Shown here: piece by piece, positions 1 to 58,158 of the stretch
Layout: every line of letters begins with the position of its first letter
How positions within the stretch are numbered: position 1 is the first letter of the stretch
Assembly: GCA_947643615.1 (NCBI GenBank)
Contig: CANRWO010000018.1
Coordinates: forward strand, 1 to 58,158
Origin: an uncultured Lachnospiraceae bacterium
Lineage (GTDB): Bacteria; Bacillota; Clostridia; Lachnospirales; Lachnospiraceae
DNA length: 58,158 nucleotides
Direction of reading: 5' to 3'
The notes under the pieces: generated by a model
Seen by the model: only the letters and a program-made list of their open reading frames with translations
Database searches by the model: none
What the model was told of the DNA's origin: nothing
Made by a program: the position numbers and the translations under genes

Positions 1-51
1 AGCATCTGCCTTACAAGCAGAGGGTCATAGGTTCGAACCCTATAGGCCCCA
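1..51 (+). tRNA. tRNA-Val (UAC anticodon), 5' end outside the window
   Basis: The window opens inside a tRNA. The anticodon stem-loop with TAC in the loop (CTTACAA) comes first, then the T arm (5-bp stem at 27-31/39-43 around TTCGAAC), then the acceptor 3' strand AGGCCCC (44-50) and discriminator A at 51. TAC reads valine codons. The D arm and 5' acceptor strand lie upstream of base 1. CCA is not encoded. Confidence 0.9.
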
Positions 52-81
52 TTTTTTTGTTTAATATCAATTTTCTTAGGG

Positions 82-106
82 GCTTAGAAGATTCTAAGCT
101 TTTTTC
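82..106 (+). terminator. Rho-independent terminator after tRNA-Val
   Basis: A perfect dyad, GCTTAGA (82-88) against TCTAAGC (93-99) around AGAT, is followed by a run of seven T. It lies between the tRNA and degV and probably ends the tRNA transcript. Confidence 0.8.
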
Positions 107-130
107 TACTATGCTGAAATGAGGTAAATC

Positions 131-982
131 ATGATTAAAATTATTACGGATTCGTGTTCCGACATCGTGGGCAACCAGAGGAAAGATTTAATAATACTGC
201 CCATTACAATTACCTTTGGCTCCAATGAGTTTCAGGATGGGATTAATTTGTCCCATCAAGAGTTTTATGAGAAACTGATTGAGAGCGACGAGCTGCCTGT
301 GACAAGCCAAATTCCCCCGGCTGTCTTTGAGGAAGCATATGAGGCTACCGCAAGGGAAGGTGACGAGGCAATTGTGATAACTATTTCATCCAAGCTTTCC
401 GGTACTTATCAGAGTGCGAATATAGGAGCGGAAAACCATCGGGGGAGGATTTTTATTGTAGATAGCGAGAATGCCAGCCTTGGGGAACGTATCTTGGTGG
501 AGTATGCGCTTCGTTTAAAGGATCAGGGACTATTGGCCGGGGAAATCGTGGAAAAGCTTGAGAGGGCGAAGAAAAATATCCGCTTGATTGCCTTGCTGGA
601 TACCCTGGAGTACCTGAAAAAGGGAGGAAGGATTTCGAAGGCTGCGGCAGTGGCCGGAGGGTTGCTGTCCATAAAGCCTGTCATTGCCGTCCAGGGCGGG
701 GAAGTGGCTGTACTTGGCAAAGCGAGAGGGTCAAAACAGGGCAATAACCTTTTGGCGGAAGAAATTGCGCGTGCCAACGGAGTGGATTACGATATGCCTT
801 TTGTTCTGGCATATACGGGACTTTCAGATGCAGTCATTCAAAAGTATATTGACGATCATGAGAATCTGTGGAAAGGGATTGTAGAGCGCCCGACGCCGGC
901 CAGCGTCGGAGGCGCGATTGGAACCCATATTGGGCCGGGAGCAATAGGTATAGCATTCTTTGCTGTATCCAATAATGTGTAA
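131..982 (+). CDS. DegV family (fatty-acid-binding) protein
   Basis: This 283-residue protein has the usual DegV length and architecture. The N-terminal DSCSDIV segment and SSKLSGTYQSA (about residues 98-108) match the two motifs of the family that bind the carboxylate of a long-chain fatty acid. In Firmicutes such proteins (FakB) present exogenous fatty acids to the kinase FakA, but no fakA is nearby and the paralogue class cannot be assigned here. The ATG follows GAGGT with good spacing. The gene stands alone between the tRNA terminator and a DUF3737 gene. The protein is cytosolic, with no signal peptide or membrane segment. Family assignment is firm; the ligand is inferred. Confidence 0.92.
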   Translation: MIKIITDSCSDIVGNQRKDLIILPITITFGSNEFQDGINLSHQEFYEKLIESDELPVTSQIPPAVFEEAYEATAREGDEAIVITISSKLSGTYQSANIGAENHRGRIFIVDSENASLGERILVEYALRLKDQGLLAGEIVEKLERAKKNIRLIALLDTLEYLKKGGRISKAAAVAGGLLSIKPVIAVQGGEVAVLGKARGSKQGNNLLAEEIARANGVDYDMPFVLAYTGLSDAVIQKYIDDHENLWKGIVERPTPASVGGAIGTHIGPGAIGIAFFAVSNNV

Positions 983-1066
983 CAGAGATTTAGCATTCGC
1001 TTTGTTTTGGGCAGGGCAATTTGAAAATGAATGTTTGTGCATGTAATATGTAGATATGGAGGAGAC

Positions 1067-1942
1067 ATGAAAGAGATTAACCAACAGACTTTAACAGGTG
1101 AGAGGGCGCTTTATCAGGAAAGGGACAGCCATATCAGTTATTGTACTTTTGCGGACGGGGAATCTCCGTTAAAGGAAAGCGCTGACCTTAAAATAGACAA
1201 TACTTTGTTCCGGTGGAAATACCCTTTGTGGTATAGTAAAAATGTGGAAATGAAAGACTGTACTTTGTTCGACATGGCCAGAGCGGGAATCTGGTATACG
1301 GAGAATATATCTATCAGGGATACGATTATTGAGGCACCGAAAAATTTCCGCAGGTCTAAAGATATTGTGTTAAGGAATGTGTCGTTTCCCAATGCGGAAG
1401 AGACTTTGTGGAATTGTGAGAATATTGATATGGATACCGTCACTGCCAAGGGTGATTATTTTGCCATGAACTGCAGGAATGTGAAAGCAGTAAACTTCTC
1501 ATTGGTGGGAAATTATTCCTTTGACGGGGCGTCCAATGTGGAAATCCGTAATTCCAGAATGCTTTCCAAGGACTCTTTTTGGAATGCGGATAGTATTACC
1601 GTGTATGACTCCTTTATATCTGGTGAATATCTGGGATGGAATTCCAGGAACATCACACTTGTCAACTGCACCATCGAAAGTCTCCAGGGTATGTGCTATA
1701 TTGATAACCTGGTGATGAAAAACTGCCGGCTTATCAATACAAATCTTGCTTTTGAGTATTCTCAGGCAGATGTGGAAATTATTGGCAGTGTGGACAGCGT
1801 GTTTAACCCGAAGGGCGGGATCATCCGTGCGGACAGGATTGGCGAGTTGATTATGGATGGCAGGAAGGTAAAACTGGATCAGACGAAGATCGAGGCAAAA
1901 GAGATTGGAAAGACCTCCGACCACGCTGAGTGGGAAGTGTAA
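1067..1942 (+). CDS. DUF3737 family right-handed beta-helix protein
   Basis: The 291-residue product is a chain of short repeats of the type xxxIxNSxFxx, rich in Asn, Trp and aromatic residues (for example WNCENI, WNSRNI, MKNCRL). This is characteristic of DUF3737 proteins, which are predicted parallel beta-helices resembling pectate-lyase or pentapeptide-like folds. No catalytic site is evident and the biochemical role of the family is unknown. I chose the ATG at 1067 because GGAGG sits just upstream; an in-frame ATG at 1031 has no such site. There is no export signal, so it is probably cytosolic. An unlinked single gene in front of patB. Confidence 0.85.
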   Translation: MKEINQQTLTGERALYQERDSHISYCTFADGESPLKESADLKIDNTLFRWKYPLWYSKNVEMKDCTLFDMARAGIWYTENISIRDTIIEAPKNFRRSKDIVLRNVSFPNAEETLWNCENIDMDTVTAKGDYFAMNCRNVKAVNFSLVGNYSFDGASNVEIRNSRMLSKDSFWNADSITVYDSFISGEYLGWNSRNITLVNCTIESLQGMCYIDNLVMKNCRLINTNLAFEYSQADVEIIGSVDSVFNPKGGIIRADRIGELIMDGRKVKLDQTKIEAKEIGKTSDHAEWEV

Positions 1943-1959
1943 AAAGCTTTTATTGTCAC

Positions 1960-1987
1960 TTCATAAATTGGATGGTCAGTTTATAAT
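1960..1987 (+). promoter_or_regulatory. Candidate promoter for patB
   Basis: TTCATA (1960-1965) and a perfect TATAAT (1982-1987) are separated by 16 bases in the gap after the DUF3737 stop codon. The -35 box is weak (4 of 6). It would start transcription near 1994, about 117 bases before the chosen patB start. Confidence 0.5.
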
Positions 1988-2110
1988 GCACTGCCAATGG
2001 CGTCAACTACTATTGGCAAGATCAGTATTTTGTCAGGAAGAGTGGAAGAGTTTACAAAGTTTGTTCCGATATGGCTGAAAAGCGTATCGGCCTATGATAT
2101 GGAGGATCGC

Positions 2111-3271
2111 ATGTATAATTTTGACAAGCTCACGGATAGGCGTGGCGTCGGCTCTTTGAAGTGGGATGTGCCGGAGAGGGAGCTTCCCATGTGGGTTGCC
2201 GATATGGATTTTGAGACGGCTCCCGAGGTCACGGAGGCCCTCAAGGCGCGTGCGGCACATGCCATATTCGGATATTCCGTTATCACGGAGGATTGGTATG
2301 ATGCTTACATCCGCTGGTGGAAACGCCGCCATAATCTTGTGATGGAAAAGGAGTGGCTGATATTCTGTACCGGTGTGGTGCCTGCCATTTCCAGTGCGGT
2401 GAGAAAGCTTACCACGGTAGGAGAGAATGTATTGGTACAGACTCCTGTGTACAATATCTTTTTCAACTCCATCAGAAATAACGGGCGCAATATACTGGAA
2501 AGTCCTTTGGTATACGACGGGCGACAGTATTCCATAGATTTTGCGGATTTAGAGGACAAGCTTTCCGATCCCCAGACAACATTGATGCTGCTTTGCAATC
2601 CCCATAACCCTGTGGGGAAAATATGGGACAAGGAAACCCTTGCCCGTATCGGTGAGTTGTGTGCCAAGCATCATGTTTTGGTGCTCTCCGATGAAATTCA
2701 TTGTGATCTTACCGACCCCGGATATGAGTATGTGCCCTTTGCTTCTGTCTCGGAGGTATGCCGGAGCAACAGTATTACCTGTATGGCTCCTACCAAGGCT
2801 TTTAATCTGGCAGGCCTGCAGACGGCGGCGGTTATGGTCCCTGATCCGGTGATACGTCATAAGCTGAACCGTGGTCTGAATACGGATGAGGTGGCGGAAC
2901 CCAATGCATTTGCCGTGGGAGCCGCCGTGGCGGCATTTGAAAAGGGAGAAAGCTGGCTGGAGGAGCTTAGAGAATATCTCTATGAAAATAAGCGGTGGGT
3001 GCGTAAATTTATGGAGGAGCAGCTTCCTGTGATTAAGGTAGTTCCTTCCGATGCCACATACTTATTGTGGCTGGACTGCAGTCAGGTTACGGATGACGCG
3101 GGAGCGTTATGTAGCTTCATCCGTCAGGACAGCGGACTGTACCTGACGGAAGGGGTAGAGTACGGGAGCTGCGGCAGACAGTTTGTCCGTATGAACACGG
3201 CCTGCCCCAGAGAACGTCTCATGGACGGGTTGACCCGCTTAAAAAAGAGTGTGGAGGCTTACGGTGCGTAA
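2111..3271 (+). CDS. patB: MalY/PatB family PLP-dependent aminotransferase / C-S lyase
   Basis: This 386-residue fold-type I PLP enzyme belongs to the PatB/MalY branch, whose members cleave cystathionine or cysteine conjugates (beta-C-S lyase) and sometimes transaminate. Landmarks are LPMWVADMDF near the N-terminus, CNPHNPVGK (about residues 165-173), SDEIHCDL with the PLP-pyridine Asp, and APTKAFNLAGL containing the Schiff-base Lys. The reading frame is open upstream to 1997, but the ATG at 2111 follows GGAGG by five bases and begins at the conserved MYNFDKL start. It ends convergently with nifJ, overlapping that gene's 3' end by 13 bases. The substrate is not determinable from sequence. Confidence 0.9.
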   Translation: MYNFDKLTDRRGVGSLKWDVPERELPMWVADMDFETAPEVTEALKARAAHAIFGYSVITEDWYDAYIRWWKRRHNLVMEKEWLIFCTGVVPAISSAVRKLTTVGENVLVQTPVYNIFFNSIRNNGRNILESPLVYDGRQYSIDFADLEDKLSDPQTTLMLLCNPHNPVGKIWDKETLARIGELCAKHHVLVLSDEIHCDLTDPGYEYVPFASVSEVCRSNSITCMAPTKAFNLAGLQTAAVMVPDPVIRHKLNRGLNTDEVAEPNAFAVGAAVAAFEKGESWLEELREYLYENKRWVRKFMEEQLPVIKVVPSDATYLLWLDCSQVTDDAGALCSFIRQDSGLYLTEGVEYGSCGRQFVRMNTACPRERLMDGLTRLKKSVEAYGA

Positions 3272-6200
3272 AGCGCCGCAAGCCTTTTTAAATATTCGTA
3301 ACGTTCCTTTGCCTGCTTTTCCGCCTGGGCAAAGAGAAGCTGCGCCTGATCCGGCTTTTGCCGTTTCAATACATCATAACGGATTTCTCCGTCTAAAAAT
3401 TCTTCATAGTTTAATTGCGGTTCGTCACTGTCCAGAATAAACGGATTTTTACCCTCGTCTTTTAACAGAGGATTGAAGCGGAAGAGATGGAAATATCCGC
3501 TGTCCACAGCTTTTTTCGCCTCATGTGGTGTGGAGCCTAAGCCGCTTCGGATCCCGTGGGCAATACAGGTGGAGTAGGCAATAATGAGGGAAGGGCCGGG
3601 GTATTCGGCAGCCTCCGTAAATGCCGCCAGTGTCTGGTTGAAGTCGGCTCCCATAGCGATCTGGGCAACGTACACATTGCCGTAAGTCATTGCGATGGAG
3701 GCCAGATCCTTTTTGCGTGTGGTCTTTCCGCCGGACACAAATTTTGCGGTGGACCCGGTGGGAGTCGCCTTGGAAGCCTGCCCGCCGGTGTTGGAATAGA
3801 CTTCCGTATCCAGAACCAATATATTGATATTGCTGCCGCTGGCAAGAACATGATCCAGACCTCCGAAACCGATGTCATATGCCCAGCCGTCGCCGCCGAT
3901 GACCCACTGGATGGTATCTGTATTTTCTCCCCGTTTTGCTGCTGTCTCTTGAGCCAATAGCATACCGTAGCCGAATTCGGCGCCGTCCTCGAAGAGTGAA
4001 TTGGACCATGCAGGGCCTTTTCCCTCATCATCCACGGTATAGGCACAAGAGGGAGAGGAATTCGCCCAAATGGAGCTGCAGCCGGTGGCATTGGCAATGA
4101 ACATGCGGTCACCGAAAAGCTGGGTAAGAAGCTTTACATAAGGTGTTTCGCCGCATCCTGCACAGGCGCCGGAAAATTCCAGATAAGGGCGCAGGAACTG
4201 ACTTCCCTTGACCGTATTTTTCCGGAATTTTTCTGCGGCCTCCTTACAGGGCAGCAAGGGTTTTCCGAAATCAAAGTATTGCTGCCGTTCCGCATGTTCC
4301 GCTATGGGAACCATTTCCAGAGCCTTTTTGCCTTGCTTTCCCGGACATATGGCGGCACAAGTGCCACAGCCGGTACAGTCCACTTCCGAGACGACAATGG
4401 AAAAAGTGTGCCCTTCCATACCCATCATGGGAAGAGACGGCATACCTTCCGGCAGTGTAAGCGAAGAATCTTCTTTTACTACGGCAGGCCGGATTACCGC
4501 ATGGGGGCATACAAAGGAACAGAGGTTGCATTGGATACAGTTTTCCGGTTTCCAGACGGGAATTTCCGTGGCCACGTTGCGCCGCTCGTGTGCGGTGCTG
4601 CCGGGAGGGGTAAAGCCGTCCGCATAGGGCAGGAATGCCGATACCGGAAGGGAATCTCCCCGTTGGTCGGTAACGGGCTGCTGAATGTTTTTCACAAAGG
4701 AAAGCATTTCGGGACGGTCGGGCAAGGGAGGATTATCCGGGGAAGCGCTATCGTCGGGAAGATGCTTCCAAGCCTCCGGAAGCGGTATTTCCCGTACCTC
4801 CTGAAAACCTCTGTCGATGGCTTCCTCGTTCATCCGCAGGATGTTTCCGCCGGATTTCCCGTAGCTCTTGGCGGCGGCTTCCTTCATAAGCCGTTTGGCT
4901 TCTTCGGAAGGCAGCAATCCTGACACGGCGAAGAAAGCGGCCTGTAAGATAGTGCTGATCTTGTTATTTAATCCGATTTCTTTTCCGATGCGTATGGCAT
5001 CAATGACACAGAACCGGATATGATGGTTGGCCAGATAAGCTTTTACCGCATCGGGAAGATATTCTTCCAGTTCTTTCTCTTTGAAGTAGCAGTTTAACAG
5101 AAAAGTTCCCCCGTCTTTTAAATCCTGCACCATTTCATACTTATGCAGATAGACAGGATTATGGCATGCCACAAGGTCTGCGTGCCGAACCAGATAGGCA
5201 CTGTGGATGGGGCTTTTGCCAAAGCGCAGGTGGGAGATGGTGAGACCTCTGGACTTTTTGGAATCGTATTCAAAGTATCCCTGTGCCTGCAAATCCGTGT
5301 GGTCGCCGATTATTTTAATGATATTTTTGGTGGCGCTGACTGTGCCGTCTCCCCCCAGTCCCCAGAATTTGCAGGCAGTCAGATCCGCCGGCGCAGTGTC
5401 GGCGACCCGGGGGATGGGCAGTGACAGATTGGTGACGTCATCCTCTATTCCCACGGTAAAGTCGGAAAGCGTTTGGTTGAGATAGATTGCCGCAATTTGT
5501 TCCGGGGTGGTATCCTTGGAGCTCAGACCGTATCTGCCGGACAGAATGCGGCAGGGCATACCTTGAAGAGCCGCCGCCACGTCTAAGAACAACGGTTCTC
5601 CGGGGGCGCCGGGTTCTTTGGTACGGCTTAGGACGGAAATCTGCTTCGTGGACGGAGGGAGAGCCGCTTTCAGGTGCTTTGCGCTGAAAGGGCGGTACAA
5701 ATGGACGGCAATCAGTCCGTAGGGCCGGTCGGGAACGGTTTCCAGATATTCCCGGACGGTTTCACAGATACTGCCCATAGCCACAATGACATGGGTGGCT
5801 GAGGGATTACCGTAGTAATCAAAAAGACCGTAATTTGTGCCGATGGCCTGATTGATTTTGTCAAGCTGCTTTTCCACGATGGCAGGAAGCGCAATATAGG
5901 CGGGATTGGAAGCTTCTCTTGCCTGAAAGAAAATGTCGGGATTCTGGGCGGAGCCGTAGACCTTCCCGTGGCTGGGATGGAGGCACTCTTCCCGGAACCT
6001 TTGGACGGATTCCATGGAAAGCATGGATTTTAAGGTCTCGTAATCCCAGACCTTAATTTTTTGCAGTTCATGGGAGGTGCGGAAACCGTCAAAGAAATTG
6101 AGAAAGGGAATCCGCCCTTCTATGGCGGCAAGGTGGGATACGGGAGACAAATCCATGGTTTCCTGTACGCTGCCGCAGGCAAAGATGGCGCAGCCGGTCT

Positions 6201-6630
6201 GACGACAGGCATACACATCGGAGTGATCACCGAAGATGGACAGGGCATGGGTGGCGATGGATCTGGCTGCTACATGGATAACCCCCGGAAGAAGTTCTCC
6301 TGCAATGCGGTACAGATTGGGAACCATCAGAAGCAGTCCCTGAGATGCGGTAAAGGTAGTGGCCAGAGCACCCGCCGCCAGAGCTCCGTGGACGGCGCCT
6401 GCGGCTCCGGCCTCCGACTGCATCTGGGCGATGGTCATGGTCTGCCCCCAGATATTCAGCTTTCCGGCGCCTGCCCATTGGTCACACAGCTCCGCCATGG
6501 GGGAGGAGGGAGTGATGGGGAAGATGGCGGCTGCCTCACTGTAAGCGTAGGCTACATGGGCAGCGGCATGATTACCGTCTATGGTCTGTAAAGAGCGGGT
6601 ATCTTTTGGATCATTTATTGTATTGGACAT
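3259..6630 (-). CDS. nifJ: Pyruvate:ferredoxin (flavodoxin) oxidoreductase
   Basis: A single-chain PFOR of 1123 residues, slightly shorter than the usual 1170-1190. It oxidises pyruvate to acetyl-CoA and CO2 and reduces ferredoxin, the central step of clostridial fermentation. The order is as expected: N-terminal pyrimidine domain (ITPSSPMAE, SEAGAAGAVHGAL), CoA-binding and gamma domains, an 8Fe ferredoxin insert with two CxxCxxCxxxCP-type motifs (CIQCNLCSFVCP and CTGCGTCAAICP), then the TPP domain (CAGCGETPY, GGDGWAYDIGFGGLDH). Together with the TPP-domain cysteines these ligate three [4Fe-4S] clusters. The ATG is preceded by GGAGG. It lies just downstream of sufC-sufB on the same strand. 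Cytosolic. Confidence 0.97.
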   Translation of the reverse strand: MSNTINDPKDTRSLQTIDGNHAAAHVAYAYSEAAAIFPITPSSPMAELCDQWAGAGKLNIWGQTMTIAQMQSEAGAAGAVHGALAAGALATTFTASQGLLLMVPNLYRIAGELLPGVIHVAARSIATHALSIFGDHSDVYACRQTGCAIFACGSVQETMDLSPVSHLAAIEGRIPFLNFFDGFRTSHELQKIKVWDYETLKSMLSMESVQRFREECLHPSHGKVYGSAQNPDIFFQAREASNPAYIALPAIVEKQLDKINQAIGTNYGLFDYYGNPSATHVIVAMGSICETVREYLETVPDRPYGLIAVHLYRPFSAKHLKAALPPSTKQISVLSRTKEPGAPGEPLFLDVAAALQGMPCRILSGRYGLSSKDTTPEQIAAIYLNQTLSDFTVGIEDDVTNLSLPIPRVADTAPADLTACKFWGLGGDGTVSATKNIIKIIGDHTDLQAQGYFEYDSKKSRGLTISHLRFGKSPIHSAYLVRHADLVACHNPVYLHKYEMVQDLKDGGTFLLNCYFKEKELEEYLPDAVKAYLANHHIRFCVIDAIRIGKEIGLNNKISTILQAAFFAVSGLLPSEEAKRLMKEAAAKSYGKSGGNILRMNEEAIDRGFQEVREIPLPEAWKHLPDDSASPDNPPLPDRPEMLSFVKNIQQPVTDQRGDSLPVSAFLPYADGFTPPGSTAHERRNVATEIPVWKPENCIQCNLCSFVCPHAVIRPAVVKEDSSLTLPEGMPSLPMMGMEGHTFSIVVSEVDCTGCGTCAAICPGKQGKKALEMVPIAEHAERQQYFDFGKPLLPCKEAAEKFRKNTVKGSQFLRPYLEFSGACAGCGETPYVKLLTQLFGDRMFIANATGCSSIWANSSPSCAYTVDDEGKGPAWSNSLFEDGAEFGYGMLLAQETAAKRGENTDTIQWVIGGDGWAYDIGFGGLDHVLASGSNINILVLDTEVYSNTGGQASKATPTGSTAKFVSGGKTTRKKDLASIAMTYGNVYVAQIAMGADFNQTLAAFTEAAEYPGPSLIIAYSTCIAHGIRSGLGSTPHEAKKAVDSGYFHLFRFNPLLKDEGKNPFILDSDEPQLNYEEFLDGEIRYDVLKRQKPDQAQLLFAQAEKQAKERYEYLKRLAALYAP

Positions 6631-6742
6631 AAAAAGGCCTCCGATCAGATTAGTAGATTGAATACTATTCTGTCCCGAAGGCTTGTTGTTTATGCGCCGC
6701 AGTTCAGGCAGCCTTACCGGCGAAGCCCAAATTGCGCCTATG

Positions 6743-7660
6743 CTATTTCAAAAATCCGTTGACAATCTGGGCTTCCGCCTGCTCCTCGGTAAGGCCTAAA
6801 GTCATCAGTTTAGTAATCTGTTCGCCTGCAATTTTGCCGATGGCCGCTTCATGAATCAGCTCCGCATCCAAATCATTTGCGGTGATTTCCGGAATGGCGC
6901 TGATCTTTGCTCGATCCATGATAATGCCGTCGCATTCCGAGTGTCCGGCACAACGGTTATTGCCGTTGATTTTCGAGAGAAAAAGCTGTCTGGAGTCGTC
7001 CCTTGCCACGGAACGGGAAATAATGTTAGCGCTGGATCCCGCACCGTTTAAGTCTACCTGGAAGGATGTCTCCGCGGTCTGGCTGCCATGGGTCATGAGC
7101 TTCTCGGTGACAACCAGCTTCGCGCCGTCTGCGAGAGTGGCAGTGGTGGAACGTTTGGTAGAGTCCACGCCCTTGATCTGTACCGTTTCCAGTTCCATAA
7201 AGCTGTCCTCACCCAGAGTAATCACTGTCTCGGGGTTCATGATACGTTCGCCCTTGCCGTCACCGCTGCCGTAGTGTTTTTCCACATACTTTACATGAGA
7301 GTTTTTCCCGATGTAAAAGGAATGAACGCCGTCATGGCGGCTGTCGCTGTCACCGCTGTTATGGATGCCGCAGCCGGCTACAATGGTGACGTCGCAGTCG
7401 TCGCCCACGTAGAAGTCGTTATAGACCATTTCGGTAAGGCCGCTTTGGCTGAGCAGTACGGGAATGTGTACGCTTTCTTTCTTAGTGCCGGGTTTGATCA
7501 CGATATCGATGCCCTGCTTGTCGTCTTTTGTTACAATGTCAATATGTGCGGTGGTGGAGCGGTTAACGCTTTGCCCGTTGGCTCGGATATTGTATGCTCC
7601 CGCGGGCATTTCATGAAGTCCCGCCACCTGCTCCAATAGGTTTTTTTGTATATCGTCCAT
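6743..7660 (-). CDS. sufB: Short SufB/SufD-family Fe-S scaffold protein
   Basis: The 305-residue protein matches the C-terminal beta-helix core of SufB/SufD (CGIHNSGDSDSRHDGVHSF, KHYGSGDGKGERIMNPET, CDGIIMDRAKISAIPEI, HEAAIGKI). It lacks the long N-terminal region of the roughly 490-residue SufB. With SufC it should form the scaffold that assembles [Fe-S] clusters. A single SufBD gene plus sufC, with no sufS, sufU or sufE nearby, is the minimal arrangement (SmsCB-type) known from archaea and strict anaerobes. The start ATG follows GAGGAAC. Gene order sufC, sufB, nifJ suggests supply of clusters to PFOR. Whether the three form one transcript is not clear because a 271-base gap separates sufC and sufB. 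Confidence 0.9.
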   Translation of the reverse strand: MDDIQKNLLEQVAGLHEMPAGAYNIRANGQSVNRSTTAHIDIVTKDDKQGIDIVIKPGTKKESVHIPVLLSQSGLTEMVYNDFYVGDDCDVTIVAGCGIHNSGDSDSRHDGVHSFYIGKNSHVKYVEKHYGSGDGKGERIMNPETVITLGEDSFMELETVQIKGVDSTKRSTTATLADGAKLVVTEKLMTHGSQTAETSFQVDLNGAGSSANIISRSVARDDSRQLFLSKINGNNRCAGHSECDGIIMDRAKISAIPEITANDLDAELIHEAAIGKIAGEQITKLMTLGLTEEQAEAQIVNGFLK

Positions 7661-7931
7661 TTGAGTTCCTCATTTCTTTTTCTATTTTTTATTCTCAGAA
7701 TATATATGTTTGTTTAAAAGCCGGCTGCCGGATTTATTTTTAAAGTTCTGCATCTAAATCTTCTGCATCTATAAGTTCTGCATGATAAGGTGCTGTATCG
7801 TATTAGGGTATTTGGGTATTTGGACTTCTGCCGGGTTTGCTGACATTCCGTATATGGCCCCTGGTTCAAAGGCATATGCCAATGCCTTACAAAAGGGGTT
7901 TTATGTTATATATATGGCAACTGCAAAAATA
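7661..7931. other. Gap between sufC and sufB without a gene
   Basis: I find no convincing coding region or RNA. The stretch is AT-rich and holds three close copies of TTCTGCAT at about 7745-7785, which look like a slipped short repeat. It may hold a sufB promoter on the minus strand, but none is convincing. Confidence 0.4.
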
Positions 7932-8660
7932 TTAAGGCGCCTGATTGTAAAATTTGCAGCCTCCCGTACCGTTTAACAGCTCGGGGAGAATATCTGCACG
8001 GCGTCCTCTGGCCTGAACGGTTCCTCCCGCCAATACAATGATTTCGTCTGCAATATTCAGGATGCGTTCCTGATGTGAGATGATAATGAGGGAGTTATCG
8101 GAGCTGTTGTGCATTTCTTCAAACACCTTGATCAGATTGTTGAAGCTCCACAGATCGATTCCCGCCTCCGGTTCGTCGAACACTGCCAAAGGGGTGTTCC
8201 TCGCGATAATGGTGGCTATTTCGATACGCTTCAGCTCGCCTCCGGACAGGCTTGCATCCACTTCCCGGTTAATGTAGTCCCTTGCGCAGAGTCCTACCTT
8301 GGAGAGATAATCGCAGGCGGAGGCCAGTTTGATATTATTGCCTGCCGCCAAAGTGATCAAATCTTTGACCTTGATGCCCTTGAAACGCACGGGCTGTTGG
8401 AAGGCAAAGCTTATACCCAGCTTGGCCCGTTCCGTGATGGACATATTGGTGATGTCGGTACCGTTAAATAAAATCCTGCCGGAGGTTGGCTGCTCAATTC
8501 CCATGATGAGCTTGGCCAAAGTGGATTTTCCGCCTCCGTTAGGGCCCGTTAGGGCGATAAAGGTATGATCCTCAAAGGTGAGATTTATATTTTTAATGAT
8601 TTCTTTCCGGGAATCCGCATCATCGGATACCTGAAAGGAAAGATTCTGTAATTCCAGCAT
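7932..8660 (-). CDS. sufC: SufC Fe-S assembly ATPase
   Basis: A 242-residue ABC ATPase. Visible motifs are Walker A GPNGGGKST (about residues 38-46), the Q-loop FAFQQP, the signature LSGGELKR, Walker B LAVFDEPEAGID and the H-loop SHQ. The LSGGELKRIEI signature and EPEAGID are typical of SufC rather than transporter ATPases. It powers the SufB scaffold. The start has GGAGGT a few bases upstream. The first gene of a sufC-sufB pair on the minus strand, with nifJ downstream. Confidence 0.95.
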   Translation of the reverse strand: MLELQNLSFQVSDDADSRKEIIKNINLTFEDHTFIALTGPNGGGKSTLAKLIMGIEQPTSGRILFNGTDITNMSITERAKLGISFAFQQPVRFKGIKVKDLITLAAGNNIKLASACDYLSKVGLCARDYINREVDASLSGGELKRIEIATIIARNTPLAVFDEPEAGIDLWSFNNLIKVFEEMHNSSDNSLIIISHQERILNIADEIIVLAGGTVQARGRRADILPELLNGTGGCKFYNQAP

Positions 8661-8711
8661 AAAGTACCTCCTGCTTCATTTATGTTACAGCTTGTGGCAT
8701 TCCGGCTGTAA

Positions 8712-8768
8712 GCTGCAATTATGCAATTGTGTAATTGTGAGCCGCCAGCTGATCGGATAGCTGATCGG
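8712..8768 (-). promoter_or_regulatory. Direct repeats upstream of sufC
   Basis: AGCTGATCGG occurs at 8747-8756 and again at 8759-8768, twelve bases apart. Next to it is a run of three near-copies of GCAATTNT at about 10-base period. They lie 50-110 bases upstream of the sufC start and could bind a regulator; no known Fe-S regulator site is recognisable. Confidence 0.3.
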
Positions 8769-8870
8769 CTCTTAAAGTATATCACAAATAGGATAAAAAC
8801 TATACTCTTTTTTTGCAATGCAAATCATACCCCGAAAAACGCAAAGTGTTCCCGGTAGAACCATGCTGTC

Positions 8871-8899
8871 TTGCCAAGGGCAGGACTTTATGCTATGAT
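8871..8899 (+). promoter_or_regulatory. Promoter of the chemoreceptor gene
   Basis: TTGCCA (8871-8876), a 17-base spacer and TATGAT (8894-8899). Transcription would begin near 8906, leaving a leader of about 77 bases before the ATG at 8983. Confidence 0.6.
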
Positions 8900-8982
8900 G
8901 GGACATACTTGATTTACCAGTTTGGATGTTTTTATAGGAAGATCACTTATTTACTTATGAAGGCGGAAGAGGGGGTACACAA

Positions 8983-10455
8983 ATGAATTTCTCTGAGAAA
9001 AAATATGTAAACAGGACAGCGATTTTGGGGCATACTATTATTGACACAGTGCTGTTTCTGGCGTATTTGTTGGAGGTCTTGAAGGGATCCAGGTCGCTGG
9101 GTTATTTTGCCGTTTTTTCAGTGATGACAGTTGTCCCTGTCATAGTGGAATGGGTTATTTTTGCCAGGAATCCGGAGAGCAGGGCCATCAAGCATATCAT
9201 CGGGAATTCATACGGTTTTTTATATCTTTTTGTTATATTTACCACCACAAGCGCCCTGCCCTTTACTTACGCGTTTCCCATGTTTTCTGTCATTATACTG
9301 TATATGGATGTACGGTTCAATATTCTGCTCGCGATTTTTGCCTTTTTCGGAAATGTGGCATATGTGGCATACCATGCCCTGGCGTTAGGGTATGCGCCGT
9401 CCGAGGTTCCCGATGTGGAGATTCGGGTTGCCGCCACGCTTTTGACTTCATTGTTTATGATCCTGGCTACCGCGGCAGTGAAAAGGGTGAACAAGCACAA
9501 GTTAGAGCAGATTCAATCCAAAACGGACGAGACTGCTAAGCTTGTGGAGAATGTCCTGGCTGTCTCCCGGGAAATGATCACGAATATTGCGGAAATCACC
9601 GTCCAGATGAATGATTTGGGGAGCTCCGTGGCGAAAGTCCATGACGCCATGGGAGAAGTCACTACCGGCAGCGTGGAGACAGCGGAGTCCGTGCAGGTGC
9701 AGATGCAGCGTACCGAACAGATTCAGGGCCATATCGGCAAGGTAAAGGATACGGCGGCTGAGATTGAACGGAATATAAGCGATACGGCGCAAAAGGTAGT
9801 CGTTGGGAGGGAGCAGATGGATGCCCTGGCAGGCCATGTGGAAGACTCCAAAGCCGCAAATGCGGAAGTGTTGGCGAAAATGGAGGAACTGGGCACATAT
9901 ACCAGCCAGATGAATACCATTATCGAGGCTATCAGCAGTATTGCGGACAATACCAGCCTGTTGGCGCTGAATGCCTCTATAGAGGCGGCGCGGGCAGGGG
10001 AAGCCGGAAAGGGGTTTTCGGTGGTGGCCGGCCAGATTTCCGAGCTTGCAAACCAGACACAAATGGCTACCGGCAATATTACCGGCTTAATAGGGAATAT
10101 CAATCTGGAGCTGCAGCATGTGGCAGACGCAGTGGATGTAGTTACCAGGAGCAACGAAGCAAATGTGGAAAATACAAATATCGTAAAAAATAATTTCCAG
10201 GGCATTTCCAAGGGAACGGAAGATATCAGCAGGCGCACGGAGGAACTGCTTTCCATTCTGGAAGAGCTGGCAGGCGCAAACGGGGATATTGTTGAGAATA
10301 TCCAGACAATTTCAGCCATTACAGAGGAGATTTCGGCCCACGCAAGTGAGACGTTCCATGTGTGTGATGAGAATTCCCGGATGGTGGATTCGGTTCAGGG
10401 GATAGTGGATGACTTAAATGAGAGCGCCAGGAAGATTCAGAACGTCAAAATGTAA
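8983..10455 (+). CDS. Methyl-accepting chemotaxis protein without an extracellular sensor domain
   Basis: In this 490-residue protein the first 175 residues are almost entirely hydrophobic (about six membrane segments with short loops), so there is no periplasmic-type ligand domain. A long helical coiled coil follows, with the conserved MCP hairpin (IADNTSLLALNASIEAARAG, about residues 325-344), which binds CheA and CheW. It probably senses through the membrane segments, such as membrane state or a hydrophobic ligand. This is inferred. No che or flagellar genes are nearby. The last codons fall inside a 16-bp tandem repeat (10441-10567), so the C-terminus QNVKM may be recent. Confidence 0.9.
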   Translation: MNFSEKKYVNRTAILGHTIIDTVLFLAYLLEVLKGSRSLGYFAVFSVMTVVPVIVEWVIFARNPESRAIKHIIGNSYGFLYLFVIFTTTSALPFTYAFPMFSVIILYMDVRFNILLAIFAFFGNVAYVAYHALALGYAPSEVPDVEIRVAATLLTSLFMILATAAVKRVNKHKLEQIQSKTDETAKLVENVLAVSREMITNIAEITVQMNDLGSSVAKVHDAMGEVTTGSVETAESVQVQMQRTEQIQGHIGKVKDTAAEIERNISDTAQKVVVGREQMDALAGHVEDSKAANAEVLAKMEELGTYTSQMNTIIEAISSIADNTSLLALNASIEAARAGEAGKGFSVVAGQISELANQTQMATGNITGLIGNINLELQHVADAVDVVTRSNEANVENTNIVKNNFQGISKGTEDISRRTEELLSILEELAGANGDIVENIQTISAITEEISAHASETFHVCDENSRMVDSVQGIVDDLNESARKIQNVKM

Positions 10456-10567
10456 GAACGTAGAAATATAAGAATGTCAAAATATAAGAACTTCAAAATA
10501 CAGGAATGTTGAAATATAAGAATGTCAAAATATAAGAACGTAAAATACAAGAACGTCTAAATAGAAG
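10441..10567 (+). repeat. Eight-copy 16-bp tandem repeat starting in the chemoreceptor 3' end
   Basis: Eight consecutive units of 16 bases (the seventh has 15) follow the pattern AANGTNNAAATATAAG. Units start at 10441, 10457, 10473, 10489, 10505, 10521, 10537 and 10552. The first unit encodes the last residues and stop codon of the chemoreceptor; the rest is non-coding. Copies have diverged at a few positions each, so the array is not brand new. Confidence 0.85.
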
Positions 10568-10631
10568 ATCATTAAAGTTTAATAACCATAAAGAAGGTTA
10601 AAATTGATAAATCAAAATTGAAAAAAGTACT

Positions 10632-10660
10632 TGACTTTTTATCTAATAGCGGTTATCATA
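10632..10660 (+). promoter_or_regulatory. Promoter of tRNA-Arg
   Basis: TTGACT (10632-10637), a 17-base spacer and TATCAT (10655-10660). The predicted start near 10667 leaves a 27-base leader before the tRNA. Confidence 0.75.
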
Positions 10661-10693
10661 CTTAGTGTTGTAAACAATAATAGTTACGACATT

Positions 10694-10767
10694 GTGCGTT
10701 TAGCTCAGCTGGATAGAGCGTTTGGCTACGGACCAAAAGGTCGGGGGTTCGAATCCTCTAACGCACA
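10694..10767 (+). tRNA. tRNA-Arg (ACG anticodon)
   Basis: A complete 74-base cloverleaf: acceptor GTGCGTT (10694-10700) pairs with AACGCAC (10760-10766), discriminator A. The anticodon loop reads CTACGGA with ACG in the centre, which is modified to ICG and reads CGN codons. The T arm contains TTCGAAT. CCA is not encoded. Confidence 0.95.
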
Positions 10768-10841
10768 TTACCAGATGCATTAGAATACATTAATGTGTGT
10801 TTATGCATGTTATTGAATGCATATGCACAGATTATGTAGAC

Positions 10842-10882
10842 AGTCGAAATTCTTTGAGGGATCAAAGTGTTTCGGCTTTTTT
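10842..10882 (+). terminator. Terminator downstream of tRNA-Arg
   Basis: A two-part stem pairs AGTCGAAA with TTTCGGCT (10842-10849/10870-10877) and CTTTGA with TCAAAG inside it. Six T follow. It lies about 75 bases beyond the tRNA. Confidence 0.8.
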
Positions 10883-10990
10883 CATATACGGATTCCAACC
10901 CTGTTTTCCGCTTTTTCTGTTAGATTGCTCTTTGGGCGTCTGAACTATAACATAGTTATTGCTTCGGCGGCTGCCGGAGGAACGGGATAT

Positions 10991-11019
10991 TTGACTTTAC
11001 ATGGCAAAGAAAGTATAAT
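10991..11019 (+). promoter_or_regulatory. Promoter of the 11065-12220 gene group
   Basis: TTGACT (10991-10996), exactly 17 bases, and a perfect TATAAT (11014-11019). Transcription would begin near 11026, 39 bases before the first gene. Confidence 0.75.
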
Positions 11020-11064
11020 GAGTACAGTTTAGCAGAGCATTCGGGATAGGTGATGTAGCATACA

Positions 11065-11340
11065 ATGGAACTGGAGACAGAAAAACTCAGAAGCTGTAAG
11101 CGCTGCCTGACCAGGGAGATGGCAGATCAGGCGGAACATTTTCGTTTCTTGAGGGATTATATTGATAATATGGATTCAGATATCAAGGCGCCGGAGCGAT
11201 TGTATGAAGAACGGCTTGCCCTTTGCAGGGAGTGTGAGATGCTGATGCAGGGTATGTGCAGGAAATGCGGTTGCTATGTGGAATTGAGGGCTGCAGTGAC
11301 GAAAAGAAGCTGTCCCTGGGGAAAATGGCGGGAAGGGTGA
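11065..11340 (+). CDS. Small cysteine-rich protein, DUF6171-like
   Basis: This 91-residue protein has two pairs of zinc-ribbon-like cysteines: CKRC near the N-terminus and CREC...CRKCGC (about residues 54-69), plus a final C before PWGKW. The pattern resembles the DUF6171 family of Firmicutes, whose function is unknown; the assignment is from memory. A metal-binding fold is likely. It is the first gene behind a strong promoter and ends two bases before the next gene, so the two are translationally linked. Cytosolic. Confidence 0.75.
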   Translation: MELETEKLRSCKRCLTREMADQAEHFRFLRDYIDNMDSDIKAPERLYEERLALCRECEMLMQGMCRKCGCYVELRAAVTKRSCPWGKWREG

Positions 11341-11342
11341 CC

Positions 11343-11732
11343 ATGGGCGGAATTGTTTATGACGCGAGGAGAATAAGGGCCTATGAAGGACTGGTGGCGC
11401 TTGGAGGATATGCGGGCAAAGACCCTGAATGGCTGGACGGATTGTGGGGAAAGCTGATTGCTGATAACGGGTTGATGAAGGAATTTATGTTTTACCTGGA
11501 CCACCATACTTTTTGTGATGAGGATAAATGCCGCGGATACGGCATGACGGATTTGTATGTGTGGCAGATGGACCGTTATAACCTGATCCGGGATATAGGT
11601 AAAAACACAGAGAGCTGCAATAAAGAGGCAATGGCACTGAATGCTTTTTACACTATGGCCGAGATGAAGAAGGATCCTGATACCTATGTCCGCAGGCTTA
11701 CTGCAGGACAGGGAATGGACCAGCTGTATTGA
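11343..11732 (+). CDS. Hypothetical protein of 129 residues
   Basis: I do not recognise this family. The frame is open from 11256, but the ATG at 11343 lies two bases after the preceding stop and follows GGAAGGG, the expected arrangement in an operon. The sequence is acidic and helical, with a His/Cys/Asp-rich stretch (LDHHTFCDEDKC, about residues 47-58) that could bind metal, and no membrane segment. It sits between the DUF6171-like gene and a HAAS-domain membrane protein, in the same transcript. Confidence 0.7.
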   Translation: MGGIVYDARRIRAYEGLVALGGYAGKDPEWLDGLWGKLIADNGLMKEFMFYLDHHTFCDEDKCRGYGMTDLYVWQMDRYNLIRDIGKNTESCNKEAMALNAFYTMAEMKKDPDTYVRRLTAGQGMDQLY

Positions 11733-11782
11733 AGGCGTATGCCGCCGGAGCGAACAGAGATGAAAGAGGAGAGAAAAGTCGG

Positions 11783-12220
11783 ATGACAAAACAGGAATTT
11801 ATGGAGAAGCTGCGTCTTGCCCTGGCGGGAAAGGTGCCCGGAAATATTGTCACGGAAAATCTTCAATATTATGAAGATTATATCAATACGGAAGTCCGCA
11901 AGGGAAAGAGTGAGGCGGAAGTGCTGGCGTCACTCGGGGATCCCAGGCTCATAGCACGCACCATTATCACTGCCAGCACACAGGCCGACACTGCCAGGGC
12001 GGGGGGATACCAGGAATATGGCAGGGCAACGCAGCCACAGGGAAACGAGAGAAGGCGTATGCCCCTTTGGACATGGCTGATCTTTGGGATCCTTATTATA
12101 GTGTTGATCTTCAGCGCCGTGGTGTCTCTGCTTTCTTTCCTCTGGCCTATACTAGTGCCAATGATCATTATTATGGCTGTGATGGGGGTCGTTAAATTTT
12201 TCAGGGATTGGGTGAACTAG
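11783..12220 (+). CDS. DUF1700/HAAS-domain membrane protein
   Basis: The 145-residue protein begins with a HAAS-type helical domain (TKQEFMEKLRLAL...YYEDYI...SEAEVLASLGDPRLIARTII), followed by a polar linker and one long or two short membrane segments in the C-terminal 50 residues. HAAS domains accompany PadR-type regulators in Firmicutes; the gene at 37584 here is a larger paralogue. The frame extends upstream to 11729, but the ATG at 11783 has GAGGAG upstream and starts the conserved domain. The stop codon lies inside the end of the palindromic element 12216-12383. Role unknown, perhaps sensing envelope state. Confidence 0.8.
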   Translation: MTKQEFMEKLRLALAGKVPGNIVTENLQYYEDYINTEVRKGKSEAEVLASLGDPRLIARTIITASTQADTARAGGYQEYGRATQPQGNERRRMPLWTWLIFGILIIVLIFSAVVSLLSFLWPILVPMIIIMAVMGVVKFFRDWVN

Positions 12221-12383
12221 TGTACTGACCGTATTACATTTCGCAAAATATCTTGCCTGAATTTCCATCTGCAGCGTTAGATTTCCTAGACGTAGCCACC
12301 ACTACGCCGTCGGAAATCTGCCTTGCAGGCTGAAAATTCATTCTGCGCTATTTAGCTGAAAGTAATCAGGTCAGCACACTAGT
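12216..12383. repeat. 168-bp palindromic (MITE-like) intergenic element
   Basis: The ends are 22-base inverted repeats that agree at 19 positions (12216-12237 and 12362-12383, beginning ACTAGTGT). The arms continue to pair imperfectly towards a centre near 12295, where AGATTTCC recurs inverted. The element begins in the last codons of the HAAS gene and supplies its TAG stop. A 34-base piece of the right arm recurs inverted at 44874-44907 with two mismatches, which shows that this is a dispersed family. No coding capacity. Confidence 0.8.
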
Positions 12384-12412
12384 GTACCTTACAGGCTGAA
12401 AATGAATGGTAC

Positions 12413-12430
12413 AGCACACTTGTGCTTTTT
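12413..12430 (+). terminator. Terminator after the HAAS gene
   Basis: AGCACA (12413-12418) and TGTGCT (12421-12426) flank a two-base centre, and five T follow. It lies just beyond the palindromic element and may end the 11065-12220 transcript. Confidence 0.6.
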
Positions 12431-12472
12431 GGAAGAGGTGCGGCTTTCTCATGCCGGTAATGTAAATAAAGA

Positions 12473-12746
12473 TTGTGAGCCGCCGGAAAACCGACGGCCC
12501 ACAATGAGGGGAGTATAAATATTAATATATAAGGGGTAGTAAGATGATGATAGGGGTTCATCACTTACAAGATTATTGTAGTACTTTTGCCACAGAAAGT
12601 CAATATAGAAATAGTGCTAAAGTACCAAGAAAAAATGTATAATTTTTTGTGCGTTTTGCCATACTACTTCCTGTAACCAACAACTATCAGGAGCAGGAAC
12701 CGCTCCTGTATTAAAGCCGCAATCGCGGCGGGATGTGAGGAAGAAA
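12473..12746 (+). other. Structured leader region before the Asn/Gln-rich peptide gene
   Basis: A strong hairpin lies at 12473-12504 (TTGTG/CACAA closing GCCG-CGG stems around AAAA). Then comes an AT-rich stretch with TATAAT at 12638-12643 directly preceded by TG, a possible extended -10 promoter. Two small stems follow (GGAGC/GCTCC near 12690-12710, and GCCGC/GCGGC at about 12716-12729) ahead of the ribosome binding site GTGAGGAAG. Apart from these I see no gene. Confidence 0.45.
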
Positions 12747-12872
12747 ATGGATAATTGCAAGAACAGCAACAACAACAACCAGAATCAGAACAACCAGAAC
12801 AATCAGAACAACAACCAGAACAAGAACAACAACCAGAACAAGAACCAGAACAATCAGAATAACAACTACTAA
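12747..12872 (+). CDS. 41-residue Asn/Gln-rich low-complexity peptide
   Basis: The ATG follows GAGGAAG by a few bases. After MDNCKNS the whole peptide consists of Asn, Gln and a few Lys, ending in Tyr. It has one Cys, no hydrophobic segment and no recognisable homologue. The coding reality is supported by the good ribosome binding site, a clean stop, a UUCG-capped terminator 14 bases later, and mixed AAC/AAT and CAG codon use rather than a simple trinucleotide expansion. Function unknown. Such peptides can be spore or surface components or aggregating proteins, but nothing here decides. Confidence 0.6.
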   Translation: MDNCKNSNNNNQNQNNQNNQNNNQNKNNNQNKNQNNQNNNY

Positions 12873-12885
12873 GATCTTGGCAGCG

Positions 12886-12909
12886 ATAGGGACACTTCGG
12901 TGTCCCTAT
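12886..12909 (+). terminator. UUCG-capped terminator hairpin
   Basis: A perfect 10-bp stem (12886-12895 with 12900-12909) is closed by TTCG, an exceptionally stable tetraloop. The following T stretch is weak (TTACATATTTG). It ends the small peptide transcript and abuts the next promoter. Confidence 0.8.
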
Positions 12910-12937
12910 TTACATATTTGTAAAAAAAATGTATACT
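12909..12937 (+). promoter_or_regulatory. Promoter of the RNA methyltransferase gene
   Basis: TTTACA (12909-12914), 17 bases, TATACT (12932-12937). The -35 box begins on the last base of the upstream terminator stem. Start near 12944 gives a leader of about 34 bases. Confidence 0.6.
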
Positions 12938-12977
12938 ATTGTTATATTTGCTTGACGGAGAATGGATGGGGTACTTT

Positions 12978-14141
12978 ATGAGAAAGTTTGAAATGGTCGT
13001 TCCGTGCCATTTTGGTATGGAATCCGTATTGAAAAAGGAAATCATTGAGCTCGGATATGATATTACGGAGGTTGCAGACGGAAGAGTGTCATTCTGGGGA
13101 GATGAGGAGGCGCTTTGCCGTGGGAATATTTTCCTGCGCACTGCGGAGCGCATTCTGATCAAGGTGGGGAGTTTTCATGCCGAAACCTTTGAAGAGCTGT
13201 TCCAGGGGACAAAGGAGCTTCCGTGGGAAGAGTATATCCCTGTTGACGGGAAATTTTGGGTGGCAAAGGCTGCCGGCATAAAGTCTAAGCTTTTCAGCCC
13301 TTCGGATATCCAGTCCGTTATGAAAAAGGCAATGGTAGAACGGCTGAAAGGCATTTATAAGACAAATTGGTTTGAGGAGAGCGGTGAGAGTTTCCCGATC
13401 AGAGTATTCATTATGAAGGATGAGGTGGTTGTGGGACTGGACAGTACCGGGGAATCCTTACATAAGCGGGGGTATAGGAAGCTGGCGGCAAAGGCTCCCA
13501 TTGCCGAGAACCTGGCGGCGGCGCTGATCTTGCTGACGCCTTGGAACAAAGACAGAATCCTGGTGGATCCGTTTTGCGGAAGCGGCACTTTCCCCATTGA
13601 GGCAGCTATGATGGCGGCAGGGATGGCGCCGGGGATGAATCGTGGCTTTACGGCCCAAAACTGGCCCCATATTATAGATAAGCGTATCTGGGCGGACGCC
13701 CGTGAGGAAGCCCGTGAAATGGTAGACCTGAATATCGATCCTGATATTCAGGGATATGATATTGACGATGCCATGGTGACAATAGCCAGAGAGAATGCAA
13801 AGCTTGCAGGGGTGGATAAGCTGATCCATTTCCAGAGACGCGGAGTGGAGCAGCTGAGCCATCCGAAAAAGTATGGTTTTGTGATTACCAACCCTCCCTA
13901 TGGCGAGAGGATGCAGGACAGGGAGGAGATGCCGGCATTGTACCGTATGATCGGGCAGCGGTTTAAGGAGCTTGATGCATGGAGCTTGTATATGATTACG
14001 GCTTACGGGCAAGCCGAACAGGATATCGGCCGGAAGGCGGATAAAAACCGTAAAATATACAATGGCATGATGAAAGCCTATTATTATCAGTTTTTGGGCC
14101 CCAAGCCGCCCAAAAAGAACAGGGGTAATATTCAGGCATAA
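12978..14141 (+). CDS. THUMP-domain class I SAM-dependent RNA methyltransferase (RlmL/YpsC type)
   Basis: A 387-residue protein starting MRKFEMVVPCHFGMESVLKKEI, the typical start of this family. It has an N-terminal ferredoxin-like plus THUMP RNA-binding region, then a Rossmann methyltransferase domain with FCGSGTFPIEAA (SAM-binding region, about residues 197-208) and the N-type catalytic motif NPPYGERM (about residues 306-313). E. coli RlmL and B. subtilis YpsC relatives modify a guanine N2 in 23S rRNA; the exact target here is inferred. An in-frame ATG at 12966 also has a plausible site, so the start is uncertain by four residues. Cytosolic. Confidence 0.92.
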   Translation: MRKFEMVVPCHFGMESVLKKEIIELGYDITEVADGRVSFWGDEEALCRGNIFLRTAERILIKVGSFHAETFEELFQGTKELPWEEYIPVDGKFWVAKAAGIKSKLFSPSDIQSVMKKAMVERLKGIYKTNWFEESGESFPIRVFIMKDEVVVGLDSTGESLHKRGYRKLAAKAPIAENLAAALILLTPWNKDRILVDPFCGSGTFPIEAAMMAAGMAPGMNRGFTAQNWPHIIDKRIWADAREEAREMVDLNIDPDIQGYDIDDAMVTIARENAKLAGVDKLIHFQRRGVEQLSHPKKYGFVITNPPYGERMQDREEMPALYRMIGQRFKELDAWSLYMITAYGQAEQDIGRKADKNRKIYNGMMKAYYYQFLGPKPPKKNRGNIQA

Positions 14142-14260
14142 GCGCGGAACAAGAGCCGCACAGGTATTTTCACACGGGTTGTAAAAGGGTGTGGGGCAGC
14201 CGTGTGAGGATTGAAGGCCCAGAAGAATCGCAGGGAAGGTATGTATCAGGCGGATCGGTT

Positions 14261-15337
14261 ATGGAGACGAAGCAGAGAGACTTGGGAAAAGAGAATATGC
14301 GGTTATCCTTTGTGCTGTGGGTCATATTTTGCATTGCAGCCATGGCTGGTATGCTGGAACTGTCTGCCCATAAAACGATTGTGATCAGCGATATGCCTCA
14401 GGATCAGGCGGGGTTGACTGCCAGCAGCCAGCAGGCGGACCATGCGTTGGAGCTGCAGAGGGGGGAGAGCGGGAGCGGCAGCTTTCTGATCCCGCTGCCG
14501 CAAAATGTCAAGGCGGAAGACGTCATTATGGAGAACCGCTATATGGAAAGGGAGCTGTGGATCCACATAAGGAGCGATAATGAGAAATTTTACGCCGAAA
14601 ATGCTGTCGGGGGGGACACCTCGGCTATTTTAGAGGGAAGGTATGAGGTGCAGCCGGACGGCGTTCTTTTAAAGCTTGCCATGGATAGCCTGCAGGAGTA
14701 CCGCAGTACCATGAATGACAATATCCTGGAGGTGGCAGGCTGTAACCCGAAGGATATGTATTCCTATATTGTGGTGATAGACCCTGTCGGTGGCGGCAGT
14801 GATTATGGACTCCCCGGTTCTGGGTACAGGGAAAAGGAGCTGGCGTTGCAGGTTGCAAGGCTGGTCCAGAAGAAGTGCTCATTATCAAATGTAAAATTAT
14901 ATTTTACCAGGACAGAGGACGTGGACATATCCGCGGAGGAGAGGATTGCGCTGATACGGGAGCTGGATGCGGATTTTTATATCAGGATCGGTGCAGCGGT
15001 AAATATGGAAGAAGAGGGCATATATGGCATCCAGTCCTACTATAATGAAGAGTACTTTATTCCGGGTTTCGGGAATGTGGACCTGGCCGATATCGTGACC
15101 AAAGCAGTGACGGTTGCCGCCAGCAACCGTGCCCTGGGATTGTTTCCTGCGGAGGAAGGCAGTATTTTGAAGGAAATCAATATTCCCGCGGTGCAATTGT
15201 CCGTGGGATTCTTGTCCAATGACAGGGAACGGGATCTTTTGCAGCAGGAGGCTTATCTGGAAAAAGTGGCGGAAGGGATATTGAATGCCATTCATGAGAG
15301 CTGCCAGAGGCTGGCTGAGCAGGTACAGGGAGTGTAG
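14261..15337 (+). CDS. Membrane-anchored N-acetylmuramoyl-L-alanine amidase homologue lacking catalytic residues
   Basis: This 358-residue protein has one N-terminal membrane anchor (about residues 15-35), an unknown extracytoplasmic region and a C-terminal Amidase_3 fold. The fold is clear (VVIDP..GGSDYG, YREKELALQVA, FLSNDRERDLL), but the metal site is broken. Val176 replaces the first zinc His (DPVGGG for DPGHGG), Gly244 replaces the second His (YIRIGAA for SIHANA), and Ser314 replaces the catalytic Glu (LSVGFLSN for VELGFLSN). Only Glu193 remains. It is therefore probably a non-hydrolytic peptidoglycan-binding or regulatory protein. GTG at 14189 is an alternative start. rdgB follows 18 bases downstream. 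Confidence 0.85.
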   Translation: METKQRDLGKENMRLSFVLWVIFCIAAMAGMLELSAHKTIVISDMPQDQAGLTASSQQADHALELQRGESGSGSFLIPLPQNVKAEDVIMENRYMERELWIHIRSDNEKFYAENAVGGDTSAILEGRYEVQPDGVLLKLAMDSLQEYRSTMNDNILEVAGCNPKDMYSYIVVIDPVGGGSDYGLPGSGYREKELALQVARLVQKKCSLSNVKLYFTRTEDVDISAEERIALIRELDADFYIRIGAAVNMEEEGIYGIQSYYNEEYFIPGFGNVDLADIVTKAVTVAASNRALGLFPAEEGSILKEINIPAVQLSVGFLSNDRERDLLQQEAYLEKVAEGILNAIHESCQRLAEQVQGV

Positions 15338-15355
15338 CGAGGGAGGAAGGCGCCA

Positions 15356-15964
15356 ATGGGAAGAATCGTTTTTGCAACAGGAAACGCCGGCAAGATCCGG
15401 GAAATCAATGGGATCATGTCGGATACCGGAATGGAAGTGGTTTCCATGAAAGATGCAGGGATTCGGATGGATATTGAAGAGAACGGAAGCACTTATGAGG
15501 AAAATGCGCTGATCAAAGCGAGAGCCGTTGCATCCATGACGAAGGATATTGTTATGGCGGATGATTCCGGCCTGGAGATCGATTATTTGAATAAGGAGCC
15601 TGGGGTCTATTCCGCCAGGTATCTGGGGGAGGATACTTCTTACCGCATTAAAAACGCCGATTTGATCCGGCGGCTGGAGGGAGTTCCTGACGACCAACGG
15701 ACGGCCCGTTTTGTGTGCGCCATAGCGGCGGTGCTTCCCAACGGGAGGGAGCTTACGGTGAGGGCTGCCATAGAAGGGCGGATCGGTTATGAGGAAAAGG
15801 GAGAAAACGGTTTCGGATATGACCCTATCTTTTATGTGCCGGAATTCCGTAAAACCACGGCGGAGCTGACAGAGGCGGAAAAGAATGAGGTCAGCCACAG
15901 AGGAAAAGCACTCAGGCTTATGAAAGAGGAATTGAGGGGATATGAAGATATTACTTGTCAGTGA
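15356..15964 (+). CDS. rdgB: XTP/dITP diphosphatase (HAM1/RdgB)
   Basis: A 202-residue house-cleaning enzyme that hydrolyses non-canonical purine triphosphates (ITP, dITP, XTP) to monophosphates and keeps them out of DNA and RNA. Family signatures visible are FATGNAGKIREI at the N-terminus, MADDSGLEIDYLN (about residues 66-78), GVYSARYLGED, and the C-terminal ENGFGYDPIFYVPE and SHRGKALRLM. GGGAGGAAGG precedes the ATG. The 3' end overlaps the phosphodiesterase gene by 23 bases, a common pairing in Firmicutes. Confidence 0.96.
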   Translation: MGRIVFATGNAGKIREINGIMSDTGMEVVSMKDAGIRMDIEENGSTYEENALIKARAVASMTKDIVMADDSGLEIDYLNKEPGVYSARYLGEDTSYRIKNADLIRRLEGVPDDQRTARFVCAIAAVLPNGRELTVRAAIEGRIGYEEKGENGFGYDPIFYVPEFRKTTAELTEAEKNEVSHRGKALRLMKEELRGYEDITCQ

Positions 15965-16418
15965 TACCCATAAGAAAAACGAGAATTATTTTATTGTGGT
16001 AAAGAAGGTAAAGCCGGATATGGTCATTCACTGCGGGGATGGCGAAGGCAGCGAGTATGCGCTTACCCAGGCGGCAGACTGCCCGGTGGAGATCGTATTG
16101 GGAAATAACGACTTTTTCTCGGATTTGCCCAGGGAGAGGGTGCTGGAGCTGGAGGGCTACAGGGTGTGGGTCACTCACGGACATAATTACTACGTTTATA
16201 TGGGAAGGGAGACCATAAAGAGGGAAGCGGTTGCCAGAGGTATGGATATCGTATGCTTCGGGCATACGCACCGTCCGGTGGTGGACGTGGACCATTCGGT
16301 GACGGCGGTAAACCCCGGGAGCCTGTCATACCCCAGGCAGGATGGGAAGAGGCCTTCTTACATAATCATGGAGCTGGCGAGGGGAAACGAGGCGCAGTTC
16401 AATATTTGCTATCTGTAG
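15942..16418 (+). CDS. YfcE/MJ0936-type metallophosphodiesterase
   Basis: This 158-residue calcineurin-like phosphoesterase has the five metal-ligand motifs SDTH, HCGDGEGSE, GNNDFF, VTHGHNYYV and GHTHRP. The family hydrolyses phosphodiesters in vitro and usually binds Mn or Ni; the physiological substrate is unknown. It overlaps rdgB by 23 bases in another frame and is surely co-translated. The start methionine begins the conserved MKILLVSDTH. The tRNA-Pro promoter begins two bases after its stop codon. Confidence 0.94.
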   Translation: MKILLVSDTHKKNENYFIVVKKVKPDMVIHCGDGEGSEYALTQAADCPVEIVLGNNDFFSDLPRERVLELEGYRVWVTHGHNYYVYMGRETIKREAVARGMDIVCFGHTHRPVVDVDHSVTAVNPGSLSYPRQDGKRPSYIIMELARGNEAQFNICYL

Positions 16419-16419
16419 C

Positions 16420-16448
16420 TTGACATATTTATGGTGATTCGCTATACT
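16420..16448 (+). promoter_or_regulatory. Consensus promoter of tRNA-Pro
   Basis: TTGACA (16420-16425), exactly 17 bases, TATACT (16443-16448). The tRNA begins 14 bases after the -10 box. Confidence 0.85.
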
Positions 16449-16461
16449 TAAAAATGTCTTA

Positions 16462-16536
16462 CGGGGTGTGGCTCAGCTTGGCTAGAGCGCCTGGTTTGGG
16501 ACCAGGAGGTCGCAGGTTCGAATCCTGTCACCCCGA
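16462..16536 (+). tRNA. tRNA-Pro (UGG anticodon)
   Basis: A 75-base cloverleaf: acceptor CGGGGTG (16462-16468) pairs with CACCCCG (16529-16535), discriminator A. The anticodon loop TTTGGGA carries TGG, which reads CCN proline codons. The T loop is TTCGAAT. CCA is not encoded. Confidence 0.95.
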
Positions 16537-16574
16537 TTTTTTAAAGCTACGAGCCGGGCGGGTCCGGCAACGGG

Positions 16575-16613
16575 AACGGCTGTGGGGAGCTTGCTCACCA
16601 ACAGCCGTTTTCG
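16575..16613 (+). terminator. Terminator downstream of tRNA-Pro
   Basis: AACGGCTGT (16575-16583) pairs with ACAGCCGTT (16601-16609), with a second inner stem GAGC/GCTC, followed by a T-rich stretch. It lies 38 bases after the tRNA. Confidence 0.75.
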
Positions 16614-16637
16614 TTGTTGGACATATGCGGCGACAGC

Positions 16638-16827
16638 CGAAAAGCGAGGAAAGCCGTAGGCTTTTCGAGCGTGCCTGGCGGACTTGAGCCAGTGTTTCTG
16701 GCTCATTATTAGTTTATTCTGTACATTTTAATCTGTCTTTTTGTCGAATAGATACCTGGAAGATACGGGAAAGGGCATCTTTGCGGCTGTATTTATGGAG
16801 GGAATATCTTTTGGTATTCCCTCTTTT
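16638..16827 (+). other. Hairpin-rich non-coding stretch ending in a terminator
   Basis: Three stems and no gene. CGAAAAGC/GCTTTTCG is at 16638-16667 and GAGCCAG/CTGGCTC at 16686-16704. GAGGGAATA/TATTCCCTC at 16798-16823 has a 9-bp perfect stem followed by TTTT and is a good rho-independent terminator. What transcript it ends is unclear, since nothing coding lies between it and the tRNA terminator. Confidence 0.55.
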
Positions 16828-16859
16828 ACATCGCTGACAAAAAATTCAGGGGAATTTTA

Positions 16860-16888
16860 TTGTAAACAGGAGAGGCTTTTTGTATAAT
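16860..16888 (+). promoter_or_regulatory. Strong promoter in front of a decayed gene
   Basis: TTGTAA (16860-16865), 17 bases, perfect TATAAT (16883-16888) directly preceded by TG. It reads into 16896-17480, where only gene remnants are seen. Confidence 0.65.
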
Positions 16889-16895
16889 AAAGATA

Positions 16896-17121
16896 CCCTA
16901 TAGAAAGAGAGAACGTATATGATTCTGTATCAGATATTCCCGCAGAAACTACAAATGCATACAAATCAATCCGCAAAGTGGAGCAGCGTCCTGTGGATAT
17001 TGTTGTAGGAACCGTAAGCCGTTTTGAAGCCAGGAAAGAAATTCCATCCATAGAAAACGAGGTGTACAGAAAAAGGGTGCTTTTGAATGACGTAGGAGAT
17101 TACAGAGCAGTATGCAAATGA
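16896..17121 (+). pseudogene. Open-frame remnant without a start codon
   Basis: A frame of about 70 codons ends at the TGA at 17119-17121, opens just after a TAA near 16888 and has no ATG, GTG or TTG in a usable place. Codon choice looks coding, and the translation contains QRPVDIVVGTVSRFEARKE. I do not recognise it. It lies between a strong promoter and an Rpn-nuclease remnant, so it is probably a decayed or 5'-truncated gene. Confidence 0.35.
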
Positions 17122-17157
17122 AATATAGCTGTAACTGAGGTTGAGAGGAGGTCGTCA

Positions 17158-17480
17158 ATGGAGATTCTTGTCTTTCCAATGGAGGAGCAGGAGCTGGAAA
17201 AGACGGATATTGAGTTGGCAGTGCAGTCATTGATTGGAGCGATTCCTGCCATAGATATGTCGTTGGAGGAGATGCGGAAATCAAAGTATTATATCAGGAG
17301 AATGAAGCGGACATTATCGGGCAGTATATTATTTTCTGCAAGGTCTATCGGGAGCAGAGAAAATGCTATGGTAATACCAGAGAGGCGGTCACGGAAACAA
17401 TCCGTATCTGTAAGGACAGCAACGTGCTGAAAGAGTATCCGGAAAGCAGGGAAAAGGCTGGCATGAGGTGGAAAACATAA
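17158..17480 (+). pseudogene. Frameshifted remnant of an Rpn-family nuclease/transposase-like gene
   Basis: Two frames must be joined. The first begins at the ATG at 17158, after GAGGAGG. From about 17271 the coding signal moves to another frame that stops at 17480. There it reads ADIIGQYIIFCKVYREQ and TRICKDSNVLKEY-like sequence (AVTETIRICKDSNVL), the conserved C-terminal part of Rpn (PD-(D/E)XK, formerly YhgA transposase) proteins. The catalytic N-terminal domain, normally about 150 residues, is absent. The whole piece is far shorter than the usual 280-320 residues. Rpn genes are mobile and often decay in Lachnospiraceae genomes. Confidence 0.5.
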
Positions 17481-17556
17481 ATTTGGATATGGAAAAGTAG
17501 AAGGATGCTGGTAACTTTTTAAAGCACGGTTGAAAATATATGCCGGAGAGACAAAA

Positions 17557-18168
17557 ATGATATTTGATAATTTTAGTTATATAAAAACGGAACCACTTAG
17601 CGGAGACATTCGCACAGATGTAAAAAACATACTTTTGATTAACGGAAAAAGTAAAACATATATTCATGTGGCAAATGTGGCAGATAGAAATGCGCTTATC
17701 TCCAAAACATATGATTTAGACCATGACAAATGTGTTATCGCAGGGCTTTTGCATGATATAAGCGCAATTATCAAGCCTGAGGATATGCTTAAATACGCAT
17801 ATGAAAATCGTTTGGATGTTTGCGAGGCTGAGAGAAAATATCCCTTTTTGCTCCATCAGCGCCTATCTAAAATATGTGCGGTTGAGTATTTCAATATATC
17901 AGACGAAGAGATATTATTGGCTATAGAATGTCATACTACATTAAAAAAGTGTCCTACAAAATATGAAATGTCGCTGTTTATTGCAGACAAGCTTGCGTGG
18001 GACAGAGAGGGCATACCGCCTTTTTATGAAGAAGTGAATGCTGCACTTGATATATCGCTGGAAGCAGCATGTTACAAATATATGGAATACATGGTTGACA
18101 ACGATATGATTTTATGCCCTCATGACAACTGGATAGAGGCATATGAACAATTAAAAAATATGAGATAG
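17557..18168 (+). CDS. YqeK-like HD-domain nucleotide phosphatase
   Basis: The 203-residue HD-superfamily protein shows the metal and substrate motifs of YqeK, the symmetrical diadenosine tetraphosphate hydrolase: HVANVADRNALI, LLHDISAII (HD pair), LLHQRLSKI, AIECHTT and FIADKLAWDR. Ap4A breakdown is the known activity of YqeK; this copy is inferred by motif only. Usually yqeK lies beside nadD; here it is isolated. The gene is clearly richer in A+T than its neighbours and follows decayed DNA, which suggests acquisition. A TTG at 17530 is in frame, but the ATG at 17557 has GGAGAG upstream. Confidence 0.8.
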   Translation: MIFDNFSYIKTEPLSGDIRTDVKNILLINGKSKTYIHVANVADRNALISKTYDLDHDKCVIAGLLHDISAIIKPEDMLKYAYENRLDVCEAERKYPFLLHQRLSKICAVEYFNISDEEILLAIECHTTLKKCPTKYEMSLFIADKLAWDREGIPPFYEEVNAALDISLEAACYKYMEYMVDNDMILCPHDNWIEAYEQLKNMR

Positions 18169-18218
18169 ATTGCATGAAAGCTATTATATTAAGGCTCAAT
18201 TGGGGCAGACACGGCAAT

Positions 18219-18245
18219 AACAGCAAGGTATACTCTCTTGCTGTT
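18219..18245 (+). terminator. Hairpin after the YqeK-like gene
   Basis: AACAGCAAG (18219-18227) pairs with CTTGCTGTT (18237-18245). The T tail is poor because the dispersed repeat begins at once at 18246. A likely terminator interrupted or bordered by the repeat. Confidence 0.5.
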
Positions 18246-18373
18246 TATTCCCGCGAGCAACGAGCCAAGTGGCTGCTTGCAGACATTTGGTGACTGCCGC
18301 GAGGGTCAAATACCCCGCTGCTCTGCAGCGCTGCAAGTTTGATACCCCGTTGCTTGCAGCGGGGTCTTTGATT
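18246..18373 (+). repeat. 128-bp dispersed repeat, copy A
   Basis: It is 125/128 identical to 29336-29463 on the same strand. Internal structure: GGGT/ACCC near 18304-18315 and a 10-bp stem ACCCCGTTGC/GCAGCGGGGT at 18343-18364 followed by TCTTTGATT, a terminator-like end. It starts TATTCCCGCGAGCAACGAG. No coding capacity. The edges of identity are sharp on both sides. Confidence 0.9.
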
Positions 18374-18378
18374 ATAAT
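18350..18378 (+). promoter_or_regulatory. Candidate promoter at the edge of repeat copy A
   Basis: TTGCTT (18350-18355) lies inside the repeat. After 17 bases TATAAT (18373-18378) starts on the repeat's last base. It points at the DUF2164 gene 24 bases downstream. Copy B has the same -35 but no -10. Confidence 0.45.
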
Positions 18379-18401
18379 ACTTTTAAAGAAGGGATCGTAA
18401 A

Positions 18402-18668
18402 ATGAAACGCACAGATAACAGAAGGCCCGGGAACAATATTAATCTTTCAAGTGAAGAGAAAAAGAGGGTCATGGAGGAAATCAGATTCTTTTTCCAGAAG
18501 GAAAGGGACGAAGAAATCGGTTTCTTGGCGGCAGAAAAGGTGTACGACTTTTTCATGGATGAGCTTGGGAAAGAGATCTATAACAAGGCATTAGATGACG
18601 CAAGGGCCTGGTTCAGGCATAACATGGATAATTTGGAGTCGGACTTTTATTCGCTGTATAAGGAATGA
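18402..18668 (+). CDS. DUF2164 family protein
   Basis: An 88-residue cytosolic protein with the DUF2164 pattern: IRFFFQKERDEEIGFLAAEKVYDFFMDELGKEIYNKALDDA. The family is small, helical and of unknown function, common in Firmicutes and Proteobacteria. It stands alone between repeat copy A and the alpha/beta hydrolase gene. The site before the ATG is AAGAAGGG. Confidence 0.88.
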   Translation: MKRTDNRRPGNNINLSSEEKKRVMEEIRFFFQKERDEEIGFLAAEKVYDFFMDELGKEIYNKALDDARAWFRHNMDNLESDFYSLYKE

Positions 18669-18803
18669 TTTGGCGGGGAGGGTTTCCCAGGCACAGCATT
18701 ATCCTGATCGGATATATTATATCCCGGAGACAGATTCTTTTGGCGAAAAGGATGGGAGAGAATTTATATAAAAACAGGCAACGAAATTTTCAGAAGGAGT
18801 TAT

Positions 18804-19550
18804 ATGCCGTACATACAATTTAATGACTTAAATATGTATTATGAGGAATTTGGGAGAGGCGAAACGGTGCTGTTCCTTCACAGCCATTTCAGCCGCAGCC
18901 TGCTTGCCTTTTCGGGGCAGATTCTTTCCTTTGGGGGGCGTTACCATTGTCTGTACCCGGATTTCCGTGGACACGGGCGGACGAAATGTGAAAGCCTTGA
19001 CTGGAACAGCCGTATGATTGCGGATGATATGGCGGATTTCCTGGACGCCATGGGAATAAAGGCAGCTCATTTAGTGGGGTACAGCTGCGGCGCTTATGTG
19101 GGGTGCTATATGGCATCCAAATATCCGGACAAAGTGAAGAGCCTGGTGACAATCGGTGGAGGGGCGTTCCCAAGACCCGAAGGGGCGGAGGATTTTCTGC
19201 CGGAAAGCCTGATTGCAAAAGGCGACACAGGTTTTATTGAGGATATGAAAGTCCGCCATTTAGATGCCCACAGGGGGGACTGGGAGACGTATCTGAGGAC
19301 TACGGTTGCCGACTGGAAGTCACATCCCAGCCTTACGGACGGGGAGTGGAAGGCAATAAAGTGCCCTGCCTTCTTTATCAACGGAGAGAAGGACCCTTTT
19401 GGGACCTGCAGGGAACTCCAGGAAAAAGTGCCCCACGGAAGGATCTATGAAGTTGAGGGCAGCGGGCACAGGCCCCATTTTGTGGGAGAGCAGGCGGTGG
19501 AGTTAAATGCAATGATGCTTGATTTTTTGTCTTCATCAGACGGCAGATGA
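18804..19550 (+). CDS. Alpha/beta hydrolase
   Basis: A 248-residue alpha/beta-hydrolase fold. The nucleophile elbow is GYSCG (Ser about residue 93), the oxyanion region FLHSHFSRS follows the first strands, the acid is probably Asp in NGEKDPFGT, and the His is in GSGHRPHF. It has typical length, a short cap and no signal peptide, so it is a cytosolic esterase, lipase or hydrolase of unknown substrate. AGGAG precedes the ATG. No functional link to its neighbours is visible. Confidence 0.9.
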   Translation: MPYIQFNDLNMYYEEFGRGETVLFLHSHFSRSLLAFSGQILSFGGRYHCLYPDFRGHGRTKCESLDWNSRMIADDMADFLDAMGIKAAHLVGYSCGAYVGCYMASKYPDKVKSLVTIGGGAFPRPEGAEDFLPESLIAKGDTGFIEDMKVRHLDAHRGDWETYLRTTVADWKSHPSLTDGEWKAIKCPAFFINGEKDPFGTCRELQEKVPHGRIYEVEGSGHRPHFVGEQAVELNAMMLDFLSSSDGR

Positions 19551-19650
19551 GTATATCACTCTGATAGGAAAGATATTCTTTGGCGGTAAGACAGGAGTCG
19601 GCAGGTGTTTCTGACAGAAGATTGCGGGACGGCTTTGGCAGAAGATAGTC

Positions 19651-19679
19651 TTGCTGCCCCTGCCGGATGGGTGTATAAT
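19651..19679 (+). promoter_or_regulatory. Promoter of the DUF1189 gene
   Basis: TTGCTG (19651-19656), 17 bases, TATAAT (19674-19679) preceded directly by TG. Confidence 0.6.
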
Positions 19680-19764
19680 ATTTTGAAAAGGTATGTAATT
19701 TGACTATGCGTTTTGGCCGGACCTGTACGGGAAGGCTTCATGCGGGAAAGGCGAGAGTATATAA

Positions 19765-20805
19765 ATGGACAACAATAACCAACAGCAAAATACCGATCCA
19801 TATCAGCAGGGAAATCCCTACCGGCAGCAAAATACCGACCCATATCAGCAGGGAAATCCCTATCGGCAGCAAAATACCGACCCATATCAGCAGGGAAATC
19901 CCTACCAACAGCAAAATACCGACCCATATCAGCAGGGAAATCCTTACCGGCAGCCTGATCCATATTCCGGCGGCTACGGAGGATATTATGATTACGGCAG
20001 CAGCCAGGAGCCACAGAAGGCACCCAATATTTTTCAGCAGTTTGTCCTTTCTTTTATACCGCCCCAATATGACCGGCTGGCAAAGGTTAAGACAGGGAGC
20101 ATGATTGGATTTGTGATGCTTCTGGCACTGGTTGCCACAATTATTTCATTTGTAAGCCTGATAATGAGCTTTGCACCTGGGGTTGACGGGAAAGTGTGGA
20201 CAGATTACCTGCCTGATTTTGAGGTTTCCGACGGAAGGCTGTATATCGAAGAAGACTTCGTATATGATGAAAGCGGGACGTTTATATATCTGACAGACAA
20301 GATCAGTGGATTTTCCTATGAGGATGTGTCTGCTATAGCGGAAGAGGGGTACCGGAACCTGATTCTGGCAGGCAGGGACAGGATTTCTGTCTTTCAGAAC
20401 GGGGAGTACCAGCAGTTCAATCTCAGAAATTTGAACAGCGACATAGAGCTCAGCAAGGACTGGATCGTCAACACATTTATGCCCGTTATGATGGTATTGA
20501 TAGCATTGGGATATCTGTTTTTCTTTGTGGGAAGGGTTTTCTGGTATTTCCTGTGTGCTGCCATATACCTGCTGATTGCAATGATCTTTGATGCAATGAT
20601 GCATAAAAAGCTGCCTTCGGGAACCTTGTTCCGGGTGGCTGTGTATTCCAAAGTATTGATGTTCGTGGTAGCGACGCTTCTTAGCGTAGTCCCTTTTGTA
20701 ACTTTTTCGGTGAATTTGTTTCTCAGGATAGCTATTACCATAGCGTTTATGGGGTTTGCTATTGCAAAGTTTCCTGGGAATGGCGGCACGGCGTCCGGCA
20801 GATAG
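19765..20805 (+). CDS. DUF1189-type membrane protein with a Gln/Asn/Pro/Tyr-rich repeat N-terminus
   Basis: In this 346-residue protein the first 75 residues are cytosolic, low in complexity and built on four copies of a 14-residue unit (QQNTDPYQQGNPYR). Then come a membrane segment (about residues 113-134), an extracytoplasmic domain of about 100 residues, and three or four further membrane segments. The layout fits the DUF1189 family (membrane proteins of unknown function). The proline/tyrosine/glutamine-rich tail resembles the cytosolic tails of Gram-positive membrane proteins that form multivalent contacts. The OLD-family gene follows after 66 bases and may share the transcript. Confidence 0.78.
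   Translation: MDNNNQQQNTDPYQQGNPYRQQNTDPYQQGNPYRQQNTDPYQQGNPYQQQNTDPYQQGNPYRQPDPYSGGYGGYYDYGSSQEPQKAPNIFQQFVLSFIPPQYDRLAKVKTGSMIGFVMLLALVATIISFVSLIMSFAPGVDGKVWTDYLPDFEVSDGRLYIEEDFVYDESGTFIYLTDKISGFSYEDVSAIAEEGYRNLILAGRDRISVFQNGEYQQFNLRNLNSDIELSKDWIVNTFMPVMMVLIALGYLFFFVGRVFWYFLCAAIYLLIAMIFDAMMHKKLPSGTLFRVAVYSKVLMFVVATLLSVVPFVTFSVNLFLRIAITIAFMGFAIAKFPGNGGTASGR
19783..19950 (+). repeat. Four in-frame 42-bp tandem units
   Basis: Units start at 19783, 19825, 19867 and 19909 and are nearly identical, encoding fourteen residues each. Differences are mostly synonymous or the CGG/CAA change (Arg to Gln), so the array looks recently expanded or homogenised. Confidence 0.92.
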
Positions 20806-20871
20806 TGGGATTTGGGCAATGTGATTGCGGTACCATGCTTGGGAGCGTGAAGAGGAACCAGGAGCCTGCCT

Positions 20872-22722
20872 ATGAAAATAACGGATTTGCGTATCCAAAA
20901 TTTTAAATCCATTCATGACATGTATCTTCCCGATATAGAGAATGCGCTGATCTTAGTAGGGCAGAACAATACCGGTAAAACGACCGTGCTGGATGCCATC
21001 CGCGCAGTAGGCGGCGGATATGTGATCCGTCCCGAAGACTTCGGTGAGGCAGGCGCCAAGATCAGGATCCGTGTCACCCTTTCTTTTACGGAGGAGGATA
21101 TGGAACTGCTGCGGCGGGGCGGAGTGGTCAGCCAGTACCGGAAAAAGGAAGCATGGCTGCAGGACTTCAGCCGAAAGCTGCCTTCTTATTCGGATCATTC
21201 CCTGACTTTTACCATGACCGTAAACAGGGACGGGCAAACCCGTTATATGGACGGGGTCAACAAGCATAACCCTTATATCCAGGAGGTTTTTCCAAAAATA
21301 TATCACGTGGACACGGAACGCCGCCTGGAGCAGCTTCAGAGTGATTTGCTGCTTCTGCAGGAAGATGAAATCCTGAAACGGATGCGTTCAAGCTGCTGTA
21401 TGTTTGACCAGGCGAAGAAGTGTAATTATTGTTTCCACTGTATCGGGTTGATTGAACAGAAGACCCCGGCGCAGCTGGACGTCTTCGAGACCTCAAAGCT
21501 GCTGGATTATAAGCTGTACCAGCTGAACCTGGACAGCTTTGCCCGTATGGTCAATGACTGCTTCCACAAGAATGGGGGCAGGGAGAGTATCCATTACTTT
21601 ATGAACCGTGATGTGGAAAAGATTCTGCAGGTAACTACGGAAATCTGCCATCCGGCCCAGAATGTCCCCCATCCGATCTCAAGGATGGGAAAAGGGATGC
21701 GCTCCATTTATCTGTTTTCCCTTTTGGAAGCCTATACGCAGATTAAGGAAAACCTCTCCAGCATCCTTATGATCGAGGATCCGGAGATTTTTCTGCATCC
21801 CAGCCTGCAGAAGGTGTGCGGCAAGATCCTTTACCGTCTGTCGGCTAAAAATCAGGTGATTTTCACGACCCATTCCCCGAACCTTCTGCCCAATTTCAAC
21901 AGCAGGCAGATCCGCCAGGTCATTTTGCGGGAGGACGGCTCCTGCGATATCCGTAAGAAGACGGATATCAGCGCCATATTGGACGACTTGGGTTACACGG
22001 CAGGGGATTTGATGAACGTGAACTTTGTATTCATAGTGGAAGGCAAACAGGACAAATCCCGCCTGCCTCTCCTGCTGGGGAAATATTATGCGGAGACCAC
22101 CGACAGCCAGGGGAACCTTTCCCGCATTGCAATCATTACTACCAACAGCTGTACGAATATTAAGACTTATGCCAACTTGAAATATATGAACCAGATCTAT
22201 CTGCGGGACCAGTTCCTTATGGTACGTGACAGTGACGGCAAGGATCCGAAGGAGCTGGGCAGGCAGCTTTGCCGTTATTACGAGGAGCGCAACATGGAGG
22301 ATCTGGATAAGCTGCCCCGGGTACGGCCGGAGAATGTACTGATCCTGAAATACTATTCCTTTGAGAATTATTTCCTGAATCCCTCTGTAATGGCGCAGCT
22401 GGGGATTGTGGAATCGGAGGAGGCGTTTTATGAGACTCTTCTGGAAAAATGGAAGGAGTACCTGTACCGTCTTCAGAGCGGGCGCCATCTGACAGAAGTA
22501 TTGGGCGGCGGACTGGAAAGCGTTGAAGACGTCAGGCAGCACATGGAGGAAATCCGCATTTATCTGCGGGGGCATAATCTGTTTGATATCTTTTACGGAA
22601 AATATAAGGATCAGGAAAAGGAACTCCTGGAGCGGTATATTGACCTGGCCCCCAAGGAGGACTTTCAGGATATTTTTACTGCATTGGAGAGGTTCCCCTA
22701 TTTTGAGAGCAGGAAAGCATAG
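20872..22722 (+). CDS. OLD-family ATP-dependent endonuclease (AAA plus TOPRIM)
   Basis: The 616-residue protein has an N-terminal ABC-type ATPase with Walker A GQNNTGKTT (30-38), Walker B ILMIEDPEIFLHP (E302, D303) and the H-loop TTHSPNLL. A C-terminal TOPRIM nuclease follows, with FIVEGKQD (E390) and VRDSDGKD (D453, D455). Between the two ATPase halves lies a cysteine cluster, C175-C176-x7-C184-x2-C187-x2-C190, suggesting a bound metal. OLD proteins act in phage exclusion, and in Gabija with a UvrD-type partner. No such helicase is adjacent, so this is a solo OLD protein of unproven role. It may be co-transcribed with the upstream DUF1189 gene. Confidence 0.92.
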   Translation: MKITDLRIQNFKSIHDMYLPDIENALILVGQNNTGKTTVLDAIRAVGGGYVIRPEDFGEAGAKIRIRVTLSFTEEDMELLRRGGVVSQYRKKEAWLQDFSRKLPSYSDHSLTFTMTVNRDGQTRYMDGVNKHNPYIQEVFPKIYHVDTERRLEQLQSDLLLLQEDEILKRMRSSCCMFDQAKKCNYCFHCIGLIEQKTPAQLDVFETSKLLDYKLYQLNLDSFARMVNDCFHKNGGRESIHYFMNRDVEKILQVTTEICHPAQNVPHPISRMGKGMRSIYLFSLLEAYTQIKENLSSILMIEDPEIFLHPSLQKVCGKILYRLSAKNQVIFTTHSPNLLPNFNSRQIRQVILREDGSCDIRKKTDISAILDDLGYTAGDLMNVNFVFIVEGKQDKSRLPLLLGKYYAETTDSQGNLSRIAIITTNSCTNIKTYANLKYMNQIYLRDQFLMVRDSDGKDPKELGRQLCRYYEERNMEDLDKLPRVRPENVLILKYYSFENYFLNPSVMAQLGIVESEEAFYETLLEKWKEYLYRLQSGRHLTEVLGGGLESVEDVRQHMEEIRIYLRGHNLFDIFYGKYKDQEKELLERYIDLAPKEDFQDIFTALERFPYFESRKA

Positions 22723-22752
22723 GTAAAACAGGTAAGGAAGAAGCCACTATTT

Positions 22753-23286
22753 CTACCGGGGGATGTCCAGGAATACTTTGGAGCCGGTTGCGCCTCTTTG
22801 GTGCTGGTATTTGCCGTTATAGGGATTCAGCGCTACGTCGTCCAACTGGGCAAACACAAGCTGCCCTACTCTGCGGCCGGCCTTTAATTCTATGGCGCAT
22901 CGATTGGCATTAAACAGCTCCAGCGTAATTTCCCCTTTAAAACCAGGGTCAACCCAGCCGGCGTTTTGTATAAATAACCCCATCCGGCCCAATGAGCTCC
23001 TGCCTTCCACAAAGGCGGTCAGATCGTCCGGCAATTCAAAATATTCCATGGTTGTGGCGAGGATAAACTGGTTTGGGAGCAGGATATATGTGTCGGTGGA
23101 AATGGTTTTGTAGGATATTTCCTTATCCAGTGTGATAATACCGGTGGAGGAGTCTTCAACGATGCTGAAGGTATTGCCAAGGCGTATGTCCACGCTGGCA
23201 GGCTGTATTTGCTCCTTTTCTAATGGGGAGATGGTGAGGGTCCCGTTTTCCAGCATCCTGGCGATGGTTTTATCAGATAAGATCAT
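22753..23286 (-). CDS. dcd: dCTP deaminase
   Basis: A 177-residue homotrimeric enzyme of the dUTPase superfamily that converts dCTP to dUTP (some clostridial forms go on to dUMP). Motifs are [10 protein letters not shown] near the N-terminus, [11 protein letters not shown] (about residues 92-102), and [14 protein letters not shown] with the catalytic Glu. TGGAGGAACG precedes the start codon. It converges with the OLD-family gene, leaving 30 bases between stops. Cytosolic pyrimidine metabolism. Mono- or bifunctionality cannot be decided from this reading. Confidence 0.95.
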
Positions 23287-23405
23287 GATTTGCGTTCCTC
23301 CATTAGGTAAAATAGTATCTTGTTTTATATTTTACATTATTTTAGCATATAATGGCGTATAATTGTAGAGAATATGTGGCATAAATTTGTTCTTTGCCGT
23401 TTTTA

Positions 23406-23480
23406 TGTTACAGTTCACTCGTCAGTCGTACCCAGATAAATTTATGTTTGCATAAGAAGTTATCTGGGTGCGAATTGTAA
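23406..23480. repeat. 75-bp palindromic dispersed element, short form
   Basis: Ends GTTACAGTTC and GAATTGTAAC form inverted repeats. Inside, ACCCAGATAA and TTATCTGGGT pair across a short centre. The first 66 bases match the reverse complement of 39576-39641 with three differences. It lies between divergent dcd and the small gene at 23538. Confidence 0.85.
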
Positions 23481-23537
23481 CGTTTTTATGCAGGCAGGGC
23501 GTCAATACATCAAATGACCAATATGCGGAGGATTGCT

Positions 23538-23783
23538 ATGGATTCTGTAAATATGCTGGTATCAGGGATTATGAGTAAGGAGGACAGGCGTTATGCCAGA
23601 GTGTCCTTTATCCGTGGAAAGGATGTTGCAGAGGGGATCGTGCCCGATGGGATCGTGGATCATGCGGAAGGGTTCTCGGATGAAGAGGTTTTCAAGCTGG
23701 AGCGGTATTTGAGGGAAAACCGCGGCGAAATCATGGAACAGGCACGAAAGGTCAATCCTATCAAAAACTGGCTTGGGCTGTGA
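23538..23783 (+). CDS. Small hypothetical protein, 81 residues
   Basis: The ATG at 23538 follows CGGAGG by six bases, while the in-frame ATG at 23514 lacks a site. The product is acidic and helical with no cysteines or membrane segments; the C-terminal half (SDEEVFKLERYLRENRGEIMEQAR) looks like two helices. I do not recognise the family. Isolated gene, ended by the hairpin at 23806. Confidence 0.65.
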   Translation: MDSVNMLVSGIMSKEDRRYARVSFIRGKDVAEGIVPDGIVDHAEGFSDEEVFKLERYLRENRGEIMEQARKVNPIKNWLGL

Positions 23784-23805
23784 ATATCCAGGCGCCGTAA
23801 CAGTT

Positions 23806-23834
23806 AATGCCCCTTGCATTGCGCAAGGGGCATT
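23806..23834. terminator. Bidirectional hairpin between convergent genes
   Basis: AATGCCCCTTGC (23806-23817) pairs with GCAAGGGGCATT (23823-23834), a 12-bp perfect stem. It sits between the stop of the plus-strand small gene and the stop of the minus-strand ribbon-helix-helix gene. Neither side has a clear T run. Confidence 0.6.
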
Positions 23835-23856
23835 GGTATGTGAAATCTTGTGTCAA

Positions 23857-24030
23857 TCATTTGTCCCTGGCAGACAAATGATTTAAAGCGAAAGCGATGC
23901 ATTGATTGATAAATTCATTGCGGCTGATGCCCGCATGTTCTGCAGAAGAGTCTACCTTTTTTAATACTTCAGAATCAATTCGGATAGAGATAACCTCTTT
24001 TTCATGTTTGTAGGGGACGAATTCTTTCAT
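23857..24030 (-). CDS. Small ribbon-helix-helix (Arc/CopG-type) protein
   Basis: The 57-residue protein has the pattern EVISIRIDSEVLKKVDSSAEHAGISRNEFINQCIAFAL: a beta strand with alternating residues, helix, SRNEFI turn and second helix, typical of ribbon-helix-helix DNA-binding proteins. The frame is open much further upstream, but the ATG at 24030 follows GGAGGCCGTGCC and begins the domain. There is no toxin-like partner beside it, so it is not obviously an antitoxin. Target unknown. Confidence 0.75.
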   Translation of the reverse strand: MKEFVPYKHEKEVISIRIDSEVLKKVDSSAEHAGISRNEFINQCIAFALNHLSARDK

Positions 24031-24203
24031 AGGCACGGCCTCCTTTGCGGTTGGTACGTTCATAATATAATTATAAGTGTTTAAATGCAAGAAGAAAATA
24101 TTCAATAAAGTATTCAAAAAGTAACAATTGCCGCAAAGAATGCACAAAAACCCGTATGCCATATGGAAAATAAGGCCGGACAATGATATAATGGGCGTTA
24201 GGG

Positions 24204-24254
24204 CGTGTTTAAAAAATGTGACGCACATCTGTCAGAAAGCAATTTTCAAACACG
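24204..24254. other. Palindromic hairpin in the 24031-24366 gap
   Basis: CGTGTTT (24204-24210) pairs with AAACACG (24248-24254), extended by AAAA/TTTT after a mismatch. An inner ATGTG/CACAT stem lies at about 24215-24227. The rest of this 336-base gap between the ribbon-helix-helix gene and the pyrophosphatase gene shows no gene. It may be another small dispersed element; I see no second copy here. Confidence 0.4.
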
Positions 24255-24366
24255 TTCCAGCACAACGGATCATTGATTTCTGATACATTGGCGCAGAATG
24301 ATTATTTTATATGTAAGGTGTCAGTTAATTAATATTCGTTGTTCCGGGAGTAAATGGAGGATTGTT

Positions 24367-26016
24367 ATGGGCATCAAGAAAGATAAAGTGTTTGTGATAG
24401 GGCATAAGAATCCGGATACGGATTCCATCTGTTCCGCCATATGCTATGCAAATTTAAAGAGCAAGCTGAGCTCCGACACGGAATACATCGCCGTCCGGGC
24501 AGGGCATCTGAACGAAGAGAGCCAGTATGTTATGGAGCGCTTTGGCGTGCATCCTCCCGTATATATCAAGGATGTCCGGACCCAGGTGCGTGACATTGAA
24601 ATCCGTGAGACGGAGGGAGTATCCCAGGACATATCCCTGAAGAAAGCGTGGAGCCTTATGAGGGATAAAAATGTCGTCACTCTGCCTATCACGGAAGGAA
24701 ATAAGCTGGCAGGACTGATCACTATCGGGGATATCGCCACTTCTTACATGGATGTTTATGACAGTAAGATCCTGGCGGCTGCCAGGACCAAGTATAAAAA
24801 TATCCTGGAGACCCTGGACGGATGCATGGTGACGGGGGACTCGGAGGCCCTTTTTGACAAGGGGAAGGTGCTGATCGCGGCGGCAAACCCGGATCTGATG
24901 GAAAACTATATCGAGGAACATGACCTGGTCATTCTGGGGAATCGTTATGAGTCCCAGCTCTGCGCCATAGAGATGAAGGCAGACTGCATCATTGTATGCG
25001 AGGGGGCCCCTGTCTCCATGACCATCAAGAAACTGGCGGAGGAAAAGGGGTGTACGGTGATCGGCACGCCCCATGATACATATACGGTGGCGCGGCTCAT
25101 CAACCAGAGTATGCCCATCGCGCATTTTATGCGGAGGGAACGGCTTATCACGTTCCGATTGGATGAATTTACCGAAACGATCAAGGACATAATGGCTAAG
25201 AAAAGGCACAGGGACTTTCCCATTTTGGATAAATACGGGAACTATGTGGGAATGATTTCCAGGCGCAACCTCTTGAATATGTCCTCCAAGAAGCTGATCC
25301 TTGTGGACCATAATGAAAAGAACCAGGCGGTAAACGGGATAGAAAATGCGGAGATTTTGGAGATTATCGACCATCACCGCCTGGGAAGCCTGGAAACCAT
25401 TGCACCTGTATTTTTCCGAAACCAGCCGCTGGGCTGTACGGCCACCATCATTTACCAGATGTACCGGGAAAACGGGGTGGAAATTTCGAAAACAATCGCA
25501 TCCCTGTTATGTGCCGCAATCGTGTCCGATACTTTGATGTACCGTTCCCCCACCTGCACGGAGTATGACAGACAGACGGCGGAGGAGCTGGCATCTATTG
25601 CAGGGATCAGGGTGGAGGAGTTTGCACGGGAGATGTTCAAGGCGGGGAGCAATCTGAAGGACAAGACGCCCAAAGAGATTTTCTACCAGGATTACAAAAC
25701 TTTTTCCAGCAATGACATTTCCTTCGGCGTGGGCCAGATCAACGCCATGACAGAGGAGGAACTGGCGGATATTAAGAAGAAGCTTCTGCCTTATCTGGAG
25801 GAGACGGCGGAGTCCATGAAGGCCAATATGGTATTTTTCATGCTTACCAATATAATCAGTGAGTCCACGGAGCTTCTGTATGTGGGAGATAATGCGGAAG
25901 AATTGATCCAAAATGCATTTGGGGTTCAGGGGGATGTGGATTCCTTCCGGCTGGAGGGTGTGATCTCCCGGAAAAAGCAGCTGATTCCGGCATTGATGGC
26001 GAGTATGCAGCAGTAG
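24367..26016 (+). CDS. ppaC: Family II Mn-dependent inorganic pyrophosphatase with CBS and DRTGG domains
   Basis: This 549-residue enzyme hydrolyses pyrophosphate. The DHH half-site motifs are IGHKNPDTDSICSA (about residues 9-22) and LVDHNEKNQA and IIDHHRLGS in the second part of the DHH domain; the C-terminal DHHA2 domain carries RKKQ. Inserted between about residues 65 and 310 are CBS, DRTGG and CBS units that bind AMP/ADP (inhibiting) or Ap4A (activating) in characterised homologues. The frame runs upstream to 24298, but ATG 24367 has GGAGG. A PPase sensitive to adenine nucleotides is standard in this class. Cytosolic. Confidence 0.95.
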   Translation: MGIKKDKVFVIGHKNPDTDSICSAICYANLKSKLSSDTEYIAVRAGHLNEESQYVMERFGVHPPVYIKDVRTQVRDIEIRETEGVSQDISLKKAWSLMRDKNVVTLPITEGNKLAGLITIGDIATSYMDVYDSKILAAARTKYKNILETLDGCMVTGDSEALFDKGKVLIAAANPDLMENYIEEHDLVILGNRYESQLCAIEMKADCIIVCEGAPVSMTIKKLAEEKGCTVIGTPHDTYTVARLINQSMPIAHFMRRERLITFRLDEFTETIKDIMAKKRHRDFPILDKYGNYVGMISRRNLLNMSSKKLILVDHNEKNQAVNGIENAEILEIIDHHRLGSLETIAPVFFRNQPLGCTATIIYQMYRENGVEISKTIASLLCAAIVSDTLMYRSPTCTEYDRQTAEELASIAGIRVEEFAREMFKAGSNLKDKTPKEIFYQDYKTFSSNDISFGVGQINAMTEEELADIKKKLLPYLEETAESMKANMVFFMLTNIISESTELLYVGDNAEELIQNAFGVQGDVDSFRLEGVISRKKQLIPALMASMQQ

Positions 26017-26041
26017 GGGCCGCCTGGGTTTCCCAAAGGCT

Positions 26042-26068
26042 GGGCATGGTATAATATAAATCATGCCC
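26042..26068 (+). promoter_or_regulatory. Dyad around a TATAAT box upstream of the membrane protein gene
   Basis: GGGCATG (26042-26048) and CATGCCC (26062-26068) flank a centre that contains TATAAT (26050-26055). It could be an operator over a promoter or the ppaC terminator stem; there is no T tail and no clear -35 box. Confidence 0.35.
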
Positions 26069-26135
26069 GGAGGCTTGCCTGCACCGGGGCGCCTGAGGGG
26101 GGTGCGGTGAAAGAACGGGAAGAGATAGGAAAAGT

Positions 26136-28199
26136 ATGGATAATAGGACAAAGAATTTGAAAATCGGCCGTATGGCCAATGTGGCGGAAAACCTGTTTCT
26201 TGTGATATTGGTATTTTACCCTTTGCGCCATATCAATTGGGGGTTGGATCTGTGGGATACAGGCTATAATTACGCAAATTTCCAGTATATGGGGACAGAA
26301 CATATGGATCCCATGTGGCTGTTTTCCACCTATCTGTCCAATGTGGTGGGGAACCTGCTGATGAAGCTCCCCAATGGGGGCAGCCTTATGGGCATGAATA
26401 TATACACGGGGTTGACAGTCAGCCTGCTGGCAGTGGCGGGTTACTTTTTCTGCATCCGGAAGCTTCACATCTCCCCCTGGATCGCATTTGTGGGGGAGTT
26501 CGTGGCGATCAGCCTCTGCTGGTGTCCCACGGCGGTGTTATATAATTATCTCACATATGTGCTTTTTCTTGCCTGCATGATCCTGCTGTACCGTGGGCTG
26601 ACCGAGGGGAAGAATATCTGCCTCGTTTTGGCGGGGGCCTGCCTGGGGGCCAATGTGCTGGTGCGTTTTTCCAATCTGCCCGAGGCGGCCATGATCCTGG
26701 CAGTGTGGGCATATGACGGGGCGGCATGGGCCCGGGAGAAAAAGGGCGGTACAGTCCGGGGCGAAGGGTTGTGGCGCAAGCTTGGGCAGCACACTTTCTG
26801 GTGCTTTGCGGGATATGGGTCTTTCCTGTTAGCGCTTCTTGGCTTTATTCATGTGAAATATGGTTTCGGGAATTATGTGGCAGGCATCCAAAGGCTGTTT
26901 GCAATGACGGATACCGCTACGGATTATAAGGCGGACTCCATGCTGAGGGGCATGATCGATATTTATAAGGAAAATATGTACTGGGTAAAAAGAATCGGTG
27001 TTATTTTAGCCGCGGGGATCCTGTTTTTTGCCGCCGTGGATTTCCTGCTGCAGAGGCATGGCAAATGGAAGAATACTGTTTGGTGGTGGTGGGGCAGGAT
27101 TCTTCTGGCATCAACCGGCGCGGTATCGCTGGTATGGCTGTTTTTGAAAGGGTTCCGCATTTCAGAGGGGGCGGCCGGCCGGGTTGCCTTCCTGGGCACA
27201 CTGCATCCGTCCCTGCTCTTCCTGGCGGCATTGGTTTTGGGGTTGGTACTTTTTGCTGCGGAAGGCTGGCTGCTGCAAAAGCGCTGTGGAACGGAAAGGG
27301 CGCTTTGGTGGGAGAGCAGGTTTCTCTGGGGGGCGGTCAGTGTAGCTATGCTGATTTGGCTGTATGCCAATCAATTTTGTACCGTGGAATTTTTGTGGCA
27401 TGGGCCCATAAGTTACGGCCCTATGCTTCGGCCGGGGATCCTGTTTTTGATGCTGTCCATGCTGGTGGGCGCAGTGCGTTTTTTGGACCCTAAAAGTTCC
27501 GAGCGGGAAAAATTGATCAGTGCCATGGTGGTATTGGTGGTGCTGCTGACTTCCCTGGGAAGCAATAACAAAGTATATCCCAGCATGAATAACCTTTTTC
27601 TGGCAGCGCCTTACACATTGTGGCAATGCTGGCGTTTCTGCCGGAATGTGGGGGAGAAGCATATCGGGCGGATTGCCCTCAGCGCCTTTCCTGCCAAGGG
27701 GCTCCTGGCTGCTTTCCTGTGCATGTGCTTGTTCCAATTTGTGGGATTTGGGGCAAGATTTGCTTTTGCGGAAGGAACCGGGGTGTATGATCTTACGGCA
27801 ACGGTGGAAAACAATGCTGTTTTAAGGAATATCAAGATGGATCCCAATAAGGCCCGATGGCTGACGGAACTCAGCGCCTGTGTGGAAGAACGCGGGCTGC
27901 AGGGCCGGGAGGTGATATTGTACGGGTATGTGCCGTCACTTTCTTATTATCTTCAGATGCCCCCGGCGTTTAATTCCTGGAGTGATTTGCTGTCCTACAG
28001 TTATGACACCATGGCAGAAAGCCTTGCGGAGGAAGAAAGGCAGATCCGGGAGGGGACTGAGGAAAAGCCGGTGGTGTTGGTGAATTACATGCAGGCCGGG
28101 TTGGAAGAAGATGATAAATGGAAGCTGATACAGGAATTTATGGAAAATAACGGATATGTGCGTACCTGGCAGAACAATAGATTTGCCCTGTATGAATGA
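26136..28199 (+). CDS. Large polytopic membrane protein, possible GT-C glycosyltransferase
   Basis: A 687-residue protein with about twelve membrane segments, followed by a soluble C-terminal region of about 140 residues. The first external loop contains WDTGYNYANF, an acidic motif in the position of the catalytic Asp of GT-C (PMT/ArnT-like) enzymes, and this is the main hint of function. No other conserved motif is recognised. It may transfer a lipid-linked sugar outside the membrane. It is followed by a strong terminator that overlaps the convergent asnA gene. Confidence 0.6.
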   Translation: MDNRTKNLKIGRMANVAENLFLVILVFYPLRHINWGLDLWDTGYNYANFQYMGTEHMDPMWLFSTYLSNVVGNLLMKLPNGGSLMGMNIYTGLTVSLLAVAGYFFCIRKLHISPWIAFVGEFVAISLCWCPTAVLYNYLTYVLFLACMILLYRGLTEGKNICLVLAGACLGANVLVRFSNLPEAAMILAVWAYDGAAWAREKKGGTVRGEGLWRKLGQHTFWCFAGYGSFLLALLGFIHVKYGFGNYVAGIQRLFAMTDTATDYKADSMLRGMIDIYKENMYWVKRIGVILAAGILFFAAVDFLLQRHGKWKNTVWWWWGRILLASTGAVSLVWLFLKGFRISEGAAGRVAFLGTLHPSLLFLAALVLGLVLFAAEGWLLQKRCGTERALWWESRFLWGAVSVAMLIWLYANQFCTVEFLWHGPISYGPMLRPGILFLMLSMLVGAVRFLDPKSSEREKLISAMVVLVVLLTSLGSNNKVYPSMNNLFLAAPYTLWQCWRFCRNVGEKHIGRIALSAFPAKGLLAAFLCMCLFQFVGFGARFAFAEGTGVYDLTATVENNAVLRNIKMDPNKARWLTELSACVEERGLQGREVILYGYVPSLSYYLQMPPAFNSWSDLLSYSYDTMAESLAEEERQIREGTEEKPVVLVNYMQAGLEEDDKWKLIQEFMENNGYVRTWQNNRFALYE

Positions 28200-28217
28200 C
28201 CGTGGGGAGCGCCCAAA

Positions 28218-28252
28218 GGGCCCGCAGCTTACAAAAGCTGCAGGCCCTTTTT
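28218..28252 (+). terminator. Terminator overlapping the 3' end of asnA
   Basis: GGGCCCGCAGCTT (28218-28230) pairs with AAGCTGCAGGCCC (28235-28247) apart from one mismatch, and five T follow. It ends the plus-strand membrane protein transcript. The stem includes the stop and last codons of asnA on the other strand. Confidence 0.85.
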
Positions 28253-29239
28253 CTCCGCTTCCTCCATGATACTCTGGGGCCACAGGGAGCTTTGCACTTC
28301 CCCGATGTGGGCTTTCCGCAGGAAAAACATACAGATACGGGACTGGCCGATACCGCCGCCGATGGTATAGGGCACTTCCCCGTTAATCACTGCCTGGTGG
28401 AAGGGAAGGTCCGCCCGTTCAGGGCATCCTGCTTTCTCCAGCTGTGACAGAAGGGATTCCTTATCCACCCGGATCCCCATGCTGGAGAGTTCCAACGCGA
28501 TATCCAGGACAGGATAATACACGATGATATCGCTGTTTAGCTGCCAGTCGTCATAATCCGGCGCCCGCCCGTCATGGGGTTCGCCGTTTTCCAGTTTATC
28601 CCCGATCTGCATTACACAGACGGCGCCTTTTGCCTTGGCTATGTAATATTCCCGTTCCTTTGGGGTGTAGTCGGGGAACATTTCGGCAAGCTCTGTGGTG
28701 GTAATAAAGAAAATATCGTGGGGCAGGATCTCTTCGATGTAATCGAAATGGATCGCCATGTATTTTTCCGTCTTGCGCAGCACCTTGTAAATGGTGCGGA
28801 CGGTGTCTTTCAGCGTATCCAGAGTGCGTTCCTCCCTGCCGATGATCTTCTCCCAGTCCCATTGGTCCACGTAGATGGAATGGATATTATCCACTTCCTC
28901 GTCCCGGCGGATGGCGCTCATATCCGTGTAGAGTCCTTCGCCTGCGGAGAAGCCATACTTTTTCAGGGCATAACGTTTCCACTTTGCCAGGGAATGCACG
29001 ATCTCTCCCTCCCTGCCGTCCTGATACTTGATGTCGAAGGAGACGGGGCGCTCTACGCCGTTTAAGTTGTCGTTCAGGCCGGAAGCCGGATCCACGAACA
29101 AAGGAGCGGAAACACGCAGGAGGTTCAGGCGCTCTGCCAGCAGTGTCTGGAAGAAATCTTTCACGGTCTTGATGGCCACCTGTGTGTCATGGAGATTTAA
29201 TTCGGACTGATAATCTTTGGGTAATTTCAAATTTGACAT
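28229..29239 (-). CDS. asnA: Aspartate-ammonia ligase (AMP-forming asparagine synthetase A)
   Basis: The 336-residue enzyme makes asparagine from aspartate, ATP and free ammonia. It is related to class II aminoacyl-tRNA synthetase cores. Visible motifs are VSAPLFVDPASGLNDNL, HSLAKWKRYALKKYGF, GLYTDMSAIRRDE, HSIYVDQWDWE and the C-terminal GGGIGQSRICMF. Length is as in E. coli AsnA. GAGGGAAAC precedes the ATG. Single gene; repeat copy B lies about 100 bases upstream. No T-box leader is recognisable. Confidence 0.96.
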   Translation of the reverse strand: MSNLKLPKDYQSELNLHDTQVAIKTVKDFFQTLLAERLNLLRVSAPLFVDPASGLNDNLNGVERPVSFDIKYQDGREGEIVHSLAKWKRYALKKYGFSAGEGLYTDMSAIRRDEEVDNIHSIYVDQWDWEKIIGREERTLDTLKDTVRTIYKVLRKTEKYMAIHFDYIEEILPHDIFFITTTELAEMFPDYTPKEREYYIAKAKGAVCVMQIGDKLENGEPHDGRAPDYDDWQLNSDIIVYYPVLDIALELSSMGIRVDKESLLSQLEKAGCPERADLPFHQAVINGEVPYTIGGGIGQSRICMFFLRKAHIGEVQSSLWPQSIMEEAEKKGLQLL

Positions 29240-29335
29240 GTTTTTGTTTCCCTCATTTTTTATGTTGTATTATATACATATATTATTTAACCGCTTTTTT
29301 TCCTGTTTTGCAACAACTTTTTGCAAGAAACGGTG

Positions 29336-29463
29336 TATTCCCGCGAGCAACGAGCCAAGTGGCTGCTTGCAGACATTTGGCGACTGCCGCGAGGGTCAAA
29401 TACCCCGCTGCTCTGCAGCGCTGCAAGTTTGATACCCCATTGCTTGCAGCGGGGCCTTTGATT
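29336..29463 (+). repeat. 128-bp dispersed repeat, copy B
   Basis: It differs from 18246-18373 at three positions only (T/C, G/A and T/C). It carries the same terminator-like stem at its right end. It lies in the 490-base gap between divergent asnA and the radical SAM gene. Apart from this repeat and the LexA-controlled promoter, that gap shows no gene. Confidence 0.9.
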
Positions 29464-29618
29464 TGGCTGTGGCAGGAAATGGTTGTTTTGGTACAGACAT
29501 TTATGGATGTGTGACTGGAATTGCAATGCCATACTGTACGGTGAGGATAATTTTACGGTAATATTCCGGCAGGAGGCAGGGAATTATATGGGAACCTGTT
29601 TTAATTGGCATAAAATAC

Positions 29619-29647
29619 TTGCATAACCAGAACATATGTGCTATATT
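29619..29647 (+). promoter_or_regulatory. Promoter of the radical SAM/DUF4130 pair
   Basis: TTGCAT (29619-29624), 17 bases, TATATT (29642-29647). Start near 29654 would fall just before the downstream LexA-like box. Confidence 0.6.
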
Positions 29648-29667
29648 CTAATAAGGAACAAATGTTC
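29630..29667 (+). promoter_or_regulatory. Two LexA (SOS) box-like operators
   Basis: GAACAAATGTTC (29656-29667) is a perfect Gram-positive LexA/DinR core (GAAC-N4-GTTC) and lies at the transcription start. GAACATATGTGC (29630-29641) has one mismatch and fills the spacer between -35 and -10. Both positions would block RNA polymerase. The consensus is established for Bacillus and clostridia; binding here is inferred. Confidence 0.7.
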
Positions 29668-29729
29668 GCGGCACTGCATGCATATATTTGCCATGTGTGA
29701 TGGCCTTTGAAGGACAGGGAGGTAGCAAG

Positions 29730-31082
29730 GTGGAATTTCTGGCGGTGGGGCAGGAGATGCCTCTGATGGAAAAATTGGGTATTCTGGCAAATTCTGCGAA
29801 GTATGATGTGGCATGTACCTCCAGCGGCGTGGACCGTAAGGGTAACGGCGTGGATATGGGAAACTGTGTGGCAGCAGGCATATGCCACAGCTTCAGCAGC
29901 GACGGAAGGTGTATTTCCCTTTTGAAAATATTGCTGACAAACGAGTGTATTTATGACTGTAAATACTGCCTGAACCGCTGCTCAAATGATGTGCCGCGGG
30001 CCACGTTTACACCGGATGAGGTCTGTACGCTGACGGTAGAATTTTACCGTAGAAATTATATAGAAGGGTTGTTTCTGAGCTCGGGTATCTTGAACAACCC
30101 TACTTTTACTATGGAGCTGATCTTTCGAACCATCTGGCTTCTGCGCAAGAAGTACCGCTTTAACGGTTACGTACACGTAAAGGCCATTCCCGGGGCCGAC
30201 CCGGAGCTGATCCGGCGCACGGGGTTTCTGGTGGACAGGATGAGCATTAACCTGGAGCTGCCTACGGCGGAGGGACTGCGCACATTGGCGCCGAATAAGC
30301 ACAGGAAAAGTATCCTGACACCCATGCGGCAGATCCAGAACGGTATTACGGCAAACAAAAATGACCTGGTTCTTTATCGCAATGCGCCTACTTTCGTGGG
30401 CGGGGGACAGGCAACACAGATGATCATAGGGGCAACGCCTGAAAACGATTACCAAATCTTAAATGTGGCGGAAAGCCTGTATCAGAAATTTGACTTAAAA
30501 AGGGTCTTCTATTCCGCATTTGTCAATGTGACGGGAGACAAGCAGCTTCCTGCACTGCCGGGAGGGCCGCCGCTCCTTCGGGAACACAGGCTGTACCAGG
30601 CGGACTGGCTGCTGCGGTTTTACGGCTTTAAGGCCAGTGAGCTGTTGGATGAAAAACGCCCGTTTTTTAATGTGATGCTGGATCCCAAGGAAGACTGGGC
30701 GGTGAGGCATTTGGACCAATTTCCTGTGGAAATCAACCGGGCGCCCCTGGAGCAGCTTTTGCGGATTCCCGGGGTGGGAGTGAAGAGCGCGCAGAGGATT
30801 GTGGCTGCCCGCAGAAGTGCGAATCTGACATTTGCCGATTTAAAAAAGATTGGCGTGGTGCTGAAACGTGCCTTATACTTTATTACCTGTGGCGGGAGAA
30901 TGATGTATCCGGTCAAGCTGGAGGAAGATTACATTGTGCGGAACCTTACGGAAAAGCAGGAAAGGATCCGGTTTGGGAGCGACGGTATGAGCTATCGGCA
31001 GATGTCGTTGTTTGACGTGGGAAATTTCGGGCAGCCAGTGACGGTTACCGACAGGATCCAGGCGGCCGCAGGGCAGCTATGA
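29730..31082 (+). CDS. Putative DNA modification/repair radical SAM protein (TIGR03916)
   Basis: This 450-residue protein has the [4Fe-4S]-SAM motif CIYDCKYC (CxxxCxxC, about residues 76-83) in a radical SAM barrel. A helix-hairpin-helix follows (LLRIPGVGVKSAQRIVAARR, about residues 348-367), which is a DNA-binding element. ACTSSGVDR near the N-terminus and the HhH are typical of TIGR03916, which always pairs with TIGR03915 and is thought to act in DNA repair or modification. I chose GTG 29730 since AGGGAGG precedes it by seven bases; ATG 29766 is another option. The partner gene follows after 54 bases. Two LexA-like boxes lie in the promoter. Confidence 0.9.
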   Translation: MEFLAVGQEMPLMEKLGILANSAKYDVACTSSGVDRKGNGVDMGNCVAAGICHSFSSDGRCISLLKILLTNECIYDCKYCLNRCSNDVPRATFTPDEVCTLTVEFYRRNYIEGLFLSSGILNNPTFTMELIFRTIWLLRKKYRFNGYVHVKAIPGADPELIRRTGFLVDRMSINLELPTAEGLRTLAPNKHRKSILTPMRQIQNGITANKNDLVLYRNAPTFVGGGQATQMIIGATPENDYQILNVAESLYQKFDLKRVFYSAFVNVTGDKQLPALPGGPPLLREHRLYQADWLLRFYGFKASELLDEKRPFFNVMLDPKEDWAVRHLDQFPVEINRAPLEQLLRIPGVGVKSAQRIVAARRSANLTFADLKKIGVVLKRALYFITCGGRMMYPVKLEEDYIVRNLTEKQERIRFGSDGMSYRQMSLFDVGNFGQPVTVTDRIQAAAGQL

Positions 31083-31136
31083 GAACCCTGGAGCGTGTTT
31101 GAAGGGAGTACAGGGACAGCAGAGAGGCGGAAGGGC

Positions 31137-31904
31137 ATGACGGTATATAGATGTAAGGATTCTTTGGAGAGCATATTTACGGCAATTTATCTGGCTTATG
31201 AGGAAAAACGGAATCATTGGGACACTTGCATCAATTTGACGGACGAGCCGGTTTTGTTTGCGGAAGATGTATATGTGGAGCCGGATCAGGTTAAAATGAA
31301 TAAAGTAATGCGTTCCCTGCACCGCATGTTCGGAGAGAAAGATTATCTGTCGTTGTGTATGGCGCTGGCTTCCCGGGATGAGGGAAAAGCCCAGGCGGTA
31401 TACCGGACTGTGGTGGACGGACTTGCCATGAAACGGAAAGCTGGCCATCTGTTTGATAACCTTGCCAATGACGAGGTACACCATGCATTTGCCCTTGCCA
31501 GGCTGGTAGGCAGGGAAATCGGGCACTTGCGGGAATTTGTGCGGTTCCGGGAATTGGAAAACGGCGTGCTTTGTTCCGACATAGAGCCGGAGAATAACGT
31601 TGTCGCTTTTTTAATGCCTCATTTCTCAGACAGGCTGCCCCAGGAAAACTTTATGATCTGCGACGGGAGGAGAGGGATTTTTGCCATTCATCCTGCAGGA
31701 CGGCAGTGGTACTTATTTTATGGGGAAGAAGGACAGGGGCCTCTTCCTTTTAAGGAATCCGCGCAGGAGCAGGCTTATCAGGAACTTTTTAAATATTTCT
31801 GCCATAAAATAGCCATTGAGGAACGAAAGAATCCAAAACTGCAGCGGAACATGCTTCCTCTGCGGTTTCGGAAAAATATGACAGAATTCTTGCAGAATGA
31901 GTAA
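31137..31904 (+). CDS. TIGR03915/DUF4130 family putative DNA repair protein
   Basis: The 255-residue partner of the radical SAM protein. It matches the family in start (TVYRCKDSLESIFTAIYLAYE), the central HLFDNLANDEVHHAFALARLVGREIGHLREFVRF, and the late PENNVVAFLMPHFSDRLP and FAIHPAGRQWYLF. About half of such proteins elsewhere carry a fused uracil-DNA-glycosylase-like domain; this one has none. No enzymatic motif is known. The conserved linkage suggests a two-protein repair or modification complex. ATG 31137 follows GGCGGAAGGG; the frame is open to 31095. Co-transcribed with the upstream gene, hence probably SOS-controlled. Confidence 0.9.
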   Translation: MTVYRCKDSLESIFTAIYLAYEEKRNHWDTCINLTDEPVLFAEDVYVEPDQVKMNKVMRSLHRMFGEKDYLSLCMALASRDEGKAQAVYRTVVDGLAMKRKAGHLFDNLANDEVHHAFALARLVGREIGHLREFVRFRELENGVLCSDIEPENNVVAFLMPHFSDRLPQENFMICDGRRGIFAIHPAGRQWYLFYGEEGQGPLPFKESAQEQAYQELFKYFCHKIAIEERKNPKLQRNMLPLRFRKNMTEFLQNE

Positions 31905-31955
31905 AATGCACAAAAAAACAGGTTCCTTTGCCAATTTTTTTGAAAAGAAAGCGGC

Positions 31956-31983
31956 TTTACAATTTGATATTTAGGGATATAAT
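31956..31983 (+). promoter_or_regulatory. Promoter of the HPr-like gene
   Basis: TTTACA (31956-31961), 16 bases, perfect TATAAT (31978-31983). It leaves a leader of about 110 bases in which AACTCG/CGGGTT around GAAAT/ATTTC can form a small stem (about 32037-32062). Confidence 0.65.
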
Positions 31984-32102
31984 GTTTAAATATAGGAGCA
32001 GGAAATATATAGCAATGTCAGGGACTTCCCAATAAATAACTCGTGAAATTATATTTCGGGTTGTTTAGGGCAGCTCTCTAGTATTCGGAAAGGATGGTTA
32101 AT

Positions 32103-32327
32103 ATGGTAAAAACAATTCGTTTGACACCTGATAACGTACAGCACTTTGTGGATGTAACTTCCAAATGTGATTTTGACATTGATATCTCCTACAACAGATA
32201 TGTAGTGGATGCCAAGTCATTTTTAGGAGTGTACGGGTTGAACTTCAATCATTTGTTGAAGGTTTCCTACGACGGTTATGACGCAAAGCTGGAAGAATTG
32301 CTGAACCAGTTGACTGTAGCCTGCTGA
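32103..32327 (+). CDS. HPr-fold protein without the phosphorylatable His15 (Crh-like)
   Basis: A 74-residue protein that aligns with HPr over FVDVTSKCDFDIDISYN and the regulatory segment VDAKSFLGV, equivalent to the Ser46 region LKSIMGV of B. subtilis HPr. The active-site loop GIHARPA is absent; the sequence goes from LTPDNV straight to QHFVDV. It cannot accept phosphate from Enzyme I but keeps the Ser46-equivalent (about Ser41). This resembles Crh, the catabolite co-repressor that works with CcpA. The role is inferred. The start with AAAGG nine bases upstream gives MVKTIRLT; ATG 32094 is an alternative. No pts genes nearby. Confidence 0.75.
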   Translation: MVKTIRLTPDNVQHFVDVTSKCDFDIDISYNRYVVDAKSFLGVYGLNFNHLLKVSYDGYDAKLEELLNQLTVAC

Positions 32328-32350
32328 CACAGCGGGTATAAGCATGGACC

Positions 32351-32412
32351 ACCGGCGGGCCTGCCGGTTAAGAGAAAATGGATCCCCTGCGGTTCCGCAG
32401 GGGGATTCATTT
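32351..32412 (+). terminator. Tandem hairpins after the HPr-like gene
   Basis: ACCGGC/GCCGGT is at 32351-32368, then CCCCTGCG/CGCAGGGG (32384-32391/32396-32403) with a GTTC loop followed by ATTCATTTT. The second is the likely terminator. Confidence 0.7.
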
Positions 32413-32450
32413 TCGGTTTGGCGTAACAGGAAAGCGAGAAAAGAAAATTG

Positions 32451-32493
32451 ACTCCCTATGCAGGATAGAGTACTATCTTCATAGGGAGTTTTC
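32451..32493 (+). terminator. Second strong hairpin before the helicase gene
   Basis: ACTCCCTATG (32451-32460) pairs with CATAGGGAGT (32480-32489). The inner GATAG/CTATC closes an AGTA loop, and T residues follow. It has no obvious gene of its own, so it either backs up the upstream terminator or acts in the helicase leader. The remaining stretch to 32627 shows no gene. Confidence 0.6.
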
Positions 32494-32627
32494 TGTATTT
32501 TATAAACTGTGCCAAAATGAGCTTTTTTGCTCCTTTTGTGTGCATCGGCCAAACTCCCGGATTTTAATGCATGATGGCGCAGCCGGTTGCATGGGAGTTT
32601 CGTTTGGAAAGGGGCAGGAAGGTAGAT

Positions 32628-35243
32628 ATGGGAACGGGAATCACTCGCAGGAAACCGGATAACGGCCCGGTGGAAACAGTTCTTCCACCGATGGAAATTC
32701 GGGTTTCGGTCAGGACCCTTGTAGAGTTTATACTGCGTCACGGGGATATTGATAACAGGCGCCAGGCATCCCCTGACAATGCCATGCAGGAAGGCGGGCG
32801 TATCCACCGCATGATCCAACGCAGGATGGGGGCGGAGTATGAGGCAGAGGTATCCCTGCGGTATACATTGCCAACGGATCATTACATCCTGGTAGTGGAG
32901 GGGAGGGCCGACGGAATTATCCACCATGAGGGCCAGGTCATTATTGACGAGATCAAAGGCACTTACCGCGACCTGGAGAAAATGAAGGGCCCCGCGCCTT
33001 TACATATAGCCCAGGCAAAATGCTATGCCTATATTTGTGCTTTGAAGGAGCAGCTGAAGGAAATAAGGGTGCGCATGACCTACTGCAATATGGAGACGGA
33101 GCAATTACGCTATTTCCATGAAGATTTTACATTCCCGCAGCTGGAAGGGTGGTTTGGCAGCTTGATAGAGGCTTATCGGAAATGGGCGGACTATTCCTGT
33201 AAATGGCAGTACACCCGGCAGGAATCTATTATAGGGTTGCAATTTCCCTTTCCGTACAGAGAGGGACAGAAGGAGCTGGTGTCCAATGTCTACCGGACTA
33301 TATATCATAAGAAGAAACTGTTTTTGGAAGCGCCTACCGGAGTGGGTAAAACCATCTCCACCATCTATCCTGCTGTCCAGGCCATGGGCCAGGGAATGGC
33401 TGAGAAGCTCTTTTACCTGACTGCCAAGACCATCACCAGGACGGTTGCGGATGAGACGTTTAGCCTGCTTCGGGAAAGGGGACTTCACTTCAAGAGTGTG
33501 ATCCTGACGGCAAAGGAAAAAAGCTGCTTTATGGAGCGGACGGAATGCAACCCTGAATATTGCCCATATGCAAAGGGCCATTTTGACAGGATCAACGACG
33601 CACTGTTTGAACTGCTGACCTCGGAGGAAAGTTTCAGCAGAGAGTGTATTGCGGAATATGCGCAAAAGTATCAGGTATGCCCCTTTGAAATGTGCCTTGA
33701 CATGACCCTTTTTTCGGATGCCGTTATTTGTGACTATAATTACCTCTTTGATCCTCATGTATATTTAAAGAGGTTTTTTGCAGAGGGAAACAGTGGAAAA
33801 TATATTTTTTTGATTGATGAGGCACATAATTTATTGGAGCGGGGGAGGGAGATGTACAGTGCGGCTCTCTATAAGAATTCTTTTCTGGAATTGTCCAGGG
33901 AACTGAAACAGACAATACTGTCAGAAACATCAAAACCCTCTAAAAATAAGGAAATATCAGGACAAATGACACTAGATATGACAGAGACGTCAGGGTGTCG
34001 GACGGCAATTGACCAGATTGGTACCAACAGGCTCCATGGAGGCAAAAGCGTTCTGGTACGTGAGGGGTATGCTTCTAAGATGGTCTATCATATGGAGAAA
34101 TGTAACGAAGAGCTGTTGGCGCTGAAACGGGAGTGCGACGGATGGCGTACTGTGGAGGAAATAGATGGTTTTATAAAACCTATTATGCGTCTCCATGCCG
34201 TTATGGACGAATATCTGTCTGAGCAGGAGGAAGAGCAGCCGCCGGTGAGGGAACAGTTGTTGGATTTCTATTTTGACGTCGGCCATTTCCTGGAGATTTA
34301 TGAGCTTTTGGACGAGAATTATGTCAAGTACACTCAGCTGGGGGAGGAGGGGGATTTTCTGCTGAAGCTGTTCTGCGTCAACCCGTCGGAAAACCTGAAA
34401 AACTGTATGCTGAAGGGGCGCAGCACTATTTTGTTCTCCGCTACCTTCCTGCCTATCCAGTATTATAAAAAGCTGTTGGGCGGGGAGGAGGAGGATTTTG
34501 AGGTTTATGCAAAATCCGTTTTCAACCCTGAGAAACGTGCATTGTTCCTGGCAAACGATGTGACCAGTAAGTATACAAGGCGTTCCGACGCGGAATATTA
34601 TAATATCGCCCGTTATATTGATGAGATTGTTAAGAACAGGCATGGGAATTATATGGTCTTCTGCCCTTCATACGCCTTTTTACACACCATATATGACAGA
34701 TATACGGAGTATTTTGCCGACGGCAGGAAGGAATGCATCCTCCAGGGGGAGTACATGAGTGAGAGCGACAGGGAGGTTTTCCTCTCCCGGTTCCGTGGAA
34801 ACGCCGGATGTGACCTGCAGGCTTTGGTAGGGATGGAAATCGAGGAGGAAGAGGATACCATCCTGATAGGGTTTTGCGTGTTGGGCGGCATTTTCAGCGA
34901 AGGCATTGACTTAAAGAACGACAGCCTCATCGGAGCCATTATTGTGGGCACGGGACTTCCCCAGGTTTGCAGTGAGCGGGAGATATTAAAAGGGTATTTT
35001 GACCTGGAGGGGGAAAGCGGCTTTGACTATTCTTATCGGTATCCTGGCATGAATAAAGTACTGCAGGCTGCGGGGCGGGTGATCCGCACCGTGGAGGATG
35101 TGGGGATCATAGCTCTGCTGGATGAACGTTTTCTGCAGGCGTCTTACCGCAGGCTGTTTCCCAGAGAATGGGAACGGTTTGAGACGGTAACGGTGGACAC
35201 AGTGGCGAAAAGAGTGGAGCGGTTCTGGGATTCATGGCTGTGA
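32628..35243 (+). CDS. PD-(D/E)XK nuclease fused to XPD/DinG-type Fe-S helicase
   Basis: An 871-residue protein. Residues about 20-190 form a Cas4/RecB-like nuclease domain (GRIHRMIQRRM, EGRADGI, IIDEIKGT, AKCYAYI). Then a superfamily 2 helicase: Walker A APTGVGKT, an Fe-S domain with cysteines in CFMERTECNPEYCPYAK and CPFEMC, DEAH box LIDEAHNLLE, and the C-terminal motifs LFSATF, GGIFSEGIDL and QAAGRVIRT. It probably unwinds 5'-3' and processes branched or damaged DNA. ATG 32628 follows GGAAGG; in-frame ATG 32571 and 32694 are alternatives. The architecture is frequent in Clostridia, but the role is not established. Confidence 0.9.
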   Translation: MGTGITRRKPDNGPVETVLPPMEIRVSVRTLVEFILRHGDIDNRRQASPDNAMQEGGRIHRMIQRRMGAEYEAEVSLRYTLPTDHYILVVEGRADGIIHHEGQVIIDEIKGTYRDLEKMKGPAPLHIAQAKCYAYICALKEQLKEIRVRMTYCNMETEQLRYFHEDFTFPQLEGWFGSLIEAYRKWADYSCKWQYTRQESIIGLQFPFPYREGQKELVSNVYRTIYHKKKLFLEAPTGVGKTISTIYPAVQAMGQGMAEKLFYLTAKTITRTVADETFSLLRERGLHFKSVILTAKEKSCFMERTECNPEYCPYAKGHFDRINDALFELLTSEESFSRECIAEYAQKYQVCPFEMCLDMTLFSDAVICDYNYLFDPHVYLKRFFAEGNSGKYIFLIDEAHNLLERGREMYSAALYKNSFLELSRELKQTILSETSKPSKNKEISGQMTLDMTETSGCRTAIDQIGTNRLHGGKSVLVREGYASKMVYHMEKCNEELLALKRECDGWRTVEEIDGFIKPIMRLHAVMDEYLSEQEEEQPPVREQLLDFYFDVGHFLEIYELLDENYVKYTQLGEEGDFLLKLFCVNPSENLKNCMLKGRSTILFSATFLPIQYYKKLLGGEEEDFEVYAKSVFNPEKRALFLANDVTSKYTRRSDAEYYNIARYIDEIVKNRHGNYMVFCPSYAFLHTIYDRYTEYFADGRKECILQGEYMSESDREVFLSRFRGNAGCDLQALVGMEIEEEEDTILIGFCVLGGIFSEGIDLKNDSLIGAIIVGTGLPQVCSEREILKGYFDLEGESGFDYSYRYPGMNKVLQAAGRVIRTVEDVGIIALLDERFLQASYRRLFPREWERFETVTVDTVAKRVERFWDSWL

Positions 35244-35310
35244 TGAAGTGGCCTGATAAATAAAACTATGGAACTGACATCCGAAGTGTGGTAAAATGAC
35301 AGAGGTGTAA

Positions 35311-35391
35311 TTGTGGATAACTTTGTGGATTTGGTGGATTTTTTCTTAAATAATTCTAAAAAAATGACACTGATATCCAATTTATCCACAA
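35311..35391. promoter_or_regulatory. Inverted pair of perfect DnaA-box sequences before the GH13 gene
   Basis: TTGTGGATAA (35311-35320) and its exact inverse TTATCCACAA (35382-35391) each contain the DnaA consensus TTATCCACA. Two further GTGGAT copies lie at 35325 and 35334. The stretch between is AT-rich. It may be a DnaA-binding cluster, or simply a 10-bp operator dyad for the downstream gene. Confidence 0.4.
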
Positions 35392-35485
35392 GGGGAACCT
35401 GCAGGAGATCTTTTGCGGTACTGAACTGGTCAATGAAGAACCTGCACCCTTAATCATGAAAACAAGGTATGAGAGGAGAACTATT

Positions 35486-36799
35486 ATGTGGGCATATGAA
35501 AGTGTTTTTTATCAAATTTATCCGTTGGGGTTCTGCGGGGCGCCCTTTGAGAACGACGGGGTGCCGGAGCACCGGATCTTAAAGGTGCTGGACTGGATAC
35601 CCCATATGAAGAAGCTGGGCGTGGACGGGATATATTTTTCCCCTGTCTTTGAATCGGATACCCACGGCTATAACACCAGGGATTACCGTTTGCTTGACAC
35701 CCGCCTCGGCACAAATGAGGATTTCAAAGAGGTTTGTGGAAAACTTCATGAAAATGGTATCAAAGTTGTATTGGACGGTGTGTTTAACCATGTGGGAAGA
35801 GGCTTTGGCCCTTTTCAGGATGTAGTGAAAAACAGGGAAAGCTCTCCCTATACGAACTGGTTTTACCGTATAGACTTCGGGGGGAATTCCAACTACAATG
35901 ACGGGCTCTGGTATGAGGGCTGGGAGGGGAACTATGACCTGGTGAAGCTGAACCTGCGCAATGAGGCAGTGATCGATTATCTGCTGGGCAGCGTGAAATT
36001 CTGGGTGGACGAATTTGGCATAGACGGCCTGCGGCTGGATGTGGCATACAGCCTGGACGAGGACTTTGTGCGCAGGCTGAGAAGTTATACCCAGGGACTT
36101 AAGGAAGACTTTGTGCTGATCGGGGAGATGCTGCACGGCGATTATAACCGCATGATGAACGACCAGATGCTTCATTCGGTTACCAACTATGAATGCTATA
36201 AAGGACTCTACAGCAGTTTTAACAGCATGAACATGTTTGAGATCGTCCATTCCCTGATGAGGCAGTTCGGCCCGGAAAACTGGACGCTGTATAAGGGAAA
36301 ACACCTGTTATCCTTTGTGGACAACCATGATGTGACCAGAGTGGCAAGTATTCTTACAAATGAAAAGCATCTGCCCCTGATATACGCATTGCAGTTCGGA
36401 ATGCCGGGCATTCCCTGTGTGTATTACGGAAGCGAATGGGGTGCAAAAGGGGATAAGTCACAGGGCGACCCTGCGCTCCGCCCCTGCTTTGAGGAGCCTG
36501 TGTGGAATGAACTGGGTGAATGGATCGGGAAGCTTGCGGAGGCCAAGAAGCATTCCGAGGCATTAAATTATGGTTCGTTCCGTTCGGTTTTGTTGACCAA
36601 TAAGCAGTGCATCATTGAGAGAAAATCCGACCATGAGAGAGTGCTGGTTGCGATCAATGCGGACGGGGAGGACTTTGACGCCCATTTCGATGCAGGCTGC
36701 GGCACTGCAGTGGACCTGATCAGCGGTGAAGGCCATGACTTCGGCGGCGGCAGCAGGCTGCCCGCGTACAGCGCTTATTTCTGGAAGATGGAAAAATAG
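35486..36799 (+). CDS. GH13 alpha-amylase family glycoside hydrolase
   Basis: This 437-residue cytosolic protein has the four GH13 regions: region I DGVFNHVG, region II GLRLDVAY (catalytic nucleophile Asp), region III IGEMLHG (acid/base Glu) and region IV FVDNHDVTR (transition-state Asp). The N-terminal FYQIYPLGFCGAP and the compact length without extra starch-binding domains suggest an intracellular maltodextrin-degrading enzyme (neopullulanase or alpha-glucosidase type). No signal peptide. ATG 35486 has GAGAGGAG upstream; the frame is open to 35456. The exact specificity is not decidable. Confidence 0.92.
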   Translation: MWAYESVFYQIYPLGFCGAPFENDGVPEHRILKVLDWIPHMKKLGVDGIYFSPVFESDTHGYNTRDYRLLDTRLGTNEDFKEVCGKLHENGIKVVLDGVFNHVGRGFGPFQDVVKNRESSPYTNWFYRIDFGGNSNYNDGLWYEGWEGNYDLVKLNLRNEAVIDYLLGSVKFWVDEFGIDGLRLDVAYSLDEDFVRRLRSYTQGLKEDFVLIGEMLHGDYNRMMNDQMLHSVTNYECYKGLYSSFNSMNMFEIVHSLMRQFGPENWTLYKGKHLLSFVDNHDVTRVASILTNEKHLPLIYALQFGMPGIPCVYYGSEWGAKGDKSQGDPALRPCFEEPVWNELGEWIGKLAEAKKHSEALNYGSFRSVLLTNKQCIIERKSDHERVLVAINADGEDFDAHFDAGCGTAVDLISGEGHDFGGGSRLPAYSAYFWKMEK

Positions 36800-36934
36800 A
36801 GGAAAGACCGGAGATTTTCAAATACGCTCCGGTGAAAAGTTTTTCTGAGGCATCCCAAAAGCGCCAAAGAAAATTTAAGCTTCGACTTGGTCATAACAAA
36901 TAAATAGTTTTTCTATAATAGAATAGAGCAGGAA

Positions 36935-36973
36935 GGGATACTGGACGCCGCATAAGGCGTACAGTGTCCCTTT
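36935..36973 (+). terminator. Strong hairpin in the GH13-padR gap
   Basis: GGGATACTG (36935-36943) pairs with CAGTGTCCC (36962-36970), continued by ACGCC/GGCGT around a six-base loop: about 14 paired bases with one wobble and one mismatch. TTT follows. A TATAAT lies close upstream at 36914-36919 without a good -35 box. No gene elsewhere between 36800 and 37000. Confidence 0.65.
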
Positions 36974-37007
36974 AGCATTTCTTTAGAAAATATTTGGTAA
37001 ATATATA

Positions 37008-37036
37008 TTGACACATAATATTATATGTCATATAGT
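37008..37036 (+). promoter_or_regulatory. padR promoter with a 22-bp palindromic operator
   Basis: TTGACA (37008-37013), exactly 17 bases, TATAGT (37031-37036). The bases 37009-37030 form a palindrome, TGACA...TGTCA, symmetric at all but one pair, running from the -35 box to just before the -10 box. PadR proteins bind such dyads and commonly repress their own promoter. The leader to the ATG is about 170 bases. Confidence 0.75.
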
Positions 37037-37215
37037 ATTGATATCAGCTGAGATATTATACGCCATATATTATTATACGGGTATAATGTGTGACCAATTA
37101 ATTTTATTGAATTCAAAATATCGAAACACTAAAGCTTTGAATTCAAATGTCTCTGGAACGGAAACGCAGAGACGGAGCAATATGCCGGAAACGGCAATTG
37201 AAGAGGAGAGATGGC

Positions 37216-37581
37216 ATGGTATTTAACACAGGTTCGGCTCTTCTGGATGCCATTGTGCTGGCGGTCGTCTCCAAGGAACCGGAGGGAACTTACGGGTATA
37301 AGATTACGCAGGATGTGCGGCAGGTCATTGAGCTGTCCGAATCCACGCTCTATCCGGTGCTCAGGAGGCTGCAAAAAGACGAATGCCTGGAGGTGTATGA
37401 CAGGGAGTGTGCCGGCAGGAACCGCCGCTACTACAAGGTGACCAGCAGAGGTTGGGCGCAGCTTCGCCTTTACGAGAGCGAGTGGCGCAGGTATTCAGAC
37501 AAGATAACGGGTCTGTTCGAGGGCAGGACAGACATACATTCAGATGAGGGAAAGGACAATCCGGAAGGGAGTGGGATTTGA
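37216..37581 (+). CDS. PadR-family transcriptional regulator
   Basis: The 121-residue protein contains a PadR winged helix: LDAIVLAVVSKEPEGTYGYKI, ELSESTLYPVLRRLQKDECLEVYDRE and RNRRYYKVTSRGWAQL. ATG 37216 follows GAGGAGAG. PadR/HAAS/DUF4097 triplets are recurrent in Firmicutes and are probably an envelope-responsive unit in which PadR represses the operon. The stop overlaps the region just before the next start, so the genes are translationally coupled. The effector is unknown. Confidence 0.93.
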   Translation: MVFNTGSALLDAIVLAVVSKEPEGTYGYKITQDVRQVIELSESTLYPVLRRLQKDECLEVYDRECAGRNRRYYKVTSRGWAQLRLYESEWRRYSDKITGLFEGRTDIHSDEGKDNPEGSGI

Positions 37582-37583
37582 TT

Positions 37584-38255
37584 ATGAACAGAATTGATTT
37601 TATGAAACAATTAGAGAGCCTGCTTCAAAATATTTCTCCTGCAGAGAGGGAGGAGGCGCTGCAATACTATAATGAATATTTTAATGACGCGGGTGTGGAA
37701 AACGAACAGGCGGTCATTGAAGCCTTGGGAAATCCTGCGAAGGTGGCTGAGAATATCAAGAGGGACATCAACGGAGCCGGCTATGGGGACGGGGGATACC
37801 AGAGGCCCCAGAACAGGGCGGTGGTTCAGTATCAGCAGCCTGCATCCGGCGGTCAGCAGGCAAATCCGCCCCAGTCGAAAACGGAGAGCCTTCCTACCTG
37901 GGCCATCATTTTGATCGTGATCGGCTGTATTATGTTTTCGCCAGCCATACTGGGAATCGCCGGTGGGGCAGTGGGCACGGTGGCAGGAATCGTCCTGGCC
38001 TGGTTTGGCCTGATCATTGGCTTTGGTGCAACTGCAGTGGCTCTGTTTGTGGTATTGCTGGTATTGCTGGTTACCGGGATCATGTGCCTGTGGGTGGATC
38101 CGCTGGTGGGATTGGCATTATTAGGAGGCGGCCTGGTGTGCGGCGGTGTGGGTATCCTGTTTATGATGCTGACAGTTGCCATGGCAGGAATTGCCACACC
38201 GGCAATCTTCAAAGGATTGTGCAGGCTGTTTGAGGGGAAAAACAAGCAGAAATAA
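37584..38255 (+). CDS. DUF1700/HAAS-domain polytopic membrane protein
   Basis: A 223-residue protein. Residues 1-60 are a HAAS domain (MNRIDFMKQLESLLQNISPAEREEAL..YYNEYF, ..EALGNPAKVAENI), then a Gln/Pro-rich linker (about 65-100), and four or more membrane segments rich in Gly, Val and Leu. It starts two bases after padR. A HAAS protein in a padR operon is the usual arrangement; it may present a signal to PadR or act on the envelope. Paralogue of the gene at 11783. Confidence 0.9.
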   Translation: MNRIDFMKQLESLLQNISPAEREEALQYYNEYFNDAGVENEQAVIEALGNPAKVAENIKRDINGAGYGDGGYQRPQNRAVVQYQQPASGGQQANPPQSKTESLPTWAIILIVIGCIMFSPAILGIAGGAVGTVAGIVLAWFGLIIGFGATAVALFVVLLVLLVTGIMCLWVDPLVGLALLGGGLVCGGVGILFMMLTVAMAGIATPAIFKGLCRLFEGKNKQK

Positions 38256-38382
38256 AGGGAGAATTTGCAGTGGCAGCAATGCCCTACGGGGCAAATATTG
38301 TAGGGGTAAAGACTGAAAATCAGAAATTTCAATCTGCGTATCTGGGCCTGTTCCCGCATGGGAGGGGCCCTGCGGGAAAGGC

Positions 38383-39381
38383 ATGGGTATAAAAATGAAA
38401 AAGTTTATGAAAGGCTGTGCATGGACAGCGCTTATCGTGATTGTAATGGGTACAATACTTGCCACGGTGGCAAGTTCCATCAGAGGCAGGACTGCCATTG
38501 AGGATGTGGTGGAGAGTGTGACAGGGGGGCGTGTCCATATCGGCCTGTTCCCTTTTACCGACTGGGGTGTCTATGTAGATGAAACTGATGTATTGGATTG
38601 GGTGGATGAGATGGATATTCTGGATGAAATCGACTATATTGTGGATGAAGATGTCTTATTTAACCAGAATTATTCCATATGGAAGGGCCAGGTGGAGAGG
38701 TTCAACCTGGGAAACGACATCCGCCAGCTGGACTTTGTGGTGGGCGCCTGCAGCTTTACCACAGAGGTATCCCCCAACGAAGATTTCTACCTGGAAGCGC
38801 AATACGCGGGGAAGCTTCAGTGCTATGTGGAAGACGGGACCCTTTATCTACGGTCTACTGCATCGGTGAAAAAGTGGAATGAACTGAACGGGTGCCGGGT
38901 TATCCTGTATGTACCGGAGGGTGCCCGCTTTGAGGAAGCCGACATTGAAGTCGGTGCGGGGGAACTGGAATTTGACGGTTTGCAGGCAGAAGATATTTCC
39001 CTGGAAGTCGGGGCAGGGCAGATCAGCATGAGCGACCTGCGGGCGGAAAAACTGAATGTTTCCGTGGGATTTGGGCAGATGGAGCTTAGCGAGATGGAAA
39101 TAGGAGAATTGGATGCGGAGATCGGCATGGGAGAGTTCGTGGCTGTGGGCGCCCTGAACGGAGACGCGGATGTGGTTTGCTCCATGGGAAATGTCTCATT
39201 GGCCCTGGAAGGCAGCCAGAGGGATTTTAATTACAGCCTTTCCAAAGCCATGGGAAATGTGACATTGGGTGGCTTCAGCAGCAGCGGTTTTTCCAGCGAA
39301 AAGGATATTGACAACAATGCAAATAAGACGATAGACATAGAATGTGCCGTGGGCAATGTGGCGATTCGGTTTACGAAATAG
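38383..39381 (+). CDS. DUF4097 family membrane-anchored beta-strand repeat protein
   Basis: This 332-residue protein has an N-terminal membrane anchor (about residues 11-30). An acidic segment follows, then a repetitive beta-helix-like region with regular motifs (ADIEVGAGELEFDGL, ISLEVGAGQISMSDL, LNVSVGFGQMELSEM), characteristic of DUF4097/putative adhesin domains. It is the third gene of the PadR-HAAS-DUF4097 unit, exposed outside. An alternative start at ATG 38395 lies four codons downstream. The 127-base gap to the HAAS gene can form a CCCGCA/TGCGGG stem near 38353-38376. Biochemical role unknown. Confidence 0.88.
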   Translation: MGIKMKKFMKGCAWTALIVIVMGTILATVASSIRGRTAIEDVVESVTGGRVHIGLFPFTDWGVYVDETDVLDWVDEMDILDEIDYIVDEDVLFNQNYSIWKGQVERFNLGNDIRQLDFVVGACSFTTEVSPNEDFYLEAQYAGKLQCYVEDGTLYLRSTASVKKWNELNGCRVILYVPEGARFEEADIEVGAGELEFDGLQAEDISLEVGAGQISMSDLRAEKLNVSVGFGQMELSEMEIGELDAEIGMGEFVAVGALNGDADVVCSMGNVSLALEGSQRDFNYSLSKAMGNVTLGGFSSSGFSSEKDIDNNANKTIDIECAVGNVAIRFTK

Positions 39382-39388
39382 AAAGCAA

Positions 39389-39418
39389 AACGCAGGTTTA
39401 AAAAACCTGCGTTATTTA
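39389..39418 (+). terminator. Terminator of the padR operon
   Basis: AACGCAGGTT (39389-39398) and AACCTGCGTT (39404-39413) form a perfect 10-bp stem around TAAAA, followed by ATTTAT. Confidence 0.8.
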
Positions 39419-39476
39419 TGTGCGCCCAGTGGACTTTCGGCCAAAAGGCTGCTTACATTATGTAAAACCCCAAAAC

Positions 39477-39641
39477 GTTATAGTTCACACGCGCCATTCG
39501 CAAACCTGCACTTTCAGTGCTCGCCGCTGCTGCGCAGCTGTTTTTGCTCATAAAATGGCGCTCCCTTCGTCCGTTCGTACCCAGATAACTTCTTATGCAA
39601 GCATAAATTTATCTGGGTACGACTGACGTGTGAACTGTAAC
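39477..39641. repeat. 165-bp palindromic dispersed element, long form
   Basis: The ends are 15-base inverted repeats (39477-39491 and 39627-39641, GTTATAGTTCACACG type) with one mismatch. Inside are nested stems GCGCCATT/AATGGCGC (39491-39498/39554-39561) and GTACCCAGATAA/TTATCTGGGTAC (39577-39620 region). The right 66 bases match the 23406 element inverted. Non-coding. Confidence 0.85.
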
Positions 39642-39680
39642 CCCAAAACTTCACAAATCATGACTAAAATGTTGCAAATC

Positions 39681-39709
39681 TTGACACCGGCAAAATTGAA
39701 AGTTATGAT
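39681..39709 (+). promoter_or_regulatory. Promoter of the hemerythrin-response regulator gene
   Basis: TTGACA (39681-39686), 17 bases, TATGAT (39704-39709). The start near 39716 gives an unusually long leader of about 230 bases containing the folded RNA at 39756-39869. A second TATAAT at 39905-39910 lacks a -35 box. Confidence 0.7.
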
Positions 39710-39755
39710 AGTAAGAGCAGGGTAATTATGGTACAATATCCGTAAAGGGCAGGGT

Positions 39756-39869
39756 CAAGTGGACGGGTAGGCAGCTGCCGGGGTTGTTCGGGCGGATGAA
39801 CATACGGCCTTTGATGAGTGAAGTAAACCCGGAAAATCAATGGTTTTCCGGGTCTCTGCCTGCCACTTG
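39756..39869 (+). ncRNA. Candidate structured leader RNA (possible riboswitch)
   Basis: Closing stem CAAGTGG/CCACTTG (39756-39762/39863-39869) and, after an internal loop, AGGCAG/CTGCCT (39769-39774/39856-39861). Inside are two arms. Arm one is GCCG/CGGC (39777-39780/39805-39808) with TGTTC/GAACA above it. Arm two is CCCGGAAAA/TTTTCCGGG (39828-39836/39844-39852). This is a three-way junction. It matches no riboswitch class I can name. The final stem has no T run, so translational rather than transcriptional control is more likely. The structure is seen; the function is inferred. Confidence 0.45.
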
Positions 39870-39948
39870 TGATTCCATGTGCGCCAAAGGGCACGGGATT
39901 GTTGTATAATACCTACAAGGAAACAGACCATAGGGAAGGAGTAGTGGA

Positions 39949-41304
39949 ATGAATCAGGTAGTTTGGAAAGACAGTTATAAAATCGGAGTGGATTTTATAG
40001 ACAAGGAACATCAGGTGCTTTTTTCGAGGGTTAACAAGCTGCTCGCACTCAGCCAGAACGAAGAGAAAAACGAATGGGTATGCCGGGAAGGCGTAAAATA
40101 TATAAAGCATCATACGGAAGAGCACTTTGAGCATGAAGAGGCTTATATGAAGTCTATTGATTACGCCGACTACGAAATACATAAACGGCTTCACGATAAC
40201 TTCCGATGTGTGACCTTGCCGGCGCTGGAAGAAGAATTGGAAGAGACAGGCTATTCAATGGAGTCTATCCGCCATTTTCTGGGAGTATGCATTGGCTGGG
40301 TGGTTTCCCATACACAGATGGAAGACCAGGCCATTGCGGGCAAGACCATAAGCAAATGGACCAATATCCCCCATAAGGAGGAAAAGGATGCCCTGGAGGC
40401 AACAATCATCCAGATCGTTAAGGAAATGTTCCAGCTGGACATGAAGCTCATCAGTGAGCAGTATGCCGGGGAGGATTTCGGGAAAATGGTATGTTCCCGT
40501 TTCCTGTATTACGGGGAAAAGAAAACAAAATGGGAGATTACGCTTATTTTTGAGGAGAGGCTGCTGCTTCAGGTCATAAGCAATATTTTGAACGTGGATT
40601 ATCCCAAAGTGGACGATATGGTGCTGAATGTCAACAGATATCTTTCCCGGCAGTTCCTGGAGAAGATCAGGGAGAGCTTCCCGGCCATAGATTTGATGGA
40701 ATTGGAGAAGGAATGCCTTCTGACGCGGGAGCAGCTGCTGAATTCCTTCCAACGTGACCAGCCTGCCTGCAGCCTGCTGTTTGCTACCGGGGGCAAAGGC
40801 TATTTTGCATTCTGCGCATCCTCTTCCGATTCGATCCAGGGAAAGATCACTACCGAGATCAATCACCAGAACGCCATGGCTGCGATCCAGGAATTCCTGG
40901 TGAGGGACAAGGAAGAGAAGGCGGAGAGGAAGAAAAAGATCCTTGTAGTGGACGATTCCGAATTTATGCGCAGCATGATCATGCGGCTGCTGGAGGCAGA
41001 TTACGATATGATACAGGCGGACTCCAGCATATCCGCCATTAAGAAGATAGCCATGAACCGTCCCCATCTGGTTCTGATGGATTATGAGATGCCGGTCTGC
41101 GACGGAAGGCAGGCTCTGGAAATGATCCGCTCCGATGCAGACATTGCGGATATTCCGGTGATGTTCCTGACCGGAAAGGGCGACCGTGAGAGCGTAAGGA
41201 AGGTCATGGCGCTGAAACCTGAGGGGTATCTGCTGAAGACGATGCCGGAGGCGGAGATCAAGAAAATGATTGATGATTTCTTTGTGAAAAGGGATACAAA
41301 ATAA
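39949..41304 (+). CDS. Hemerythrin - CheX-like - response regulator fusion
   Basis: The 451-residue protein has a bacteriohemerythrin domain in residues 1-135 with the diiron ligand pattern KEHQ (H21), HTEEHFEHEE (H55, H59), HKRLHDNF (H78, H82) and SHTQMEDQ. About 150-310 is an alpha/beta region resembling CheX-type domains, but I do not see the catalytic ExxN. About 325-450 is a REC receiver with VDDSEFMR, the phospho-acceptor Asp in LMDYEMP and Lys in LLKTMP. It may couple oxygen, NO or iron state to chemotaxis signalling. Cytosolic, single gene, with a long structured leader and a strong terminator. No kinase nearby. Confidence 0.88.
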   Translation: MNQVVWKDSYKIGVDFIDKEHQVLFSRVNKLLALSQNEEKNEWVCREGVKYIKHHTEEHFEHEEAYMKSIDYADYEIHKRLHDNFRCVTLPALEEELEETGYSMESIRHFLGVCIGWVVSHTQMEDQAIAGKTISKWTNIPHKEEKDALEATIIQIVKEMFQLDMKLISEQYAGEDFGKMVCSRFLYYGEKKTKWEITLIFEERLLLQVISNILNVDYPKVDDMVLNVNRYLSRQFLEKIRESFPAIDLMELEKECLLTREQLLNSFQRDQPACSLLFATGGKGYFAFCASSSDSIQGKITTEINHQNAMAAIQEFLVRDKEEKAERKKKILVVDDSEFMRSMIMRLLEADYDMIQADSSISAIKKIAMNRPHLVLMDYEMPVCDGRQALEMIRSDADIADIPVMFLTGKGDRESVRKVMALKPEGYLLKTMPEAEIKKMIDDFFVKRDTK

Positions 41305-41312
41305 ACGGATAG

Positions 41313-41367
41313 AAAAAGGCAGGTCTGCGGATGGATGCAATGATCCATGGGGCAGCCTGCCTTTTTT
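41313..41367 (+). terminator. Terminator of the hemerythrin gene
   Basis: AAAAAGGCAGG (41313-41323) pairs with CCTGCCTTTTT (41356-41366), and the inner GATGGAT/ATCCAT extends the stem. The A and T flanks make it work in both directions. Confidence 0.85.
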
Positions 41368-41450
41368 GTCCGGAGCGTGAGGGAAAGACATTCTTCCGGT
41401 TTTCATGCCTGTGGCCTGCAGAAGCTGAGGTGCGTTTCCCTGCCGGGCAG

Positions 41451-42398
41451 TCAGTTTTTGCCCTGAGTCTTTTTCTTTCCGTCTTTCACAGGTGATACTT
41501 CCACGAACAAGCCTGACTTCCGCAGCGCCGGGCGCAGCGCCAGATAAAAGACGGAAGCAGCGGCCACGGCTATCACGGCGTTGACTGCGGTGGTGACGGT
41601 GGCCATTTTAGCCAGGGCGGAGGCGATATCCTGGGGCACGCCCAGCAGATATGTTTTGTAAAAGTACCCCACAAGAGGGTCTGCCACAACATTGAAACCC
41701 ATACCGCAGGCGCAGGCCAGGACAGTCACGCCGGTAACATATTTCGCGGAATGGTCCCGGCTCAGCTTGAAAAACTTATGCGCTACCATACCCGTGATCA
41801 GGCCGATGCACAATTTCATCAGAAAGGTTTTGGGGGCGCTGGTAACGTAGGCGGTGGTCAGGTCTCCCACAGTCATGCCCACCGCCCCTGCCAGGCCGCC
41901 CCAATACCCCCCAAGGAGCAGTGCGGCAAGGACGCAGAATACATTGCCGAAATGGAAGGCCGTTTTCCCCGGCCCCACGGGAATATCGATTTTGAAGACC
42001 GCGAACCCGATGTAGCAGAGAGCGGCCAGCAGGCCGGCCTGGACCAGCCGTTTCACACCGGGTTTCTCTTCCACAGACACACCGGCCACGGCGTTATAGA
42101 TTCCCTTTACTGTCAGCAGGACAGACAAAAAGGACAGGATCAGTGCATAGGAATAAGGCCGCTCCAGAGCCAGCTTTTCCGCAGTGAGGGCGCTCTTCTG
42201 GGCGTTCAGGGCGTCCAGGTCTCCGGAGGAAGAGCCGTCTTCAATGGCGGAAATCTGTTTTTTGACCTCCGAAAGGCTGCTGCCTACGGCCATCGATTCC
42301 TGATAGCTGTTGTTGTAGGCATACACCGCAAACAGGACGGAGGCGATTAGAAGGATTGCGCCTATTATGAGGATACCATAACTTTTTTTCTTTTCCAT
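41451..42398 (-). CDS. ECF transporter S-component-like membrane protein with an N-terminal extension
   Basis: A 315-residue protein. Residues about 120-300 are a six-helix S-component (QAGLLAALCYIGFAVF, IPVGPGKTAFHFGNV, LLLGGYWGGLAGAVGMTVGDLT). This kind of substrate-binding membrane protein takes up vitamins or nucleobases with the EcfA/T energising module. The N-terminal 100 residues are unusual: a membrane anchor, a coiled-coil-like polar stretch (SLSEVKKQISAIEDG..LDALNAQKSALTAEK) and a second anchor. The substrate is unknown. The start is uncertain: ATG 42398 gives MEKKKSYG; upstream in-frame ATGs lack ribosome sites. The ecfA/ecfT genes are not in the window. Confidence 0.8.
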   Translation of the reverse strand: MEKKKSYGILIIGAILLIASVLFAVYAYNNSYQESMAVGSSLSEVKKQISAIEDGSSSGDLDALNAQKSALTAEKLALERPYSYALILSFLSVLLTVKGIYNAVAGVSVEEKPGVKRLVQAGLLAALCYIGFAVFKIDIPVGPGKTAFHFGNVFCVLAALLLGGYWGGLAGAVGMTVGDLTTAYVTSAPKTFLMKLCIGLITGMVAHKFFKLSRDHSAKYVTGVTVLACACGMGFNVVADPLVGYFYKTYLLGVPQDIASALAKMATVTTAVNAVIAVAAASVFYLALRPALRKSGLFVEVSPVKDGKKKTQGKN

Positions 42399-42498
42399 AA
42401 TAATATAATTACCTTTCTTTTTCATCTTTTCCATGGATTAATAGCAGTATACAGAAAAAGTGGATTGACAAAAAGTGCCAGAACAGATATTTTTTACC

Positions 42499-42597
42499 AT
42501 GCCAGTTGTTTCGGCCTTCAACGCTTAAGGCCGGAATGCGAGAAACCCTTGGCGGATAAACGGTACGTTTAAATACTTTATGCAGGCTCCGTGGCAT
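42499..42597 (-). other. Possible structured leader of the ECF S-component gene
   Basis: ATGCCA (42499-42504) and TGGCAT (42592-42597) can close a domain containing CGGCCTT/AAGGCCG (42512-42518/42527-42533) and AAACG/CGTTT (about 42557-42570). It lies about 100 bases upstream of the S-component start. S-component genes often carry riboswitches, but I recognise no known class. The rest of the 340-base gap to the GH67 gene shows no gene. Confidence 0.35.
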
Positions 42598-42738
42598 TTA
42601 GCAAAATATGCTTACAGATGAGCAAGGAATAGAGAGAAAACGGCAAAAGCCAATGCTATTGTTAAAATAACTGTTATAAAATTTGCAATCAGCTTTAACA
42701 GCCGTTCCGGAAAAGGATGCGGCAGAATGGGAGGAAAT

Positions 42739-44871
42739 ATGCGGAAGACGGATTGGACGCAATTGTGGCTGAGGTATGAGGGAAAGCGGGACTGTGGCAA
42801 CGGCGCGTATTTTGCAAGCGTGGCGCTTTTGGGATTTGAGCCGGAAAACAGGATCGTAAAACATGCTTTGGAAGAGCTGAGGTGCGGCGTCAGCGGGATG
42901 CTCGGACTTACTGCCCACATGGCGGGGGATGGAGAGGAAGCTGCGCTGGCCCTTGTGAAATGTTCCCCTGAGGAGGGTAATGGAACGTTTTCAGGCCAAG
43001 GCTGTGCCACAGCACAGGGAACGGGGATTCAGGCAGAAGGCAGTGGGGTTAAGAAAGAAGGTTTTTCCCTTTTGGAACAGGAGGGTAAGCTGACCCTGTC
43101 GGCGGCGGATGAGAACGGCCTTCTGTACGGTGTGTTCCATCTGCTCCGCCTGGTAGCTATGGAACGGCCCCTGAAGGGGATCCGCCATACGGCAAATCCC
43201 GATAATCCCCTTCGCATGTATGATCATTGGGATAACATGGATGGGAGCATAGAGAGAGGATATTCGGGCGATTCTTTCTTTTTTGAGGGTGATGAGATAT
43301 TGGTGGACGGGCGCACCAGGGATTATGCCAGGCTTGTGTCCAGCATCGGGATCAACGGTGTGGTGATCAACAATGTGAATGTGAAGCATGCAGCCACATG
43401 GCTGATCACGGACCGATATTTTAAAAAGCTGTCCGCACTGTCCGAAATATTCGCGGATTATGGGATCAGGTTGTACCTGTCCCTGAATTTTGCGGCGCCG
43501 CTGGAGTTGGGAGGGCCCGACAGCGCCGACCCGCTGGAGCCTGCGGTACGGCAATGGTGGCAGCGGAAGATGGAGGAAGTGTTTGCGAACATACCCAATC
43601 TGGGAGGTTTTCTGGTGAAAGCGGATTCCGAGGGCAGGCCGGGGCCTTTTACATACGGCAGGACCCAGGCGGAGGGCGCCAACATGCTGGCGGACATGGT
43701 GAAACCCTACGGGGGATTGATCATCTGGCGCTGCTTTGTGTATAACTGCACCCAGGACTGGCGGGACTGCAAGACGGACCGCGCCAGGGCAGGATATGAT
43801 AACTTTATTGCCCAGGACGGGGAATATCGCGACAATGTGATCCTGCAGATTAAGAACGGCCCTATGGATTTCCAGGTCAGGGAGCCGGTTTCCCCCCTGC
43901 TGGGTGGCTTAAGGAAGACGAACCAGATGCTGGAGGTGCAGGTGGCGCAGGAGTACACCGGGCAGCAGATCGACGTCTGCTATCTGATCCCGCTGTTCAA
44001 GGAGGTGCTGGATTTCCATACCTATTGTACGGGAAGCAACAATGCCCCGGAGGGGAAAACCGGACAGGGAGAAGGCGGCATTGCGGCGGGGGATCAGGAT
44101 ACTGTGGCGGATATCGTCAGCGGCCGGGCCTACGGAAACGTCAATACCGGTTTTGCGGCGGTATGCAATACGGGAAATGATGAGAACTGGACGGGAAATG
44201 ACCTTGCGGCGGCGAACTTCTACGGATTCGGGCGGCTTGCCTTCTGCAATTCCTTGTCTGCGGAGGAGATTGCGGAGGAATGGATCCGCCTGAGCCTGTC
44301 CAATGAACCGGAGGTGGTGGGTAAGGTAAGAAGGATCCTTCTGGGTTCCCGCTCTGCCTATGAAAAGTATACCACTCCCCTGGGCATCGGCTGGATGGTG
44401 ACGCCCAGCACACATTACGGCTGCAGTGTGGACGGCTATGAATATTCCCGGTGGGGGACCTATCACAGGGCGGACCATCAGGGACTGGGTGTGGACAGGA
44501 GCCGCCGGGGGACCGGATATGCGCAGCAGTACAATGAGCCAAACGCCTCCATGTATGACAGCATGGAGACCTGCCCCGAGGAGCTGCTGTTGTTTTTCCA
44601 CCATGTCCCTTACTCCTACCGGCTGAAATCCGGGAAGACATTGATCCAGCATATATACGACTCTCATTTTGAGGGCGTGGAAGAGGTGGAAGAGATGATA
44701 ACCCTGTGGGAAAGCCTGAAGGGTATGGTTCCCGAGGAAGCGTACGGGACGGTCAGGGAGCGTTTTGACAGGCAGCTGTATAATGCCCGGGAATGGCGGG
44801 ATCAGGTGAATGCTTATTTCTACCGCAAGAGCGGCATCGGTGACGAGAAGGGCAGGAAGATATACGGCTAA
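42739..44871 (+). CDS. aguA: GH67 alpha-glucuronidase
   Basis: This 710-residue enzyme removes (4-O-methyl)glucuronic acid from the non-reducing terminal xylose of xylo-oligosaccharides. Family landmarks are RMYDHWDNMDGSIERGY, NVNVKHAATW, LGGFLVKADSEGRPGP (general acid Glu), QIKNGPMDFQVREP and VAQEYTGQ (catalytic Asp and Glu region), and GIGWMVTPSTHYG. There is no signal peptide, so it is cytoplasmic, as in aldouronate systems. ATG 42739 follows GGGAGG. Two low-complexity Gly/Glu/Ala insertions (about residues 79-107 and 434-455) are not typical of GH67. The GH2 gene follows after 71 bases. Confidence 0.93.
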   Translation: MRKTDWTQLWLRYEGKRDCGNGAYFASVALLGFEPENRIVKHALEELRCGVSGMLGLTAHMAGDGEEAALALVKCSPEEGNGTFSGQGCATAQGTGIQAEGSGVKKEGFSLLEQEGKLTLSAADENGLLYGVFHLLRLVAMERPLKGIRHTANPDNPLRMYDHWDNMDGSIERGYSGDSFFFEGDEILVDGRTRDYARLVSSIGINGVVINNVNVKHAATWLITDRYFKKLSALSEIFADYGIRLYLSLNFAAPLELGGPDSADPLEPAVRQWWQRKMEEVFANIPNLGGFLVKADSEGRPGPFTYGRTQAEGANMLADMVKPYGGLIIWRCFVYNCTQDWRDCKTDRARAGYDNFIAQDGEYRDNVILQIKNGPMDFQVREPVSPLLGGLRKTNQMLEVQVAQEYTGQQIDVCYLIPLFKEVLDFHTYCTGSNNAPEGKTGQGEGGIAAGDQDTVADIVSGRAYGNVNTGFAAVCNTGNDENWTGNDLAAANFYGFGRLAFCNSLSAEEIAEEWIRLSLSNEPEVVGKVRRILLGSRSAYEKYTTPLGIGWMVTPSTHYGCSVDGYEYSRWGTYHRADHQGLGVDRSRRGTGYAQQYNEPNASMYDSMETCPEELLLFFHHVPYSYRLKSGKTLIQHIYDSHFEGVEEVEEMITLWESLKGMVPEEAYGTVRERFDRQLYNAREWRDQVNAYFYRKSGIGDEKGRKIYG

Positions 44872-44873
44872 CC

Positions 44874-44907
44874 GACCAGATTACTTTCAGCTGAATAGCG
44901 CAGAATG
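44874..44907 (-). repeat. 34-base fragment of the 12216-type palindromic element
   Basis: This segment matches the reverse complement of 12339-12372 at 32 of 34 positions. It starts two bases after the GH67 stop codon, just as the full element begins at a stop codon. The rest of the element is absent. Confidence 0.75.
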
Positions 44908-44942
44908 GTACACTAACAGAATGTATGGAAACGAGGTGTCTT

Positions 44943-47900
44943 ATGGGAGCGAATGTACTGCCCTTTTCAAACGGATGGAAATTTTACAGGACGGAGCTTT
45001 CCGCCACATTGGAGGAGGCGGAGGCGGCGCTGGACCGCTTCCGGCCTGTGGAGCTGCCCCACGACTGGCTGATCTATGACGTGAAAAACCTGTACCGCGA
45101 CGGCTGTGGCTGGTACCGGAAGGAATTCCGGCTAACCATGGGGGCGGGTCCGGTGATTCTGCGGTTTGACGGCGTATATATGGATTCAACCGTGTATGTA
45201 AACGGGCGGAAGGCGGCAGACTGGAAGTACGGCTATTCCACCTTTGACGTGGATATCACGGAAGCGGCCAGGGACGGGGAGAATGTGGTTATGGTCCAGG
45301 TCAGGTTCCAGGCGCCCAACAGCCGGTGGTACTCCGGGGCGGGTATTTACCGCCGGGTCTGGATCAAGGCCTGCGGGGCGGCTTATCTGCCCCTGGACGG
45401 CACCTATGTAACCACCGGGGCCTTGGGCGGGGACGGACTTGCCTTTGGGCAGGCAGGCGGTTTTCTGCTGGAGGCCCGGACGGAGGCCGCAGGCAGGACG
45501 GAGGGATGCAGTCTGAGATACAGCCTTTGGAAAGGCGCGGATAAAGTGCTTGACCTGGGCCGGGTCCCCTGTGGGACATCTTTGTCGGCGGAGGTGGAAG
45601 CGCCGGCCCTGTGGGATGTGGAGGATCCCCAGTGCTATGAGCTTCTTGTGGAACTCTGCGGAGGAGACGAGGCGGGGCAGGAGGTGGTGCAGGACTGGGA
45701 CCGGATCACAATAGGCTTCCGGACCATTTCTTTTGACCCGGAGAGAGGGTGTTTCCTGAACGGAAGGCCCCTAAAGGTACATGGTGTCTGCGAACATCAC
45801 GACTTGGGCTGCCTGGGGGCGGCATTTTACCCCAGGGCCATGGAGCGGAAATGCAAGATGCTGAAGGCCATGGGGGTAAACGCCCTGCGCACCAGCCACA
45901 ATATGCAGGATCCGGAATTTATGGAGATGGCTGACAGAATGGGTTTCCTGGTGGTGGACGAGGCCTTTGATATGTGGGAAAGGGCAAAGACGGAATACGA
46001 TTACAGCCGCTTTTTTCAGGAATGGGCGGAGAGGGACGTGCGAAGCTGGATACGCCGGGACCGCAATCATCCCTGTGTCATGCTCTGGTCCATCGGGAAC
46101 GAAATATACGATACCCATGCGGACCAGCGGGGGCAGGAGATCACAAGGCGCCTGGAGGCTTATGTCAGGGAGCACGATCCCCGGGGAAATGCGCCGGTGA
46201 CCATAGGCTCCAACTATATGGCCTGGGAGAATGCCCGGAAATGTGCGGATATCGTGAAGTTTGCGGGGTACAATTACGGGGAGAAATATTATGAGGAACA
46301 GCATAAGGAGCATCCCGGCTGGATCATGTACGGCAGCGAGACGGCGTCCCTGGTACAGAGCAGGGGGATCTATCATTTCCCGCTGAGGCAGCCTGTGCTT
46401 GCAGAGGAGGATGAGCAGTGTTCCGCGCTGGGGAATTCCACCACCAGCTGGGGCGCCAGGAGCCTGGAAAAGTGCATTATGGGGGATCGTGACGCGGAAT
46501 ATATTTTCGGCCAGTTCCTGTGGACCGGCTTTGACTATATTGGGGAGCCTACGCCCTACCACACGAAAAATTCTTATTTCGGGCAGGTGGATACCGCCGG
46601 GTTCCCGAAGGATGCTTACTATGTATTTCAGGCAGAGTGGACGGACTACCGGAAGGCCCCTATGGTACACCTCTTTCCCTATTGGGATTTTAACCCCGGC
46701 CAGATCATCGACGTGCGGGCCTGTACCAATGCCCCTGCAGTGGAATTGCTGGTGAACGGGGTATCCTGGGGGAGGCAGGAGATCGACCATGAGAGAGGGG
46801 AAAAACTGCTGGGGGACTGGCAGGTTCCCTACGAACCGGGTACCATCACGGCAATCGCTTATGGCAGCGACGGGGAAGAGGTGGCCAGGGAAAGCAGGAG
46901 CTCCTTCGGGGATAGTTATGCCATACGGCTCACACCGGACAGGGAAACCCTGGGCACCGGTGACGGGGAACTTTGTTTCCTCACCATAGAGACGGTGGAT
47001 GCAGAGGGAAAAGCGGTAGAGAATGCCATGGACTATGTGCGGGTGGAGCTTGACGGGCCGGGAAGGCTGTTGGGATTGGACAACGGCGACAGCACCGATT
47101 ACGACGAATACAAGACCAATGTGAGGAAGCTGTTTTCCGGGAAATTACTGGCTGTGGTAGGGAGCGCCGGTGAGGCCGGAGAGATCACAGTCAGGGTAAC
47201 GGGGGAAGGGTTAGAGCCGGCGGAGGCCAAACTGTCCGTGTACCCCGGGGATGCGCCGGGAGCGGAAGCCACAGGCCGGGCATCCTGTACGGGGGAACAG
47301 GCGCCGTGCCGGAAGGACTGCCTTCAGCAGGGAAACCGGGGCGCCCAATACCGGGACGACTGCGCCGGGCACTGCAAGGCCGGGGAAAATGCGTTGCATT
47401 GGGATATCCTGCCCCGGAGGCATCCTGCCCGGAAAGTGGAGCTTCATGCCCCGGAAGGCCAGCTGATCACAAAGGAGAATAGGGAAATTGCAGTGGAAGC
47501 GGTGGTTTACCCTGCCGCTGCAAATCCGGAGCTGGTCTGGAAGGCGGTAAACCAGGGAGGCATTGAAGTCGGTTTTGCCAGGGTATGCCAGGTATCCGGG
47601 GAGAACCCGGCAGGCAAAAACAGCTTTGCGGCGGGGAACCGGCCAGGGGAAAGCGCTGCTGCAGAGGCTGCCACAGCAGAAGATACCGGGAGCGGAAACC
47701 GCTGCAGGGCCATAGTCACGGCATACGGCGACGGGGAATTTTATGTCCGCTGCATGGCCCGGGAGGGAGGTAGGGTGACTTTGGTCTCCCAGCTGGAATG
47801 TAAGGCAGAGGGCCTGGGGCAGGCGTTTTTGAACCCTTATGAATTGATTTCCGCCGGATTGTACACGGATACTCTGGGAGAGATCGGGAACGGCAACGAA

Positions 47901-48596
47901 AAAGGCATTGCCACCGCCCGGGACGGAGTCAGCGGTGTGGTCTATAGCGGGATCGACTTCGGGGACTTCGGTTCCGATGTGATCACCCTGCCCATCTTCG
48001 CGCTTTCCGACGAAGAATACCCTATTGAGATCTGGCTGGGGAAGCCTGGCGGCGCGGACAGCCGTCTGCTGGATACGGTAGTGTATCAGAAGCCGTCAAA
48101 GTGGAATGTGTACCAGGAGGAGACCTATCGGCTGCCGGAGAGGATCAGGGGCATTGCTACGCTGGGGTTTGCCATGCGCGCCAAGGTGCATTTGAAAGGC
48201 TTTGTGTTTACCAGGCTGGAAAAGGCATACCAGCGCCTGTGGGCATCGGATGCCGCCAGCGTATACGGCGACAGCTTCCAAAGAGACGGCAGAGCCGTCC
48301 GTGAGATCGGGAACAATGTGACTCTCGTCTATGAGGACATGGATTTCGGGGAAAGCGGTGCGGACTGCGTTGTGGTCTGGGGACGCACGCCCCTGGAGAA
48401 AAATTCCATTCATATCCATTTTACGGATGCTTCCGGGGGGACGGTAAACCGGATCCTGGAATTTTCCGGTGGGGACGGGGAAGAGAGGGAACAGGTCTTT
48501 TCCATTGAAAAACTGACAGGCTGCGGGAAGGTGGAGGTCATCTTCCTGCCGGGAAGCCATTTCGACCTGGTTTCTTTGGAGTTTAGGAGAATGTAA
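44943..48596 (+). CDS. Large GH2 family glycoside hydrolase
   Basis: A 1217-residue protein with an N-terminal jelly-roll sugar-binding domain (HDWLIYD.., GCGWYRKEF, YSGAGIYRRVWI) and an immunoglobulin-like domain. The TIM barrel carries HGVCEHHDLG, RTSHNMQDPE, LWSIGNEI (acid/base Glu) and YGSETAS (probable nucleophile), then FLWTGFDYIGEPTPY. DUF4982 and invasin-like domains and a long C-terminal extension with two further beta domains follow. It acts as a beta-galactosidase/xylosidase/glucuronidase-type enzyme; the substrate is inferred from the xylan context. A cysteine-rich low-complexity insertion lies at about 780-810. No signal peptide. GAGGTG precedes ATG 44943. Confidence 0.88.
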   Translation: MGANVLPFSNGWKFYRTELSATLEEAEAALDRFRPVELPHDWLIYDVKNLYRDGCGWYRKEFRLTMGAGPVILRFDGVYMDSTVYVNGRKAADWKYGYSTFDVDITEAARDGENVVMVQVRFQAPNSRWYSGAGIYRRVWIKACGAAYLPLDGTYVTTGALGGDGLAFGQAGGFLLEARTEAAGRTEGCSLRYSLWKGADKVLDLGRVPCGTSLSAEVEAPALWDVEDPQCYELLVELCGGDEAGQEVVQDWDRITIGFRTISFDPERGCFLNGRPLKVHGVCEHHDLGCLGAAFYPRAMERKCKMLKAMGVNALRTSHNMQDPEFMEMADRMGFLVVDEAFDMWERAKTEYDYSRFFQEWAERDVRSWIRRDRNHPCVMLWSIGNEIYDTHADQRGQEITRRLEAYVREHDPRGNAPVTIGSNYMAWENARKCADIVKFAGYNYGEKYYEEQHKEHPGWIMYGSETASLVQSRGIYHFPLRQPVLAEEDEQCSALGNSTTSWGARSLEKCIMGDRDAEYIFGQFLWTGFDYIGEPTPYHTKNSYFGQVDTAGFPKDAYYVFQAEWTDYRKAPMVHLFPYWDFNPGQIIDVRACTNAPAVELLVNGVSWGRQEIDHERGEKLLGDWQVPYEPGTITAIAYGSDGEEVARESRSSFGDSYAIRLTPDRETLGTGDGELCFLTIETVDAEGKAVENAMDYVRVELDGPGRLLGLDNGDSTDYDEYKTNVRKLFSGKLLAVVGSAGEAGEITVRVTGEGLEPAEAKLSVYPGDAPGAEATGRASCTGEQAPCRKDCLQQGNRGAQYRDDCAGHCKAGENALHWDILPRRHPARKVELHAPEGQLITKENREIAVEAVVYPAAANPELVWKAVNQGGIEVGFARVCQVSGENPAGKNSFAAGNRPGESAAAEAATAEDTGSGNRCRAIVTAYGDGEFYVRCMAREGGRVTLVSQLECKAEGLGQAFLNPYELISAGLYTDTLGEIGNGNEKGIATARDGVSGVVYSGIDFGDFGSDVITLPIFALSDEEYPIEIWLGKPGGADSRLLDTVVYQKPSKWNVYQEETYRLPERIRGIATLGFAMRAKVHLKGFVFTRLEKAYQRLWASDAASVYGDSFQRDGRAVREIGNNVTLVYEDMDFGESGADCVVVWGRTPLEKNSIHIHFTDASGGTVNRILEFSGGDGEEREQVFSIEKLTGCGKVEVIFLPGSHFDLVSLEFRRM

Positions 48597-48616
48597 GCGG
48601 CAGGGATTTTCACACC

Positions 48617-48685
48617 GGGGAATGCCCGAAACAGGACATTCCCCGCACTGCCCCGGAATCCCGTTGCACATGGAATCCGGGGCAG
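48617..48685. terminator. Paired hairpins between convergent GH2 and AraC genes
   Basis: GGGGAATG/CATTCCCC is at 48617-48644 and CTGCCCCGGA/TCCGGGGCAG (10 bp) at 48648-48685. They sit between the two stop codons and can serve both strands, though T runs are poor. Confidence 0.65.
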
Positions 48686-48694
48686 TTATCCTGC

Positions 48695-49654
48695 TTACAG
48701 GAAAGGATGGATCTGTGAGCTGAACAGGTTCCGGTATTCCGAGGGAGTGCATCCCTTCACCTTTTTGAAGGTGCGGTTAAAGGTGGAAAGGCTGGAAAAG
48801 CCGGATTGAAGCGCCACCTCCGTGATAGAGATCCCGGGTTTCAGCAAAAGGGTCTCGGCGGCTTTGATCCTGCGGTAGCATACATAATCATAAAAATTAT
48901 AACCTGAACACTGCTTAAAGAGCCGGGAGAAATGGAACTTGGAAAAGCCTGCCACATCGGCTGTTTTTTCCAGGGTAATGTCTTCTGTATAGTGTTCATC
49001 CAGATAATCAAAGACGGTATTAAATTTCTCCGTCAGGTCCTTTTGGCGGGTCTCGCTGACGGGATTGAACCCCATGGTATCTTCTACCGATATACGGTAT
49101 CTCACATAATTTACAAAAAACGCAAGAAGATGGGAGTAGATCATCATGTCCCGCAGGCTGTCATTGCTGAAATAGTCGCGGCACAGCTCGGTGATAAGCG
49201 TCGCTTCTTCCTTATAAATAGGCCGGCAGTTGCTTTTGTTGATTAGGACCGGCTGGGACAGGAAAGAGGTGAGGTAGGAAAACCCCCGGATGCCTGACAG
49301 CAGGTCCAGGTCAAAGAGGTAGATCAGCCTTCTTCCTGTGGCAGGGGCGATAAGGTGATGGAGCTCGCCTCCCGGAATAATGAAGATATCCCCGGGGGCC
49401 AGTCCGTATGTTTCCTGTCCGGCGATCACGGTGTATGTATTCTCCAGGGGAATGACCATCTCTATGGCAGGATGCCAGTGCATGGCATATTCGTCGGGCT
49501 CGTCGTTCAGCCAGAACCGGACGGTGGACCCGGGGAGATAGGAGACGGATTCCGAAATGCCGTTTAGTGTTCTGGAGAAATTATTTTTCTCCTGTTGTTT
49601 TTTGTATTTGCTTAACAGAGTATCGTCTAAATAGAACCGGCTTAAGTCGTCCAT
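48695..49654 (-). CDS. AraC-family transcriptional regulator
   Basis: The 319-residue protein has an N-terminal cupin sensor (HWHPAIEMVIPLE, GDIFIIPGGELHHL) followed by two helix-turn-helix motifs in the C-terminal 100 residues (LEKTADVAGFSKFHFSRLFKQ and ITEVALQSGFSSLSTFNRTFKK, then GCTPSEYR). Members of this type activate sugar-use operons when the cupin binds an oligosaccharide or sugar. It is transcribed away from the ABC operon at 50044, the usual position for its activator. GGGAGGG precedes the ATG. The effector is probably a xylan-derived sugar (inferred). Confidence 0.93.
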   Translation of the reverse strand: MDDLSRFYLDDTLLSKYKKQQEKNNFSRTLNGISESVSYLPGSTVRFWLNDEPDEYAMHWHPAIEMVIPLENTYTVIAGQETYGLAPGDIFIIPGGELHHLIAPATGRRLIYLFDLDLLSGIRGFSYLTSFLSQPVLINKSNCRPIYKEEATLITELCRDYFSNDSLRDMMIYSHLLAFFVNYVRYRISVEDTMGFNPVSETRQKDLTEKFNTVFDYLDEHYTEDITLEKTADVAGFSKFHFSRLFKQCSGYNFYDYVCYRRIKAAETLLLKPGISITEVALQSGFSSLSTFNRTFKKVKGCTPSEYRNLFSSQIHPFL

Positions 49655-49716
49655 ACAATGAATCCCTCCCTGTAGATAGTCCCGATAAGCACAAAAGAAA
49701 GCAAAGGACTCTCATT

Positions 49717-49750
49717 TTGGCGTGTATCAATCGTCTGAAGGACACGCCAA
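49717..49750. promoter_or_regulatory. Inverted repeat upstream of araC-type gene
   Basis: TTGGCGTGT (49717-49725) and ACACGCCAA (49742-49750) form a perfect 9-bp dyad 16 bases apart, 63-96 bases upstream of the regulator's start. It may be an operator or a leader stem. Confidence 0.4.
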
Positions 49751-49933
49751 TGTTTTCTGATGGAAAAATTAATGTGCAGAAATTGCTAATAAGCAATATA
49801 TGCAAATGTCAAAATGCATAATAACCGCGGGGAAAATAATGTTTATCAGGACAAAATATCTATATAAAATGATAGCACAGCACATGGGAAAAGGCAATAT
49901 GGTCAATAAAATTGTGATAAAAGAACTAAAACC

Positions 49934-49994
49934 GCAATATCAGTACAATTATTAGCAATATCTGATAAGCAATAAGTGGGTAGCGTGTTATAAT
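49934..49994 (+). promoter_or_regulatory. ABC operon promoter with GCAATA direct repeats
   Basis: A perfect TATAAT (49989-49994) with an upstream TG (49986-49987) but no -35 box. GCAATA occurs at 49934, 49955 and 49969, spaced 21 and 14 bases, the last overlapping the -35 position. A fourth lies at 49793. A weak -35 replaced by repeated sites fits an AraC-activated promoter. Apart from these sites the 49655-50025 gap shows no gene. Confidence 0.55.
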
Positions 49995-50043
49995 GAGATT
50001 ATCAAACGGGAAATGAAAAATATTTATGAGGAGGTATGGTTTT

Positions 50044-50994
50044 GTGAATAGCAAAAAGCAACCAATTGCACCACGGCGAAAAACCAGTTTCAAAGTCTAC
50101 ATGAAGCGATATTGGCAATTATATGCCTTGCTCTCGCTGCCGCTTTTGTACCTGCTGATCTTTAAGTATGTACCCATGATATACATACAGATCGCCTTTA
50201 AAAAGTACAGTATCGTGGAAAGCGTATGGAAGCTGCCGTTGGCTAAGAACTACGGGTTCGAGTATTTCATAAAAGCGTTTAAGAGCAAAGATTTTATCCT
50301 TGCCCTGAGGAACACGGTGGGATTGAACCTGCTGGATCTGGTTATCGGATTTCCGGCCCCCATTATTTTTGCATTGATCCTTAACGAGTTGTGCTTTAAG
50401 CGGTTTAAGAAGGTGGTACAGACCATAGCATATATGCCCCACTTTCTTTCCTGGGTTATTATTTACGGGTTGGCGCTGCAGCTGTTTGCGCCTTCCACCG
50501 GTTTCATCAATATGATATTGAACAATCTGGGAATGGAATCGGTTCCTTTCCTGAATGAGTCCCGGCACTGGGTAGCCACTTACGCGGGACTGGGCGTATG
50601 GCAGAATTTCGGCTGGGGTTCCATTGTATACCTTGCGGCCATCGCGGGGATCAGTCCGGAATTGTACGAGGCGGCATCCGTGGACGGGGCCGGACGCTTT
50701 AAGAAGATGTGGCATATCACGCTGCCAGGCATTAAACCTACGATCGTGGTATTGCTGGTCATGAACCTGGGCAATATCCTGGGCAGCAACTTTGACCGTC
50801 CCTTTGCATTACAGAACAACCTGGTCATGGACGTAGCCAATGTAATTTCCACCTATGTTTACAAAGTCGGGATCAAGGGACTGCAGTTCTCCCTGACTAC
50901 GGCGGTAGGCCTGTTCCAGTCGGTAGTAGGCGTGTTCTTCCTGCTGATGGCAAACTGGATTTCCCGGAAGCTGGGAGAACGGGGCATCTGGTAA
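50044..50994 (+). CDS. Sugar ABC transporter permease (LplB/UgpA type)
   Basis: A 316-residue inner-membrane permease with six membrane segments and the EAA-loop signature ELYEAASVDGAGRFKKMWHITLPGI (about residues 205-228) that contacts the ATPase. It belongs to the CUT1 family with LplB-like N-terminus (RYWQLYALLSLPLLYLLIFKYVPM). GTG 50044 follows AGGAGG at good distance. ATG 50026 would place that site inside the gene, so GTG is preferred. First gene of the transporter operon; no ATPase gene is included, as is normal because MsmK-type ATPases are shared. Confidence 0.92.
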   Translation: MNSKKQPIAPRRKTSFKVYMKRYWQLYALLSLPLLYLLIFKYVPMIYIQIAFKKYSIVESVWKLPLAKNYGFEYFIKAFKSKDFILALRNTVGLNLLDLVIGFPAPIIFALILNELCFKRFKKVVQTIAYMPHFLSWVIIYGLALQLFAPSTGFINMILNNLGMESVPFLNESRHWVATYAGLGVWQNFGWGSIVYLAAIAGISPELYEAASVDGAGRFKKMWHITLPGIKPTIVVLLVMNLGNILGSNFDRPFALQNNLVMDVANVISTYVYKVGIKGLQFSLTTAVGLFQSVVGVFFLLMANWISRKLGERGIW

Positions 50995-51081
50995 TGATGT
51001 GAAAAACGTAGTGCTTTAGACCTTCGTATGGGAACCTGCGATAGAGAGAAAGGTTCCTGCGGGAAAGGAATGGATATCAAT

Positions 51082-51954
51082 ATGAAAATCAAATCAAAAT
51101 CCGGTAAAATCGGCGATTGGGTATTTGTGATAATCTGTCTGTTGGTAAGCGTGGTGTGCCTGCTTCCTATGGTAAACCTCTTAGCCAGGTCGTTGAGTTC
51201 CACAGACGCCTTGATCAGGCATCAGGTATACCTTTGGCCAAAAGGATGGAATTTAGAAGCATATGCCACGGTACTTTCGGATGTAAAATATATCAGGGCA
51301 TTTTTCTGGACGGTATTTCTTACGGCGGTTTGTACGCTGGTGTCACTGACCATGACGACGCTCTGTGCGTATCCGTTGATATTCGGCGGCCTGAAGGGCC
51401 GTTCGGCAATCAACATATTTATCACCATTACAATGTTCTTTAACGCAGGTACGATTCCTAATTACCTGCTGATGAAACCCCTTGGGCTGCTGAACAATCC
51501 GCTGGTGCTGATTATACCCAGCTGTCTGAGCGTTTACAACATGATTATCATGAGAAGCTTTTTCTACGGCATACCCGACAGCTTAAGGGAATCCGCGGAG
51601 ATAGACGGGGCCAGCTTTTTCACCATTCTCATTAAGATTTACGTGCCCCTGTCAAAACCGGTGCTGGCTACACTTGCCCTGTTTTATGCGGTAGGGCGCT
51701 GGAACGGTTACTCGGATGCGCTGATGTACGTGAACGAGCCGAAGCTTTATCCCTTGCAGCTGCTTTTGTATAACATATTGAACAATATCAACTCCGTGGA
51801 AGTAGCTACCCAGGAAGGATTCTCCGCACCGGGCCTGACAGAGTCCCTGAAGGCGGCCATAGTCATGTTCTCCACGGTGCCCATCCTCTGTATTTACCCC
51901 TGGCTCCAAAAGTACTTTATCCATGGGGTGACGCTTGGGGCAGTGAAAGAGTAA
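51082..51954 (+). CDS. Sugar ABC transporter permease (LplC/UgpE type)
   Basis: This 290-residue second CUT1 permease has six membrane segments and the EAA loop SLRESAEIDGASFFTILIKIYVPLS. The C-terminal HGVTLGAVKE is typical of LplC/YtcP-like proteins that carry aldouronates or related oligosaccharides in Paenibacillus. ATG 51082 lies nine bases after AAAGGA; ATG 51070 and 51028 are possible but poorly spaced. It works with the permease at 50044 and the lipoprotein at 52096. A hairpin separates it from the lipoprotein gene. Confidence 0.92.
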   Translation: MKIKSKSGKIGDWVFVIICLLVSVVCLLPMVNLLARSLSSTDALIRHQVYLWPKGWNLEAYATVLSDVKYIRAFFWTVFLTAVCTLVSLTMTTLCAYPLIFGGLKGRSAINIFITITMFFNAGTIPNYLLMKPLGLLNNPLVLIIPSCLSVYNMIIMRSFFYGIPDSLRESAEIDGASFFTILIKIYVPLSKPVLATLALFYAVGRWNGYSDALMYVNEPKLYPLQLLLYNILNNINSVEVATQEGFSAPGLTESLKAAIVMFSTVPILCIYPWLQKYFIHGVTLGAVKE

Positions 51955-52027
51955 TAAGATTCGGACCGTGAATACATAAAGGTGGGAAATACGGGAGAAA
52001 ATTCCCAAAACGAAAAGGCGGAAGAAC

Positions 52028-52050
52028 CGGACTGCCAAAACGGCAGTCCG
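52028..52050 (+). other. Intercistronic hairpin before the binding-protein gene
   Basis: CGGACTGCC (52028-52036) pairs with GGCAGTCCG (52042-52050) in a stable 9-bp stem with an AAAAC loop and no T run. Such stems often protect the binding-protein mRNA, so it can be made in excess over the permeases. Confidence 0.6.
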
Positions 52051-52095
52051 TTGATTCACAATATTCAAACTTATCATTAAGGGAGGTATGAAAGA

Positions 52096-53811
52096 ATGAA
52101 GAAGAAAGTGTTATCTATCTTACTTGCAGGCGCTATGGTAATGTCCATGGCAGCTTGCGGCGGCGATTCCGGAGACAGCCAGTCTTCCGCGGCAGCCAGC
52201 GGGTCTACAGGCTCCAGCAGTTCCGCAGCGGCCGGCTCTTCCGCAGCAGATGCGGGAAATGCCACCGGCGAATTGGTTGACGGTAAATTTGCCGAGACCA
52301 GGACTATTACCGTAGAGGTATATAACCGTGAGAACGACGGCGGTTCCGATCCCACAAACAACATGTATACCGAGTACATCAAGCAAGGTATGCTGGAGGA
52401 TCACAATGTACAGGTTGAATTTGTATCCGTACCCCGTTGGACAGAGGTTGAGCAGATCAATAACCTTCTGGCGGCAGGCGATGCTCCCGATATCTGTGTA
52501 ACCTACGATTATCCTACCATTCAGACTTATGCCAATATGGGGGGGGTTCTTGACCTGGCTCCTTACCTTGAGGATTATAAGGCCGAGCTTCCTAATCTTT
52601 GGGACTGGCTGGGCGAGACCAACCTTTACTGGGACAGGGATCCTGAGACAGGCACCGTTTGGGGTATTGAGGCAAAACTGGCTGTCAGCAACCGTATCAA
52701 TACCTTTGTACGTCAGGACTGGCTGGATGCCTTGAACATGAAGGCTCCCACCACAAAGCAGGAATTTGAAGAAATGCTGATCGCTTTCAGGGACAACGCA
52801 GATAAGCTCCTTGGGGCAGACGCAGACAAGATGATCCCTTACTCTGTCAGCTTTGACGTAGGCTGGAGAGCTGCGACTCTGATCGAATCCTTTATCGATC
52901 CCGCTATCTCCGACAGAGAGTTTTATGTAAACGGCTTTGACGACAGAAAATTGACCCAGGAAGGCACTAAAGAAGCCATCAGGCTGCTGAACAAGTGGTA
53001 CAATGACGGCCTGCTTTGGGATGACTTTGCACTGTACGGCAGCGGCGACAGCACCGAGGATGATATGATGAAGGCCGGCTATGTAGGCGCGTTCACCCAT
53101 AACTGGGATTATCCTTTCCGTAACGGTGAGGACAGCATCAACGCTTCCCTGCAGAGAATCGTAGGTGAAGATGCTGCATATGTGGCAATTGACTGCTTTG
53201 AGGATAAGAACGGTGATTACACCAAGTTCGTTCCCGGACCTATTGACCGTAAGATTTTCTTCCCCAGCACCAATGACGAGCCTCTGGCTTGTATGCTGTA
53301 CCTTGACTGGATCAGCGATCCCGAGCATATCGAGTATCTGCAGATCGGTGACGAAGGCGTGACTCATAACGTATTGGAGGACGGCGCAGTGGAGACCGTT
53401 GCGGCAACCGGCGACGCAATCCAGAACTCCGGTATGAACATCGACTATACCATTACCTGTAACGGCCTGAAGCTGGCTGACGCAGAGAAGACTGCTATTT
53501 CCAGGGCACATAACTATGCCGGAATTGACGCGGCAATCGTTCAGGCGGCCGATGTGATCGCGAATACAGACATGAGAGTAGGTAAGAACGTTAATGTAGG
53601 TGCGCTTTCCAGCGAAGAAGGTATGGGACCTGTCCTCTCCGAGAAGAGAGATATCGCTTATGACAACGCGGTGATCGCTCCCGTAGCCGACTTTGACAAG
53701 GTATGGGACCAGGGTGTCCAGGATTACCTGAATGCCGGCGGCCAGGCTATCATGGATGAGCGTGAAGAGAAGTGGGTTGCTACCTACGGCGACGTGGATA
53801 TGCTTCCTTAA
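52096..53811 (+). CDS. Extracellular solute-binding lipoprotein of a sugar ABC transporter
   Basis: A 571-residue lipoprotein: signal peptide MKKKVLSILLAGAMVMSMAA with lipobox AAC (Cys21), then a Ser/Gly/Ala-rich linker and a family 1 solute-binding domain of LplA size (larger than usual MalE types). It is anchored outside the membrane and delivers an oligosaccharide to the permeases at 50044 and 51082. The unusual size and neighbouring alpha-glucuronidases suggest aldouronic acids (inferred by analogy with Paenibacillus LplA). AGGGAGGT precedes ATG. Codon use is strongly biased, as expected of an abundant protein. Confidence 0.95.
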   Translation: MKKKVLSILLAGAMVMSMAACGGDSGDSQSSAAASGSTGSSSSAAAGSSAADAGNATGELVDGKFAETRTITVEVYNRENDGGSDPTNNMYTEYIKQGMLEDHNVQVEFVSVPRWTEVEQINNLLAAGDAPDICVTYDYPTIQTYANMGGVLDLAPYLEDYKAELPNLWDWLGETNLYWDRDPETGTVWGIEAKLAVSNRINTFVRQDWLDALNMKAPTTKQEFEEMLIAFRDNADKLLGADADKMIPYSVSFDVGWRAATLIESFIDPAISDREFYVNGFDDRKLTQEGTKEAIRLLNKWYNDGLLWDDFALYGSGDSTEDDMMKAGYVGAFTHNWDYPFRNGEDSINASLQRIVGEDAAYVAIDCFEDKNGDYTKFVPGPIDRKIFFPSTNDEPLACMLYLDWISDPEHIEYLQIGDEGVTHNVLEDGAVETVAATGDAIQNSGMNIDYTITCNGLKLADAEKTAISRAHNYAGIDAAIVQAADVIANTDMRVGKNVNVGALSSEEGMGPVLSEKRDIAYDNAVIAPVADFDKVWDQGVQDYLNAGGQAIMDEREEKWVATYGDVDMLP

Positions 53812-53832
53812 CGGAATCAAATGATATACAGT

Positions 53833-53860
53833 GGGCGCTGCACTGACAGGTGTGGCGCCC
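53833..53860 (+). other. Hairpin after the binding-protein gene
   Basis: GGGCGC/GCGCCC (53833-53838/53855-53860), with CAC/GTG inside, followed by TTGTG. It is a partial terminator that would lower expression of the two enzymes downstream. Confidence 0.5.
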
Positions 53861-53890
53861 TTGTGCTATGTGAATCTATGGAGGGTTGAA

Positions 53891-55642
53891 ATGGAAGGGC
53901 AAAAGGTATTGGCACCCAAAGCGCCAAAAGATCCGGAAAAAAAGCGAAAGAGCTTTTATATAATGCGGAACAAGCAGGTAGCAGGCTCCCCCCAGGCCGA
54001 CGGCAGAGGAGTACAGGTTATTTTCCTGAATGATGAGAGGCTGGTGAGCTTTGCCCGGATCGCGGGAGGGATTTCCGATGAAGGGACATTAGACCTGCTC
54101 CATACGGCGGCAGGCTTCCGCAGGCTTGTATATGCCATGGGGGTATCCGTTGAGACGGAGGACCCCAGGGAGATAACGACTTTTGTGCTGCAGATGTATG
54201 GCAAGGCAGACCCCTATGTCACCGGTACGCAATACGAGGCTGCGGTAAGGGCGGACGGTATGGAACATATGATAAAATTGTCCGATGTGGACTGGTCGGA
54301 GGATGACGATACACCGGGGCAGATGCGTTTTGAGTTTGCAAAAGCCAATACTTTGGCAAAAGTGACGGTGCGTCTCTATCTCCAGGACGGCTTTGACGCT
54401 CCGGAACCGGAGCAGGAAGAACCGGTGGATTTCGGCAACCCTGCATATGGAAAAATGCTGGAACGCTCATTGATGCAAGTGGGAAATTGCGACAGGTTGC
54501 GGAGGGTGATTAGGAAGGCCAGGGCAGGAGAAGAGACCAATGTGGCCTTTATCGGCGGTTCCATCACCCAGGGCGCCGGGGCGATCCCCATCAACGAACA
54601 ATGTTATGCGTGGAAGGCCTTCCGGGGGTTCTGCCAGCTGTGCGGCAGGGGCACGGATGATAATGTGCGTTATGTAAAAGCGGGTATAGGAGGGACCTCC
54701 TCGGAGCTGGGTATGGTACGCTATAGCAGAGATGTTTGCAGCGACGGGGAAATATCGCCGGATCTGGTGGTGGTGGAGTTTGCCGTGAATGACGAAGGAG
54801 ACGAAACAGGCGGGGAGAGTTTTGAATGCCTGGTACGGAAAATATTGAAAGGCCCCAAAGAGCCTGCAGTAATCCTGTTGTTCTCGGTCTTTTCCAACGA
54901 CGTGAACCTCCAGGAACGATTGTCCAAAGTGGGAAAAGCGTACGGACTGCCCATGGTGAGCCTGAAGGACTGTGTGGTGGAGCAGTTTTATCTCAAGCCG
55001 GACACCGGAAGAGTGATCAGCAAAAACCAGTATTTTTATGATGTGTATCACCCCTCCAATGCCGGGCACACTGTCATGGCGGACTGCCTGTTGCATTTGC
55101 TGAAGGTTGCGGACAGTGGGGATGGGGAAACTTCCCCCGCAGGGGGCCGGGTTGCGCAGAATGTGACGCAGCCGGCGGATTACCCGGAAAACGTTGCCCC
55201 TGTGTACGGCATTGAATTTACGGATATCCGGCTGCTCGACCGAAAGAATGCGGAGGGGATCGCGGAGATTGACTGCGGGGATTTCTCGGGTACGGACAGG
55301 GACCTGCAGGCAGTGGAGCGGGACCGGAATCTTTTCCGCACCCCCCAGTTTACCGATAACTGGATGCATACCTCCGGCAGCCGCCCTTTCTGCATGGACA
55401 TCGAATGCAGCGCGCTGCTGATTGTTGAGAAGGATTCCGCTTCTCCCAAGGCGGGATGCATAGAGGCTATTGTGGACGGGGAAAAGGTTCGTGTGATCGA
55501 TCCCAAAGAGGTGGGGTGGGTACACTGTAACGCGCTGATCCTGTCCAGGGGCATGGAGCGCAGAAAGCACCATGTGGAGATCAGGATGGCGGAAGGGGAC
55601 GAGGATAAGCAGTTCACCATACTGGGTTTCGGGTATGTGTAA
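53891..55642 (+). CDS. SGNH/GDSL hydrolase, probable carbohydrate esterase
   Basis: The 583-residue protein has a beta-rich N-terminal domain (about 1-200), then an SGNH fold with block I GGSITQGAGA (Ser nucleophile, about residue 221), Gly in GIGGTSSELG, Asn in VEFAVNDEGDE and the His of DVYHPSNAGH. A further beta domain lies in the last 150 residues. Located between the transporter and GH115, it most likely removes acetyl groups from imported xylo-oligosaccharides (inferred). No signal peptide. ATG 53891 follows GGAGGG. A Gly/Pro-rich low-complexity linker lies after the SGNH domain. Confidence 0.87.
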   Translation: MEGQKVLAPKAPKDPEKKRKSFYIMRNKQVAGSPQADGRGVQVIFLNDERLVSFARIAGGISDEGTLDLLHTAAGFRRLVYAMGVSVETEDPREITTFVLQMYGKADPYVTGTQYEAAVRADGMEHMIKLSDVDWSEDDDTPGQMRFEFAKANTLAKVTVRLYLQDGFDAPEPEQEEPVDFGNPAYGKMLERSLMQVGNCDRLRRVIRKARAGEETNVAFIGGSITQGAGAIPINEQCYAWKAFRGFCQLCGRGTDDNVRYVKAGIGGTSSELGMVRYSRDVCSDGEISPDLVVVEFAVNDEGDETGGESFECLVRKILKGPKEPAVILLFSVFSNDVNLQERLSKVGKAYGLPMVSLKDCVVEQFYLKPDTGRVISKNQYFYDVYHPSNAGHTVMADCLLHLLKVADSGDGETSPAGGRVAQNVTQPADYPENVAPVYGIEFTDIRLLDRKNAEGIAEIDCGDFSGTDRDLQAVERDRNLFRTPQFTDNWMHTSGSRPFCMDIECSALLIVEKDSASPKAGCIEAIVDGEKVRVIDPKEVGWVHCNALILSRGMERRKHHVEIRMAEGDEDKQFTILGFGYV

Positions 55643-55668
55643 GGGATAGAATTGGAAAAAGACAACCG

Positions 55669-55703
55669 CTTGCGCCGCCGAAAGCGGCACTTAAGCGAGC
55701 AAG
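55669..55703 (+). other. Intercistronic nested hairpin before GH115
   Basis: CTTGC/GCAAG (55669-55673/55699-55703) encloses GCCGC/GCGGC (55674-55678/55684-55688) with a CGAAA loop. No T run. It may affect mRNA processing between the esterase and GH115 genes. Confidence 0.45.
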
Positions 55704-55731
55704 TTTGCCTTGGACAGGCATGGAGACAAAA

Positions 55732-58158
55732 ATGGAATTATCTTTAGTGGAAAACGGCCGGATCGTTCCGATTCTCATAGAAGAGTGCGCCTTTGAGGGG
55801 GTAAGGAGGATCGGTGAGACGGTGGCATCGGATATAGAGCTGGTGACAGGCATCAAACCCAGGATGGTCACAGAGAAGGACCTGGACGGGAAAGGGACGG
55901 ATGCGGTGATTTTCTGCGCCACATGGGGGAAAAGCCCCCTGTTGGCGCGCATGGCAAAAGAGCGGAGGCAGGGATTGCCACTATCCCCAGGAGAACCGGA
56001 ATTCTCCGGTGTAGAAGGCAAGCGGGAGGTCTATCAGATCTTTTTTGCCCGGAATCCCTTTCCCGGGGTGGGGCAGGCGCTGGTGATCTGCGGCAGCGAT
56101 AAGAGGGGCACTATTTACGGCATGTTTGCACTGTCCGAATATCTGGGTGTGACCCCTTTGGTATTCTGGGGGGACTCCGCTCCCAGGCGGCTGGAGAAGG
56201 CAGTAATAAGGGAGGATATCTGTACCCTGTCAAAGGAACCCAGTGTGTACTACAGAGGTTTTTTTATCAATGACGAGTGGCCCTGCTTCGGTACGTGGGT
56301 GACGGAGCATTTCGGCGGGTTCCACGCCGGGGCGTACCGGCATGTTTTTGAGTTCCTTCTCCGTATGCGGGGGAATTATCTCTGGCCTGCCATGTGGACG
56401 GCTTCCTTCCCCCTGGACGGGCCCGGCGGAGCCAACGAGGAGCTGGCGGATATTTATGGGGTGGTGATGGGGTATTCCCATCACGAACCCTGCCTGAGGG
56501 CCAGTGAGGAGTGGGACCAGGTGAGGGGTGAGGGCAGTCCTTACGGAAACCAGTGGAACTTTTATACCAATGAGCAGGGACTGCTGCGGTATTGGGAGGA
56601 TTCCCTTAAGAGGAGCGGAAAGTATGAGAACGTGATTACCATAGGTATGCGGGGGGAGAGAGACAGCTCCATGCTGGGGGATGACGCCACCGTGGCGGAA
56701 AACGTGGCGCTGCTAAAGGATATCATCACAAAACAGCGGCAGCTGATCCGAAAGAATGTAGACGAGGATCTGTCCAAGGTGCCTCAGATGCTGGCGCTGT
56801 ACAAAGAAGTGGAAGCTTATTTTTACGGTGACGGGACAGTCCCCGGATTGAAGGACTGGGAGGAACTGGACGAGGTGATCTGTATGCTCTGCGAAGATAA
56901 CTTCGGCCATATGCGCACCCTTCCTACGGAGGAAATCCGAAACCATAAAGGCGGCTTTGGCATGTACTACCATTTCGACTATCACGGCGGGCCTGTATCC
57001 TACGAATGGATTGACTCTACACCCCTTTCCAAGACCTGGGAGCAGATGTGTATGGCCTACGAATACGGGATACGGAAATTATGGATTGTAAACGTGGGAG
57101 ACGTGAAGTTCCATGAGGTTCCCCTGACCTATTTCATGAACCTTGCCTATGACTATGGGAAGTGGGGTGTGGACAATCCCGACAGTGCCCGGGAATACAC
57201 GGAAAAGTGGGCGGCGGAAAACTTTTGGGAGAGGAGCCGCCGGGGCGCGGAAGGCTGCTTTGGGATGTGTGAGAGCGCCAAAATGGCCCGGGGCACGCTC
57301 CGGGAAAGGATCACGGAAGTCTTTACGGAATATATCGGCCTGCTCTCTCTGCGCAGGCCGGAGGCTATGAACGAAGGAACCTATCACCCCTGCCATTATC
57401 TGGAGGCTGACCGGATGCTGAAGCAGATCCTGGAGGTGGAGAAAGCTTCCTGTGGTATTTTGGAGGAGCTTGGGGAGAGGGATAAAAAGGGATATTACAG
57501 CATGGTCCATTATCCCCTTACAGCAGGTATGAACCTGATGAAAATGCATCTGTACGCCGGGAAGAACCGCCATTATGCGAACCAGGGACGGTGGATTGCC
57601 AACGATTACGGCAGGCTGGCGGAGGAATGCATTGCCAGGGACCGGGAGCTGGCGGAAGAGTTCGGGCGCTTCCAGGGCGGGAAATGGAACGGGATGCAGC
57701 TTGCCCCCCACATTGGCTTCACCAGGTGGAACGAGGATGGCTGCAGATATCCCATGGTCTGCCATGTGATGCCTGTACGCGCCCCCAGGCTCAGTGTCTC
57801 GCGGAAGGATGAAGAAAGGGTCTACTATAAAAATTACGGTTCTCCCGAGGTGGTAAAAGTGGACGACTTTTTGTATGAAGGCTGCCAAAGGGTGACGCTG
57901 GAACTGGCAAACGACGGGGGAGGGACATTGTGCTGCCGCATTGTGCCGGAAACAGGAGAACTGCCGGAGTGGCTGGAGATCAGGCAGGGAGAGTGGGGCG
58001 GCTTTTTGGATGGGATACAGTCCGGCGCCGGGGAGACGGGCCTCCATGATCCGTCTGTCGGGAATGGCGGAAGTGAGGGTTCAGCAGAATGGCTGTCGTC
58101 TGCCGGGAATGGCGGAAGTGAGGGTTCAGCAGAATGGCTGTCGTCTGCCGGGAATGGC
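55732..58158 (+). CDS. GH115 alpha-glucuronidase, 3' end outside the window
   Basis: The frame is open from 55732 to the window end (809 codons). Landmarks fit GH115: YYRGFFINDEWPCFGTW (about residues 172-188), MRGNYLWPAMWTASFPLDG, ITIGMRGERDSSM, YYHFDYHGGPVSYEWID and WIVNVGDVKFHEVPLTYFM. GH115 enzymes remove (methyl)glucuronic acid also from internal xylose, so they complement GH67. There is no signal peptide. ATG 55732 has GGAG six bases upstream; ATG 55720 is in frame. The final 35 residues are a 15-residue tandem repeat (from 58054). Usual family length is 900-1000 residues, so the remainder should be short. Confidence 0.92.
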   Translation, partial: MELSLVENGRIVPILIEECAFEGVRRIGETVASDIELVTGIKPRMVTEKDLDGKGTDAVIFCATWGKSPLLARMAKERRQGLPLSPGEPEFSGVEGKREVYQIFFARNPFPGVGQALVICGSDKRGTIYGMFALSEYLGVTPLVFWGDSAPRRLEKAVIREDICTLSKEPSVYYRGFFINDEWPCFGTWVTEHFGGFHAGAYRHVFEFLLRMRGNYLWPAMWTASFPLDGPGGANEELADIYGVVMGYSHHEPCLRASEEWDQVRGEGSPYGNQWNFYTNEQGLLRYWEDSLKRSGKYENVITIGMRGERDSSMLGDDATVAENVALLKDIITKQRQLIRKNVDEDLSKVPQMLALYKEVEAYFYGDGTVPGLKDWEELDEVICMLCEDNFGHMRTLPTEEIRNHKGGFGMYYHFDYHGGPVSYEWIDSTPLSKTWEQMCMAYEYGIRKLWIVNVGDVKFHEVPLTYFMNLAYDYGKWGVDNPDSAREYTEKWAAENFWERSRRGAEGCFGMCESAKMARGTLRERITEVFTEYIGLLSLRRPEAMNEGTYHPCHYLEADRMLKQILEVEKASCGILEELGERDKKGYYSMVHYPLTAGMNLMKMHLYAGKNRHYANQGRWIANDYGRLAEECIARDRELAEEFGRFQGGKWNGMQLAPHIGFTRWNEDGCRYPMVCHVMPVRAPRLSVSRKDEERVYYKNYGSPEVVKVDDFLYEGCQRVTLELANDGGGTLCCRIVPETGELPEWLEIRQGEWGGFLDGIQSGAGETGLHDPSVGNGGSEGSAEWLSSAGNGGSEGSAEWLSSAGNG
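58054..58158 (+). repeat. 45-bp in-frame tandem repeat at the window end
   Basis: Units start at 58054 and 58099, and a third begins at 58144 and is cut by the window end. They encode a 15-residue Gly/Ser/Glu/Trp-rich unit (GNGGSEGSAEWLSSA). The two full copies differ at one base only (GTC against GCC), showing very recent duplication. The true copy number is not visible. Confidence 0.9.

Follow-up and report, generated by a model that had tools for sequence, protein, structure and literature searches.

LexA-type control has been described in Bacteroidetes for a two-gene operon, COG1573-COG4277, in which a uracil-DNA glycosylase (UDG) is encoded together with a helix-hairpin-helix protein; in the sections available of that study, the operon was read as UDG-based base excision repair (PMC8565304). 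The same sections also cite Verrucomicrobia and Alphaproteobacteria for SOS control of the UDG-linked form. Furthermore, a link between DUF4130, UDG and SplB-like radical SAM enzymes has been drawn (accessible part of PMC3765255), and the SOS core of Gram-positive bacteria, according to the available text of PMC7739468, includes a radical SAM protein which is not named.

For Bacillota, open-text literature searches, with subscription papers and supplements outside their reach, yielded no report of SOS control of the pair studied here, a radical SAM protein of family TIGR03916 and a DUF4130 protein of family TIGR03915. The accessible portions of the Clostridioides difficile regulon paper (PMC4234289) do not mention the pair, and radical SAM, COG4277, COG1573 and glycosylase are all absent from the main text, as far as available, of the gut meta-regulon study (PMC3998124). 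A preliminary description of this DNA had called the pair functionally undescribed. This has to be narrowed: SOS control is not new in kind, the UDG-linked form being known (PMC8565304, available sections), and it is the UDG-free form of Bacillota that was unreported in our searches.

The pair was found in a stretch of 58,158 nucleotides, called here the window, which belongs to a draft genome of 3.83 Mb (126 contigs, completeness 96%). Two LexA-box sequences lie ahead of it, and it very probably constitutes a LexA-repressed SOS operon, the enzyme of which is expected to act on damaged DNA together with a UDG-free DUF4130 partner. The coding features are as follows.

29730..31082, + strand: TIGR03916 radical SAM protein, 450 aa, GTG start (NCBIfam match)
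29946..29969, + strand: CxxxCxxC motif CIYDCKYC, residues 73-80 of this protein, predicted [4Fe-4S] site
30723..30848, + strand: helix-hairpin-helix (HHH_3) segment of the same protein (Pfam PF12836, 27.9 bits, gathering threshold 27)
31137..31904, + strand: TIGR03915/DUF4130 partner, 255 aa, without a UDG domain, predicted DHH/DHHA1-like fold

When the window proteins were compared with the NCBIfam profiles, the enzyme matched the TIGR03916 model over its full length (positions 1-415 of 415; 676.1 bits, cut-off 343.5) and its partner matched TIGR03915 (207.6 bits, cut-off 112.25) as well as Pfam PF13566. The assignment to this pair made in the preliminary description is therefore upheld for both families, as is the helix-hairpin-helix, whose match lies above the gathering threshold. 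TIGR03916, which we take to be the same family as COG4277, was the only NCBIfam match of the enzyme at E <= 0.001, and the spore photoproduct lyase family model was unmatched. Residues C73, C77 and C80 are invariant across an alignment of 42 sequences (A2). Among solved structures, only a ComEA-like helix-hairpin-helix was related to the enzyme by sequence, and the predicted structure of the whole protein (pLDDT 51.5) was too poor for use.

The promoter region upstream of the pair contains the following elements.

29619..29624, + strand: -35 hexamer TTGCAT, weak (3/6 to TTGACA); TTG shared at this position by most relatives viewed
29630..29641, + strand: LexA box 1, GAACATATGTGC, one mismatch to the GAAC-N4-GTTC core, in the promoter spacer
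29639..29640, + strand: TG of an extended -10 (TGn), conserved in relatives
29642..29647, + strand: -10 hexamer TATATT
29656..29667, + strand: LexA box 2, GAACAAATGTTC, exact core (0 mismatches), covering the predicted transcription start
29716..29723, + strand: predicted ribosome-binding site AGGGAGGT

The spacer between TTGCAT and TATATT measures 17 nt, and the extended -10 is presumably of the Gram-positive TRTGn type. Since the -35 hexamer is weak and a generic promoter scan did not list TTGCAT-17-TATATT, the promoter call is founded on the TTG, the spacing, the TGn and the TA conserved in relatives. An exact core at the start and a one-mismatch core between the -35 and the -10 had been proposed, and both were found as described. 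The one-mismatch copy is indeed present in the spacer, but to regard it just as a weaker site would be incomplete, since the mismatched base, the G at position 11 (29640), is also the G of the extended -10. Box 1 is thus fused with the extended -10, one base belonging to both.

The preliminary description had pointed to orthologous promoters as the place where its proposal should be examined, and LexA boxes are present there. The family sample comprised 108 genomes of different genera, 112 over cut-off minus the own genome, two copies that lack the N-terminus and one with a short upstream region. In 107 of these 108 genomes the pair was preceded by a core with one mismatch or none, and in 56 by an exact core, versus 12 and 0 for the reversed pattern. 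At class level, 90 of 94 loci were scored, four fragments or short upstream regions being left out, and the removal of three own-family rows left 87 loci outside the family; 73 of them carried a core with at most one mismatch and 10 an exact one (reversed pattern, 12 and 1). Elsewhere in the phylum and without repeats, 58 genomes gave 55 loci after removal of the own genome, of one that had been counted before and of one unfetched, and one of the 55 was too short; the corresponding figures for the remaining 54 were 42 and 16, versus 3 and 0. Finally, among the close loci (the best 80 of 427, which are related to each other), 79 were scored and 73 had a core with at most one mismatch, exact in 56, compared with 213 and 16, respectively, of 2776 comparison windows of 265 nt taken from the same loci. 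These sequence comparisons strongly support the predicted LexA control and carry it beyond the single promoter to a large part of the phylum.

In 102 of the 108 family upstream regions the promoter was callable, and the boxes fell into three clusters, around -44, -13/-12 and +11 to +18, counted from the first base of the -10. As the boxes occupy few slots, the same control appears to be kept while operator placement differs. In the -12 register, the end of the box overlaps the TGn of the extended -10; such a box was present in 60 of 79 close loci (best 80 of 427). The 11G mismatch was observed in 58 of these 60 boxes, a count which, given the relatedness of the loci, does not represent 58 independent events. 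At genus level, 6 of 11 boxes of this register had the mismatch, and one base earlier, in the -13 register, it occurred in none of 21 genus-level boxes. Among promoters of the -13 register, 13 of 21 had an exact TATAAT, versus 3 of 14 in the -12 register, genus and class rows being pooled; this difference fits an extended -10 that compensates for a weak hexamer, although it is suggestive only. The fusion of operator and extended -10 clearly illustrates how a single base can apparently serve both repressor and polymerase.

Six of the close loci (best 80 of 427) have no near box. In three of them (L075, L078 and L085), both boxes lie 327-432 nt upstream, and in L081 no box was found within the 325 nt of contig available. 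In the two others (L051 and L055), the pair is located downstream of recA and recX (Pfam matches upstream of position 5001) and has no near box of its own; LexA cores occur at the promoter of recA, a gene with which the pair would be co-transcribed. The sole miss among the 108 family genomes (L209) has no box, though its genome has a lexA match. At class level, 14 of 87 loci were misses, 6 of which have the two-change palindrome AAAC-N4-GTTT, one of them beside masked letters, and at phylum level 12 of 54 loci were without a box at one mismatch or fewer. A lexA match is lacking in 3 of the 14 box-less genomes of the class. The absence of lexA as the cause of missing boxes was partly supported only: the match is lacking in 3 of 15 box-less genomes versus 1 of 20 box-bearing ones, the latter chosen from the 73 class-level genomes with a box.

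Two further reading frames follow the pair in the window. The first (32094-32327) is a 77-aa ORF, weakly phosphocarrier HPr-like, which lies between the pair and the second and was matched in 38 of 55 close loci (best 80 of 427). The second (32571-35243) codes for a Rad3/XPD-like helicase with an N-terminal weak PD-(D/E)XK-like match below the Pfam cut-off; a helicase of this type was found downstream of the pair in all 55 close loci with full flanks (best 80 of 427). The helicase was considered as part of the SOS unit, which was unsupported: cores upstream of it were exact in 0 of 68 close loci and present with at most one mismatch in 4 of 68 (best 80 of 427).

The LexA motifs upstream of the pair make it likely that the pair is switched on by DNA damage. 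The cis-regulatory support that had been claimed for a damage-response role holds for the predicted regulation, but not for the repair activity, which we still infer. In the proposed mechanism, LexA dimers bound to both boxes would exclude RNA polymerase, and upon DNA damage the RecA-stimulated cleavage of LexA would release the promoter. The radical SAM protein with its predicted [4Fe-4S] cluster, bound to DNA via its helix-hairpin-helix, could then perform radical chemistry on a damaged nucleotide, and the DUF4130 partner, instead of excising uracil, may position the DNA or the reaction product.

It is conceivable, if somewhat doubtful, that the LexA-controlled pair has a job other than lesion repair and modifies undamaged DNA or another substrate, for instance in mobile-element defence, mutagenesis or RNA/nucleotide chemistry as part of the SOS response. 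NCBIfam words the family as 'putative DNA modification/repair'. SOS regulons include non-repair genes (PMC4234289, available portions), and DUF4130 is presented in the accessible part of PMC3765255 as a predicted mutagenesis-related enzyme, with a possible thymine modification. However, the helix-hairpin-helix and the distribution of the enzyme fit chromosomal DNA repair better: TIGR03916 scored above its cut-off in 112 of the 200 family genomes sampled. It did so in 94 of 245 genomes of the class and 58 of 249 of the phylum, and the control genomes with a match do not include B. subtilis. The closest relatives of the enzyme are 92-94% identical to it, several of them from genomes filed as Lachnospiraceae or its genera. 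Also against this alternative, a single scan of viral contigs gave just three relatives of the radical SAM protein, coded for by contigs filed as viral (L461, L462 and L463).

An unlikely alternative is that the pair takes part in uracil base excision repair, as proposed for the relatives linked to UDG, and that a separate gene provides the glycosylase. This is how the LexA-controlled COG1573-COG4277 operon of Bacteroidetes was read (PMC8565304, available sections), but the partner in the window matched no UDG family in NCBIfam and Pfam profile searches. Its gene begins 54 nt past the end of the TIGR03916 gene, and the two adjoin in 106 of 108 family genomes. Among the 226 partner frames measured, out of 251 loci, none was UDG-sized: they span 241-388 codons and were taken from stop to stop, so that an N-terminal fusion would not be missed. 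Counted from the aligned start, where such a fusion could escape, 227 frames span 240-311 aa. The earlier statement that the partner has no UDG fusion is therefore confirmed for the window and, as regards room for the domain, for the 226 measured relatives. As these Bacillota partners have no room for a UDG, the published uracil base excision reading is unlikely to apply to all of the family.

With respect to its own fold, the predicted structure of the partner resembles, in fold comparison only, a degenerate DHH/DHHA1 (RecJ/Cdc45-like) fold. The likeness to the DHH/DHHA1 superfamily (RecJ, Cdc45, PAP phosphatase) is thus one of predicted fold, whereas the DHH motif is missing: none was found among the invariant or near-invariant columns of the partner alignment (A1, 68 sequences). 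A comparison of sequence profiles gave no support for a DHH relation, the probability being 0.08 versus 0.12 and 0.07 for the controls LexA and A2 (the enzyme alignment). The solved structures related to the partner by sequence were designed solenoid proteins, with weak matches only.

It is very improbable that the boxes upstream of the pair serve a different repressor whose operator is a palindrome resembling GAAC-N4-GTTC. Such a repressor could be invoked as the LexA models PF01726 and TIGR00498 gave no match in the own draft genome (completeness 96%), and the motif is also found near non-SOS genes, e.g. a histidine kinase gene (L002). However, TIGR00498 was matched in 20 of 24 genomes of the same genus, 18 of them over cut-off. 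A LysM gene is located near lexA in 18 of 30 lexA loci and a similar LysM gene stands at a contig end in the own genome; with this usual neighbour at a contig end, and lexA in most genomes of the genus, an assembly gap is the likely explanation for the absence of lexA from the draft. In addition, cores similar to the box of the pair occur in the own genome at recA, uvrB, a rarA/mgsA-like gene and a LysM gene, the core of box 2 itself recurring at uvrB and the rarA/mgsA-like gene; the inspection covered genes near some of the 36 sites with an exact core. The recA promoter, as read, has one box in its spacer and one near its start, which matches the layout at the pair, and the position of the pair behind recA-recX in two relatives also speaks for LexA.

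Other sites in the own genome may be recorded here. A phage-type integrase gene (L017:2430-3773) immediately precedes uvrB, with its end overlapping the LexA core of the latter. A second uvrB-like start (L022:2644-2931) has an exact LexA core upstream and a frame that stays open for just 95 aa. Besides the one near the histidine kinase gene (L002), exact LexA-like cores were also seen near a weakly sigma-like gene (L015) and in a stretch with no clear gene (L021).

When the 490-nt upstream region (29240-29729) was shuffled 20,000 times with its dinucleotides preserved, 38 shuffles gained an exact core, 1,266 any core with one mismatch or none, and 0 combined an exact core with a second box. 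The whole window contains 19 cores with at most one mismatch versus 17.3 expected. Across the genome, 36 exact cores were counted against 44 matches of the reversed pattern; as this is no enrichment, the single-genome argument was given up for the comparison of relatives. That the boxes are chance products of an AT-rich promoter, as these chance-level counts for the window and genome might suggest, is refuted by the conservation counts (107/108 family genomes versus 12/108 for the reversed pattern); the clustering in promoter slots also speaks against it, and virtually no weight is left to it.

LexA-dependent regulation thus being the preferred reading, an uncharacterised pair that is common in its family now comes under predicted damage control, and the lesion on which the radical chemistry acts becomes a testable question. 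More tentatively, a glycosylase-free, SOS-induced repair might be widespread in Bacillota, in which the DNA-bound radical SAM enzyme would reverse or process the lesion while a catalytically dead partner of the RecJ/Cdc45-like DHH fold would hold the DNA; this broader proposal is no better than possible. If true, it would represent a second radical-SAM DNA repair route beside spore photoproduct lyase.

Compared with described systems, the pair of the window shares with the Bacteroidetes COG1573-COG4277 operon its two genes and LexA-type control, as far as the available sections go; it differs in that this operon has motifs of its own (GGA-N5-TCC and CTAA-N5-TTAG) and a UDG, whereas the pair has GAAC-N4-GTTC and no UDG (PMC8565304). 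With the Gram-positive LexA regulon (B. subtilis; C. difficile, PMC4234289; gut meta-regulon, PMC3998124; available portions of both papers), it shares the operator core GAAC-N4-GTTC and, as at recA, the position of this core across the promoter. Spore photoproduct lyase (SplB) is likewise a radical SAM enzyme of DNA repair and is SOS-controlled in several species (PMC8565304, available sections). The enzyme of the window differs from it by matching TIGR03916 only, by its helix-hairpin-helix domain and by its DUF4130 partner.
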